From contig NC_061865.1 in NCBI RefSeq assembly GCF_907164915.1, forward strand, positions 57,928,587 to 57,992,586: DNA of 64,000 bases, given 5' to 3'. The DNA is from Impatiens glandulifera (Eukaryota > Streptophyta > Magnoliopsida > Ericales > Balsaminaceae). Below, in pieces: positions 1 through 64,000 of the stretch. Made by a program: the position numbers and the translations under genes. Each line of letters starts with the position of its first letter. Positions within the stretch are counted from its first letter, which is position 1. The notes beneath the pieces were generated by a model. The model was not told the DNA's origin. It made no database searches and was given only the letters and a program-made list of their open reading frames with translations.

Positions 1-774
1 GTCAGCTTCATAGTCTTCGTCATCGTCCTTGTCCTTGTCCTTATCATCGTCATCGTCCTCATTGTCATCTTCATCTTGGTCTTCCTCAACATTTTCCGAG
101 TCATTCATGGTTGATTGAGGTTGAACAAATTTTTGTCCACACTTTGAATGCCCAAAATGCATAAAATCAAAACATAAATCTCCATCGTAATCAAAAACCA
201 GGACATGACCATCTTCAAGCGATATGTCAGATACAAATTTTGACCATCCATTCATAAAAAAGAAATCGTGTCCCTTCTTTTCTATGTGCACCGTCCAACA
301 TCTTCCCCGACTACTTTTCAAGGTAGGTTTCCTTGGTACAAATCCTTCGAGTTCTTCAACAAATTTTTGGGGAAGTTGCTATAAAGAAAAATAAGTTTTG
401 AATAAATCTCATATGTAAATTAAAAGAAAAATCACAAGCAAAGTCATTTTAATCATTTAATTCAAATAACCCCAAACAGTTAACTTATTTATCTCTATTA
501 TTCAAATAATCATATCATTTATAAAAAACCTACCTCAAACATACTCCAAGACTTACACAAAATGTTATTATTCACAAGCACATAATAGTCTCAGCAGTTA
601 ATTATGAATTTCAAGATACACAATTCTATACTTTTACAAAAAAATGCAAATAAATATATATATCCGTGATCGCAAATTTTATATTAAAAAGAAAGACGAG
701 AAAAACTTTATACTTACTAGAGACTTTGAATTTGTAGATTCCGTGTACACCTTGAAGAAGCTAGCAAACCTCAT
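1..774 (-). CDS. REM-type B3 domain protein, 5' part only
   Basis: Plant-specific B3 DNA-binding protein, expected in the nucleus. Two exons are visible: 718-774 (19 codons, ends at a GTAAGT donor) and 378 down to the left edge (acceptor ATAG). Together they give one continuous B3 fold: an FFKVYTES start, LPQKFVEEL helix, CWTVHIEKKG strand, FFMNGWSKFV, then the LEDGHVLVFDYDG and CFDFMHFG strands. After the domain comes a long run of Asp/Glu/Lys, typical of linkers in REM proteins. The start at 774 was chosen because it sits just before the conserved FFKV. The frame stays open upstream to 876, so a longer N-terminus is possible. The 3' end lies outside the window. Family assignment is firm; the individual REM gene cannot be named. 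Confidence 0.85.
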
Positions 775-1547
775 CGTGTGTTCGACTTCTTCTGAACTGT
801 TCGTCTCTGCTCTTAATATTAATCTAATAAATTGTGCAAGAATTTTTAGAGAAAAACTGTATATATTAAATGTCAAAATTACTTAATTACTTTTCCCATT
901 GGATAGAACCTTATTAATTACTAGGCTATCTTATCATTTCAAATTATGGGATATACTCTATTACTTTATTAAAGTCATAATAAATGATTATTCACAAAAT
1001 CCAGAAAAAAAAAAATTCGTAGACAAAAAGATGATTAAATGGGCTCTTATTATGTTATGAATAGGTGCGTAGGGCCGGCCCTTAATAATCTCAACGAGCC
1101 CATGAAAGCCCAAAATATTATTAAAGCTATACTCAACCCCACAAAATTCTATTTTTTTTAATTACTTAGCTTCACCCAACCTAATAGTCATGCCCATCAA
1201 TAATTAGTAGGTTTCTCTTTACGTGTCTCTCACGCGGTATCTGACAAGACCTTCCTCGTCTCGTTTTGACATTTCTAAAAAACTCAATTGTACGTATTAA
1301 TTAGTCGGTATGACAACTTGTTGGTATCAAAAACCAATGGTCCAGTATGACTTTGTCCCTATATTACTTATGTTTTTCATTTCTTGTATAGCCGAAACTA
1401 ATCGGGCTTTGTTTGATCTCCCAGAAGTGGGAGCTGAATCAGCTTTCGTGTAACATGTTATGGTCTCAACGCCTGAATAATAGTCTTACCACGAACGTGC
1501 AATTCCATCACCCACTTCTGGAATTGCACACAACAGGGACTCAGATC
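775..1547. other. Intergenic spacer upstream of the REM gene
   Basis: No coding gene seen. A GGGCCGGCCC palindrome near 1073 resembles ends of some plant DNA transposons but has no partner. At 1497-1529 a perfect 10-bp inverted repeat, GTGCAATTCC and its complement, brackets a 13-nt loop. A smaller CTCCCA/TGGGAG hairpin lies near 1419-1434. Confidence 0.5.
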
Positions 1548-1870
1548 GCTACTAAAAAATGTGGACACAAGGGGTTAAACATATAGTTTGTATACACACT
1601 TAATTAAGGATGTGTTCATTATTAGGTCATTATTAGACGAGTTTTCTGGGGAAATTAAAAGAGAACTAGTATGACACCCCACTACTATGGTCCTCCGCTT
1701 AAACTCAAAGTGTTTTCAAAAAATGTGGACATAAGGGTTTAAACATATAGTCCGCATACACACTTAACCATTTAATTAGGCGCGGAACTTGTCGCCTAAC
1801 GGGCTCGAACCCAGTATCTCTCAAGGAGACTGGAGATATTCACCTCTTGTTGCCGCTATAGAAATTAGAC
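1548..1870 (-). repeat. Dispersed repeat with tRNA-like box B
   Basis: The phrase 'aaaatgtggacayaaggg' followed by 'acatatagt...atacacactta' occurs at 1554-1605 and again at 1719-1770. A diverged relative is at about 23950-24130. On the minus strand at 1801-1811 the sequence GGTTCGAGCCC matches the pol III box B consensus, and a weak box A-like stretch lies about 45 bases upstream. This suggests tRNA-derived (SINE-like) material. No full cloverleaf can be folded by eye, so it is not called a tRNA. Confidence 0.4.
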
Positions 1871-1980
1871 GAGATTTGATCAATCTTCTTGAATTATTTT
1901 TCGCTTGTCGCCCTATATCTTTTCTTTTTCTCTTAAATAATTTATTTTGTTCTTTATTTTATAATAATTGGTATCACATC

Positions 1981-2176
1981 TAGGGACAGATCTATGATTC
2001 AGAGTTGAGCCTAAAAAAATAATAATTTTTTTTTGTATAGATAAAATGAGTGAATAAATGTAAGTTTTATCATTTTTTTAATAATTAAATAAATAAATAA
2101 TAAATTATATTGAAATTTTTAAAAATTATGGGATCGTAATTTTTTTCCGGAGGTGGGCTACATAGATCCGCCCCTG
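1981..2176. mobile_element. Small hAT-type MITE with 8-bp target duplication
   Basis: A 196-bp non-coding element with ends TAGGGACAGATCTATG and CATAGATCCGCCCCTG, near-perfect inverted repeats. It is flanked on both sides by ATCACATC (1973-1980 and 2177-2184), an exact 8-bp duplication as made by hAT transposases. Its AT-rich middle resembles the element at 42457-42717, so the two are probably one family. Confidence 0.85.
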
Positions 2177-2477
2177 ATCACATCTTGTGTTTTCATTATT
2201 AGACTACTGATTTAACCTAAATTTATATTTGAGATATCAATTCTATTTTCAAAAGTAGAAGGAGCTTGCTAATTTTCAGAAAAGATCAGTCATAAAGAAA
2301 GAATCATCCACCAATTATTAATTCTTTTCAGTGAGAAGACACGTCTAATTTGAGAGTTTTTGCTAGAGTACTATTATACTGGATATCGGTAAAAAATCGA
2401 CAAATGGTTGAAGAAGATTGACAAGTATTTAATAAAGATAGACAAATCTTGAAAGAAAATAAATGTTTGAGTTAGAC
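2177..2477. other. AT-rich spacer
   Basis: No gene, structural RNA or clear repeat end seen between the small hAT element and the duplicated segment. Confidence 0.4.
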
Positions 2478-4230
2478 AAGACATAAGAATGTTAGACAAA
2501 TTTATAAGGATGTTTGTTTCATTGTTTGCTTATTACTATTTGGAAGAATTAAATGTGTCATTTTCTTTAATTAATTTATTGATTGATTTGTTAATTTAAA
2601 ATAATAAAGGAAACATGTTGAAAATGGGTGATAAGGGATTAATTTGTTCTTAAATGATATGTTCTTACTAAGAACTATTTTAATTTATGAAGATTTTTGT
2701 CATGATTTATATTTACTAGTGAAGGTATTCATTCAAGAAATTTATATTATTCTTTTATTCCCTTTTTAATGGAAATAATTTAGAAATTTTTTTTTGTATA
2801 TTATTCCATTATTGTATTAAACAAATTTAGAGAACAGCTTTGTAGGGCAACAAATTTGAACAAAATGTATTAAAAACATAATGTGTGTGACATCATTTAA
2901 ACATGTAACATTTTGTTACCACTACATTTTCAGAGCTAGAGTTATTTAACTTTAGCTGATTTGATTGAGTTGAGATTTATAGATAGTAATTTACAAATCC
3001 CTTAATATATGATTTAACTAAACATAACATAAAAATATATAGTTAATAACTTAATAGAACTTGCAACTTGTCAAAAGGCCCATGCGCTCAGGGTTGGGCC
3101 GATTAGAGTCATGCGCGTATTGAAAAATAAAACCCTAGTATTGGGTATAAATATATGGTGACTTATGCTAAAGAAAATCACTCATGGGTCTTTGGTTGTA
3201 TGCATATAATGTATTGTCTCCTCTTTTCTCTCTAGAGACACTCATTTACTAAGGGCAGACGCTCACGTCTTTAGTTTCACATGGATACGGTTAGACGTAT
3301 CATGGTTTTGATGCTCGATCTAAGATGTGACAAATTTCTGAGTTGTTTTTACATATCGTCGTTTCTTGAGAATCTACCGAAACTCAAGAGCGTACGTATA
3401 TTCAAGACTAAATCAGAGGATAGAAGGTATAAAATATTGTATATTTTTTATTAATTTTTAAACGATTAATTATAAAAAATGAAAGGTCCTGATTCTAAAA
3501 TCTTGATTTTCCAATACTTGTTAGGGCTCTGGAAGATCTCCATATGCCTTTTGCATATTCATAGCCGGGGAGATCTGCATCGTCTTGCTGGCTCAAGCTA
3601 AACTAACTGGTTAGTTTTTAAGTTATATAAGTTGCGGTTATAAATTAATTAAGAAAAAAAAACTTACATTATTTTATGATTGATACACACAGGCCATGCT
3701 GCGTAGGACACTCTAGATTGGCTAGATACGAGGGTCTATATAAAGATAAGTTGGACATATGCAGAGGACTGAGACAGCCATATGAAATGAGAGTTAGAGT
3801 GAGAAAGAGAGGTGAGAAAAAATAAAATTGTATAAATATTGTAATTATTATTATTAATAAAAAATATATTTATATATATATTTATAATGTTATGTGTTGT
3901 TTATTTACATTAGGGTCAAATTATAAAGTTATTATTAATAAATATATTTTAAATTAAATTTATATTTTAATATTTTAATGATTTTTTTTTTGTATATAAT
4001 ATATACTTATAAATGTATTTTTTAAAATCAAACATTCAACTTATTCAACTTTTTTATACTTTTTTTAAAATTAATTAAAAAGTTATTTTACTTTAAAATT
4101 AATGTACTAAAATAATTATTTGATTTTTTTATATAAAATATAATTTTCTTTTTCAAAAAAAATTAAAAATAAATAATGTATTATATTGTATAAAATCTGT
4201 ATATATCATGCCATTAAACTTTCATTAGAC
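2478..4230. repeat. Segmental duplication, copy A
   Basis: Aligns by eye, with gaps, to copy B at about 6545-8650. Shared landmarks in the same order: 'aaatgtgtcattttctttaatta', 'ggaaacatgttgaaaatggg', 'gttgagatttatagatagta', a Leu/Lys-like stretch around 3350-3420 ('cttgagaatctaccgaaactc') and 'ctctagattggct'. Neither copy has a long open frame. It could be a decayed gene end or an old transposon. Confidence 0.65.
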
Positions 4231-4336
4231 GTGATTAAGGATAACAATTTAAATTCGTTCAGCGAAAATTAAACTGAATTGTCTTATTTTGGACGGTTTT
4301 TCTTCGGTTTGATCGGTAGTTAATCAGGAATTGGAC

Positions 4337-5863
4337 TAGGGCTGCAAATAAGCCGAGCCGAGCTCAAGCTTGTTGGAGCTCGAGCTCGAACGAGCTTATA
4401 AATTTGAGCTCGAGTTCGACTTGACTATATTACCTACCAACTCGACTCAAAAGCTTGAACAAAAATTGAATTATATATAATAAATTAATTTTTTCATATT
4501 TTTCAATATTACATATATTATATATGAGGAGTGATAGAGTAAGGGAATTTGGTGAGGGAATGACTTGGCATCACCTTCATTCATTGGTTGGAAAATGTAA
4601 AAGTGGGAGGAAAGAGAAAAAAAGAGAAATTATTTGATTTTTTCAGAGATTATGTCAAGTCATTCCCTCACCAAATTCCCTCACCTAATCATTTCTCATT
4701 ATATATTAACGTTTATTTTTTATTTTTTTCAATATTATATACAATATACTCGTTATTACATCCTTAGTATTTACTTTTATTATATATAATATATTAACTT
4801 TTTATCTTTTTAATATTATATATAATATATTAATTATTATATCCTCAATATTTATTTTTATTATATATAATATAATAATATTTATTTATCTCTTTCATTA
4901 TTATTTATAATATACTTTTTTTATTATTATTATTATTATTATATATATATATATAATATATTAATCTTTTTTTATCATAAATCCTTAATATTATTTGTGA
5001 ACTTTTTTTCTACTCAATTAATCATATTTTCTAATTGAAAATCAATGTTTTTTATATTTGTTTAAGTCTATCTATATAAACATAAATTTATCCTAATACA
5101 TGAAGAAATCATAAAGAAAAGAATAAAGAAGACTAATTTACCGATGTTAACCAATAAAATAGTTGTTTCCTTCTTTTCTTTGTTGCTAGATTTACTTAAA
5201 ACAAAAATAAATCAAACTTATCTAAAAGCAAAAACAATAAATATAAAAGAAGTTAAAATAAATTTAATTACTAATACAATTTTGTGAATTAATGAGATGT
5301 GAAGATTGAAGAAAGAAAAAGAAAAATAAGAGATGAAAAGTAAAAGAAATTGTAAAAACTGAATAAGAAGTATATAAAAATTAAAGAATAAGAGATAAGA
5401 GTTATTGAAGAAGAAAAAAAACTAAAAAAGAAGAAGAAAAACTAAAAAAAAGAGATAAGAGTTATTGAAAAAGAAGAATAACTGAAGAAAAATAACTAAA
5501 GAAGAAGAAGATGAAGAGTAATGAAGAAGAAGAAATGAAAAGTGACGGTAGAATATGATGAATGAAACAAAATATTAGGAATTAAGGTTTTACTTTAGGG
5601 ATTATGAGCCTACATATTATGTTTTGGGGAAAGAAAAAAAAATATTGTGTAAAATTTTAATATTAAATAAATAAAAAAATATTTATATATTATGAGGTTC
5701 GATAAGCTATCGAGCAAGCTTTATATGAGCTCGAATTCGACTCAAATAATAAACGAGTCGGCTCGAGCTCGACTCGAACTCGGTCAAAGTCAAGCTAAGT
5801 CGAACTTTGACCGAGCAGCTTGCGAATGACTCACGAGAGCGACTTGACTCATTTGCAGCCCTA
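4337..5863. mobile_element. Non-autonomous hAT-type transposon, 1.5 kb
   Basis: Ends TAGGGCTGCAAAT and ATTTGCAGCCCTA are perfect 13-bp inverted repeats. Flanks AATTGGAC (4329-4336) and TATTGGAC (5864-5871) agree at 7 of 8 positions, as expected for a hAT target duplication. Subterminal regions are rich in GAGCTCGA/TCGAGCTC words on both sides. The interior is AT- and purine-rich with no transposase frame, so it needs a helper. A second element is nested at 4526-4697. Confidence 0.85.
4526..4697. mobile_element. Mutator-like MITE nested in the hAT element
   Basis: A 172-bp element. Left arm starts GAGGAGTGAT and contains GGGAATTTGGTGAGGGAATG. The right arm holds the same word inverted and ends ATCATTTCTC. 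It is flanked by an exact 9-bp duplication ATTATATAT (4517-4525 and 4698-4706). Nine bases is the Mutator signature. No coding capacity. Confidence 0.87.
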
Positions 5864-6065
5864 TATTGGACGGAGATGATATTTGTGTCCCTTGTCTCGT
5901 CCCGCCCCGATCTTACCCTGATTCCGAACAATATAAACACAATTAAATATATAAAATCATTAATATATTTATTTATTCATTATATTTTAAGAGTTTTAAG
6001 TTTATTTTTTTATAATAATATAAATTTTTAATATATAATAATATATATTATATTAAAAAAACATT

Positions 6066-6544
6066 TTATATAATTTTATTATATAAAAATTTATTTATTT
6101 GTGGTATTGTAATCATGAAAATTGGACATATCCCAATTTATAATTATATTTATAATTTAAAAAATAATATTTTAAATTTTTTAAATTAAAATTTTAAAAT
6201 AATTTAAAGGGAGAAGTTAAAACTAAATTATGATTAATTATTGTGATAATTATACACTAATTAAATAAATTAATTAAAAATCCAAAAATAATTTGGGGCT
6301 AAAATATTATATTTATTTTACCCAAATTAATTCTAAAAAGAGGTTGAAATAATTTAATTATAATTTTAAACATAAATTATATATGTCTTAAAATAATTAA
6401 ATAAATATCCCAAAATACTTAAAAAAAAAATATATATATATTGACATAATTTTTATTATGTCTGTGTTGAACAATGCTTCAAGCCTTCAGCTGAATAATT
6501 GGCAAATTAAACGTCCGTTTGGTCAAAGGGGACCAGACCCATGT
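6066..6544. other. AT-rich spacer between repeats
   Basis: Nothing recognisable; very AT-rich. The only GC-richer part (6475-6545) has no open frame of note. Confidence 0.4.
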
Positions 6545-8427
6545 GAAATGACGAATGTTAAAAACAAATTTATAAGGATGTTTTGTTCCTTGTTTGATTA
6601 TTACAATTAATCACCCACTAAAAGTAAAAGAATAAAAATGGCTTATTATTTGCAATCTTAAATGTGTCATTTTCTTTAATTAAATTATTGTTTGATTTGT
6701 TAATTAAAATTATTAAGGAAACATGTTGAAAATGGGTGAGAAGGGAAAAGGATTTAATCTGTTATTAAATGATATGTTCTTACTAATAACTATTGTAATT
6801 TAGGAAGATTTTTGTCATGATTTACTACTAGTGAAGGTATTCATTCAAGAATTTTATACTTATTCTTCTAATTTTTTTTTAATGGAAATAATTTAGAATT
6901 TTTTTTATATATTATTCCATTATTGTATTGAACCTTATAGGGAAAAGAATTTGAACCATATTGTCAACTAATTTGAACCAAATGTATTAAGCACAAAATG
7001 TGGCTAGCATCTTTTAAATATGTAACATTTTGTTACTGCTACATCTTCTCTAGGTTAAAGTTATGCATTTTTTCCTGATTTGATTGAGTTGAGATTTATA
7101 GATAGTAAATCATTTCATATATAATTTAACCAAACATTAAATAAAATATATGGTTAATAGAACTTGCACCCATTGGTTGGGCCGAAAAGGCCCGTGCGCT
7201 TAGAGTGAGGCCGAATTAGGCTCATACGCCTATTAAGAAAAGAAAACCTAATAATGAATATAAATATGTCTTTAGTTGTATGCATATAATACGTTGCCTC
7301 CTCTTTTCACTCTAGAGGCATCAAACAATCATTTTCTTCTTTGGTTTCACGTGATACAGTTAGATATATCATGGTTTTGATATTCAATCTAATACCTAAC
7401 ATGTTTATGAACTGTTTGAACACATCGTCGCTTCTTAAGAATTTATCGAAACTTAAGAGCGTATATTCAAGATTAAATCAAAGGATAAAAAGGTAAAAAT
7501 AGTTTGCATTTTTTTTTATTAACGTTTAATATCCTAACATTGAAATTTTGATTTTCCAATACTTCTCAGGGGAACTCAATGCTTGCAACCAGTCAAACAC
7601 AAATTTCTAGATTGGGATATTGCACTGTCTTACTGGCTCAAGTTCTCAAGGTTTGAGCGACAGTTTTGATGACAGCCATTAGGCTAAGCTTACTGGTTAG
7701 TTTTTAAGTTATATAAGTTCCGGTTAATTTATTAAACCTAATTTTATGATTGATACACACAGGTCATTCTGGGCAGAGAACTCTAGATTGGCTGTTCATA
7801 GGGATTCTCACATTCGGAAGGTTGTAAATAAGGACCCAGGACCCAGTTGAGACCGCCATTGAAATGAAAAATATAAAAAATGTATGTTGGACAGCTGGAG
7901 TGAAAAAGAGGAGAGAAAAAATAAAATTGTACAAATATTATAATTGTTATTATTAATAAAAGAAGAAGATATAATGTTGTGTTGTCTATTTACATTTTGG
8001 TCAAACTATAAAGTTATTAATAATAAATTAAATTTATATTTAAATATTTTTATGAAGTTTTATATATATAATATATACTTAAGGGGTAGTTTTTGATTGT
8101 TCAAGTCGCACTCTCTTTCATGTTTGATTCATGTTTGAATGTGAAAAATCATTACTTTTGTTTATGGATGATGTTTTCACTCTTTGTTATCAATAATAAA
8201 AGTAAAAGACCATATCCGGGTTCGGTTTTTGATGCCTTCGAACAGGATTCACACTCTTTGGCGGTTAGTTGGAAAACAAAAAAGCTAAGCCCGAAAATAG
8301 AAGACTTTAGTGGTCGGTGTCATTGTTATCAGTCTTGCGCTGGGTGAATCCATTACTGAGCAAGGATCGTATTATTAATACAAGATGGATGCGGCATAAG
8401 GTTATATATATTTTGTCTATTTTATGA

Positions 8428-8465
<38 letters not shown>

Positions 8466-8650
8466 TCAAACATTCAAATCTGGTTGGGTCTATAACTTAT
8501 TTAAATTTTTTTATACTTTTTTTTGGTAATTAATTAAGAAAGTTATTTTACTTAAAAATTAATGTACCAAATTAATGATTTTTTTTATAAAATATAATTT
8601 ACTTTTTCAAAACAAATTAAAAATAAAGAAATATTATATTGCTATATGAT
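6545..8650. repeat. Segmental duplication, copy B
   Basis: Partner of copy A (2478-4230). It is longer because about 310 bp (8085-8400) is present here only. That insert has a short open frame of 84 codons and no recognisable product, followed by a (TA)n run at about 8430-8461. Divergence between the copies is substantial with many small indels, so the duplication is not recent. Confidence 0.6.
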
Positions 8651-9955
8651 GATATAAGAAAATAGTAAAAAAATAAAATATTTTAACATTTATCTTATTT
8701 AATTTTTATTATTAATTATATTTAAACTAATAAAAATATATTTAATTATCATATAAATATTTTAAAAAATAAATAATAATGCTATATAATTATATAGCTT
8801 CTATAAATATATGATTTATTATATTTAAATTCTTATAATTAAATAAATATCTATCAATAATTAATATTAATAAATATATAATAATAAAATTATAAATCAA
8901 TTAAAGAAAATGAATCATTTGTTTAAACCTTTCATTTTATTTTATTTTTGCTGTGGAGATACTATAAAAAATTATTTTAAAATAAATAATTATTATTATT
9001 TCATAATTTAGTTTAAAATATGAAAATAATAATTTTTAAAATGAATAATTAAACTAATAAGTATTTAATATAAGAGATAATAATTATAATTAATAATAAT
9101 ATTATTATTATTTTTTATATTACTAATTATAAAAACAAACATTAACATTCTTCTTAAAAATAAATAATAAATTAAATTTTTAAATAATAAATTTATAAAA
9201 TAATTAAAAAAATTTAAAAATAGTATGTAATAAATACTCAAATTAAAAAATATTTAAATCTTAATAATTAAAATTTAATAAGAGATTAAATTATAAACTA
9301 ATAAGATTAATATTAAAAAAATATGATTAAAAAAAAATTGAAATTTAATACTTGTTGTAATAGGGTAGTACTAATTTATATCCCTTTTGAAGGTACAAGT
9401 TATAACAATAATTTTACTGTTAATATAAAATTAATACAACCAAATACCTATATAATTTTTACTATTAGATAGTTATATCATCCCAACAAGGTAATACCTA
9501 CCACCAAACACCAAACTTTCATTTAATATATGTGATATGTAAATTGAATAAATTTAAATTAGTTCTCTCTCCATACTTATATCACCTAAATCTTTTCAAA
9601 AAATTTAAATTATTTTTATTTTAATTTAAATTTTTTAAATTAACTTTTCTTTATCTAAATTAATATAATTTATTATTCAAATACAATTATTTTATTAATT
9701 TTTTAAAACATTTTTATTAGTATTATAATTAATTATTAAATACATTGTGTATATCATGCATTTAGATCATTCCTATAACAGCTCTTAGTAACAATTTTAT
9801 GTAAGAATAAAAATCTATTTTGTTTTCCAAATTGCATTGACGATTTCTTGATGAGACCCAACCACAACTACAAATTTACTTAAAATGCCATTTTCATAAT
9901 CATAATAATTTTTATTTTTAAGAGGATGTATTGTTAATTATTATTATACTTGTAG
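8651..9955. other. Extremely AT-rich spacer
   Basis: About 1.3 kb of A/T-dominated sequence with no open frame worth reporting and no clear element ends. Confidence 0.5.
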
Positions 9956-10195
9956 GAACAACCAATGGTGACGCCTGGACACAGAGACTCAAATCTACAA
10001 AAGGAATTTAACCGCTATATCCCAACTGATGCTGTTTTCGGTGGAATCTACATTGGCACATTGACTGTGTTGGCTGATTTCACTGGAGCAATTGGGTCAG
10101 GAACTGGAATATTGCTTGTTGTTACCATCATTTATCAGTACTTTGAGACCCTTGAGAAGGAAAAAGCAAGCGAACTAGGTTTCTTTGGCTTCTAG
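9956..10195 (+). pseudogene. SEC61A: SEC61 alpha, isolated last exon
   Basis: Encodes the C-terminal 79 residues of the Sec61 translocon alpha subunit, the ER protein-conducting channel: [59 protein letters not shown] and the terminal FFGF. It begins after a CTTGTAG acceptor at 9955, and the frame is uninterrupted to the TAG at 10195. The rest of the roughly 475-residue protein is absent: upstream is AT-rich non-coding DNA. This is a gene fragment, probably left by a partial duplication. Frame intactness suggests it is young or that the missing exons lie elsewhere. Family identity is certain; loss of function is inferred. Confidence 0.85.
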
Positions 10196-10224
10196 GCACT
10201 TACATTTTGAGTTTTTGTAGTTAA

Positions 10225-10405
10225 CGTACCATGACAACCATGACAACGCAATTAACGCACCATGACAATGTAGTTAAGACAACATGACAACGCAATTAAC
10301 GCACCGTAACAACGTAATTAAGATAACATGACAACGTAGTTAAGACAATCTGACAACGCATTTAACGTAATATGACAATGCAGTTAAGGCAACATGACAA
10401 CGCTT
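10225..10405. repeat. Degenerate minisatellite
   Basis: About eight imperfect copies of a roughly 21-22-bp unit of the form 'catgacaacgcaattaacg', starting 30 bp after the SEC61 stop codon. Alternate units differ (gcac versus agac ends), which suggests a dimeric 43-bp period. Confidence 0.8.
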
Positions 10406-10971
10406 AAAACTAATGCAGTTTATACAATAATGTTTAAGAACTAATGGAGTTTGAGAACTAATGGAGTTTATATAATAATGCTTAAAAACGGTTCAACTTC
10501 AGAATATTCATGAAGGACGTAAATTGAATAACAAAGTTTCATTTCTTTTCTTTCAACATCGACTTGAGACAACTTCATTTTCTTCACTTCAGTGTTCTCC
10601 GATTCATTATAGGAACCATAAAGAGAGGAAACATTGGAGAAACGGGAGACGGAAGTTTGCTTTGAACATAAAATAAAAAATGTTTAAAAAAATGTTAAAC
10701 ATAATATTAAAATGGTTAAAAATAAAATTAAAAATGTTATAGGTATGTTTTGAACTTGCAACCTAACCAAACAAATATAACCTTTAACCAAGTGTGATTG
10801 GGATGTGCTTTGCCGATGGATAATAAGCCGGTATCAATTGAAAGTGGTTAAATAATATGAATCAAATATTTGATTGACCAAAGTGTGAGGTCACGATGTT
10901 AAATGATAAAAAAAAAATATGAATCAAATATTTGATTGATCAAAGTGGAAGTGTAAGATCACGAGATTTAT
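10406..10971. other. Spacer with short direct repeat
   Basis: No gene. A roughly 60-bp direct duplication containing 'atgaatcaaatatttgattg' occurs at about 10857 and again at about 10918. Its core, AATCAAATATTTGATT, is itself a palindrome. Confidence 0.5.
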
Positions 10972-11112
10972 TCCTTTTTTTACTTCTTCTTCCAAATGCA
11001 GGATAATCCCGAGGGATTGTGAGTTTTTTTCTACCAATTGGGGCCCTCCTTTCCCCACCCCCATGGGAATGGTCTACAGGGTTCATAACTACTCCACCCA
11101 AACGGGCAAGTC
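10972..11112 (-). pseudogene. rpl2: Plastid rpl2-like nuclear insertion
   Basis: On the minus strand this reads [14 protein letters not shown], then [12 protein letters not shown], then a segment matching the chloroplast ribosomal protein L2 C-terminus with the 'ggaagaagaagta' tail. The APIGRKK wording is that of the plastid, not the mitochondrial, L2 protein. Only about 45 codons survive and several residues differ from the plastid consensus (for example S for P in DHPHGGGE). It is therefore a dead, diverged fragment of organelle DNA (NUPT, possibly via mitochondria). Confidence 0.75.
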
Positions 11113-11709
11113 CTGGTTGTGTAAGCCGCCTTACTCTAAGAAGAATATATTTTCCTCTTTCTCCAAACCTCCGGGAAAAGCATGAAAAAAAAACGGCTCA
11201 GATGGTACGATCTCTCAATCACCCCAGAATGAAAGGGAGCGATCTTAGATAAAGAAAGGTATAGACAGTCCGATCTAGCTAGTGAGCAGAAGCGCTAATC
11301 ACAAAAAGAGCTCATCAGTTAAGCTCTTAAGTGAAGCCTTCAACCCATAAACTAATAACAAACAATACATTATAAACGGATTCAATATTCTTAGGTATAA
11401 CTATTATTAGAAAAGAAAATTATAAAATCTTATCAAACTAATCCAAATACACAAATATCACTGCAATAAATCATAACCATTAGCCATCTCCAATCTCTAC
11501 ATATTCAATTAGAAAAAAGCTACAACTTGTACCAGTCAAATGAACCATTATTGTACCTTACACTTCTTTTTCAAATAAAATAGAAGTTCTTAAATTAAGA
11601 ACCAATTTCTCCAAGTTTGTTAAAATTGAAGTCAAATGATACCATCTATGAGAGAACAAGCACATCTGTATTAAAGAGGCCGCACATAACAGTTGGAAAA
11701 TAAAAAAAC
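11113..11709. other. Possible organellar flank, then spacer
   Basis: 11113-11330 is GC-richer than its surroundings. It contains 'ctgagccg' on the minus strand and other words resembling plant organellar introns, so it may belong to the same organelle-derived insertion. I cannot assign it to a gene. 11330-11709 is the 3' flank of the VRN1-like gene, with no other feature. Confidence 0.35.
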
Positions 11710-13883
11710 TCATCCATTTAGATCACAACCAACTGATAATTGATTGAGTTGAACATTTGGCCTGCTGTTGTTAATATTATACCCTTTCCCTATTTGATTC
11801 ATCATTCCACCTGCATTTTCTCCTCGAGCTCGAAATATTATCACTTTCAACACAAACTCCCTCCCGTCGGTTAGCTCAAATATGCAGATGTCTCCTTCTT
11901 CTAACTTATTTTCAGATGCAAACTCCGGCCATCCCTTACTTAACTTAGCCGAACCATCTCTCCATAAGCACTTAACCGGCCACTTCTCACCGTTAGGACC
12001 TTGAAGCACCACAAATCCTGATACCTCACTGAGATAAGTATCAGCAAATTTTGCAGGCATGTGCTGCAAAATAATACAAATAACACAAAATTTTCATTAA
12101 GTTGACTTTTTAATATGGATAAATTCCAAACACGACGCACTCACTTACCAAGCCTACACCTTTGTACACATAGGATCGTCTAAGAACTACTCGACAAAAT
12201 GGGTTTATTGATTGAAAGGATTTCGATGCATTGAGAACTCTCTCCTTTTCTTCGGGTGATATCTCCCTAGACCTCTTTAGCCCTGATTGAGCTTCGGGAC
12301 TTCTAAGTTCACCTCCGACTTTTCCTGCCATCATTTCCTCTGCAAATAGAAGATCAGTTAACAAAAACAAATTCCTTGAATAAGGCTGGCACATCATTCC
12401 ACTGTATAACAGAGGAAATTGACTGTTACCACTCGAGTTTTCCCTGAGTGGGTTACTTAACAGGATATAAAAAGTTTACCAGATATGGAATCTCCCTTTC
12501 TTTTCTTGTTAGATTCAGATTTTTTAGTTCGCAGATGAGATCCAGTAGTCATATTCTCATTAAAACTGCATTGAATGCCAACATCACGTATACGACCCAT
12601 CGGTTGTCTAACATCTACCTCTTTATCGATGATTAAATTTCCACCATTCCCTTTAAGTTCACTTCCATCGAAGTTGTATACCATATAGGGAGTACCAATC
12701 ATCAAATTCTCATTTTCACCAATTAGGTTCCTTTTGGATGACTCTGCCCTATGGTATCCCATACTCGGGCACCAATACTCCAACCTAAAGACTTCTGGTG
12801 AAGAATTCATTCCTTCCCGTTTTGGATTTTCTAAATCAGATCGAAACTGCGAATTGTTAAGGTTGCCCATATATGACTGACTGTAACTTCTACTCATTTG
12901 ACCATCATAAAACTTGTTGCGTGAAAAGGCAGTGGGTGGTGTTTCCCATGGAGAATAACTTTTCGAGATTTCAACTCCTTCATCTACAAGACCACCTTTG
13001 TAATGTGGAGTACAGTGCTTCCCACTGAAAGGATCTTCAAAGCCATTAAGTGAATGGCATTGATATTTAACCTCGGAAACTGTCAAATCATGTATGTTAA
13101 CTCGGAAGCTTGAATTCCCCTCGTATATGAAAAGAAGAAAATGTCCTATAGCAATAGCATGGTGTTTTACGAATTCGTTCCAACCATTTGTGAGCCAAAA
13201 CTTATTGTCAATCTTTTCCAATTGGATTTTCCATATGCATCCGTTTGGAACTGTGAGTGTACACACATTAGTAAGCTCATTACCAAACTTCTTTCCAATC
13301 TTTCCTGAAATCCGCTGTATCAAATCAAATCGAATACATTTATAAATACGCAGTAAGTATATCGAATTTTACTTGTGATTAAACCATTGGTTTCAAATAA
13401 TCATGTAAATCTGATACCTCAAAACCCTAGAAAACATACTCTGTACAAAATTTGGTGATTGACCCAATTGCTTTCTCCTTTTTTTCTCATTCTAGGTTGA
13501 TTCAAAAGCTTAGTTAACTGAGAATCATTCAGCTAGTAGACTAAGGTATCCTAAACAATTACTTGTCAATAGGGATGGATCAATCAAACTTTGATTGATT
13601 ATTGGAATTAAACAAGCCCTAGAACTATTGAAGAATAAAAAATGAAATGAAATGAAATGAAAGTAAGCAAATAAACGTGGGTTTTGAACCATCAATCAAA
13701 CCAACTTCAACCCATAAGACAGATAGAGCTTATCTGCGCAGGGTATAAGTATATGTACATAAAGATAGAAGGAACAATTACCAGTTTATTGTCGTGAAAA
13801 AGGGCGGGCTCCATAATCCGGTAGAAATTGTTTGTCGGAGAAGTGAGTCGTCGGATTTCGGGGGGACCAACGTGGTTCGCCAT
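11710..13883 (-). CDS. VRN1-like B3 transcription factor
   Basis: Nuclear DNA-binding protein of the VRN1/RTV1 branch of the REM family. Four exons: 13782-13883, 12480-13314, 12149-12339 and 11710-12063, giving 493 residues with phases that close exactly. B3-1 spans about residues 18-117 ([41 protein letters not shown]). B3-2 spans about 352-450 ([50 protein letters not shown]). The linker holds a basic [11 protein letters not shown] stretch, a likely nuclear signal. The [16 protein letters not shown] segment ahead of B3-2 is also characteristic of VRN1. In Arabidopsis VRN1 maintains FLC silencing after cold and binds DNA without clear sequence preference. The same role here is inference; this copy is longer than VRN1 (about 340 residues) owing to its linker. 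Confidence 0.9.
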
Positions 13884-15533
13884 TCTTTCAGATATCGATC
13901 AAGGTGGTCTGGGTGATTGGGGCTTTGGAGGATCCACTATTGGGTCCTTCTCTCTATCTCTCTCAGTCTTATGGGGTTTTGAGATTTTTAAAGAACCATT
14001 CTTTACAGGTTTGGTTGTCGCTTAGCCAAACCAGAGCACAAAGACAAAGAAAGAGGAGCAGAAAAATAAATAAAATACCAAACAAAATAATAAAAAGTAG
14101 GTGTCCTACTAGGGAAATCCTCATTTCCTTTTTATTGTTTTAGATATTTTATTATTATAATAGTATTTTAATTAATTTCAAATATATATTTGAAATTTAT
14201 TTATTATATACTTTAACTATCATTATTTATTAATTTTATTATTATTATTTTATTTAATGATACATGTATTAATTAAAACCGCTTAAGTAGAAGCGAACTA
14301 AATTTAACTTAAGTTTAGTGGTAAATTTTGACCTAAGAAGGTCGTTATTGTTATGTGTTAGGTTAGTTCTTTTTTAATTTTTTTTTTTTTAAAAAAAAAT
14401 TAACTAATTAAAAAAAAATTTAAATTAAATTTCATAAAAATCATGATATTAAGTGACACAAAAAGACTATATAAACAATTAAGTTTTATAACAGACTCAA
14501 CTAACTTTAGTTAACGAAATTTTAACATAATATCATGAATGATAATTATATGCATCGGAGGTGAATGAGATCACTGAATATGCATCGATTCATCCTAAAT
14601 TGTCTTAAGTTCTTAACAATCGAAGATTGATTGACTTGTATACAATTCAGTTCTACATTTAAAGCTCAATTTATTCTTAGAATTTATTATTTACAAAAAA
14701 AATAGTACAAACCTTCACAATTATAAACACTTCAATTTTATTTTTTATTTTTTATAGTAAAAATCAAACTTAAAACAAAACAAAAATATTTTTCTTTGAA
14801 ATAATTGGTTAGACATCTTTATAATATCTTGAATATAACTAACTAAGGAGTATAATTATAATATGCATGCTATTTTCATGTCTGTTCCGACTCCAAACAC
14901 TAATAAACACGATTAAATAAAAAAAATTAAAATATATTTATTTATTCATTTTTAAGTTTTCTGTTTATATAATTTATTTATTTTTATAGAATATAATAAA
15001 AACAGTCTCCTAGCAAATCCCTAACCATAACCCTCTTTAAATTAGTAATTTGAGCCTAAAATATTTTCAACTACTTGCTAAGGTCATCGAACAATGTATT
15101 AAGGATTGCCTTTGGGAAGAAAACAATGCAAAACAAAGGTAGAGATGTTTGTGCCTAAATGAATGGGAAAAAAATCAAATCATCCATTGTGGAATTTTAT
15201 CTTGTGTTAATATTTTGCATCTTTTTAAAGTAATATACCTTGAGTTAAAAATCCAGTGATCTATTTCTCATTCACTTGATGAAAAAACACAAAAATAACT
15301 TTTTTACTAGCATTAACAGGCATTTTAACAGCCAAATAAATTACTACACCAAAAAGGACATCAAGAGGAAGCAAAAGGGAAAGAACAAAAAAATACTATG
15401 ATAAATATAAATAGCCTATACAGAAAATAAAACAGTAGTATATCGGGTCCTGTACACTTTAAGCGAGGAACAAAAAAATATGAATCTCCATCGGCCATCA
15501 ATTCTTCAATCCAACTGTCAAAAACGTAGCTAG
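13884..15533. other. Spacer between VRN1-like and sorting-nexin genes
   Basis: Holds the 5' flank of the VRN1-like gene on its left and the 3' flank of the sorting-nexin gene on its right. At about 14880-14975 lies a fragment related to the hAT element at 24388 ('ttccgactcc', then 'atatatttatttattca'). The rest is AT-rich with no recognised feature. Confidence 0.5.
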
Positions 15534-18500
15534 CTATTCAGGATGGGGCTTCATTTTCTGGTTTATGTGGAGAACGACTTCTCGCATTTCGGGAAATATT
15601 GATATCAAGACCAGTTCAAGTATTGCATAAGCAAGTTGCTTCAGGCAGACAGTTGACTGTATAATTTGAAGTGGAGATTATTATTAATTCACCAAACTTT
15701 GGAATGAAACAATAAAAATAATTCAGAAAGTGTGAATGTAGAGAGGTGTTTTTACTTGAAGGAAATAATATATGTCTTTTGCAACACGCTTGTACTGCTT
15801 ATAACCAATCAAGCTTACAAGTGCACTAGGAGCTCCATCTGATAAGAAAGATTAACCAAAAACTTCAACTCATGAGCATAAATCACTGAATTTGGTTGGG
15901 TTCTAAGATGTCAAACGAAACGAGGTAAATTGTGGGTCCTGATTCAGATTCATTTTTATTTTTATTTTAGAAAGCTAGCATACTCACACAATGATGTCCC
16001 TCCACTTCAACTTAGGGCGTTCTTACTATAAATCGAATTTAAGACATTTGGTCTATTAGGCAAAAATTTGAGCTACACTAATGGGTTAAGAATAAATATT
16101 TTAAATTGTGTCTGACTAAGTTAAGTTTTCAACTCGAACTCAACTGGCAGAAAAGTGATTCCAAATGGACCTATCTATACTAACTAGATTTGGTTTAAAA
16201 AGAAAAAAGAAACTTATTAAGAAATTGATTACTTACTAAACAACATCTTCTTGATGTCACTGGCCCGACGAGCATTCTCAAGCTGTTGCTGAAATGAAAT
16301 TTGTTTAGGGCCCTTACCACGGGGTTGGTCGCTGCTTGAGCAATCATCAGTCTCATTCTGAATTCTTAATTTTGTAAAAAATATGCCACCAGGCCAAAGA
16401 ATCTGACACAAAAAAAAAGATAGATTTTTATAAATACAAAACAATCTTTGTTTCTTGTCCACGAGAACAAGCTCTTCATTTATGAATTTTTTATTCATAA
16501 TTCCTTATGACAAGGTCTATCGGAAAAAAATATCCAAGAAAATCAATCCAAGAATAGATTTTCAAATAAAGCCAAAAGTTTTGATCTCTAAAAATTCACA
16601 TTTATACAAAAGCAAGTTTGTGCATGAGCTAATTTCTTTGGTCCCTGTTAAGTACCAGTTGAAGGTTTACATTATTTCATTAACCTAGGCCTTGTTTGAT
16701 TTGGGTTCTATCCAATCTATACCATCATATAATCCAAATAATCAGCCAAACAACCAAATTACCCTTATTTTATTTTTTATGACATTTTAAGATATTAAAT
16801 AATAAGACATTTGGGTTATTTTGCCCCAATAACAAAAACAACCCGCTTCTTAAACTAAGGTTATTTGGAAATAACCACTAGGTTATTCAAATAACCCCAG
16901 ATCAAGCAAGGCCCTAGTCATACAAATGCCCACTAGAATTTAGGAGGGAAAGTGTTCCAGACAAGTAATTAAATCTGCATATAGTGAACTACTACTCTTC
17001 TTACATCTTTTAGCAAGTGGATCCCCTGAGCAATAACATCATCTTTACGGAGCCACTGAATTTGCCTAAGAAGCCAATCATCAATTGCATCTTCCATCAT
17101 CAATTGTAAAATTTGTTTTGATATCCAGAAAACCTGTCTCCTGCAACAACAACAATCATGAGGAAAACTTCATGTTAGATTAGCAACGGGAAGAGTATGA
17201 TTCAGATCATGTTCACAACTATGAATCCAGAAGGTACTAACTTGTAATTCATGAGCAATAAAGGACAACAAAAAAGCATTTTACTAAAAAAAGAAAAACA
17301 GTAATGCTGGAGCTGTAAGATTTTGATTAATTTGTTTTAATGAATTTTACACTACAATTATTAAAGAATATTGAGGAAGTTAAAATAATGGATTATTACT
17401 TAACGGCAACTTTTTTATAAAAAAATATCTAAAAGGAAAAGCAACATCCATCAGCTTGGCAATGAAAAAAAAAGGTTTCTTAGAAGGATATTCAAACAAC
17501 ATACCGTAGCCAACCTCTTCTGTTAAGCTGAAATACTTTGTCAACCAAATTCAACATAGGTACACTTAAGTTAGGTGGTGCCCACTGCAAGTAAAATACA
17601 ACCAACAGTGTTATGTATGGTCAAGTAATAATTATTCTAAAAAGGTACATGGCTATAAACATGCAAGGAACAAAAAGAAGTAACATGAAGTGAGAAATAA
17701 CTTCGGCATCTTTTAAATAATGGAGTGAGAAATACCGTTTTCGAGGAAAGTGAATTTCTTTTATGCATAGGCCGGATATCGAAAAATGGATAGACCGACC
17801 AAACATCTGACCCGCCAGATATAGGTCTTGATTGAGAATAACCGATTCATTAGGGATGGATTGATATCTAGCCAAATAACCAAACCACCCAATCCGCGAT
17901 CACCCTTATTCGCGGTTCATTTAGGAAATAAAATTCTTACTGGATAATGATCCCAAACTTTTCCGAGACATTGGTAAAAAAAATGTAAAGATGGATTTTA
18001 AGCTAGATCATTGCCAATTGTAGTTTTATCTGGATTAGAATCCAGATGAAAATTGAGTAACCAAACAGGCTCAAGTATATACAAGTAGAGAGACGATATT
18101 TTTCTCCTAGACAGTATAGCTGTGAATTGGTAAAAGAAAAAAAGGTGGACAAAATAATTAACATGAAATGTCAAATAACTTCATTGTCTTTTAAATAATA
18201 GTAAACTGAAATGGATAGTATAGTTGTTTGATACCTCAGGTGGAACTCCAATAGGATCTCCCAATTGATTGGAGGAGCCAGATCCATTTGCTGCTAGATA
18301 CTCATCAAGGGTAATAGAGTTGCTCTGCAAATTATGCTGATCATTAGTGCCTAAACTTCTATGCCTTTCACCATGCCTAATAATCCTTGGAGGGAATCCT
18401 TTCGTGTTCAGTTCATTATCTGAATGCCATCCACTAGTCTGAGCACTGGACTCCTCATCCTCCACATGGGCCTCCTTTTCACCATGTTTATCACCTTCTT

Positions 18501-21500
18501 CACTGTCAGACAGTTTTTTTGGTGAACCCCCAGCAGGTAGCAGTAATATATCATTCCTGACTTCATCGGGAATCCATGATAAGTTCATGGAAGTAGCTGA
18601 AGTGGGTGTCTCGCGAGGAGGGGATGTTGAACCAACAACTTTACGCATTAAACCATCAGAAACCCCTTTAAACTGCCGCACAATGTCGTCCATTGCGTCG
18701 TCTACGTTAACTATCCAATCAAGGACATAATCAATAAAAAAAGTAGACAATAGGCAGTCAATCAATAAGAAAATAAACACGACTAGCATCGCATTACTTG
18801 TGTTTGTGAAATGATGACTCCCTATGAAAACATAGGATATGCAAATTGTAATGTATTAGAAGATTGGTTCATGATAGGGAAATCAAGAAAGAGAGAAACT
18901 GTCATCAAGACATAAATTGCTCTAATATATACAGTTCAAGAGCTAAATAGAATTAACACGACCATCTGCAAAAAAGGCCTTCTGTACTGGAAGTATACAA
19001 TATGAACCAATCAAAATATATGGTTTTAATGCATCAAATACTCAAAATTGTTCAAACACACAAAATAAAAGTGTGCAAAAATCCATCTCACCCCCTCTCT
19101 CTCTCACTTCCCTCCTCCTCTCTTTCTCACTCTCACTCTCACTCTCTCTCCCCTTCCCCTTTCCCTCTCTCTCTCTCTAGGGATTGCACGTGAGAAGGAT
19201 TTTTTACAAAACCGTGAAAAGCATTTAAACACCAAATAAGGACAGAAGAGGCCCCATTTGGGAACACTTTTGTTTTTGTTTTTGTATCTAGAATCATTTT
19301 CATACAAAAACAGAAATGTCTGTGACTAAATTTTGTTTCCAAAAAGTAAAAAACGGAGGCAAAAGTGTTTCCAAATTGGGCCAACCAGAATGCCGAATAG
19401 ATGCCAAGAGATTTACCAGCAAAGGTTTTGATCCCTGATGAAGTTCTTCCAAAGGAGTAATTCTTCATTACAAAAAAGGAAGTGTTAGATTTTAGCATGA
19501 TTAAATTAGGATAGAGCAATCATCCCTCGACCATATACTGCAACTAGAGAAGTCTTTCATACCTTAGAGGAAACACTCAGAAAGTCCCACACCTCATGTT
19601 GCTCAGCAATGTTTGCAATCAACAAGAGTTCCTGACATAGAGAGGCCTCATAGTAAGAGATAAAAGAGAAAGATATACAGGATCTTCATAAAGGTAAGTT
19701 GAACCATACTTGTAGATACTTGTCCAGTTGAATGCAACGCTGGTGGACGAAAGCATCCTCTGTGCTCGAAGAGAATATTCTTTTTGGTGGCAAATGTAAA
19801 GTGTAATTAGGGATATCTTTAAGTTGACGATGTAATCTCTCGAAATTCCTGTATCTGGTTCCATGATAATGCCCAAAAGAAAAAAGTATCAATTTCAAAT
19901 ATCTATATTGATAAACAGCAGCTCCTCATGGAAGCATGATTTGCACAATTGTGATAAACAATAATCTCTAAAATGAATGGTGGGATAAGGTAAGGACCTT
20001 CTTTTCACAAACCAAGTGTTGTTATCTGCCGCAGCAACTGCAATTGAATAAACTGCAAAAGATTTTGATCCAAGTTTCTCAAAGTATGCCCCAATAACCT
20101 AACAAGAAAACACAGGCAGAAAAAACAACCCAAATTAAGGGTGTGTTCGATAAAAGTGAAAATTAAGTGTCATGCAAAATAAATGTTTGAATAAACAAAA
20201 ATGAAAATAACGGATTTTTATGTACTTGATATGTAAGTTCGTTTGATAAAATGTGGAACTAGTATCGGGAAACCTTTACAGTGACGTAATTTGATTAATT
20301 TACAAAGTTACAGTTGTCTTTTCTACACTCTTACTATATTAACGAGTTAAGTCATTCATAGTTTACCAAACTAAGCCAGATTTATTAGCTTCATTGAGCT
20401 CAATCTAAATAATTAAGTGGTTTTAAATCAAAATTAAACTAAACCATGATTACCTTTTTCACCTCAGAACATAAGCCCAAAATATTTCGAAACAAAGGAA
20501 CAAAGAAAGGAGAGCAAGAATATAAATCTCTTACCCGGCACCTAAGTTTTGGATTATGCACAACTTCACTACGCAACACAACTGTAGAACTACTAGAATT
20601 CTGCCACTTGTTAGTCCTTTCAAAATCTGAATTGAAGAACTCAGAAATAATGGGACCTCCACCACCATTGGTAGGTTGAACTGTTAAAGAATTAGTACTA
20701 TTTGATCTTTTAAGGGTGATTTTATTTGCAGCTGAAGTAAGGTTTCCCAAATCATTGTGAAGTGATGCACTTTCAATAAGTTGTAAATCTTCATTATAAG
20801 GTGTGTACACCTCTTTGTTTTCTCCATCATATAGCCTTGTGTCAGTTGACAGTTTGCTTGGTGGCTGCACCAGTGCTTTCGATTCTGTACCAACAACAGA
20901 AGTTTGAGGACCCGCCGCTGCATCAATCTTATGAGCTTTATTTTTATAATTTCTCCCTTTCGTCCACATGTTTTCAAGATTTTCAGGCGTTAGCACTTCT
21001 GTTCTTCTCTGGGTCGCTGCTTCTAAATTTCTCGCCCATTCAGCAGATGGAAGATGCAAACTTTCTTCACCAAACACTTCTGAATTGGAACTCAGTGAAG
21101 CATCCAAGATCTCCTTATAATTGTTGGTTTTTGACAAGGCCATTTCGTTTGCAGCATCATGGCTGGAAGCATCATTTTTTGAGGTAAGTTCGGCAGATGG
21201 GACAATTGAAGCAGAGGCATTGTTAGGATTAGAAGCTCCTGCATTAGATGACTGGTCTGTCTCTTTCTTCACAAAATCCTTGATTATAAGCAAAACGTGT
21301 TCAATCAACTCATTGACATACCTAAAAACAAGGAGATTTGCCTGTATCAAATGACTGTCTTATCACAAATATAATTATATCGACTTCTAAAGGACAAACA
21401 AAGTTCAGCTATAAAACTGTAATATTTTAATGCTATATAATGACATCATAAACAAGGTTATTGATATATTTCCTGAATCAGCTAAACTTACAGAGTTCTA

Positions 21501-23235
21501 CATTAGTGTTAAGTTATGAGTTTAGCTTTAGAAGACAAAGGGATAATATCACAATAGCCTGTGAGAAATTAACCTACAGCACTTACATTAAGGGAATGTG
21601 CATTTATCTAAACGCTTTCTTTAGGCAAGCATAACATTACAAACAAACCAGTGCAATTCATAAATTAATCTTCTGGAGAGACCCTGTCAACTACCAATGT
21701 CATTTTATTGCATATAACCCACTTAAAATCTAAATTAGTTTGACATACTAGGTAACCAAAGGCACGTGAAGAATATAAGAGTGATATCTTGATACAGACT
21801 TACGTTGGACTTGCAAAGGTCATAATAGGTTGCATAATCAAGCATGTTACAATTTCACGGGCAATGCACCGAACCAAAGGGCATTGGGCTTCACGTGGTC
21901 TCAAAACAACAGCCAATAACCCACTAACAAGCCGTTGCAGAACCTGAGACAAATATATAAGTCTCAGATGACGTGCTGAAAAATAGAATCACAATGAAGA
22001 AGAACAAAAAAAGATCTAAGGAACTCCACGCACACCTTATACTCACTCTCAGGTGAAGCCAGTGCAGGATGGAGCTCATGAGAAGCCATTAAATGGTGTT
22101 TCAATCGTTCATCCCTTTCTTCTGAAGAGAGGGTCCCCATTACATCCACACCAATAGCAGCTTGATTTCTTCTGAAAAGATCTATGTGATCCCCTATTAA
22201 GTTAACTATATCCCTGCAATAAATAAGACTTATTGGTATTCTAGCCTATAATAGCTTCTTTGGAACCTCCTTTTTTCACTTTGCCAAAAGATCAAGAAAA
22301 ATATCATTTGGAAAGAAAATGCTATCAACAAAATTTTCTATAACATGATCTAAAAATTTGTCAAAAAATCACTTTTTTCATCCACTTTTCACCAAATGCA
22401 AACATGACTTACACGTTTTACTTTGGCAAATTTATAAAGTGATTATAACAAAATAAGACTTTCCAGTTGAGCCTTTTTGGAAAGTGTTATTTTGTCACAA
22501 AATAATGATGTACCTTGTCAACAAATCAACTAGATTTATTTCCTTCAGCCTATGAGATATTTCACCAAGAACATCCATCACAACACTTCGAATCAGCTCA
22601 GGGCCTTCTTTATCATCTGTAATATCAGAATACCACATATCTGTTACAAAATCCCGCAGAACTTTATCAATGAAGTCCGCCATTGCAGCCTCGATTACAG
22701 GTGAGTCGATTTTTTTCTTCCATTTAGGAGGTGGAGGTAATGCTGAAAGCCGAGAGTCATTAATAGACAATTGTTTCTTTTCCAAATGTGACAAATACGT
22801 TTGCCGAAAAGTCTGTTGCACCTTTTGCCTGATCTCTACTTCATTAAACAAAATCCGTAACACAGCAACAAATAGTACTGCTAGAGGCAAATTCATCCAC
22901 ATTGATTTACTAGTATCTGCAATCAATACGAAGCTACAAATGTTTAGAAGTAATAAGTGGAAAATATCATAATAATATTTTTATCTTCTTCTTCAAGACA
23001 AAATTACAACTACCCATAATATCCAGTCAAACCACAAGCCAACCCTTATATGCAATTTCGAATAAAGCAAACAAATGAAGCCAGAAGAGAACCTAAAAAC
23101 AAGATCAAATTGAATAAAAGGGGAAAGAAACGTACGCGTCAACAAGTATGTTACGGCGAAAATACATAGCCCCCAATAAACCGTTCGAACTTTGACTTCC
23201 TCAATAAGATCTTGTATACTCACCATGGCCTTCAT
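15534..23235 (-). CDS. PXA-PX-Nexin C sorting-nexin-type protein
   Basis: Membrane-associated trafficking protein, homologous to Arabidopsis PXA/PX/Nexin_C proteins such as the At2g15900 product. Fifteen exons: 23136-23235, 22514-22916, 22036-22213, 21804-21943, 20535-21321, 19998-20098, 19710-19854, 19563-19631, 19417-19462, 18235-18710, 17505-17584, 17005-17140, 16237-16402, 15756-15838, 15534-15656; sum 3033 bp, 1010 residues. Two hydrophobic segments lie near residues 19-33 and 40-56. PXA domain is about 100-275 and an acidic/Ser-rich linker spans 300-520. PX domain is about 530-645, with the phosphoinositide-binding RRYRNFERLH and PPKRIF motifs. Nexin C is about 816-990. Likely acts at endosomes or ER contacts by binding PI3P, which is a family inference. 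The first codon opens the only frame into the membrane segment. Every exon junction is GT-AG. Confidence 0.92.
16688..16913. mobile_element. Tourist-like MITE in intron 12 of the sorting-nexin gene
   Basis: A 226-bp element with ends GGCCTTGTTTGATTTGGG and CCCAGATCAAGCAAGGCC, imperfect inverted repeats. It is flanked by CTA on both sides (16685-16687 and 16914-16916). A 3-bp duplication and GGCCTTGTTTG ends are typical of PIF/Harbinger Tourist elements. No coding capacity. Confidence 0.7.
19088..19180. repeat. CT-rich microsatellite in intron 9 of the sorting-nexin gene
   Basis: About 90 bp of nearly pure C/T, mostly (CT)n with (CTCACT) interruptions. The transcript would carry the GA-rich complement. 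Open frames here are artefacts of the low complexity. Confidence 0.9.
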
Positions 23236-24387
23236 TGTGCCACCAATCTCGAGTTTCCTTCAACCAAATACGCAAAATTAAACCATACAGACACCCTTCG
23301 GTGCCCAAATCGCAAAGAAAATGCGAAATTAGGGTTATTCTCAGGGTGATTTGTTGATATGGATGAGAATCTTAACAGTAATTGATGAGAATTCTGAAAA
23401 AAGCAATGAAGAGATAGATGTATTCTCCCGTGACTTGTGCAATTGGTGATTCCTGTCGAGAGAAAGAGAGAGAGAGATGATCGGATGACAGAGAGATGAA
23501 TCGTCAGTCCAGGTTGACATACACGTTGGAGGAAGAATTGGATTGTACAGGCGGAAGATCGTAAAGGTGCCGTGGACCCACAGCTAGAGGAATTTCATCA
23601 TCTTCATTTTTGTATTAGTCTGATTAATCCATAGTGTCGCTTAGTTATTAATGATGGGTGATCATGTCTATCAAATATATTTATTTTCATTAATTGTCTT
23701 CAATTACTTTGATTTTTTTTAACTAAATTTTATTTATTATAGTAATTTAAGAGATTTTTAATTAGAATAAAATATGAGTCATCATTCTTTTCTTATATTT
23801 TTCTTTAATTAAATTTTGTATTAAAAAGTGTCATGGTGAAATTATGACATAATAGAGTGATAGGTTAAAAAATAAATTATTCTTACCTTTATAACTTAAT
23901 TTTATGTTAGGTTAAAAATATATAAAAATTTTGTATTATTATTTTTTTTAAATTAAAAGAGAATTAACATGACACTTCAAAGTCATCATTCTAGTTTCAT
24001 AAGCTGACTATTACCACTGGGCTACTATATTAGGTGAAAATGAGAACGTTTGGGTTAAATACATAGTCGAAAACACACTTAACCAATTAACCAGGTGAGC
24101 GAGAGGTTAGAGATCCAGCTCCACTAAGCTAAAAGAGGGATAATAAAAAATTTTAAACGGTTAACATCATTTCATTAAAAATCTCAAAAGTTGAAGAATC
24201 AAGAAAAATAATTAGACAAACGCTAACTATGATTATACAAGATAACAATCAACATACTTTAAAGTATCTGATTTGTAACATTCACACAACCATACAACAA
24301 AAATTATAAACTAAAATATTACAATCAATAACAACTCTTAATTATCACAATCGGGGTGTTTATTTTATATAAGCATACAACCTCCTA
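23236..24387. other. 5' flank of the sorting-nexin gene and spacer
   Basis: 23236-23540 is GC-richer and probably holds the 5' UTR and promoter, with a GA-repeat at about 23458-23478. Beyond it lies AT-rich spacer. About 23950-24130 is a diverged copy of the dispersed repeat seen at 1548-1870 ('aatacatagtcgaaaacaca', 'cttaaccaattaacc'). Confidence 0.5.
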
Positions 24388-24800
24388 TAAGGATGGCAAT
24401 TTGAAACCGCCCCACGAAAACCGAACCGAATTGCCCCGTTTGAGACGGTTTTTCCCCAAAACCGGGCGGGGATGGTATTTGTGTCCCCCGTCCCGATTTT
24501 ATCCCGATTCTGCCCCGAACATCATAAACATAATTAAATATATTAAATCACCAATATATTTATTTATTCACTATATTTTATAAGAGTAGTAATTATTTCT
24601 GTATAAAATTTTAATATATTACAATATATATTTATTTTTATATTTTTTTAAAATATTCCTATATATAATTTTATTGTATAATTTTTATTTATTTAAAAGA
24701 AAAAAAATTATTAACGGTGTTCCGCGAGATTCCCTAAAACCGAAAAAAATCGAACGGGACGAAAATGGTAAATGCATTTTCCGCCCTATTGCCATCCCTA
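24388..24800. mobile_element. Non-autonomous hAT-type element, 413 bp
   Basis: Ends TAAGGATGGCAAT and ATTGCCATCCCTA are inverted repeats with one mismatch. Flanks ACCTCCTA and GCCTTCTA agree at 6 of 8 bases, an eroded 8-bp duplication. The left half is rich in ccg/cgg words ('aaccgaaccgaattgcccc', 'cccgtcccgatttt'). Relatives are the split copy at 4236-6065 and a scrap at 14880-14975. No transposase frame. Confidence 0.75.
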
Positions 24801-25985
24801 GCCTTCTACGACCTTCTTCCTCAGATAATAATTAATTTTGTATTATATTAATAAGAGTATAATTGTTTTTTTATATTTGTTGGGCCTGGTAGGGCAGCCC
24901 TAGCCGTCTCATTTCAGGACAGGTCCTATGTACATTAATGATGAAAAATTAGTGAAACCGTCTAAACATTGCCTTAATCAATATAAACTAAATTGAAAAT
25001 AATGGAACCAACATAATGAGAGGTTGAACTAGTGCCTAGTCGACTGTGTCTCACCTGGTCCACCCGCATTAATGTTTAAAAACTAAAAATAATAATAGTA
25101 ATGAATCTTTTTATTTTTTGGTACTGTATGTTGTTGTTTTTATTGCTATTTTAGTTATTTATTTTTTAAAACAAATTTTAGATATAGTATTATCTAGCAA
25201 TTATTTTTACAAACAAATCAAATCAACTAAACTAATTTTTTAACCTACTAAATCGAAATCGGCTGTTTAAAATTTCCACAAACCATCTTCAGCGTTTAAC
25301 GGTATATTTCAATGAACAAACCGACTGAATTTAGTTCACACATTTATTGTACGTATTCTTGTATTTGAAAATATTTTTAGGAGATAAGTAGCGTTTTAGA
25401 CTAATTACGCAAATAAATATTTTTTTAATTATTATTTATCAAATATCTCATTACAAATCCAAAAATTATTTTACTGTAGAAAATAAAATAATATTAAAGT
25501 TTGAAAATAAGGACAATTGAGCTTATTTGTTAAAAAAAATAATTTTATCAAAAATCAAAACTAAAATTTATCAAAAAGTTATTTTTTTTATACACTTTTC
25601 ACCTATAATTTTTTTTAATGATTATAACAGTAACAGTGATCAACAAAATACAAGTTTTCAAATAATTTTAAAGTTAATAATTCTAATAATCAATAGTGGG
25701 AGCTTTAAGGATTAATTCGAATATCTCTAATTTTAGAGGGACTAGAAAGGTTTTCCATGCATTTGTAAAACGACGTCGTTTAAGTTGTCCAGGGAAGCTT
25801 GAGAAGAAAATGAAGAACAATTGAAAGCGATGAGACATCTCAACATCCAAAGCTTTCACTCAAACGGTAGATCCAATCGAGGCGATTGAAATTAGGTAAA
25901 CTGTTAATAAACGTTTTAGGATTTGTAGCCTTCAAATTGTTAGTAAGAAAGATTCAGAAGAAGATCTTCAATTTCGTTGTTATCA
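24801..25985. other. Spacer and promoter region of the FAM114-type gene
   Basis: Mostly AT-rich with no gene. From about 25740 the base composition shifts and the sequence probably enters promoter and 5' UTR. Confidence 0.45.
25768..25781. promoter_or_regulatory. AAACGACGTCGTTT palindrome upstream of FAM114-type gene
   Basis: A perfect 14-bp palindrome with an ACGT core, about 205 bp before the start codon at 25986. Words of this kind recur near transcription starts of broadly expressed plant genes and suit bZIP-type binding. Function here is inference. Confidence 0.5.
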
Positions 25986-28900
25986 ATGGAAGACAACGCT
26001 TCGAAGTTAAAAGATGATGAGCGGCAAACGGTTGCCGAAGAGAAGGAACCAGAAGTTCTAACTGAAGAATCAGAAGCTCAGTCGTCGAAGAAATCCGGCG
26101 GCGGTTGGGGCGGCTGGGGTTTCACTGCTTTTTCTGTTTTGTCAGATCTTCAGAAAGTCGCTGCTAATGCTGCCGAAGAGATCTCCCGCAATGTATATCG
26201 TTTTCTCTCTGATTCTTATTATATGTTAAATGAATTTGCTTTAGTTTGCTCTTTTAATTGTGATCTCTTAGGGTTAGTAGCAATTTAGGTTAATTTTTTC
26301 TGATTTAGTGAGAACAAGTAGTTGAGTATTATGTCTAATCAATGACGAATTAGTGTTAAATTAGGAAGGGGGATTCATGTTTTAAAAGGAAATCTCTTGT
26401 GATATTAAATGTGGTTGAAATACTTTATATTCTACCCATGCAATTGTATACACACTATTAGTCAGATACATGAAAGTGGTGAAGGAGATGAAGATGAGAA
26501 AGTAGGGTAATTAGAATCTCTTGGCTAATGCTAACTGTTTGATAATTTTGATTCCATTTTCCAATTAGGATGAGCATGCTATGCTAGAACTAATAGGCAC
26601 AGAGTCCTTGAAATGCTTCTCCTGGTTGCAGTAACGCAGTTCAATGTTCTGAGAAAGTGTAACTGGATTCCTCTTATTAAGTGTACAGCCTAGTTACTCG
26701 AACTACACTAAGTTTAAGAAAATGAACAACAAAGAAATTTTAAAGAAGAGACAAAAGTAACATATTGGTGTTGACAATTAATGCATTATTTATACTCCTG
26801 ACAAGTAGAGCTTTCTTCCATGAAGGCTGCTGAGGTTGCAAAGAGCTTTCAAGATGGTGAAGAAATGTCCAAGGATTCAGAGTCTTCCGAGGACGATAAA
26901 GGTGAACCTGATCTTAAAGAAGAGGAGAAGGAGAAAGAGGAAGATGATGATGAGTTGCGTAAGGCTGCTTTGGACAAGCTGGGGAATGCCAGTGAGGATT
27001 CACTTCTTGGACAGGCATGTGAAACTATTTCTATAAAATTCATCGGCTGTAGTTGTAATAAATTTCCTGTGTGCTAGAGAAATGAGTTCCATTTATAAAT
27101 TTGTGCAGGGTTTGAAGATTCTTGATGGTTCTGTGGAGAATTTTGCTACAGGAGCATGGCAAGCATTGGGAAGTGTGTGGAGTGGGGGTTCTAATATTGT
27201 TCAAAAGTATGTTTGGGTTGCACTTAGCTTTTCTTCTATTCAATATATGAATTAGTGATAAGTCCATGTTAACAACATCATTGGATTTGAAATATGTGAT
27301 ACGCACAAATTTGCTATTGAATGTATTGAGGGTAGAAGTCTAACTTTCAAACTTAATCTGGTGTCTTCGGGGGAAGCTATTTATCCTCGTACTGCATGAT
27401 TCCTTAGATATTATAATGTTTAAGTACAACATTCACAATTGTCTCTACAACAATAAATATCATAAAAGAGATTCAATGAAAGCTCTTATCTTTTGGCTTT
27501 GTTGAGAAAATAGGACAATGCTACTGAAACTTCTTGAGAAGGCTTTTGCGTTCCAGAATAGCTACTTTTAGCACTGTAATATGGGAATCTGAGAATTTGA
27601 TGTTAGTAAGTGACATTTTTTAGGGCATTCATGCAGTAGTAGTGCCATTTTCATATCTAGCAGTTTGAAATGATTACCTTACCTGCAACTTATCAGTATT
27701 TATAAGAAAAGCTAAAACACTGTCATGCATCAAGATTCAAGGTAGAAAAATAAAACATTGTTTACTTTAATTTCAGTTACGAGTTTCTTGTGAATGAGAG
27801 CCTTCATGGCATGAATCATGTTGTATGTGTGCACTAAAGTTTATTATCATTATTTAAACATGTTTATAGTTATTTCCTCTCATTTTATCCATTTAGAATT
27901 GAATGTATTACAGAATAGGTTGTTTAAACACATGTCTTTTAATGATCGAAGTAATAGCCTAGTAATTCATCTGGGATCTCTACACTGGTTTGGTCATTGC
28001 TCAGTTTATAGTTATTTCCTCTCATTTTGTCCATTTTGGAATTGAATGTACTACAGAATAGGTTGTTTAAACACGTATCGTTTAATGATTGAAGTAATAT
28101 CCTAGCAAATTCATGTGGGTTCTTTACACTGAGTTGTTCATTGCTCAGACTCACCGCTATTTTATATATCCGACATCCTTAGTGAAATTAAAAACATATA
28201 TTTTCTCTTTTTTCAGGATTGAGCATTCTGCAATCAACCTGGCTGATTCTATCCAGCATGGTGGATTACCAGCAGCAGGGTCTGTTGCCCCTTCCATTAT
28301 AGAGGTTTGAGTAACCTTCAATTTCTTTCGTTACTAAGCCAAAAAGGGGTGGAAAAGAAGAAATATTTGTTCTACAAAATCTTATTTTCTGGATTTATTA
28401 TACAGACTGGAAAAGCTTTCACTGCTAAGGGAATGCAAGTGCTTGAACTTGTTGGCAAGGAGACCATGGATCTTCTGATTGCAGAAACTGGTATAGAAGT
28501 TGAGAAACAGAAGATAACTGAACAGCATCAGGATGAGGATCAGTTTTTGGAGGAAGTAACATTTGATAGGTGCTTTTATATTTATGGAGGTCCTGAACAA
28601 TTGGAGGTCAAGTTCATTTTTTCATAGTTGAATCATTACTACTTTATGAAGCTTCTCTTCTATATCTTCTTAACTGTTATTTACAATATTTTCAGGAACT
28701 GGAAGCATTGTCCAACCACTATGCTCTATTGTTTAATCGTAGAAAAGCGAAGCTGACATCTGATCAAAAGTCTTTTTATGATGGGAAGCTAAAACATGTT
28801 CAACAAATTTTTGGTCTAAACTCTGAAATAGGGGGAAACGCTGATCTTTTGGAGAAGGGAAAGAATGTAGAGATTATCGCTGAGAGAGGTGCAGACGAGG

Positions 28901-30514
28901 TAAAGGATTTGCATGATTCGAGTGTAGCAAGGGCTGCTGAAATAGCTTCTGGGTAATATTACTTTTCCGTTCTAAACAAATTCTTTTTCTTCTCCTTTTG
29001 CTCTAACCATATCTCATTTAAGTTGTAAGAGTCTTGAACTAACATGCTAAGGTCTCATGTTCAATTCCCACTAAAAGCACCTTGATTGAAGTTGGGGTCA
29101 TGTCGGTGGGGTGTTGTGCTAGCAGCTACCCTCCTATATAGGGAAAATGATCCCTGGTCTAAATAAATAATTAATTGTTTTCTGAATTTGTAGCTTCACA
29201 AATGCAATAGCTGGTTTGGCAAAGAATGACATAATCCCCAAAACTACTGGGAGATTAGATGCTCTTCATTCCGAAGGAATTCATGTATGCTATAGTAGAC
29301 ATTCAACCATTTCTTATGTATATGTCACTAGTAAATAGGTGTACTGATATTGTTCGTAATAATGTGCTTTTGTTATATAGAGACTGTCAGAGATATGTAG
29401 TTATGCAGTGTCACAGCTTCTGACACTTGGTAAATCCATCATATCGAATTCGAGCAATATTCAGGAAGAAGATGATGGTATAAATACGTTAAACATTGAG
29501 TGGCCTGAAGATTCAGCTGAAAAGGCTATGATAGTTAGGACAAGGGCAATACTAGCAACTAAAAATGTGGAATCATTATGCAGCAGTTTCATCACAGGTA
29601 TTTATGTTCAAGCGTTTATTTTTCATTCCAATATAAAAATCTAAATTTATTTTACATAACCTGATACTGCCTAACATGTTGATTGAACCCTGATTTGTCA
29701 TTAAAATGTGTGTTAATCATATACCCAATGTGACCACAATAGTAATAGAATTCCCCGATCTTTCATATTTTATATAGAACCATATGGGTGGTAAATTTGA
29801 ACTAAAGGAGAGTAAATCCTCTAATAATGGCTCTCCCTGATATTCAGTTGAATCTTAACTTCAACTATGGTTTTGATGGATTGAATGGTACCCTCATCCT
29901 GAATAGTATTTAGATTTCATAATGGTTTCACTAAGGTTATCTAAATTATTTGGTGCTTATTTGAATTAAGTTGATTTAATAGCACTATTATTTGAGATCA
30001 TTTAATTATTTAGATTTGTCTCAAATTAAGCTAATTTTTTTGCAAATTAACTTCTTAATCTAGTAAGAACGTTCGAAAGACAACTTTAACCTTGACAATT
30101 AATAAAATTGTCATTATAAGGTAAAATATCTTATTGGAAACACTTAATGCAGCTTGAGCTTATTCTAGATCTAGATTTACATGAGAAAACGTAAACAAAT
30201 TTATGAATACATGTCTAATTAAGTCACGTTCCATAATAGTATCTCATCCAAATCAATATTTTTCTGTTTTTTACCCTCTTTCATTTATAAATTCTTCTTC
30301 TTTTTGCACTATAGGTATAACAGATGTGGCTGAAACATACTTGGCAGCATCGAAAGGTAGCGAAGATCTCCCACAGAAACTGATTCAGGACAAAGCCAAT
30401 ACATATTCAGAGAACCTTCAATCTGATAAAACGACAGCTATCGCAAAAATTCAGGACGGTCTTCAGTACCTGTCTTATGTAATCGTCTCAACAGCAATGC
30501 CAGCAGCATCCTGA
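25986..30514 (+). CDS. FAM114/DUF719-type protein
   Basis: Plant member of the family that includes animal FAM114A/NOXP20, for which a Golgi-linked role has been proposed in animals; the plant role is unknown. Nine exons: 25986-26192, 26811-27014, 27109-27206, 28217-28304, 28406-28606, 28696-28952, 29194-29284, 29381-29597, 30315-30514, total 1563 bp, 520 residues. The family signature GGGWGGWGF is at residues 38-46 after an acidic N-terminus. It is followed by amphipathic AANAAEE and GAWQALGSVWSGG, the LLGQGLKILD core and a C-terminal helical region. Residues about 85-120 are a highly charged Glu/Lys/Asp stretch. The ATG at 25986 is the first in frame. Intron 2 (27015-27108) starts with GC rather than GT. 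Junction phases all agree, so the gene looks intact. Confidence 0.87.
27869..28150. repeat. Tandem 142-bp duplication inside intron 3
   Basis: Two adjacent copies (27869-28010 and 28011-about 28150) each start 'gttatttcctctcatttt' and end 'tcattgctcag', with about 85 percent agreement by eye. Wholly intronic, so without effect on the protein. Confidence 0.85.
29025..29165 (+). repeat. Possible SINE-like insertion in intron 6
   Basis: The stretch 'gagtcttgaactaacatgc' followed by TGTTCAATTCCC (29059-29070) resembles the 5' half of tRNA-derived plant SINEs, the latter being a box B with two changes. No target duplication was identified, so this remains tentative. Confidence 0.35.
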
Positions 30515-31063
30515 AGGCAGTTAGTTAATCATTTCAACAAAAAACTATTACAAAATCCGAAAGGGATAATATATCTATATGATTTGTAAATAGTTGAAAT
30601 TCTTAGTTAATCTGGCTTCTTATTCTGCCTGCTTTGTTTTACTTCCGTGATGAAACTGATAATCTTAAATCGGTTGCCTTGTCGACTGATGGATGTTATT
30701 TTTCATCTAACTTTGTGGATTTTAAGCTGGTGATTTCCCATCGTTTTTTCAAGGGAATCGAATTACTGTTTGTTTTTGCTGTTGGGTATAAGATTTTTTT
30801 TAAGGATTATCATTTGATTGTTTTTATTATTGTATCTGGTATTCTGAGTGTGATTTTGTGTTTATTGTAAGGAGATTCTTTTCTAGATCTTTGATGTATT
30901 TTTACAAACATAGTAAATGTGTAAGTTTTTGGATCATGATCCAGATTTCTAGTAGATAAAATGAAAAAATAAATGTGCATTGCAAAATTGTCAGAGACTG
31001 CTTTTAAGTTTGATTTATACTATAAAGGTTGTATTTTAATCCTAAATTTAAACATATATATTA
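30515..31063. other. 3' flank of the FAM114-type gene
   Basis: Likely 3' UTR followed by spacer. A 78-codon frame at 30634-30870 lacks protein-like features. The stretch ends at the target site of the first 904-bp element. Confidence 0.45.
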
Positions 31064-31967
31064 GGGCAAATTACCTGGGCGGCCCTCAAACTATCTCGAT
31101 CGCTCACTTTTGGCCCTCAAATTAATTTTTGAAACAAATCGCCCCTTCAACTTTTATAAAGGTCATCAGTGACCCTTCCGTCAACTTTTTAGTTAAACCT
31201 AACGGTTTAAGTTTAAAATATTATTTTTTATATATATTATCTTTAATCTTATATTTTATATTTATATATATAATTATTAAATCGCTTATATATAATATTA
31301 TATATACATATATTATTATTAAATTTTATATAATTATTAAATCTTTTATATAATAAATAAATAATATATATATTATTTATTTTTATCTATATATATAATT
31401 TATATATATTATATTTAACTAATTTATATATAATATTTATATAATATATATTTTAAAAAATAATTTAAGTGTTAAAAGTATTTGAGTAGTTAGAAGGTTA
31501 CAATTACTTTTTAATAAATTATTTTTAATATATATAAAACAAAGTTTAAAAATAAATTATATGGATTATCCCTAATCATTAATTATATATATATAAATAA
31601 ATTTATATAATTTATAGAATATATATTTTACAAAATAATTTGAAAGATTAAAAGTAATTGTAAAAGATTAAAATAATTTGAAAGATCAAAAGATTTAATA
31701 ATTATATAAAATTTAATAATAATATATATATATAATATTATATGTAAGCGATTTAATAATTATATATATAAATATAAAATATAAGATTAAAGATAATATA
31801 TAAAAAATAATATTTTAAATTTAAACCGTTAGGTTTAACTAAAAAATTGACGGAAGGGCCACTGGTGACCTTTATAAAAGTTGAAGGGGCGATTTGTTTC
31901 AAAAATTAATTTGAGGGCCAAAAGTGAGCGATCGAGATAGTTTGAGGGCCGCTCAGGTAATTTGCCC
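31064..31967. mobile_element. 904-bp Mutator-like TIR element, copy 1
   Basis: Starts GGGCAAATTACC and ends GGTAATTTGCCC, flanked by an exact 9-bp duplication TATATATTA (31055-31063 and 31968-31976). The inverted arms are very long, about 150 bp near-perfect and recognisable to nearly 300 bp. They face an AT-rich core, so one strand could fold into a long hairpin. No protein is encoded; a 74-codon frame in the left arm is an artefact. Confidence 0.93.
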
Positions 31968-31976
31968 TATATATTA

Positions 31977-32198
31977 TGTAATGTCATTAAACATGCATTT
32001 AGGGTTATGATATAATTTATTTTATTTGTAACATTATAAGTTAATTATTTTTAAAATAAAGAATTTATTTAAAATGGTTGATTATTTATAAATTCTTAAA
32101 ATTAAAAGTTTATTTAAATTATAAAGTTTGTTTTAAAAGAATATTAGTTATATATAATTATTATTTATATATATAATTAAATATAAAATTAATTAAAA
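31977..32198. other. Spacer between twin elements
   Basis: AT-rich, unique sequence of about 220 bp separating the two target duplications. Confidence 0.5.
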
Positions 32199-32207
32199 TA
32201 ATAATAA

Positions 32208-33111
32208 GGGCAAATTACCTGGGCGGCCCTCAAACTATCTCGATCGCTCACTTTTGGCCCTCAAATTAATTTTTGAAACAAATCGCCCCTTCAACTTTTA
32301 TAAAGGTCATCAGTGACCCTTCCGTCAACTTTTTAGTTAAACCTAACGGTTTAAGTTTAAAATATTATTTTTTATATATATTATCTTTAATCTTATATTT
32401 TATATTTATATATATAATTATTAAATCGCTTATATATAATATTATATATACATATATTATTATTAAATTTTATATAATTATTAAATCTTTTATATAATAA
32501 ATAAATAATATATATATTATTTATTTTTATCTATATATATAATTTATATATATTATATTTAACTAATTTATATATAATATTTATATAATATATATTTTAA
32601 AAAATAATTTAAGTGTTAAAAGTATTTGAGTAGTTAGAAGGTTACAATTACTTTTTAATAAATTATTTTTAATATATATAAAACAAAGTTTAAAAATAAA
32701 TTATATGGATTATCCCTAATCATTAATTATATATATATAAATAAATTTATATAATTTATAGAATATATATTTTACAAAATAATTTGAAAGATTAAAAGTA
32801 ATTGTAAAAGATTAAAATAATTTGAAAGATCAAAAGATTTAATAATTATATAAAATTTAATAATAATATATATATATAATATTATATGTAAGCGATTTAA
32901 TAATTATATATATAAATATAAAATATAAGATTAAAGATAATATATAAAAAATAATATTTTAAATTTAAACCGTTAGGTTTAACTAAAAAATTGACGGAAG
33001 GGCCACTGGTGACCTTTATAAAAGTTGAAGGGGCGATTTGTTTCAAAAATTAATTTGAGGGCCAAAAGTGAGCGATCGAGATAGTTTGAGGGCCGCTCAG
33101 GTAATTTGCCC
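32208..33111. mobile_element. 904-bp Mutator-like TIR element, copy 2
   Basis: Same length, orientation and, on reading through, the same sequence as copy 1. It is flanked by a different exact 9-bp duplication, TAATAATAA (32199-32207 and 33112-33120). The different target sites show that this is an independent insertion, not a tandem duplication of the locus. Confidence 0.93.
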
Positions 33112-33364
33112 TAATAATAATAAACAAAATACTTATAAAATTAATTGCATAAGTTTATTTATTTTGATAAATATATCTTACTTATGGAGAGAATTTTATA
33201 TATGAATTTTTTTTTAGAAAAAGATAATAATTTAAAATTTTCATAATGTAAGAAAATAACTTATAATAAAATAGTTTTGAATAAAGACAATTCAAATAAA
33301 TTTGTTAAATATTTAATAATTAAAACATTTTGTATGGTGTTCTTGAGTTCTGAGAAAGAGAGAT

Positions 33365-34180
33365 GAAGGAAAGTGGACGATTTGTTAGCTGAAGGAATTG
33401 ACACATCATTCTACAAGAAGCTCTCCAATGGCAAATACGTTTGCATATGAAGGGATGGCGCCATCGATCTGCAGAGTCGAAGATGAAGCAAAGGAGTTCA
33501 TTGAATCAAGGCGAGATGAATAAGAGGATTGCAGTGTCTGAACATTGCAGATCATCTGGAAAGCCTCTGCGTGAACAGACTACGATAAAGGCATTTAGAA
33601 ACATCAGTTCTAGTATGCATGGTTTGGAGAAGAGAATGGATAGTCATTTCATCCACTGTATGTGTGAACGAAGTAGATGAGAGGATAACACGGAAGAAGC
33701 AACATGAAAAGGAGATTAATTATTCGTCTGCTGGATGGAAGAGGGATTGTCATGGCAAGTGGTTTAAGGACGAGAATGTGAGTTTTCTTCTTGTTGTTGT
33801 TCTAAAAGATTCAACATATATAGTTAACCATTGGTTTTGTAATTGTGTTTTTGTTTTATATATTGCAGGCTGAGTTTGATTCTGATGAAGAGTTGAAGTT
33901 GGTTGCATATAAAGTCTTGAAGGAGAAAGAAAAGATGTTACAGTTCGAAATGGTATATATCATACCTCATGAATGGAGAATGAGCATTTGAAACATCTCG
34001 TTGTTGATCACTACATGCACCATCCTCGAGTTAGTGAATGGTTATACATTTCACCATATGAATGTGATGTGGTGCGGCTAAGCCCAAAACCATATTTTGA
34101 CTATTGCTTGTTTTCATGGTGGATACAACTTAGAATGATTCAGGATAACAAGGTTTATTGTCTTGATGTTTAAGGTTCAA
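33365..34180 (+). pseudogene. Decayed unidentified protein gene
   Basis: Protein-like stretches alternate between frames and are broken by stops. Near 33375-33450 is VDDLLAEGIDTSFYKKLSNG then KYVCI and a TGA. About 33480-33525 reads VEDEAKEFIESRRDE. Near 33640-33780 is VNEVDERITRKKQHEKEINY then SSAGWKRDCHGKWFKDEN, followed by a GTGAG-like donor. After a TTGCAG acceptor at 33869 comes AEFDSDEELKLVAYK. The order and the intron suggest a once functional gene now carrying frameshifts. I do not recognise the family, and remaining open frames of up to 84 codons are not reported as genes. Confidence 0.5.
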
Positions 34181-34412
34181 ATTTTATTGAATGTAACAAA
34201 TTGATTAAAGTGAGGGGTCATAATGGTTATGGTAGTCTTTTTTCAAAGTCCAAAACACCTTGGTTAAGAGAAAAATACATAATGGTGTTGTATTATCGTC
34301 AAACATAATATGTTCCAATTGCAAAATAACAATATGTTTATTATCCTTGAAGGTTTAAGGTTCGATTTTCGTTCAAATTAACATATTCAACATGAGAAGT
34401 TGTGGTGGTGCA

Positions 34413-34946
34413 TAGGGGTGTAATCGAGCTGAGTACCTACCACTCGATTGGCATTATATATACTTGATCGAGTATCAAAATATATATTCAAATTCGGCTC
34501 GTTGACAATTCAAAAAAACAATTATTAATTAAAATTACCAAATCGGTCAATAATATTGGAATCTGAGAAATCGGCCCAGAATGCCTTACTAATAGGATAT
34601 CCTAATATGTTGGAAAATTTCGCTTTAGACAATGATCGAATCAACGGAATAGTTGGAACTCTAAATATTATCTGAAAGTTAATATATCTTACATTTCACA
34701 AATTTTATAATAAAATTATACTATTAATCATCAAATTTATAATAAAATATAATATAAAGACAATTTAATATATATTATATAAATATAAATGTTAATATTT
34801 ATAAAGCAAGATTCTCGCGAGATACTCTAAGATAAATATAATTGTATAAGCTTAAACTGAAGCTCGATTACAAAATTGAGTTACACGAGCTTGAGTTGAG
34901 CTTTGATCGAACTACTGATGAATAACTTGACTCGTTTACCTCTCTA
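34413..34946. mobile_element. hAT-like non-autonomous element, 534 bp
   Basis: Ends TAGGGGTGTAATCGAG and CTCGTTTACCTCTCTA are imperfect inverted repeats. Flanks GTGGTGCA and GTCGTGTA match at 6 of 8. Subterminal GAGCT/AGCTC words recall the element at 4337-5863. No transposase frame. Confidence 0.6.
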
Positions 34947-37129
34947 GTCGTGTATTATATGTGTTAATTTTTTCTAATAATTAAATGCTTGAAAGATAAT
35001 TTACACACTTTGATTAATAAAAACTCAAAATGATATCAGCTCGTTGTCAAATAAAGTCATTTAATTAGGTTTAATTCAAATTACTTAGAATGAAATGAAG
35101 TTATGTTAACTATTGAATTCAATAGGTTCAATTGAAATTATATTTGTGTGAGTTTATGTTAGTGATTTATTGTGCAAGTAGATCCAGATGAGTTGATGTA
35201 TTTTCCAAAAAAAAAAAAAAAAATAGTAGATGTGAATATAAGGTGGATTCGACTCCTTAAATCTTTTTAAATTTAAAAAAAAAAAACAGACTAATTATTA
35301 AATTATATGTTTTATAGTCAAAGAAAGTGGATAAGAAACCACTCATATTCATTTGTTTAATTGAAAACACCAAAATACAAGTCAATAGTCAATAGAGCCC
35401 GCAAATAATAAGTTTCATATTAATTCTAGAAATTTGACTTTACCTTTTTTTTTCTTTGTTTGATACATTCTATTTACGTGTCAACTTTTCTTAAGGTCGT
35501 GACTCGAGATCATACGCTAAACCAAATATTTTTATTTGGAGGTTTCTTGTATTTGTCAATAATATCGTTTTCTGACGAATGTTAATGTTGACATGTTTGA
35601 ACTCTTAATTGTTATCGCTCAATTCTTTAGAATCAAAAGGGCCCTGCTTTTGTGATTGAGATATTGGTTTAGGTAAGTTCTCATGTCCATCAACTACTAC
35701 TATGTCCCTCCAAATTAGTTTACTTTATGCATATGAATGGTTCTTTTTGTCCTAAATTGTAACTTGCTTGCTTAATTTGGCATTTTATGAATTTCCATAT
35801 TATTCAATTTTATCCCCCATAAATTATTTTAGGTTAACCAACCTCACCGTTAATATTAAATTGTTCTTCTAAAAGTGTATTTGTTTTCTTCAAAACTGCT
35901 CCCCTAAAAGATTAGAATAAGGATCAAATTTTCCCTCAAGAAAGCTTTCATATATTTATCAAATAGTCCTACAAGTTATGGAAACTTGGTTCATAAAGCC
36001 CCAATCTTTAAAGTGTTGTTTTATCTTTATTAGATTAACAAAAATACTCCATTATATTTTTTAATCAAATAATGGGATATAATTTAATTTCATACTTTTT
36101 TTTTTATAATTTTTGACAATCTAATAATAATTATTTCAAATTTATTTATAAAAACACAAAATTATGCTTAAAAAAATATATAAAATAAATTAAGCAGATA
36201 GAACATTTAAAAACCATAGTAAGGAATTAATTTTTATTTTATAAATAAAATAAGAATGATCCATAAAATAGATAGTCATTAAAGCATAACAATAAAAGTA
36301 TAACAATAGTGTGAGGGAGAAATCAATCAAATATATTAAAAATTAGTGTGTGCGAAGATCTTCCAAAAAAAAAATTAATCGAATCTATTGGTTTCCCAAA
36401 TCGAGCCTCGTATAATGTCAAAAATAACAAGTGAATAATCCACAATGATTGTTTGAGATGGTTGAAAATTCTGTGATTACTCTCCAATCAAATTATTTAT
36501 AATTGTCTCAAACCTGCAAATTTAACCGTATCAATCCACATTTTTCAACGTACACAATAATTCCCAGTAAGTAATTGATTAATATAAAATTATTTATTGA
36601 AAAAAATGAATTAATGTTACAAAAAGGTAAAATTAATATCAAAATAGTGTAATTAATAATTTAAATTATATGTAATTGAATAATAAATTATTAAATACTA
36701 CTAATCATAAGAAATAGTCATGACTTAAAGCTACTATCTTTTTTCATTTTATTTTGGATTTTTTTTTCTACTATCTATATCATATCCTATCATATTTTTT
36801 TTAAAAAAAAATAATTTTTTTATAAAATTATATAAATAGAGTTTTTAATATCATATAGTGTAATATATTGATTTAACAAGGAATTAATATGAACAGTTCT
36901 TAACGAGATAATTCGAATAAAAGACTTGTACTAATTAGAAGAGAAATGATCAAAAGTGAAAAAAATTAATTTTTTTAAAAAAAATAGCAACGATTAATAT
37001 GATTAAAAATCTGAAAAATTAAATTTTCAATTCAAAAAATAACAAATTATTTTTTATTACCACTTTCATATCAATATTTGAATGGGCGGCGGGACCCAAT
37101 TTTGTATGAATAAAAGACCAGTAGAAAAT

Positions 37130-37148
37130 CACGTGACAACCACGTGAC
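37130..37148. promoter_or_regulatory. Two tandem G-boxes in the CRK promoter
   Basis: CACGTGAC occurs twice (37130-37137 and 37141-37148), 11 bp apart start to start, close to one helical turn, about 150 bp before the start codon at 37293. CACGTG is bound by bZIP and bHLH factors, and the ACGTG core also serves in ABA responses. ABA or light control of the kinase is therefore plausible but inferred. Confidence 0.7.
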
Positions 37149-37292
37149 AAATGGAATCCAACAGCTTAATAAAACGGTCTTCATCATCTTTCTTCCCCAT
37201 TGATCTTCTTCTCTTCTAACAGGCTAACAGCTAACTGAAGATTCACTGAAAAATTCCATTGAATTGAAACCCTAATTCTGAAATCCAATTAC

Positions 37293-40200
37293 ATGGGAAC
37301 CTGTACATCAAAACCATCAAAATCAAATCCATACGCCCCAAGAAATGATATAATAAACACACCATACCAAACTCCAACAACCGATAATCATCATCATCAA
37401 TCCGTGAAGAAATCGCCTTTTTCCTCCTTCTACAGCCCTAACCCATTACATTCCTCAACCCCACGTAGATCCTACAAACGTCCATTTCCTCCACCATCAC
37501 CAGCAAAGCACATAAAAGCAGTTTTAGCACTACGGCAACGATCATCAAAACCTAAGAAACAAGAAGGGGAGAATCAGAATGATGATATTTCATCACTCGA
37601 TAAGAGTTTTGGATTCTCCAAACAGTTTATAACTAGGTATGAAATTGGTGAAGAAATTGGTAGAGGTCATTTTGGTTATACTTGTTCTGCCATTGTTAAG
37701 AAAGGTGATCTAAAAGGTCAAGAAGTAGCTGTCAAGATCATTCCTAAAGTGAAGGTAATTCAAATTTCAAATATGAGATATGATAAATTCATATGAGAAT
37801 TTGAATTTGTTGGTTTTTTAGATGACAACAGCTATTGCAATTGAGGATGTAAGAAGGGAGGTGAAGATATTAAGATCATTAACTGGACATAAGAATCTTG
37901 TTCAATTTTATGATGCATTTGAAGATTATAACAATGTATACATTGTCATGGAGTGAGTAATTAAGCTCCATTTCTGAATTCTACTTTATTTTTTTACTTC
38001 ATTTCTTAATTACTTCTTCTTCCATGTTCTTTCAGGTTATGCAAAGGAGGAGAGCTCTTAGATAAAATACTTGCAAGGTGTTTGTTCTCTTGTTTATTTC
38101 ATAGTTGCAGGTCATGTTTAATTTGTTTCCCATTTTGCCCCCAGCATCGAGGTGTCGAGCCTGGGTCTGGGTCCTGGGATATAATACTCTGTTACGGGTT
38201 ACGGGTTCTCTCGTTAGGAGGGACAAAACAGTAATATTACAAACAAACAAAATTACTATTTTGCCCCTCCCTATGAGAGGAAATAAAACAGGGAACTTCG
38301 GAACAGACACCCCTAATGGTCAAGTCTAGATACACTTTTCATACAAAACGTAACACTTTGGCTCCACATTCAAAGACTATTTCTAGGTTTCATTAGTTTG
38401 GAGAAGGGTAAATGAGTAATAACTAAAAATGTAATGGTTGTCTTTTAGGTATCTTGGGTAGGAGTAGTATGTAAATTATTAATACCTTTTTTTGATCTTG
38501 ATAAATCTCTCAAAGTTATTAATATCATTTACATTATTACTTATTTACATATTGTAGGGGTGGAAAGTATTCGGAAGATGAGGCAAAGGTTGTCATGGTA
38601 CAAATATTAAATTTTGTTGCATTTTGTCATCTCCAAGGTGTGGCACACCGAGACCTAAAGCCAGAGGTCAATTACTTCAAATATCTGTCTACTTAACTTG
38701 TTTTTATTGATATTGGGTTATTTAAAAAAATATATTTTAATTTTCAAATCAACCACTAAAATACAAGTACACATTTAAAACAAAGTTTTAATTGAAGTAG
38801 TGGTGCCGACTTCTTAGAGATTTTTTTAAAAGATTATCTCTTTTTAAAATAGTATGATTTTGAGTATATATTTTTTTAAAATTTTTTTTTATAAAAAGAC
38901 TTAAAATTGTATTAATATAATAATATAATAAAAACTTATAATTTAATATAAATAATATTTTAATATTTTAATTAATAAATTTAGTGATCTAATTAATAAA
39001 AAAAGTAAAATAATATTTGATTAGTTTGGATTATTTAAATAACTCAAACGAATAGGGATTGTATTAATAACCCGTATTATTTAAATAATAATTATTAGTA
39101 TTAATTTTAAAGAGATACATAATTATTTTGAGAGATACATAATTATTTTGATAAAAAGACTTAAAATGTATTAATATATAATGATAAATAAAAAATAATA
39201 ATTAAAAATAACATAAACAAAATACCTTAGTTTTCTAAACAAAATTAATAATGAGCACAAAATAAAATTTAAATTTTAAACAATTTTTTTATTTAAATAC
39301 TCAACTTTTTCTTCAAATAAGATTTTGATTTCATAAAATAGATATTTTTCAAATAATCTCACATCATATCAGCTTTAAGAATTTGTTTGGTGAAGAATTG
39401 GTGAAACTTTATCATAATATAATTTTCATTTATTTGGTGATTTTCTTTTTTAATTTAAAAAGTTAACACATTCTTATTTAACTGTTCTAGTTATGATCAC
39501 TTGAAAGTCTTAAAAAATAACATAATGGTATTCTAATAGTGATTTGAATTATTTAATTGAATAACAGAACTTTTTGTATACATCCAAGTATGATAACTCC
39601 CAGTTAAAAGCTATAGACTTTGGCTTATCAGATTTCGTCAAACCAGGTTAATTTATTGTCAAAACTTTGTTTCATTCATTCATTTCATCAACAACACCTT
39701 CCAATCTTCAAACATATTTCATTAACATTGTCCAGATGAAAGGCTTAACGACATTGTAGGAAGTGCATGCTACGTAGCACCTGAAGTTCTACAAAGATCT
39801 TATGGCACTGAAGCTGATGTATGGAGTGTTGGTGTAATTGCATATATTCTCTTATCTGGCAGACGTCCATTTTGGGCTAGAACTGAATCCGGTATCTTTC
39901 AAGCTGTCTTGAAAGCTATTCCAACTTTCGATGAATCCCCTTGGCCTACACTTTCACCTGAGGCTAAAGACTTTGTGAAACTTACATTAAATAAAGATCC
40001 ACGCAAACGAATGAGTGCTGCTCAGGCTTTGAGTGAGTAAAAAGTAAAAAAAACTTGTCTGATTATATAGTTTTGTGTATATACTTTACTCAATTACTAT
40101 GGAACCTTTTCAGGTCATCCGTGGATTCGAAACTATCGAGATGTCAAAGTAATATCTCTTGACATTCTCGTTTTCAGGCTCTTGAAGGCTTATATGCAAT

Positions 40201-40977
40201 CATCATCTCTTCGCAAATCTGCTTTGAGAGCTTTATCTAAGACATTGACTTCAGATGAACTGTTTCATCTAAAGGAGCAGTTTGCATTGTTGGATCCTAA
40301 AGATGGTTGTATCACTTTAGACAACATTAAAGTGGTTTGTTTGTTTGTTGGTTTGTTTCTTGTCTACTTATATATATTATGGAATGTAAAAAAAAAGTTA
40401 ATTTTTGTTTGAATTCTTATATTTTTAGGCTTTGATGAAGAATGCAACAGATGCTATGAAAGACTCTAGGATAACTGATCTACTTTCAACAGTATAATGA
40501 ACAGATAATTCTGTATTGAAATTTGCATATGTTTTTTTAGTAATTCTTTTTTGTATGTTGTTGTGTGTGACAGCTAAATGCATTGCAATATAGACGGATG
40601 AATTTCGATGAATTTTGTGCTGCTGGGATAAGCGTTTATCAGCTAGAAACGTTAGATTTGTGGGATCAACATGCTCGTTGTGCCTACGATGTTTTTGAGA
40701 ATGATGGGAACAAGGCAATTGTGTTTGAAGAACTTGCATCAGTTAGTTTTACATTTTTTGCACATATTATTCATTTACCAAATTTTAGAGTAATGAAATT
40801 TAATACATGTACATATTTTGTATTGATGTAATGCAGGAACTCGGGTTGGGACCTTCGGTTCCTGTTCATGCTGTACTAAACGACTGGATTAGAAATACTG
40901 ATGGAAAGCTAAGCTTCATCGGTTTTGTGAAACTGTTACATGGTGCGTCGGGTAGAACTTTCGCAAAGGTCTTGTAG
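37293..40977 (+). CDS. CDPK-related protein kinase (CRK)
   Basis: Ser/Thr kinase of the CRK family, expected at the plasma membrane. Ten exons: 37293-37754, 37822-37952, 38036-38077, 38558-38666, 39568-39646, 39736-40032, 40114-40334, 40429-40491, 40574-40741, 40837-40977; 1713 bp, 570 residues. The N-terminus [10 protein letters not shown] fits N-myristoylation at Gly2 with a palmitoylatable Cys4. Kinase domain is about 116-378, with glycine loop GRGHFG, Lys148, catalytic HRDLKPEN (242-249), DFG at 265-267 and SACYVAPE. It is followed by an autoinhibitory-like segment and four degenerate EF-hands (for example [13 protein letters not shown]) that lack most calcium ligands, as usual in CRKs, which respond to calmodulin rather than binding calcium strongly. 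All splice phases agree. Intron 4 is 900 bp and AT-rich. Confidence 0.93.
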
Positions 40978-42456
40978 AATAAAAAGTTGAATCGGGTTGG
41001 ATAGGATTGGATATTGGATAGTTGTTTACTTTCAGGATTTGGTTTCGAAAAATATATGATTTTCTTAAGAAAACTTTTGGAACCAGCTACTTGGTTTGAG
41101 TTAAACAATTGTACAACGTTTGTTAAGGACAATTATACTTTCTTATCAATTTATAAAATGTTTTTTTTTCTCATTCCTTCTTAAAATTAGACCAATATTT
41201 TCTTTTAATCTTATTTGTATGAATTTTCACAAAATAAAAATAAATTTTCTAAAAGACCCGTTTCGTTTTATTTGAAAACTAATTTCGAGATTTGTATTTT
41301 TTTTTCAGATACTCTTTTAGATTAAATTTTGCTAATAAGTGTTTACCCTCATTTTATGTATGAACATGATCGGAATAATTTGTACAAAATGGTTAGGCCC
41401 TAGGGTCTAAAATCATTTATTAAATAAAATATAATTATATTTTAAAAATAACCAAAAGTTTATAATAGGGTCTTAAATGATTGAAACGTGTACACACTCA
41501 TTTTTACACTCAATTTATAACTTTAAATATTTTTGAATCTAATATTTGTCGAATCCTAATTTGTGTTCATCATATTTTTTTTTTTTTTGTGAGATTCGAG
41601 AGAAAGGTAAGTTATAAAGTTTGGACGACATTTGTATAATACTCTAGTTGTACCTTCCATTTTGTTTCTCCTTGATAAGTGAATAAATAGTTTCATTCCG
41701 TGTATCAATTCCCCTCTCATCTATTTTTACGCGATTCGAAAAAAATATAAGTTATGAGTATATGTTATGAGTCACAACAAACTTATTTTCAAAATGTCGA
41801 TTTTAGATATTAGAGTTATTTTTTACAACTTTGTTAGGGAAATAATGGTTAGCTTAAAATGAATCTTTGAACTTTAAAAGTGACTTTTATCTTTTTAAAA
41901 TAATATATATATATATATAAAAGGACGTGCATAATAAAAAAAATGTTAATTAATTGATTAAACTTCTAAAATAATTAGTCCACATGATCTAGTGAAATTG
42001 GGCAGCATTAATGAATTTGGAGTTGCTAATCATTGTGCATAAAACCGGCGCAATTGTTGGTCCATGTATAATTGCTTTATTCTCGTTGTTAGATATACTC
42101 TTTGAATTGTCTATGAATTCTTTCATATAAAGTTCTAATAAAAATGGTGAAAACCTCACATAAAAATCATTTGTTTAGACTGTTTTTTTTTACCAAAGTT
42201 CATAAGCTAGTTTTTAATTAAGAGAGCCTGGAATGATATTTGGCAGAAATTTAAGCGCAAGGGTCTTTCTTCCCCGCGAATGAGAAAGTAGACCACGATT
42301 GTGACATATATATTTTTTTTTACCGTGGCCTGCATTATGGCCAGCACTCCAGCCCGACCTGGATCGAAATCGATCGATACCGTGGCCTCCACATGTGATC
42401 ATTGCGACTGAACCCTAGATGCACTCGCAACCGAGCCACCCGACCTAAGTTCGGTT
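40978..42456. other. Spacer downstream of CRK
   Basis: 3' UTR of CRK and AT-rich spacer. 42200-42450 is GC-richer and has overlapping short minus-strand frames without recognisable domains. It may be an old transposon scrap. Confidence 0.45.
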
Positions 42457-42717
42457 CAGGGACGGACCCAAGATTTCGAAATGGGGTGGACTTGAAAAAA
42501 AATTTAGGGTGGGCTTAAAATAATAACGAGAAAATTTTGAAAAAAATAAATATATAAAAGTAAGTTTTACCATTTTTTTTAATAATTAGATAAAAAAAAA
42601 CAATGAAGTTATATTAAATTTTTTTAAAAAATTAAGGTAATGTCATATTTCTACCAAATAAAAAAAAAAATTCGGGTAGGTTTCAATCCACCGAAGTCAC
42701 TAAATAGATTCGTCCCG
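42457..42717. mobile_element. hAT-type MITE related to the one at 1981
   Basis: Starts CAGGGACGGACCCAAG and ends near AGATTCGTCCCG. Flanks GTTCGGTT and GTTCTGTC agree at 6 of 8. The interior ('taagttttaccattttttt', 'aataattagataaa') parallels the 196-bp element at 1981-2176. Eroded, non-coding. Confidence 0.6.
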
Positions 42718-43501
42718 GTTCTGTCAGCCTTCACTGCCCCAATCTAAAAAATTAAAAAACATAGATTTCAAATATTAAAAAAATTAATAAACATAGATTT
42801 CAAATATTAAAAATCTGAATTCCAATTATTAAGAATGTATATATTCCATACTTGTTTAAGTATAATTTAGTTATATAGTTATTGTTTGATATATTATTTA
42901 AATCATTTAAGGATGAAATTACTATAATGTAAAAGGTTAAGGGCAAAATATGTTATGTTTCCTAAACATTATTGTAATCGGGAAATTTGAGGAAATGACC
43001 CCAAAAAGGGGGCTAATAGCCGATGGTGCGGGCCACTAATTTTTATAGCGCTGGTGACCCCCAAATTTTTTAATGACCATTTTACCCATGCGTCACGCAC
43101 CCTCCAGATGCGTGACGCACCCTGAACCCTATAAAGACTTAATTTTTTTTCATTTTCGTTTCATTTTCTCTCTCATCCATTCTTCCCTTTCTTCTCCGCC
43201 GTGAACCCTAATGGTGGCGGAGAAGACTTTCTCTCTTTTTCATCGCTGAAGAACCAATCGAAGAGGCACCGTGGACCATTCCACCATATTCAATGGCCTA
43301 TAGCTGCGAAGAACTTCCAACGGCGAACGACGACGACCGAAGATAAAATTTCCACTATATTCGTTTATATTTTGTGTTGATTTCGTTTACATATGATTGT
43401 TTGTGTTGATTTCTTTTACATGTGATTGTTTGTGTTGATTTCTTTTACAGAACATCATTGATTCGCCCTGATTCGTTGAATGCAGGTTGGTTGGTTGGAT
43501 G

Positions 43502-43666
43502 CTCACGCAGGGTGCGTCACGCAGGGTGCGTCACGCAGGGTGCGTCACGCAGGGTGCTTCACGCAGGGTGCGTCACGCAGGGTGCGTCACGCAGGGTGCG
43601 TCACGCAGGGTGCGTCACGCAGGGTGCGTCACGCAAGGTGCGTCACGCAGGGTGCGTCACGCAGGA
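43502..43666 (+). repeat. Minisatellite of twelve 14-bp units in the Pack-MULE
   Basis: Unit TCACGCAGGGTGCG repeated about 12 times with two single-base variants (a CTTC in unit 5, a CAAGG in unit 10). The nucleus GCGTCACGC also occurs singly in both terminal regions of the element (near 43088, 43112, 46541, 46555, 46873, 46893). Fourteen is not a multiple of three, so all three frames stay open and give spurious repetitive frames. Confidence 0.95.
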
Positions 43667-43944
43667 TTCAGCTCAAATCCCTTCCAATAATTCAGGTAAC
43701 AAACAAATGTGTTTCTTGTAGAGTTAGTTAATCCATCCAGTTCGATTTGATATCTTTAGTTATCTGGAAATCTTTTATGTAGTTTCTTGATTTGGTATAA
43801 CCTCTAACAGCGTCCAAGAAAGGAAATTTATTTATTTGTTTGTTTGTTTGTTTTTAGGATCCAAATAATAATAATAATTTGTTTTTGAGGTTTAATCAAT
43901 TGGTTTGTTTGTTTGTTTTTATGAACAATATTACAGTCCCATCT

Positions 43945-45199
43945 TGTTGTAGAGAAAATAATGATATGATTATCCCATCTCCAAGATCAGAGAGTGAAAT
44001 CCTTTCATCAACTCATGCTAAGGCATTCTCATATAACGAGCTAAGGAACGCCACCAGAAACTTTCGCCCTGACAGTCTTTTTGGCGAAGGTGGATTCGGT
44101 TATGTATTCAAAGGTTGGATTGATGAACAATTGTTCACTACTTCAGACCAGGTTCTGGCATCGTTGTTGCTGTCAAGAAACTTAAACCTGAAGGCTTCTA
44201 AGGTCACAAGGAGTGGTTGGTATGTTTTTTTTTTCTTTTTTTTCAGGTTTTAATTATTTTGCTCTGTTTTTGACTTCTTCCAAGTATTATTATATACAGA
44301 CGGAAGTTAACTATCTTGGCCAACTTTTTCATCCGAATCTGGTTAAGCTTATTGGGTATTGTTCAGAAGGTGATAGGTGATAAGGATAAGCTCTTGGTTT
44401 ATGAGTTTTTGCCAAAAGGGAGCTTGTAGAATCATCTTTTCAAAAGTGAGTTAGTTTTCAACATATGCCAATAAAATTTTGAATTTTTTACTTTTCACTT
44501 AGAAAATTATTACTTAGAGAATGTGTTGTGTAGGATTTCAATGCAAAACTGTCGGATTTTGGGTTGGCCAAGGCAGGACCAACTGGAGATAGGACACACG
44601 TATCGACTAAAGTGATGGGTTCCCACGGTTATGCAGCACCGGAATATGTTGCCACGGGTATAGATTAGAACTTTTGCAAGATTCTGTTTTTTTCTTATAT
44701 ATAGAATCAACTTTCATACATTATTTTTGTGATTTTGTCAATCAACAAACAGGTCGGGTTGACGACAAAAAGTGATGTGTATAGTTTTGGAGTAGTGTTA
44801 CTCGAATTGCTATCTGGTCGTCTAGGTGTTGACAAGTCAAGAATGGGTGTAGAACAGAATCTAGTGGAGTGGGCTATTCCTTATTTAGGGGACAAACAAA
44901 AACTATTCAGGATTATGGACACAAAATTAGAAGGACAATATCCTCAAAAGGGAGCTTTTATGGCTGCTAACCTTGCTCTGTAGTGTCTAAAATCAGAGCC
45001 TAAAGTACGCCCAAAAATGTCACACGTTTTAGCCACCTTAGAAGAGATCCAATCCTTGAAAAACACATCCAAAACTCGAACTGCTAATGACTCGAAAAGT
45101 AACTTACCACCAAAAACGCATCATTGCTCGCCCATGAATACGACACATTCTGCTGCCTCTCCATTACCAGCCCATCGGCAGCAGCCTCGAGTACGATGA
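43945..45199 (+). pseudogene. Broken RLCK (PBL/APK1-like) kinase inside the Pack-MULE
   Basis: Captured copy of a receptor-like cytoplasmic kinase of subfamily VII, keeping some introns. Recognisable blocks in order: FSYNELRNATRNFRPDS, GEGGFGYVFKGWIDEQ, then a frameshift that destroys the VAVKKL lysine segment (about 44150). Next come [30 protein letters not shown] ending in [22 protein letters not shown] (44535-44595), GYAAPEY, and [20 protein letters not shown] to VRPKMSHVLATLEEIQSL with an in-frame TAG at 44982. The exon carrying the catalytic HRD-type loop is missing. No active kinase can be made from this copy. Confidence 0.88.
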
Positions 45200-45954
45200 A
45201 CAAATCTTTTTTTTTGTTAGAATTGTCTTATATGTTGTGCCAATTTGAGTTTTGCTGTAAACTCTGTACTGTGTATATATACAACACCTTTGTTATAGAT
45301 TATTCTTCATTTAAGTTGGTTCAAACATTTAATTTATTTATCTGTTTTTTATTTGTTATTTGATAAGAGAAGTGTGATTGAGGTAAATCTTTGAATTTTG
45401 AACGAAATGATTCAATGGTTTAGTTTCAAGTTATAGAGGGTTAAACAAATCTGGATAGTTACAAATAAGTTGTGATTTGTGAACCAGAAGTTGTGATTTG
45501 AGGTAATGTAATGTTTTACAAAATAAAAATTTACAAATAAATTGTAACAGAGTTCCAAGATAGTTAAATTGTTATTATTTGAAGTTAAAACATGTAGTAG
45601 AATATCTCATTTCAACATAAAAGGCACAAACACTAAAACTGATATAAGCAACAATTCTAACCTGACTCGATTTTACCTATTTCAAACCAAACTCGACTTG
45701 ATTTTTTCATGGTTCAATCCGCAAAAACTTCGAAAATTCAGTATAAATCAAATTTCAAATATTTATAAAGTTTCCAACATAGGGTGACAATTATTGAGTA
45801 ATGTCTGATTTACAAACCAATGTAATTACATATAAAGTTCCCAACATATTTGATTTACAAACAAATAAGAAAAAATTTATAAAAGACAGTATAAAGACAC
45901 ATATCATCTGATCTTTGTTGATCATAAAAGAGATCGATCAGATCCAAAAATTAG

Positions 45955-46170
45955 GGTTCTTCGTCGTCATTATCCTGCACCAAAATGATTAACATGTCGA
46001 TCTGGCTCTGCAATCTCACGTTCTCTCTTTCTACATGAGACCTTTTATTTCTCTCCTCCAACAGATGAACTTGCAAGTGTTCAACACATTTTGCATCTTT
46101 CCAATTGCTCATTTAACTCATCAATCTCTCTATCCTGAGTTTTGAACAGACAATGGAGAAATATGTGACA
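45955..46170 (-). pseudogene. Coiled-coil gene fragment inside the Pack-MULE
   Basis: Minus-strand pieces DREIDELNEQLERCK, then a stop and frame change, LQVHLLEERNKRSHVERE, and after a TGTAG that could be an old acceptor, ENVRLQSQIDMLIILVQDND and a Glu-Glu-Pro stop. The heptad-like Leu pattern marks a coiled coil. The source gene is not recognised. Confidence 0.45.
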
Positions 46171-47262
46171 AACTATGTCATCAAATTAAAAATAGAAGCT
46201 AATCAATCTACTACAATCCTAAACTACAAAATCTGGCTTTTATGGGCCACACAGCTTGGATTGACACCAGATAGCTATATAGATCCAATTTGAGTAAGAT
46301 TTCATAATCAAGAATAAACTAACATGCTTCAAGCCTTCAACACTCTAAAATCAGTTGTCAGTTACCCTCATTTCTTCAAAGAATAAATTGGGTACTTCAA
46401 CAGGGAATTTCATCAACCCAATATATTTGAACTGTTAACACAAAAAAGAAATAACATATTCAAATGGTTGCTACTATCAATCGAGAGACACCGTAACAAT
46501 GAAATGCAAATACTAACTATAAATGGTTTGGGGTGCGCCACTCAGGTGCGTGACGCACCTGCGTGACGCACCCGGATTTCGCCGCCGGTGACATTTACCT
46601 AATCAATCCCTAAACCCTAACAAACAATGCGTTCAAAGAAAGAAATAAAGGAAGAAGTAAGCATACCAGTAGAAGAAAGAGACATCTCCTTCGTTGGGAT
46701 TCCTCCGTCTTCGTTGGGATTCCTTCGTTTGTGGTTGTCTTTTTTAGAGAGAAGGAGGAGAAGGGAAGTGAAGAAAGAGAAGAAGAAAGAAATGAAAAGA
46801 AAGAGAAAAACTGGAACTTTTTTTATTATATAGTAAGGGCATTGTGGACTTTTCACAATGCCCTCAGGTGCGTCACGCAACCGGAGGGTGCGTCACGCAA
46901 CGGGTGTATTTTCGGCAGAAAATTGTTTGGGGGTCACCAGCGCTATAAAAATTAGTGGCCCGCACCAAACATAATTAGCCCCCTTTTTAGGGTCATTTCC
47001 TCAAATTTCCCATTGTAATCCGAATTGATTCAGAAATTTGTATTATCAAAGATCATACGGTAAGGGAGAAGAATCGAATTTAGGGTTTATACTCTTCGCT
47101 TGTTTAATCTCAAAGATTCATACTTGTTTATGCCGTTTCCAATCCTATCTTGTTTCGTTGACAGCTAAAAAGAAAGCATTTCTGGTGATCGGAAGTCGGA
47201 ACCCTAATCAGTCTACTGTGTTTATCCTCGTCTTGCAAGGAAGGAAGATCCAATTAGCAACC

Positions 47263-49342
47263 ATGACTGAGGTACTATAGTTGATATATAATTGTGAGAA
47301 ACATGATAGTGATTCGTTCTTTCTCTGGTGGGAACAAGATTTTCATATTTTCATCTGTTGTTAGAAGTAGCGAAATCGAGTTTTCTTGAAGTTCAATTGA
47401 GATTATGTGAAGTTTTATCTACATTTTCATGTCTCTGATTTGATTATTTTGATCTGATATTTACTATGGTTACAGTATTGGGTTAGTCAAGGTAACCAAA
47501 TTGGTGTGATATCTGCAAAATCTTCATATCCAACAATCCAGACAGCATTAGAAACCATGAACTTGGAGTATTTCATATGTAGTTAGAAGTAGTGGAATCG
47601 AGTTTTCTTGAAGTTCAGTTGAGATTATGTGAAGTTTTATCTACATTTTCATGTTTCTGATTTGATTATTTTGATCTGCTGTTTCACATGGTTCCAGTAT
47701 TGGGTTAGTCAAGGTAACAAATGGTGTGACATCTGCAAAATCTTCATATCCAACAATCCAGCAAGCATTAGAAACCATGAACTTGGTCAGCGTCACAAGG
47801 ATAATGTTGGAAATAGGCTCACAACGATGCGGAAAGATAAGGAAGCTAAAGATAAGGAACAAAAACAAACGGAAAAAGCCCTTGAACAAATTGAAGCAGT
47901 GAGTTGTTTTTTTCTATTTAACATTGTTCATATAATTGTAGTTCAAATTTGATTTTGATATGCTGTTTACATCTAACTTTTTATTATATGATCATCCTTG
48001 AACCTTCTGATTATTCCAGAATATGTACTTTTGGAAAATGAAGCCTGTCTTACAACCTAAGATTTTGTTTTTTTTATTGTGATTAGGGTTTTGAGTATAA
48101 TAAAATGCTTCTTAGCTGTTTACTGGTCTCCTTCCTTGTCTACTTTCTGTAACTACCGAAAGTAGAACCCCTCTTTTGTTAATGTGTCAAACTTAAGAAT
48201 ACTTAAGGCTATGTTTTCTATAAGAATAGTCATTGAATTACAACTAAATTTCTATGTTTGGAAAATTATAGTACTATAATTCTTAGGACATTATTTGATT
48301 TTAAGAGATTTAGTTGCTGTTTGGAATTTTAGCTGCTGGAAGAAGAATTAGACTGCTTGGAATGAGTGAGGAACATAAAATGTGATTAAGAATTGAAATT
48401 CAAAGCTAATTTAAGAGGGATTCAAACCCAATAAACATACTTTATGTTAATTCCATCAGAAATCAAAGTCTAAATTCAATTCTTCCTTTTAAGTCCTTAA
48501 AACAAATAATATAATTGGAATTGCCCCCTAACCAAATACACTGTTTGTTGATTATGTCTAAATTTTTATGTGTAATTGCTCCAATATAAGTTATGAAATA
48601 AACTGTTTATGTCAATTGTTCTTGCCAGAAAGCCAAGCGGAGCTACGACAAGGATGTCTCTGCATCTAAGGATGTGAAATTATTAGCAGCACCCGATGAA
48701 GGGACTGGAACTTTTGAAGGAGGTAGAATATATAATTGTGCATATTTCATAATAACATATTAAACACATGAAAAAAAAGCATCATTCATGGTCATATTCT
48801 TAAACCCTTTTTTTCTTTCTTGGTTACAGAGTGGGATCTTGACAGTTCTTCAGGATACTATTATAATAAAACAAACGGTTGCCATTATGACCCGAACTCA
48901 GGCTTCTACTATACCGATTCTTTAGGTACAGTATTTTTAATTGTTTTTGAAAAATATATATACATGGATGATTTATTGGGTGAATAATAATACAGGCAAG
49001 TGGGTAACAAGGGAAGAGGCAATTGTAGCATGTAAATCTTCTTTGAAATCGATACAAAAGAATAAATCGGTTTTTACAAAACCATCTTCAATACTTGAAA
49101 AGAATCATGAAAGTGGGCCTGCGCCCGGTCGTGTTGTGTCTTTGTCTACACCATTGAATCCAATGAGAAGTGTTAAAGGTGCTGCACCATCTTCTTTGAC
49201 TGTGAACAAGAGGAAAAGAGAAGATGTAAAAGCGAAAAAGAGTGTTGTTTCTGGAGAGGAAGCATCTGCACTTAAGGCAAGAGAGGCTGCAAGGAAAAGA
49301 GTAGAAGAAAGAGAGAAATCATTTCTAGGTTTATATAAATAA
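47263..49342 (+). CDS. ZOP1: ZOP1-like zinc finger and OCRE protein
   Basis: Nucleic-acid-binding pre-mRNA splicing factor which in Arabidopsis also promotes RNA-directed DNA methylation. Five exons: 47263-47271 (only ATG ACT GAG), 47698-47898, 48629-48722, 48830-48925, 48996-49342; 747 bp, 248 residues. U1-type C2H2 finger: Cys13, Cys16, His30, His36 in KWCDICKIF...IRNHELGQRH. A basic/acidic helix follows. OCRE-like aromatic repeat spans about 102-140 (SSGYYYNKTNG, HYDPNSGFYYTDS, KWVT). The C-terminus is rich in Lys/Arg with SALKAREAARKRVEEREK and ends FLGLYK. The exon-2 choice is decided by the intact Cys-Cys pair, because a decayed duplicate of exon 2 lies upstream. The gene is intact. Its promoter is immediately bordered by the Pack-MULE. 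Confidence 0.92.
47375..47800 (+). repeat. Tandem duplication of ZOP1 exon 2 and its upstream intron
   Basis: Copy 1 (about 47375-47568) and copy 2 (about 47590-47800) share 'atcgagttttcttgaagttca', 'gttttatctacattttcatg' and the exon opening TATTGGGTTAGTCAAGGTAA. In copy 1, extra bases after GGTAAC shift the frame and erase both cysteines of the finger, and the exon stops matching after 'atgaacttgg'. It is a dead exon copy inside intron 1. Confidence 0.88.
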
Positions 49343-50274
49343 ACCCTTCATGTGATTGCCATTAAAACTTGTAGATTATTGATATTGCAGTTCTGATTTA
49401 TTATAAATCTGAGCTGCTTTCTTCTCGACTCGGTTTTAGTATATTGTACTTTGATTGGATCGAACAAATTTATAGTTGTTGTTTGTAAACTTTCATTTAT
49501 TTTGGTTTTAATGTCTCTTATTTTTCATTGATATTCCATGATAAGTTAATTAGCTGAATTCCGCAAAATCATTTCATAGAAGTTCATGGGATAAATTTAT
49601 CACCCCATAGGCCAGTCACATTGTTTAGGTAACTCTAAAAATGTAAATAATATACTTGTTTTTTTAGTGTTATTTGTTTATTATTATTTTATTAATTAAT
49701 TTTATATATAAAAAATAATAATAATAATTAACAAATATTATTTTTTAAATAAATTCTTACCATTTCAAATAAATTAATTTTATAAATGCTTATGTAAATC
49801 TTTTTAAGGTGAAAAGAGAGCATCTTAGAAACTATATTCATGGATGCAATTTTTATAAATTTTAATGGAAAGTTATGTTTCAATTTGACATTTATTATAA
49901 ATACTAATACATATTTATGTATGAAAAATAAAATAAAAATAAAAACATGTGAGATTTATTGAATAAATAAACTTGAAAATGTTTGGTAGCCGGCTTGTAT
50001 TAACAAAATCTTAAAAAGAAAAGAAAATAAATAATAGTCAAATGACAATCTCACGTTAGTAGTTAACATAAGAGAAGACATGCCTTCTACTTCTTGTCAT
50101 TTTCTTGTTTTAATTTATATAAATATATATATCACATGCCATATTAATTAAGTTAAATAATTAATTTGCTAAATCAATTTATTGTTATTAAATGCCTCAA
50201 ATGGTGGACTAATTTATCCCATTTATTTGGTATTATGCTCCTTGGTGCTATGTACAAAATAGAACCATTCCTTT

Positions 50275-50330
<56 letters not shown>

Positions 50331-52949
50331 TGCTGCATGATTTAGATTCTTTAAAAAAAAATATTTTGTTATATTGTTTGAGATGCTTTTCAATTTTGGA
50401 CATAATGTTGACAATTTTGCTGTTTTTTTTTTTCAATTTAACCAATAGTTATTTGGAAATGGAGAATTTTTTACTTGGATTGAAATGGAATTTTTAGTGG
50501 CACCTTAATACTTAAAAAAAAATACAAATAATATATTATTTAAACTTATATTTATACTATCAAGAGATAATGTTATTCATGGTGAATTAATTTATCTAAT
50601 AAATAAAATAAAATTTAATTTATTAAATAGTAAATAATTTAAGTGATAAAAGCTATGTTGGTGGAGTGATAAAAGATTATATTTGATTTTCAATAAAAAT
50701 GTCTTAAATTAAAATAAAATACATGGGATAATTATGGGGTTTGAAAACTCCTTAAATTTTGTACGTTGTTGTTAACGTTGTTTTGCAATTTTTTTTTTTT
50801 TTGTATGTAACTTTTATTTGTTTTATTTGAATTATCAAAAGTTAATTTTTTCAAACAAATAGACTGTATTCTTTTGTAATTTTTTTTTTTGTTCTTCTCA
50901 CATAATAAGGTCATTAGTTAAAAATGGTCAAAATAATGCTGTATTTCTAATTAAATAATTACAATAACTATAAATTATACAAAAAAAATTGGAAAAATTA
51001 AATCACATTTTAATAATAGATTTTGAAAGAAAAATATTGAGAAAGAGCCAAATTTTGATATTTGATTCTAATTTGACATTTTATAATCCAATTTAAAACT
51101 AAATTACACGTTTATATCAAATTAAAAAAATATATTTATTTCACCAACTAATTAATATTTTGATAAAATGATAAAAATCTAACAAAAATACAAATTCATA
51201 TAAAACCATAATATTTTAAATTAGCTAAATTGGATGCACCATGCACGTGTGAGATAATGTCTGAAAAATCAGTGTAAAAATTATTAAGGTGGGCCATTAA
51301 TTGTTGACGCTTTGAAAAAAAAAAAAAAAGTCTAATATTTCGGCTATTATTATTATTATTATGTTTATTTATTATATAAGTCTTGTTTGTTTTTTTGTCC
51401 TTTCTTTTACTTTTTGTCTCTTTACCTACTGAAACAAGGTTTTCTGACTAGAATGAGATTTCAAACAAGGCCTCAACAACTGTTCTACGTCATCATCGAG
51501 TTGGAACATCCATCCGATTTCTTACACGTGTCCCTGTTCCGATTTTGTAAAACACCTCTGGCCTCATCTCACCGTTGATTCTCAAACAAAATGCATGCTT
51601 AAGAATTGGTCAATAAAGAGTGTACGTACGTAGTAATATGAATTATTTATAATTAAAATATTTACAAATTTCATGATAATATATATTTTTTATTTCATTT
51701 TGTTCTAACAAAAAGTAAAACGATAAATAAGAATAAAAATAAGATAATATAATAACTCGAAAAAAAAAACGCCGGTCACTATCTGAATGACTAAACAAAT
51801 ACCAGCTAACGAACCGAACCGAACCCCCACCAATCAAGAGTTTTAAAGATATCTTCAGAAAAAGTTTGCACACAATAAAATAAATGAATAATAACAAAGA
51901 TAAATAACACATAAATAGTAGAGACTAAAACGCAATAATTTATAGGCATGAGTTCGAGTCTTCCTAATTTCCTAATTGACTTCTAAAGCAAAATACACAT
52001 CAATATCTTGTTTTAATCGTATACCTAGAATTTAAATTAAAATAATTAATTATTATATTAAGAATTAAATCTAACAAACAAATCAGCCAATTTAGGTGGC
52101 TTTTAAGGCTACTTATCTTCTACAACAAATAATCCAAGGTCAAACAAGACACCTTATTAGTCAATTCCAACAAGCTTTATAATCAAGCTCAATCACAACT
52201 TTCCAATAAATTGGAATACTTTGCGATAAAATTTTAAGTATGAAAGTAAATTTTAGATGAATTTATACTCGCAAGACGATTCGATCCATCAAACACGATG
52301 ACATCACGTCTATGGGGCTAAAAATATTTATAAGAAAAAAAAAAAGTACCTTAACAATGTTTTAACCTAAAACCCTCCCAGTTAACCTAGTTAATTTGTT
52401 ATTTTTTTTATAAGTTTAATGACCTTGATTAATGGATTTTAAAATTAAATTAGGTGATCCTATAGAGAAGTATGCTCACGTATTGATAGTTGACTACTAT
52501 TTACATGTCATTTTGCATCAATATTATAATGTTACCTATATACATAAATTATAGGTTTTTTTTTTATTATGTTGATGTTATCATTATTCTTGTTTTATTA
52601 TTTTGTTAGAATATTCAAATTATTTATTTTTAAAATACAAAATTCTATATTAATTAAAATAATTGTACTACAAATTGTCCCCCACAAGATATTTCCAAAT
52701 TCAATATTTTGGGAATGATAAAGTTCAAATCCCCCTCAAGCAGTTCAGATCTTCTGCTACCGATTGCCGTGTTCCCCTGTGGCGCACCAATCAGATTGCA
52801 GCATTATTAATTTAATAATAAATAAATCTGGGCAGGAGACGGAGGGAGGGAGAATCCGGAATCCGGGTTTAGGCCCGGGTTCACACAAGACGCCGTTAAC
52901 GGAAGCGCCCGTTAACGGCAGGAAATAATATAATATTCGTTTGATACCC
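49343..52949. other. Long AT-rich spacer
   Basis: ZOP1 3' flank, then about 3.4 kb without a convincing gene. A pure (TTA)n microsatellite of about 56 bp is at 50276-50331. From about 52740 GC content rises ('ggagacggagggagggagaa', 'cgttaacggaagcgcccgtt'). The left end of the large element may lie near 52830-52950, but no terminus could be fixed. Confidence 0.45.
50276..50331. repeat. (TTA)n microsatellite
   Basis: About 18 uninterrupted trinucleotide units. Confidence 0.97.
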
Positions 52950-54110
52950 AGATAAGATATCTTCGCTCTGATCTACACGCCCGTTGCCATGACCCTCATG
53001 TAAACCCCGCATACCCACCCATGAGAAGAACGCCTGCCGTTCATGAAAATACACTTACACGTCCATGTAAAGACCGAATTGACAGTCATATTATATTTAC
53101 GTTTTTTAAATATTAATTTAATTTATTAAATAACACAGGCAGCGATATAATATTCGCTTCAAGTAATTCAATCTTTTATTTTCTTGGATTTTTTTTTTAT
53201 TTTTTTTATTTATTTTTTTTTGCCTCGAGACTCTCTGGAGCGAAGATATATTTGCTTCAATTCATTCTAATAAAAACCTCATGTAAAACCCCCCTACCCA
53301 CCCATGAGAAGACCGCTTGACTACCATGTAAAGACACTTACCCGTCTATGTGAAGACCAAAATTACATGGATTTTATATTTCCGTTTATTAAATATTAAT
53401 TCAATTAATTGAAGATGACATGCAGCAACCGAACAAATCTTCGCCTCAATTACCGGCTAGGTTTTTTTTCATATTTTTTTTTTATTTTTTTTTTTTTGCC
53501 TGGAGACTCTCTGGAGCGAAGATATATTTGCTTCAATTAATTTTAATAAAAACCTCATGTAAAACCCCCCTACCCACCCATGTAAAGACCGCTTGACTAC
53601 CATGTAAAGACACTTACCCGTTTATGTGAAGACCAAAATGACATGGATTTTATATTTCCGTTTATTAAATATTAATTCAATTAATTGAAGATGACATGCA
53701 GCAACCGAACAAATCTTCGCCTCAATTACCGGCTAGTTTTTTTTTTCCAATTTTTTTTTTTATTTCTTTTTTTTTGCCCCGAGACTCTCTGGAGCGAAGA
53801 TATATTTGCTTCCATTAAGTTTAATAAAAACCTCATGTAAAACCCCCCTACCCACCCATGTAAAGACCTATTGCCTACCATGTAAAGACACTTACCCGTT
53901 TATGTAAAGACCAGAATGACATGGATTTTATATTTCCGTTTATTAAATATTAATTCAATTAATTGAAGATGACATGCAGCAACCGAACAAATCTTCGCCT
54001 CAATTACCGGCTAGTTTTTTTTTCCTATTTTTTTTTATTTAATTTTTTTTGGCTGGAGACCTTCATGAGCGAAGGTATATTTGCTTCAATTAATTCATTA
54101 CTTTTTTTTA
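52950..54110. repeat. 277-bp tandem array preceding the BRCT gene
   Basis: About four direct copies. The landmark GAGACTCTCTGGAGCGAAG occurs at about 53227, 53503 and 53781, with a variant at about 54056, a period of 275-278 bp. The first copy (from about 52950) is clearly diverged; copies 2 and 3 are very alike. Each unit holds a T-tract, the dyad GCGAAGATATATTTGCTTC, 'ccccctacccacccatg', three near-repeats of 'catgtaaagac', and a CTTCGCC ahead of the T-tract. Confidence 0.92.
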
Positions 54111-54426
54111 TTTATTTAAATTTTTTCGCTGGAAAAGAACATTTGTTCGCCTAGACCATGTTCCATGTAAAATGGATTGAATAGTCGCTTCTCGAGAGAA
54201 CACTTATTCGCCCCTGGTCCCTGTGTCATGTTACATGGAATGAATAGTCGCTTTTCGAAAGAAGACATGTTCGCCCCGGTTACATGAATATATATACCCC
54301 CTAATATGATTATTTTATTATCATTTCCGCCCGATTCATCTCTCTCTCTTCCTGCCTCCTTTTCACGGCGATTCGTAACCGGCTCCCCGTCGACCGAACC
54401 TGAATCCACATCTTCACGACTCCACA

Positions 54427-55596
54427 ATGGTACGTATTCCTGACTAGTAGCTTTTAATATTTAGGATTATGGAACTACTACACTAGATTCTGTTATGTGA
54501 TGTTGTTGTCTCTTTAATCTTTTGGAAACCCTACTCTCAAAATGTTACCTTGACTGTAAATCCATGTTATTTAGGAAAACTTACCTAGTGTTGTGTTTTG
54601 TGATATTATTTCCCTGAAACCCTAGTACATACTCACAAAGACCGTTTTTTTTTTTCATGCACGTGCAGGCTGCCTCAGCATCCGTCCAAAACTTTGGCAA
54701 AGATTGGATTTTATGCCCAAATCAATTAACAAGTGAAGAGATAGTACTCTTCGTTACATTTCTCCCTTTTTTTTCCATATTGTTTAAGTTTTCATCCTGT
54801 TTAACTGAAATATTTATGATTGTTCTTAAACAGCACTTGATGCAACAATATGCTAACACATGTGGTGCCACGGTGTCAATGAGGTGGCGAGACGATGTTA
54901 CCCACGTCATAGCATCCACCGATTCTAATGGTGGATGCGGTCGCACTATCAAAGTATTGAAGGGCATATTGAACGGGAGTTGGGTCCTTACCATTGATTG
55001 TGAGACTCTGTTATTCTTAACCCTTTACTGTTAACTCAATATTCATTTTCACATATATGAAACTAAAAACACCTATTGCTTTTATACAGGGATAAAATCA
55101 TCAATCAGATTTAACTGTTACGTGGACGAGGAACCATACGAGGTGCAGCGAGATAATCATGGGACTGTGGGCGGTCCAAGAGCTGGCAGAATGCGTTATT
55201 TGAACAATGTAAGTTTTGTCTTATTCCCTCCTCCATATGATATTCAATTGTCCATCATTACTAATAATGTATTGTATTTTCTTTCAGCTGCCCAAACTCT
55301 TCGACAGTTACACCTTCATATTTGCAGGGGAATTCATCCCGGCTTACAAACTTGATCTTATGGGGTTTGTAATTGCTGGAGGAGGTACAACTAAAGAAAT
55401 GGAGAATCCATTTGTCGAGCCCGAGGACGACAAAACTATAGTTGTATACGACAAGTCTAGGCACGATGTTAATGAACTTGTTTGGGTATTTGAGGCAGAG
55501 AATCCTCTGAAGACATATTTGGATGTGTTTGGTGTTCCTCACACAAGCTTGCTAGAATCCATTGCTGCTTGTGATTTGCAGCCTTTGTTTTTGTAA
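54427..55596 (+). CDS. Small tandem-BRCT protein, BRCA1/BARD1 type
   Basis: Five exons: 54427-54429 (ATG alone), 54669-54743, 54834-54999, 55090-55208, 55288-55596; 672 bp, 223 residues, phases close exactly. BRCT-1 is about residues 8-92: DWILCPNQLT, CGATVSMRWRDDVTHVIAS, then RTIKVLKGILNGSWVLTIDW with the conserved Trp82. BRCT-2 is about 122-222: PKLFDSYTFIFAGEF, LMGFVIAGGGTTKE, VWVFEAENPLKT. The linker with EEPYEVQRDNHG and GGPRAGRMR matches plant BRCA1 and BARD1 C-termini. Those proteins repair DNA and carry an N-terminal RING and other regions; all of that is absent here. Such a module alone would be expected to bind phosphopeptides. It lies inside the dyad-rich region, so it may be element cargo. 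Functionality is unproven, but no disabling change is seen. Confidence 0.82.
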
Positions 55597-56161
55597 TAGA
55601 CATGTGTTGGTTTAATTTGTTACTTAATATTTGAATATTTTGCATTCTTGAAAATTCAATGTCATATTTGATTTCAGAATTATGTTTTTTGTTCTTCGAA
55701 TTGTTTTTTTTTAAACATCAGCCTTATATTTAACTAAATCTTGAAACATTAACAAATACTGTATAACTTGAAGTATAAATTTGATAAATAATTAATATTT
55801 TTTAAAACTACTGTCAAAATAATATTTGTAAAACAATTGTCAAAACAATAATGTGAAGAAATCTTCGCTTACTGATTGATTGATTGATTTATTAATTTAA
55901 TTTCATAATAATTTTTGTCATTTAATTATTAAAATGAAATAATTTTTTTAACAAGTCACCTCACCGCCACCTAACACCTGCCACCTTTTCATTAAATGCT
56001 GCATGCAGCAAGCCATGCTGCTAAGCTAGACAACTTTGTACTCTTCTCTCTCTCTACTGTACGACCATTTCTTCGCCGGAGTTATACTACATTGTCTACC
56101 ATCGACCTCTCCTTCGCCGGAGACTTCATTATAATATCAATCCGTCTTCCTAAATTATAAA
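55597..56161. other. Spacer and putative promoter of the transposase
   Basis: AT-rich, then GC-richer 5' UTR-like DNA from about 55970. It contains a half dyad 'atcttcgctt' at 55858 and twin 'cttcgccgga' words at about 56071 and 56111. No gene. Confidence 0.5.
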
Positions 56162-58901
56162 ATGGTATGTTTTTGAATGTCATCTATACCTCCTTTACTT
56201 TTCTTCCCAACCTTTTCTATGTTTTTTGAATACTCGACATGAAATGTTCTGTTCTTTTTGATTATCAGGAAGGAATACGTATCAGCGAGAATGATATGGA
56301 CGAGAATGATATTATTGATTTAAGGTAACATTGTTTAACTTCTCCAATTTTTGTAGTGCACATGTAAGCGAAGATCTCTTCACTACTATATTATGAGATA
56401 AAATCTTATGAAGCGAAACTATATTCGCCTAATATTACAATCTTCATACTGTTGAAGTGAAGCTTTCTTCGCTTATATTGTTTTCATTTTCCAATAATCT
56501 ACAAACCTCTATTTTCCACTTGTTCAAACTGAACAGCGAATCTGCTACTTGTCGTCGTCAATTGAATTTCGATGGAAACGGCCAACCTTTGGAGGACATC
56601 GAATCCAACTTAATTCCACTTTTAGGTAGAGAATTTGAGAGTGAAGAAGAAGGCTACGTATTCTACTTAGCATACGCTAAACTAATAGGATTTGGTATAA
56701 GGCGCAGTTCAAAACATGTAGACAAGGAGGGTAAAATACTGGATAGAGTTTTTTGTTGTAGTGCACAGGGTGAACGGGGAAAGGACAAACGTGATGTCTA
56801 TGTGAAACGTAGACGTTCTGTGACTCGGTTCTGTTGTGAAGCGAAATTGAGGATAAAGCGTGCAGACAATGGAAAGTTCCAAGTGGTAAATTTTATTAGT
56901 GATCATAGTCATCCTCTTGCAAGTCCAAAGAAAACTCACCTGTATAGATGCCATAGGAATATTTCTGCAGTTGCAGGCTTACATATCGAGATGGCCACTA
57001 ACGTGGGAATTCCTCCTAAGTCATCACATGCTCTAATGTCTAAACAAATCGGTGGAAGGGAGAATCTAGGTTTTCTTCCTGAGGATTACAAAAATTACCT
57101 GCGCACGAAAAGAACCAGAGAGTGTAATTTTGGGGAAACAGGGGGTGTATTAGAGTATTTGCAGAACAAACAATCCAATGATCCTGGTTTTTATAATGCT
57201 TTTCAACTTGATGCGGACGATTTGATAACGAATATATTTTGGTGTGATTCCAACATGCGGTCCGATTATTCATACTTCGGAGACGTGGTCAGTTTTGACA
57301 CCACATACAAGAAGAATAATGAAGGTCGTCCAGTTGCGCTTTTTGTAGGTGTCAATCATCACAAACAATCAATTCTTTTTGGAGCAGCTCTATTATACGA
57401 TGAAACTGCGATGACTTTTGATTGGTTGTTTGAGACTTTCACCAAAGCTATGCATGGGAAAAAACCAAAAACCATTCTTACAGATCAAGACGCGGCCATG
57501 GCTAAGGCCTTGGCGTCTCAATGGCCCGAAACAAATCATCGTCTCTGTATTTGGCACATATTTCAAAATGCAGCCATACATCTTAGCTCGGTGTTCCATA
57601 ATTTCAGAGATTTTTCTAAGGATTTTTCTTCGTGTATATATGATTTTGAAGAAGAGATAGAGTTTGTTGAAGCTTGGAATCAAATGTTGACAAACTACGG
57701 GCTTGAAAACAACGATTGGTTGAAACGCATGTTTAGCATCAGGCGAAAGTGGGCATTAGTGTATGGACGACAAATGTTTTGTGCTGATATGACGACAACA
57801 CAGAGAAGTGAGAGTATGAACAGTATGTTGAAAAGGTACTGCTCATACAAACACAAGTTTTTAGAATTTTTCAAACACTTTGAAAGACTACTTGATGAAA
57901 GAAGATATGATGTGTTGAAGGCTGATTTCAAATCAATTACCAGCCAACCAAGTCTTAACTATCCAGTTTTGATCTTAAAGGATGCCTGCAAAGTTTACAC
58001 CCCAGAGGTCTTTAAGTGCTTTGAACAACAATGGTTTATGTCGCATGATTGTGGTGTTGAAATGTTAGAGGATGTTGACACACACAGAAAATACAAGGTA
58101 ACACCCCACACTAGGAGATGCTCTCATACAGTTACAGTTCATAAGAATGACGATAAGAATATCGAGTGTAGCTGCTGTAAATTTGAATTTGGAGGGATTT
58201 TGTGTGCTCACATCCTAAAGATTTTCACAACGATTGACGTGTTGAAGATTCCTCCGGCGTTGATATTGAAGAGGTGGACAAGAACAGCCAAAGATGGAAT
58301 ATTTGGAACTGATCCAACCGTGGACAGTACTAATGTTGATCCGAGTGAGCTTCATAACATAAGATACAGAGATTTGTGTGGGTTGTCCATGCATTTATTT
58401 AACAAGGCAGCCGAAAGAGATGACACTTACAATCATGTCAAAGAAATCATGCTGAGCCAGTGCACGTTTGTGGATAAAAAATTGCAGGAGAGTTTAAATA
58501 TGCAAACTCCACCAACCGGTTTATCACGTTCGGCCGAGGGTGCCCCTGTGCAAGCAAAAGGAATGAAAACTAAGAAGCCAACAAAGTCGGGTAAGAGAAG
58601 GAAAGGTGGACTGGAGAAGAACTCAAGAAAACGAAAATCAACAAGAATAACTAGTGAATCACATATTCCGGTATGAAATTGCTGACTTACCCTTCTTTAC
58701 TAATAATTGTGTTATTAATATTCATATAATAACATAGTTTTAAATAAATTTGATCTTCCTTTCCAGCCATCAAGTGCAATGCCAACGACAACTCCTCAGT
58801 TCTCAACTCCTCAACAATGGGACGAAAGTTTCAGCATGGACGCCAATACTCCGTTCACTGTTCTTTTGTCATCTCAACTATCGAATTCCAGTTTCATGTG
58901 A
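56162..58901 (+). CDS. FAR1/MULE-type transposase (FRS-like)
   Basis: Mutator-superfamily transposase in the FAR1/FRS clade. Four exons: 56162-56164 (ATG alone), 56269-56324, 56537-58670, 58767-58901; 2328 bp, 775 residues. The FAR1 zinc-finger DNA-binding domain is about 50-145 (FESEEEGYVFYLAYAK, FCCSAQGERGK, CCEAKLRIKR, ISDHSHPL). The MULE core follows with the DDE-type acids Asp274 (SFDTTYKK), Asp336 (LTDQDAAM) and Glu445 (QRSESMNS), and the CIWHIFQNA motif between them. SWIM finger: Cys564-x-Cys566 and Cys576-x-His578. The C-terminus is Lys/Arg-rich (SGKRRKGGLEKNSRKRK), a nuclear signal. Nothing is disabled, so an active enzyme is possible. A domesticated FRS light-signalling regulator would look similar. 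Neighbouring ULP gene and repeats favour a transposon. Confidence 0.9.
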
Positions 58902-59713
58902 AATCTGATATGTATATAGTATTGTATGTACGTTGGATTTGAAACAAAGAATAAGGTCGAATGTATGCATGCGAAGTTTTATGAAATACCAAATGAATGA
59001 CCACACTAATTCATTTCTAAAAAATTACAAACACCTATATGAATCGAATATTTATTCGCCCCAAGTGAACTAATATTAAGTATCCTTTTAGTTGCAAATT
59101 GAGAAAATGAAACATAATACTGAGGCGAAGATGTTTTCGCTTGAACCTAACCATCTTTGTCTGATGAAATTTATCTTTATGTTGAAACTGGTATTTACAT
59201 GTCGTGGTAAGTGCAGTGACATGACAAGTCATCCCGCTTCTCATGGATGAGATGGTGGCTTTACATTATCAGTAACGTGAGGCGAATATGTATTCGCTTC
59301 ATCGAAAATATGTATTAGAGGCGAATATTTATTCTCTTCATATTTCTTTCATGAAATTAGAGGCTTCACATACATATTTTATGAAGAGAAGGTGTTTGAA
59401 GCGAATATTTATGCGGCTCATGTTTATTTCACTTAATTTATTCATTTAAGTTTTAACACATAATTGAACAAGTATTTGAAAATCAAATTTCATAAAAAAA
59501 ACACTTCATGTAAACACGTTCCTAAGTGTGAGGATGTGAAGTAACAATTTTTTAGAATTGAAATTACACAACATATTCTTTATTGTAACAATAAATCATT
59601 ACAATTATAGGAATAGTTTAATTACCCCATCTGTCTATGAGTACATTATTGTACTCATGTGAACTAAAATAATTTGTAAAATTTAATTACACAATATGTA
59701 TACAGTTCCTAAA
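58902..59713. repeat. Convergent intergenic region with dyad cluster
   Basis: 812 bp between the 3' ends of the transposase and protease genes. It holds five copies of the dyad: 'gaatcgaatatttattcgcc' (59041), 'ggcgaagatgttttcgcttg' (59124), 'ggcgaatatgtattcgcttc' (59281), 'ggcgaatatttattctcttc' (59320) and 'agcgaatatttatgcggctc' (59400). Both transcripts may end here and their tails could overlap. Confidence 0.75.
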
Positions 59714-62700
59714 TCATTGACTTATCCATTTACGGCAGGAATTGTAGACCTCGCTCCTTGCCTTGTTGAGCTCCGAGCCAATGACACGCCAACAGTATTC
59801 CATCCTCAATGTCCTTATTTGGTTCCTTACATTTCTTTTAACTCCAAAGCCAGTTTTCCACCCCTTCACCTCACCTTCATACGTCTCCATGTGTCTCATG
59901 CAATAAATGCCGCAGTCAGTGTAATTCTTTGAATCCTGCCATGGCAATTTCAGACATGTCTTTTCCAAACCGCCATACTTTTTACCAAGAACGGGGTCTA
60001 CGTCGTTCATATATTGTTGAATGTAGTCATCCTGATACATCATTACAAACAACATTATGTAATGTATTTTAGTTCTACTAGAATTCCAAAATTGAACTGT
60101 TTTAAATTTTAATTGTAGTGTCATACCAAGATTTGTGCATTCTTATATCTTCTTTCAAAGGGCGATTGCATAGGTGACTCGCGGTTATCAATTACTTGAA
60201 ATTGCCTTTGTATGAAGTTATAGCAAACAAGGTAGAAATGTCTGTCATCAATGATTGGGAAAAACAACTGTGGATAGAATTAGAAAAGATTAGATTTGAA
60301 CTGAGTGGTAAATGATATTATAAGGTATGACAGCCAAAGATGTACTTACGAGGTCCACTTCCCAGAGGTCCATTTTTGAAATTTGGAAAGCACGACCTTC
60401 TAGACAGAACCTGTCATTGAATTTTTCTCGCGTAGTTATCCCACCTTCACGAAAAATCTGTTTACAGCAGTCTTTAGTCTCACAAGAATAACATAATTGA
60501 TAAATAACAGTGCTAGTACAACTTACGGTGAGCACGGTTGTGTAGAAAATCTTCTTGTAACGAGATTTGACATTTTTCCTACAAAGGTTGTGCAAAATGT
60601 ATGACCAAACATCAATAATCATACTGTCTACCCAGGTTTCATTAGCCATTGTGAGCATGTCCCCGCGCGTCACGTGTAGACATAGGTGTTCCGCAATAAA
60701 TAACATTTCACTGCATGGAAACAGCAAAACATTTTTCAAGATGGTGTGCAATTCCTCTTTTTTATGAATAATTAAGCATTTGCAGCAAACATTACCTTGG
60801 ATCAAGTCCTCCAGCAAATACGAAACCCACAAAAATCTTCTGAAAGTTTGTTAGTTTCTTGTCATCCCTAAACATTTTATTGAATTGTGGTGTTTTCAAA
60901 GCTGTAGGCAATTCCAATGCTTTAACCCATTCTGTCGTTCGCATGTTTGGACGAGAAGAGCCAGTTTGAAGTGGCGGTAGTACACTGGAGATGCCTTCTT
61001 CCGGTTCATTCTTTACTATCTCCAAAGAATAGGCGGTGTGAAATGGCGTTAGTAGACTGGAGATGCCTTCTTCAGGTTCATTCTTCACTGTCTCCAATGA
61101 CGAGGCGGTTTGAAGTGGCTGTGGTAGACTGGAGATGCATTCTTCAGGTTCCTTTTTAACTATCGCCAAAGAAGGGGAGTTTTTGTTGGTTTCGGTTTTG
61201 ATGACATCGGTTAACCAATCAGTTTTCAAATTTCGTGGGGCTTTTCTTTGGACATTTAAGGCCTTTGAAGGTCCTGCTTCCTCATTTTTTTGGATAATTA
61301 GGGTAGGAGGCAAGGCTGGGGTGGTTGTAGTGCTGGGGTTCGTGTTGGTTTCTGTTTTGGGAGTAATTGGGTTGGCTTTGGTTTTGGCTTGTGCCATTGG
61401 AGGGGTTGTGGTTTTGAGTGGAGGAATGGGGTTTGCTTTGGGCTTGTCTTGTGCCATTGGAGGGGGTGTGGTTTTGAGTGGAGGAATGGGGTTTGCTGAG
61501 GGCTTGTCTTGTGCCAATGTAGGGGGTGTGGTTTTGAGTGGAGGAATGGGGTTGGCTTTAGGCTTGTCTTGTGCCAATGGAGGGGGTGTGGTTTTGAGTG
61601 GAGGAATGGGGTTGGTTTTGGGCTTGGCTTGTGCCATTGGAGGGGGTGTGGTTATGATTGGAGGAATGGGGTTGGCTTTGGCTTGTGCCATTGGAGGGGG
61701 TGTGGTTTTGAGTGGAGGAATGGGGTTTGTTTTGGGCTTGGCTTGTGCCAATGGAGGGGGTGTGGTTTTGTGTGGAGGAATGGGGTTGGCTTTGGCTTGT
61801 GCCACTGGAGGGGGTGGGGTTATGATTGGAGGAAGGGGGTTGGCGTTGGCTTGTGCCATTGGAGGGGGTGTGGTTTTGAGTGGAGGAATGGGGTTTGTTT
61901 TGGGCTTGGCTTGTGCCATTGGAGGGGGTGTGGTTTTGAGTGAAGGAATGGGGTTGGCTTTGGCTTGTGCCACTGGAGTGGGTGTGGTTATGATTGGAGG
62001 AAGGGGGTTGGCGTTGGCTTGTGCCATTGGAGGGGGTGGGGCTGGGGTTTGGGTAACTGTTTTGAGTGGAAGGGGGTTCTTGTGGGATTGGGGTGTTGGT
62101 GTGAGGGTGGGTTGTGTGTGGTCTAGGGTGTTTAGAGGATGGGTGTTGGATTTGGCTTGGTTGTCTGCGTTCATATTTTTTTGGATGTTGGGAGAAAGTG
62201 TGCTCTTGTTGGATGGGGCCGTTGGTGGGTGGTTGGCTTTTGTCTTCGTTTCGGTGGAGGGGGTGAATGTGTTCTTGTTCGATGGGGCCGTTGGATTGGT
62301 GTTGGCATGGTTGTTGGTAGGAAGGGTGTTGCCTTTCGCTTGGGTGGTGGCTTCCGTGTGGGGGTTAATGCCACTTCCTCTGGGCTGCTGCTTTTTGTTT
62401 TGGTCCAGACTCCGCTGTAAGCCTTCCCTCAGGATTGCATTGGAGTTTAGCACCGTGGCCAAGGGCTCAAACGCAGACTGTACAAGTTCCATGGCGTTTA
62501 TCTGGTGCATCTCATTCAGATATTTAGCCCCTTGTGCCAATTCTTCGGCAGCGGCAGCAACCTTCCTCAAACATGACGCCAGGTTTTGTGTAATTGGAGC
62601 ATGCTCAGTTGGATGGTCATCTCCAGTTTGTGGTGGTGTTGGCTGCACATTTTGTTGCATCGGTGGTTGCTCATTCGGCATGGCTATGCGAGCAACCACC

Positions 62701-63948
62701 CTACCATGTCCAAACCCCCCCTGTGCAGCCTCATACTCAACCCTTTCGTACATCTTCTTCTCGTCCCAGCATCCTAGAATAGGAAAACTCCTTGAGATCT
62801 TACTGTTTACCTTGAACTCAACCACACGGTCCAAGTAGCACAACTGATACATTAGCATGAACAAATATATGTTACGTTCAAAGTCATCAAAAAATTATGA
62901 ATGGACAACCACCAGCAAATAGATTTCTACACTCACCAAAAGAAAGGTTAATGGTCCATGGAAATAGGATGTCTTCTTTGCTTTCCACTTATAAACACTG
63001 TCGACTAGCCCGTCTAACGTGAACTTGCACCAGTTGTAGTCTTTGATTTTAGATACATCCTGGAGGGATTTCAGTACTTTGAATCTGAAAATAAAAAAGT
63101 AGTGACTCAAGCCATGTAAAATGATATTGAAGTTCTAAATGAGATCACAGAATTAATGCTAGGTTCTTTGGGTTTACCTGCACTGTGGATTTTGGGATGT
63201 CCACAAAAAACTGGATACAACAAACACCACGAAGTCCATCTTGAAGTTACTGTCTCCTTCTGTGTTCTGTAGAATTTTGTCAGGCATGTGGTAGGTTGAA
63301 GGACCTCCACTGTTCTCGAATCCCCATCTCCTTCTCCACGCCGTGAGATGTTCCTTGTACACCTTGTCGTCCGTGTGATTTCCTAAACACTCTGCCACAA
63401 CTAATTCACCTCTGGGTATGTTCAATACACATTGAACATCCTCTTCATCAATCTGCATCTCCTCTCCACTGTGTAGGACGATGCTCCTCCTTCTGGGATT
63501 GAATAGACTCACAATGCACCGTGAGAATTGAAGTGGGCATTTTGATATGCCAAGTGACAGAAGGGAACCAAATCCGATGTCCTTCACAGCCTGCTTCTGT
63601 TCTTCAGATAACCTGTTAATCAGGTGATGAAGGCCCGATGGAGAGGTTCTGCTCTTGAAATCGACATCAGGGTCACGAGTCCTTCTTCTTTTCTTCTGAA
63701 CCTGGTTCTCACTAAGTGCTTCATTCGCCGCGTTGGCCAGAATATCCAGTGGTGTCGTGGGCGTGCCTGATGCATCGGGTTTTCGTTTCCTTTGTTGAAC
63801 ACTACATTATCATTAGCAAATTGGATTACTTACCTAATCCAAATAGAGTCAAATTTTAACAATTGTAACATTCGCGTAATTACCTTAGTGTGTTCACTTC
63901 AGTCGTGGATTCAGTATATGGAACTATTTGCATATCGGAATCCTGATT
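59714..63948 (-). CDS. ULP1-like cysteine protease of a Kaonashi-type element, 5' end missing
   Basis: Large protein with a C-terminal C48 (SUMO-protease type) domain. Visible exons: 63884-63948, 63178-63801, 62937-63084, 60796-62843, 60527-60710, 60350-60457, 60127-60267, 59714-60031; 1211 residues, all phases consistent, start outside the window. Order: basic signal KKRRRTR; a plant DUF1985-like domain (VKDIGFGSLLSLGISKCP, EDVQCVLNIPRGE); a Pro-rich tract with 12 repeats; three VKxEPEE repeats; then the protease with DDRHFYLVCYN (His1069), VIDNRE (Asp1086) and DSKNYTDCGIYC (Gln near 1138, Cys1146), numbered from the first visible residue. The triad is intact, though the usual Trp after His is Phe. 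ULP genes travel with plant MULEs (Kaonashi), which matches the convergent transposase. Activity and substrate are unknown. Confidence 0.85.
60960..61165 (-). repeat. Three coding repeats with SUMO-consensus sites
   Basis: Within the protease gene three tandem units of about 26 residues read IVKKEPEECISSL, TVKNEPEEGISSLL and IVKNEPEEGISSVL, each followed by an LQTxSSLE-like tail. V-K-x-E fits the hydrophobic-Lys-x-Glu SUMO attachment motif. An IKTE just upstream adds a fourth. Confidence 0.85.
61335..62050 (-). repeat. Twelve-unit proline-rich coding minisatellite
   Basis: Units of the form PPMAQAKPKTNPIPPLKTT (long) or PPMAQANANPLPPIIT (short) repeat about 12 times, partly alternating. The variation always keeps the frame, which suggests selection for an open frame or recent unequal exchange. 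The complementary strand is also stop-free for 567 codons (61135-62838), an artefact of this composition. Confidence 0.9.
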
Positions 63949-64000
63949 CTGAGATGTTAAAGTCACATTTAGATTCTAACGACCTAAACTAAGAAAACGA

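What the first reader, a model, noticed from the sequence alone, without database searches (positions are those of the whole stretch)
52830..64000. Probable large Mutator-like element carrying transposase, ULP1 protease and a tandem-BRCT gene
Three gene models with complete splice phases sit together: a FAR1/MULE transposase with intact DDE and SWIM residues, a ULP1-like protease with intact His-Asp-Cys triad, and a 223-residue BRCA1/BARD1-type BRCT pair. One dyad motif fills the DNA between them and is absent elsewhere in the window. MULEs with ULP genes (Kaonashi) are known. I do not know of one that also carries a BRCT repair-type module. A transposon combining SUMO removal and phosphopeptide binding could act on host repair or silencing.
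Basis: partly seen in the sequence, partly recalled or inferred. Interest (0 to 1): 0.87.

Follow-up and report, generated by a model that had tools for sequence, protein, structure and literature searches.

The report
Giant plant transposon carrying repair-protein piece
A 22-kilobase jumping gene, found many times over in one plant genome (probably Himalayan balsam), carries a gene taken from the plant's own DNA-repair machinery beside its transposase and two SUMO-protease-like genes, which makes it a test case for how transposons may recruit host repair or silencing proteins.

Summary
The finding holds and is larger than reported. The element runs from window 52741 to window-equivalent 75539 (22,799 bp), with 1,291-bp terminal inverted repeats (99.0% identical) and 9-bp target duplications. 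Of eight other copies tested, four have exact 9-bp duplications, two nearly so, and two were undetermined. It encodes a FAR1-type MULE transposase, a tandem-BRCT protein, two paralogous ULP1-protease genes and a DUF7745-like gene. The BRCT frame is open in 10 of 10 copies read; its last exon occurs at 190 or more places. It was captured with introns from the BARD1/BRCA1-like gene of the same genome (three shared intron positions, 54.9% identity) and shows coding constraint. It has lost the pocket serine and a conserved tryptophan, so phosphopeptide binding is doubtful. The dyad TGARGCGAA-N6-TTCGCYTCA fills the element (39 sites; none in 7.2 kb of adjoining flank; eight weaker ones elsewhere in the window). 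Its arms do not vary among ten copies while other non-coding DNA does. By analogy with VANC/Kaonashi-ULP systems I infer that the ULP proteins use it against silencing. What the BRCT protein does is inferred only.

The parts
52732..52740 (.). left 9-bp target-site duplication CCCCTCAAG; its twin is at window-equivalent 75540-75548
52741..64000 (.). part of the MULE inside the window; the element ends at window-equivalent 75539 (22,799 bp)
52741..54031 (.). left terminal inverted repeat, 1,291 bp, 99.0% identical to the right one
52994..54100 (.). tandem array of about 277-bp units carrying dyads
54427..55596 (+). tandem-BRCT gene, 5 exons (54427-54429, 54669-54743, 54834-54999, 55090-55208, 55288-55596), 223 aa, captured from the host BARD1/BRCA1-like gene
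56162..58901 (+). FAR1-MULE-SWIM transposase gene, 4 exons (56162-56164, 56269-56324, 56537-58670, 58767-58901)
59714..63948 (-). ULP-A gene, exons 2 to 9; exon 1 (ATG) at window-equivalent 64039-64037 is outside the window
60954..61174 (-). 24-aa tandem repeats in ULP-A, each with a psi-K-x-E motif
61360..62038 (-). 18/20-aa proline-rich tandem repeats in ULP-A; copy number appears to vary between element copies (length 1157-1233 codons)
53138..54278 (.). dyad cluster left of the BRCT gene (11 sites of 12 or more, one overlapping shifted call not counted)
55849..55872 (.). dyad between the BRCT and transposase genes (13 of 18)
56364..56476 (.). three dyads in transposase intron 2
59040..59420 (.). 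five dyads between the transposase and ULP-A genes

Best explanation
SHOWN: an autonomous-looking, many-copy, recently amplified Mutator-like element of about 22-23 kb with 1.29-kb TIRs and 9-bp target duplications. It encodes a FAR1-type transposase, two paralogous ULP1-protease genes, a DUF7745-like gene and a tandem-BRCT protein. The BRCT gene was captured at the DNA level, introns included, from the host lineage's BARD1/BRCA1-like gene and has stayed a coding part of the element. INFERRED, likely: the ULP proteins work like VANC/Kaonashi-ULP anti-silencing factors; they (or a partner) recognise the 24-bp dyad that fills the non-coding DNA and strip repression, perhaps by deSUMOylation, from copies of the same element. 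INFERRED, tentative: the BRCT protein is a remodelled BARD1 module that competes with or redirects BARD1/BRCA1 complexes at excision breaks or element chromatin, through contacts other than the classical phosphoserine pocket.
For: Ends and duplications. Transposase: 40 scored of 676 candidates, all 99-100%. BRCT exon 5: 40 scored of 711, all identical, plus 150 others scored of 1,578, 141 without a stop. Host gene with three shared intron junctions, 54.9% identity against 41-46% to five other proteins, grouping support 0.995, dN 0.39 and dS 0.96 over both branches. 5 of 7 variable BRCT codons synonymous in ten copies picked by transposase. Dyad arms 0 of 162 columns variable, other non-coding 55 of 1,360, p 0.003. 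Two ULP genes 51% identical at the N-terminus, C48 domains above cut-off. VANC binds motifs repeated in non-coding TE DNA (PMC5735166, passages).
Against: No expression, binding, methylation or transposition data. DUF1985 and PMD matches of ULP-A are far below cut-off, ULP-B N-terminus matches no Pfam family and a homologue search with the ULP-A N-terminus found nothing. The element has long TIRs, unlike non-TIR VANDALs. Dyads could instead bind the transposase. At least one weak site (71309) lies in a ULP-B open frame. For c3 against own, BRCT coding (2 of 672) and intron (2 of 416) divergence do not differ clearly. dN/dS against the host covers both branches. ULP-A of c4 is out of frame in my lift-over.
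Confidence: 0.6

Rival explanations
1. The BRCT gene is a passive passenger: a transduplicated host fragment that hitch-hikes in a successful element without contributing to it.
For: MULEs often capture gene fragments (PMC6446971, passages). The BRCT branch is long (0.70 against 0.24) and key residues are lost. 9 of 150 scored exon-5 copies have a stop.
Against: Open in 10 of 10 copies; 5 of 7 variable codons synonymous, p 0.013 against an assumed 0.75 non-synonymous share; dN/dS 0.41 against the host; a neutral simulation without indels leaves no stop in about 1% of runs at 65% identity and 4% at 75%.
Confidence: 0.25
2. The dyads are transposase-binding or promoter sites, not targets of an anti-silencing protein.
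For: The FAR1-type transposase has a DNA-binding domain; dyads lie in both TIRs and close upstream of the BRCT TATA-like sequence.
Against: They also lie in transposase intron 2, between genes and far inside the element, which is how VANC motifs are placed (PMC5735166, passages). I have no binding data either way.
Confidence: 0.3
3. Ordinary neighbouring loci: a FRS gene, a ULP gene and a BRCT gene that happen to be adjacent.
For: Considered because plant FAR1-related and ULP genes are common; no call supports it.
Against: Shared TIRs and target duplications enclose them in several copies; hundreds of candidate places for the transposase and the BRCT exon.
Confidence: 0.01

Closest known systems
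Jittery-like MULEs with a ULP gene (grapevine Jitvine families; PMC2528002, passages)
   Same: MULE related to Jittery with a ULP coding sequence downstream of the transposase; large elements (Jitvine 11.9 and 14.4 kb in the table passage).
   Different: Here 22-23 kb, two ULP genes, a BRCT gene, mapped TIRs of 1.29 kb and 9-bp duplications. Phylogenetic placement with Jittery was not tested; a survey lists 39-292 bp or no TIRs for the plant Jittery group (PMC6446971, passages).
Kaonashi (KI/KIU) MULEs of Arabidopsis (PMC13317346, PMC6117577 and PMC2528002, passages; Hoen 2006 itself not seen)
   Same: ULP1-type protease gene in a MULE, in reverse orientation to the transposase.
   Different: KI-MULEs are described as non-TIR and with mudrA; here long TIRs, FAR1-type transposase, BRCT gene, second ULP gene.
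VANDAL/VANC anti-silencing system (PMC5735166 and PMC10398659, passages)
   Same: Short motif accumulated, partly in tandem repeats, in non-coding DNA of the element; a TE protein with internal repeats.
   Different: The motif here is a 24-bp dyad (VANC21: nine bases); DUF1985 membership unproven; binding and hypomethylation untested.
Plant BARD1/BRCA1-like C-terminal BRCT pair
   Same: 54.9% identical to the gene of the same genome, three shared intron junctions; best solved relatives BARD1, then BRCA1.
   Different: No RING or ePHD part; pocket serine and BRCT2 tryptophan replaced; TE-borne and multicopy.

Membership tests
Mutator-like element (MULE) | MULE transposase domain | tested here: met
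   PF10551 at 103.6 bits, E 8.4e-30
Mutator-like element (MULE) | 9-bp target-site duplication | tested here: met
   exact in own, c3, c6, c7, c10; c8 exact with one changed terminal base; c9 8 of 9; c4 and c5 undetermined; c2 not sought
Mutator-like element (MULE) | long terminal inverted repeats (usual, not universal) | tested here: met
   1,291 bp at 99.0% in the window's copy
Jittery/FAR1 group of MULEs | FAR1 domain at the N-terminus and SWIM in the transposase | tested here: met
   PF03101 72.9 bits, PF04434 32.0 bits
Jittery/FAR1 group of MULEs | phylogenetic placement with Jittery | not tested
   no Jittery sequence was aligned
Kaonashi/KIU ULP of MULEs | C48 protease domain with His-Asp-Cys | tested here: met
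   ULP-A 21.0 against cut-off 20.7 bits when cut out (19.9 in a longer piece); ULP-B 29.5 bits; triad motifs
VANC (VANDAL anti-silencing protein) | DUF1985 domain | tested here: inconclusive
   15.0 bits against 35.1; PMD 16.3 against 34.9; none for ULP-B
VANC (VANDAL anti-silencing protein) | target motif accumulated in non-coding DNA of its own element | tested here: met
   39 sites in the element, constrained arms; that a ULP protein binds them is untested
VANC (VANDAL anti-silencing protein) | sequence-specific binding and hypomethylation | not testable with these tools
   needs experiments
VANDAL / KI-MULE as non-TIR elements | no or short TIRs | tested here: not met
   1,291-bp TIRs
Pack-MULE | no transposase gene | tested here: not met
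   open transposase in 10 of 10 copies, which were chosen by that gene
BARD1/BRCA1-type tandem BRCT | two BRCT repeats of this lineage | tested here: met
BARD1/BRCA1-type tandem BRCT | phosphoserine pocket (Ser and Lys; roles recalled, not from a call) | tested here: not met
   Lys66 kept, but host CGSALS is CPNQLT, so the Ser is Asn; the BRCT2 Trp of HTW is Ser; binding itself not tested

The most novel reading that the evidence does not exclude
A transposon has domesticated part of its host's break-repair machinery. Its BARD1-derived BRCT protein, with a remodelled pocket, works with the transposase and two dyad-directed SUMO proteases to steer repair of excision gaps and keep element chromatin open. 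That would explain how a 22-kb cut-and-paste element reaches many young copies: gap repair restores the donor copy while anti-silencing protects the new ones.
Probability: 0.3. Interest if true: 0.93.

Novelty: new variant of a known kind. Interest (0 to 1): 0.83.

Why it matters
MULEs with ULP genes are known and host fragments in MULEs are common. A retained, host-derived BRCT gene inside an intact, multi-gene, very young MULE is not among the papers listed by my four searches. Those lists are capped (17 of 17, 15 of 579, 10 of 114, 10 of 44 shown), I saw listings only, and the library is partial. It would make two open questions testable in one plant: why transposon-borne ULP genes are kept, and whether cut-and-paste transposons manipulate host homologous repair. 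The dyad, with unvarying arms and a freer centre, is a ready-made candidate binding site.

Tried and rejected
The ordinary-loci reading and the reading that the BRCT gene lies outside the element were rejected by ends and duplications. BRCT, transposase and ULP-A all begin with an ATG followed at once by an intron. A shared origin of the BRCT and transposase leaders was checked and no convincing DNA similarity found (best hits 11-15 bp). Folding the ULP-A N-terminal exon alone gave mean pLDDT 41.4 and was not used. The homologue search with ULP-A residues 60-340 returned none at E 0.01 among 846 candidates. CpG observed/expected (element non-coding 1.12, with dyads masked 0.99; host 0.69; ULP-A 0.44) is only suggestive, because host 1.5-kb tiles range from 0.28 to 1.99. 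The dN/dS of 0.21 among 21 exon-5 copies is not used as proof: the 20 other copies were hand-picked down a list ranked by protein similarity. The shared-versus-singleton contrast there (12 S:6 N against 19 S:27 N plus 1 stop) is not significant (p 0.095). A query with P0001 to find the host gene returned in its 150 listed rows only exon-3-like matches that I take for transposon copies. A genome-wide dyad count did not complete. PMC9016345 and PMC3773815 are not held; what they say is cited only through PMC13317346. A paper on the I. glandulifera genome was not found in the listings.
Full report
1. Where it is. The window is G000:C4:57928587-57992586 of a 653,902,662-bp, 1,110-contig assembly. 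The lengths of C1 (162,159,313) and C4 (61,894,379) equal the longest contigs of P0011 and P0016, both named Impatiens glandulifera. So the species is very probably Impatiens glandulifera (Balsaminaceae, Ericales); this rests on contig lengths only.

2. The gene models. BRCT: five exons with GT-AG introns, 223 residues; Pfam BRCT 40.2 bits; best solved relatives BARD1 (E 8e-15), then BRCA1. Transposase: FAR1, MULE and SWIM above cut-off; D274, D336, E445 and the SWIM CxC/CxH residues invariant among eight sequences (the catalytic role of the three acidic residues is recalled). ULP-A: C48 domain at 21.0 bits against a cut-off of 20.7 when cut out, 19.9 in a longer piece; His (DDRHFYL), Asp (QVIDN) and Cys (TDCGIYC) motifs present. 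Its first exon is an ATG at 64039-64037, just outside the window. BRCT, transposase and ULP-A begin with an ATG followed at once by an intron; ULP-B and the DUF7745-like gene do not seem to.

3. The dyad. A scan with spacers of 4 to 8 gave 28 hits: 17 in 53141-59400, all with a spacer of 6, and 11 elsewhere, 4 of them with a spacer of 6. With the consensus TGARGCGAA-N6-TTCGCYTCA, 14 places match at 15 or more of 18, all in 53138-59420; seven of them belong to the 277-bp tandem array. At 13 or more there are 27, of which 19 in 52830-59700 and 8 elsewhere in the window. At 12 or more, 22 in that stretch against a Markov mean of 4.0 and a maximum of 12 in 100. None of the 19 touches a modelled exon, though exons are 6,620 of 11,171 bp. 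The whole element has 39 sites of 13 or more, 23 of them of 15 or more, and 52000-52740 and 75540-81999 have none; a weak site at 71309 lies in a ULP-B open frame. In ten aligned copies, nine sites between 55849 and 59420 have arms varying in 0 of 162 columns, centres in 2 of 54, other non-coding columns in 55 of 1,360 (Fisher p 0.003; with gaps 72 of 1,360, p 5e-4). The copies are related, so the p-value is only a guide.

4. The element. The left end, CAGTTCAGATCTTCTG at window 52741, is the same in 9 of 10 copies, with unrelated DNA before it; c5 gave no match to the probe. In the window's copy the mirrored end lies at window-equivalent 75539, followed by CCCCTCAAG, the nine bases that precede 52741. 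Length 22,799 bp; TIRs 1,291 bp at 99.0%. Of eight other copies sampled at the right, c3, c6, c7 and c10 have exact 9-bp duplications, each different; c8 has the duplication but one changed terminal base; c9 matches at 8 of 9; the right end of c4 and the left end of c5 were not in the fetched pieces. c2 loses similarity at about window-equivalent 60200 and I did not seek its right end. The lengths obtained (own, c3, c6, c7, c9, c10) run from 22,118 to 22,799 bp. Beyond the window, on the minus strand, lie a DUF7745-like gene (frames 67908-69115; 21.4 bits, below the cut-off of 26) and ULP-B (frames from 69933 to an ATG near 73764, not fully spliced here; C48 29.5 bits). The N-termini of ULP-A and ULP-B are 51% identical over 171 aa (E 2e-58).

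5. Copies. Transposase: 676 candidates, 40 scored, all 99-100% over 2,241 bp. BRCT exon 5: 711 candidates, 40 scored, all identical over 309 bp. With the BRCT protein 150 of 1,578 candidates were scored and 529 matches found; the 150 rows listed are exon-5 matches at 90-99%, 141 without a stop, and by their coordinates none is among the 40. That makes at least 190 places; complete elements were mapped in only a few. The BRCT frame is open in the window's copy and the nine others read; c4, c5, c6 and c9 have one extra codon. ULP-A is open in 7 of 8 other copies where it could be lifted; c4 is out of frame, which may be real or a fault of my alignment; c2 could not be lifted.

6. Origin of the BRCT gene. 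The ePHD part of P0002 finds three places in the genome (7 candidates, all scored); the best is C5:50701332 at 67%. In L065, just downstream, lie BRCT exons whose three internal junctions (after EDK; inside the Trp codon after TID; between NN and LP) fall where those of the transposon gene fall; the last host acceptor is a double CAGCAG, so its exact base is open by one codon. The transposon protein is 54.9% identical to this gene over 215 residues and 41-46% to five other proteins. The two group with support 0.995; branches are 0.70 (transposon) and 0.24 (host). So the last exons were captured as DNA from the lineage's own gene. TE against host: dN 0.39, dS 0.96, over both branches. Among ten copies chosen by transposase, 5 of 7 variable BRCT codons are synonymous. 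Own against c4: coding 3 of 672, BRCT introns 7 of 497, next spacer 24 of 556; own against c3 shows no clear contrast (2 of 672 and 2 of 416). A neutral simulation without indels leaves no stop in 1.2% of runs at 65% identity and 4.2% at 75%. The gene evolves fast but looks kept. Host CGSALS and HTWLLES read CPNQLT and HTSLLES in the transposon copy; the lysine is kept. I therefore do not support phosphopeptide binding as such.

7. How it most likely works. The transposase moves the element (family knowledge). [quoted passage not shown] A review says KIU genes are VANC genes with a Ulp1 domain and act alike (PMC13317346, passages). ULP genes downstream of the transposase, in both orientations, occur in grapevine MULEs, Jittery-like ones included (PMC2528002, passages). 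The BRCT protein might redirect BARD1/BRCA1-type complexes at excision gaps or element chromatin; that step is inference alone.

8. What it is not. It does not meet the non-TIR feature of VANDAL and KI-MULEs, nor the lack of transposase that marks Pack-MULEs. DUF1985 membership of the ULP proteins is unproven.

9. Verdict. The element, its ends, its copies and the captured gene are shown; the anti-silencing and repair roles are hypotheses with defined tests.

Noticed in passing
window 60940-61220, minus strand (ULP-A): All four psi-K-x-E (SUMO consensus; meaning recalled) motifs of ULP-A lie in one stretch just before the protease domain, three in 24-aa tandem repeats (VKKEPEE, VKNEPEE, VKNEPEE); shuffle p 0.024 for the whole protein. 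Seven open copies have 3 or 4.
   Followed up: partly
54427, 56162 and window-equivalent 64039: Three of the element's genes begin with an ATG followed directly by a phase-0 intron; no clear DNA similarity between the BRCT and transposase leaders.
   Followed up: partly
window-equivalent 65017-65526 and 66752-67231 (L009): Direct repeat of about 500 bp at about 82% inside the element, each copy with dyads.
   Followed up: no
window-equivalent 80563-81999 (L030:8564-10000): A long plus-strand open frame with FAR1-like sequence about 5 kb right of the element, possibly another MULE or FAR1-related gene (not searched against families).
   Followed up: no
window 52892-52919: The 10-bp palindrome CCGTTAACGG occurs twice, 6 bases apart, inside the left TIR (sequence; inverted match).
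   Followed up: no
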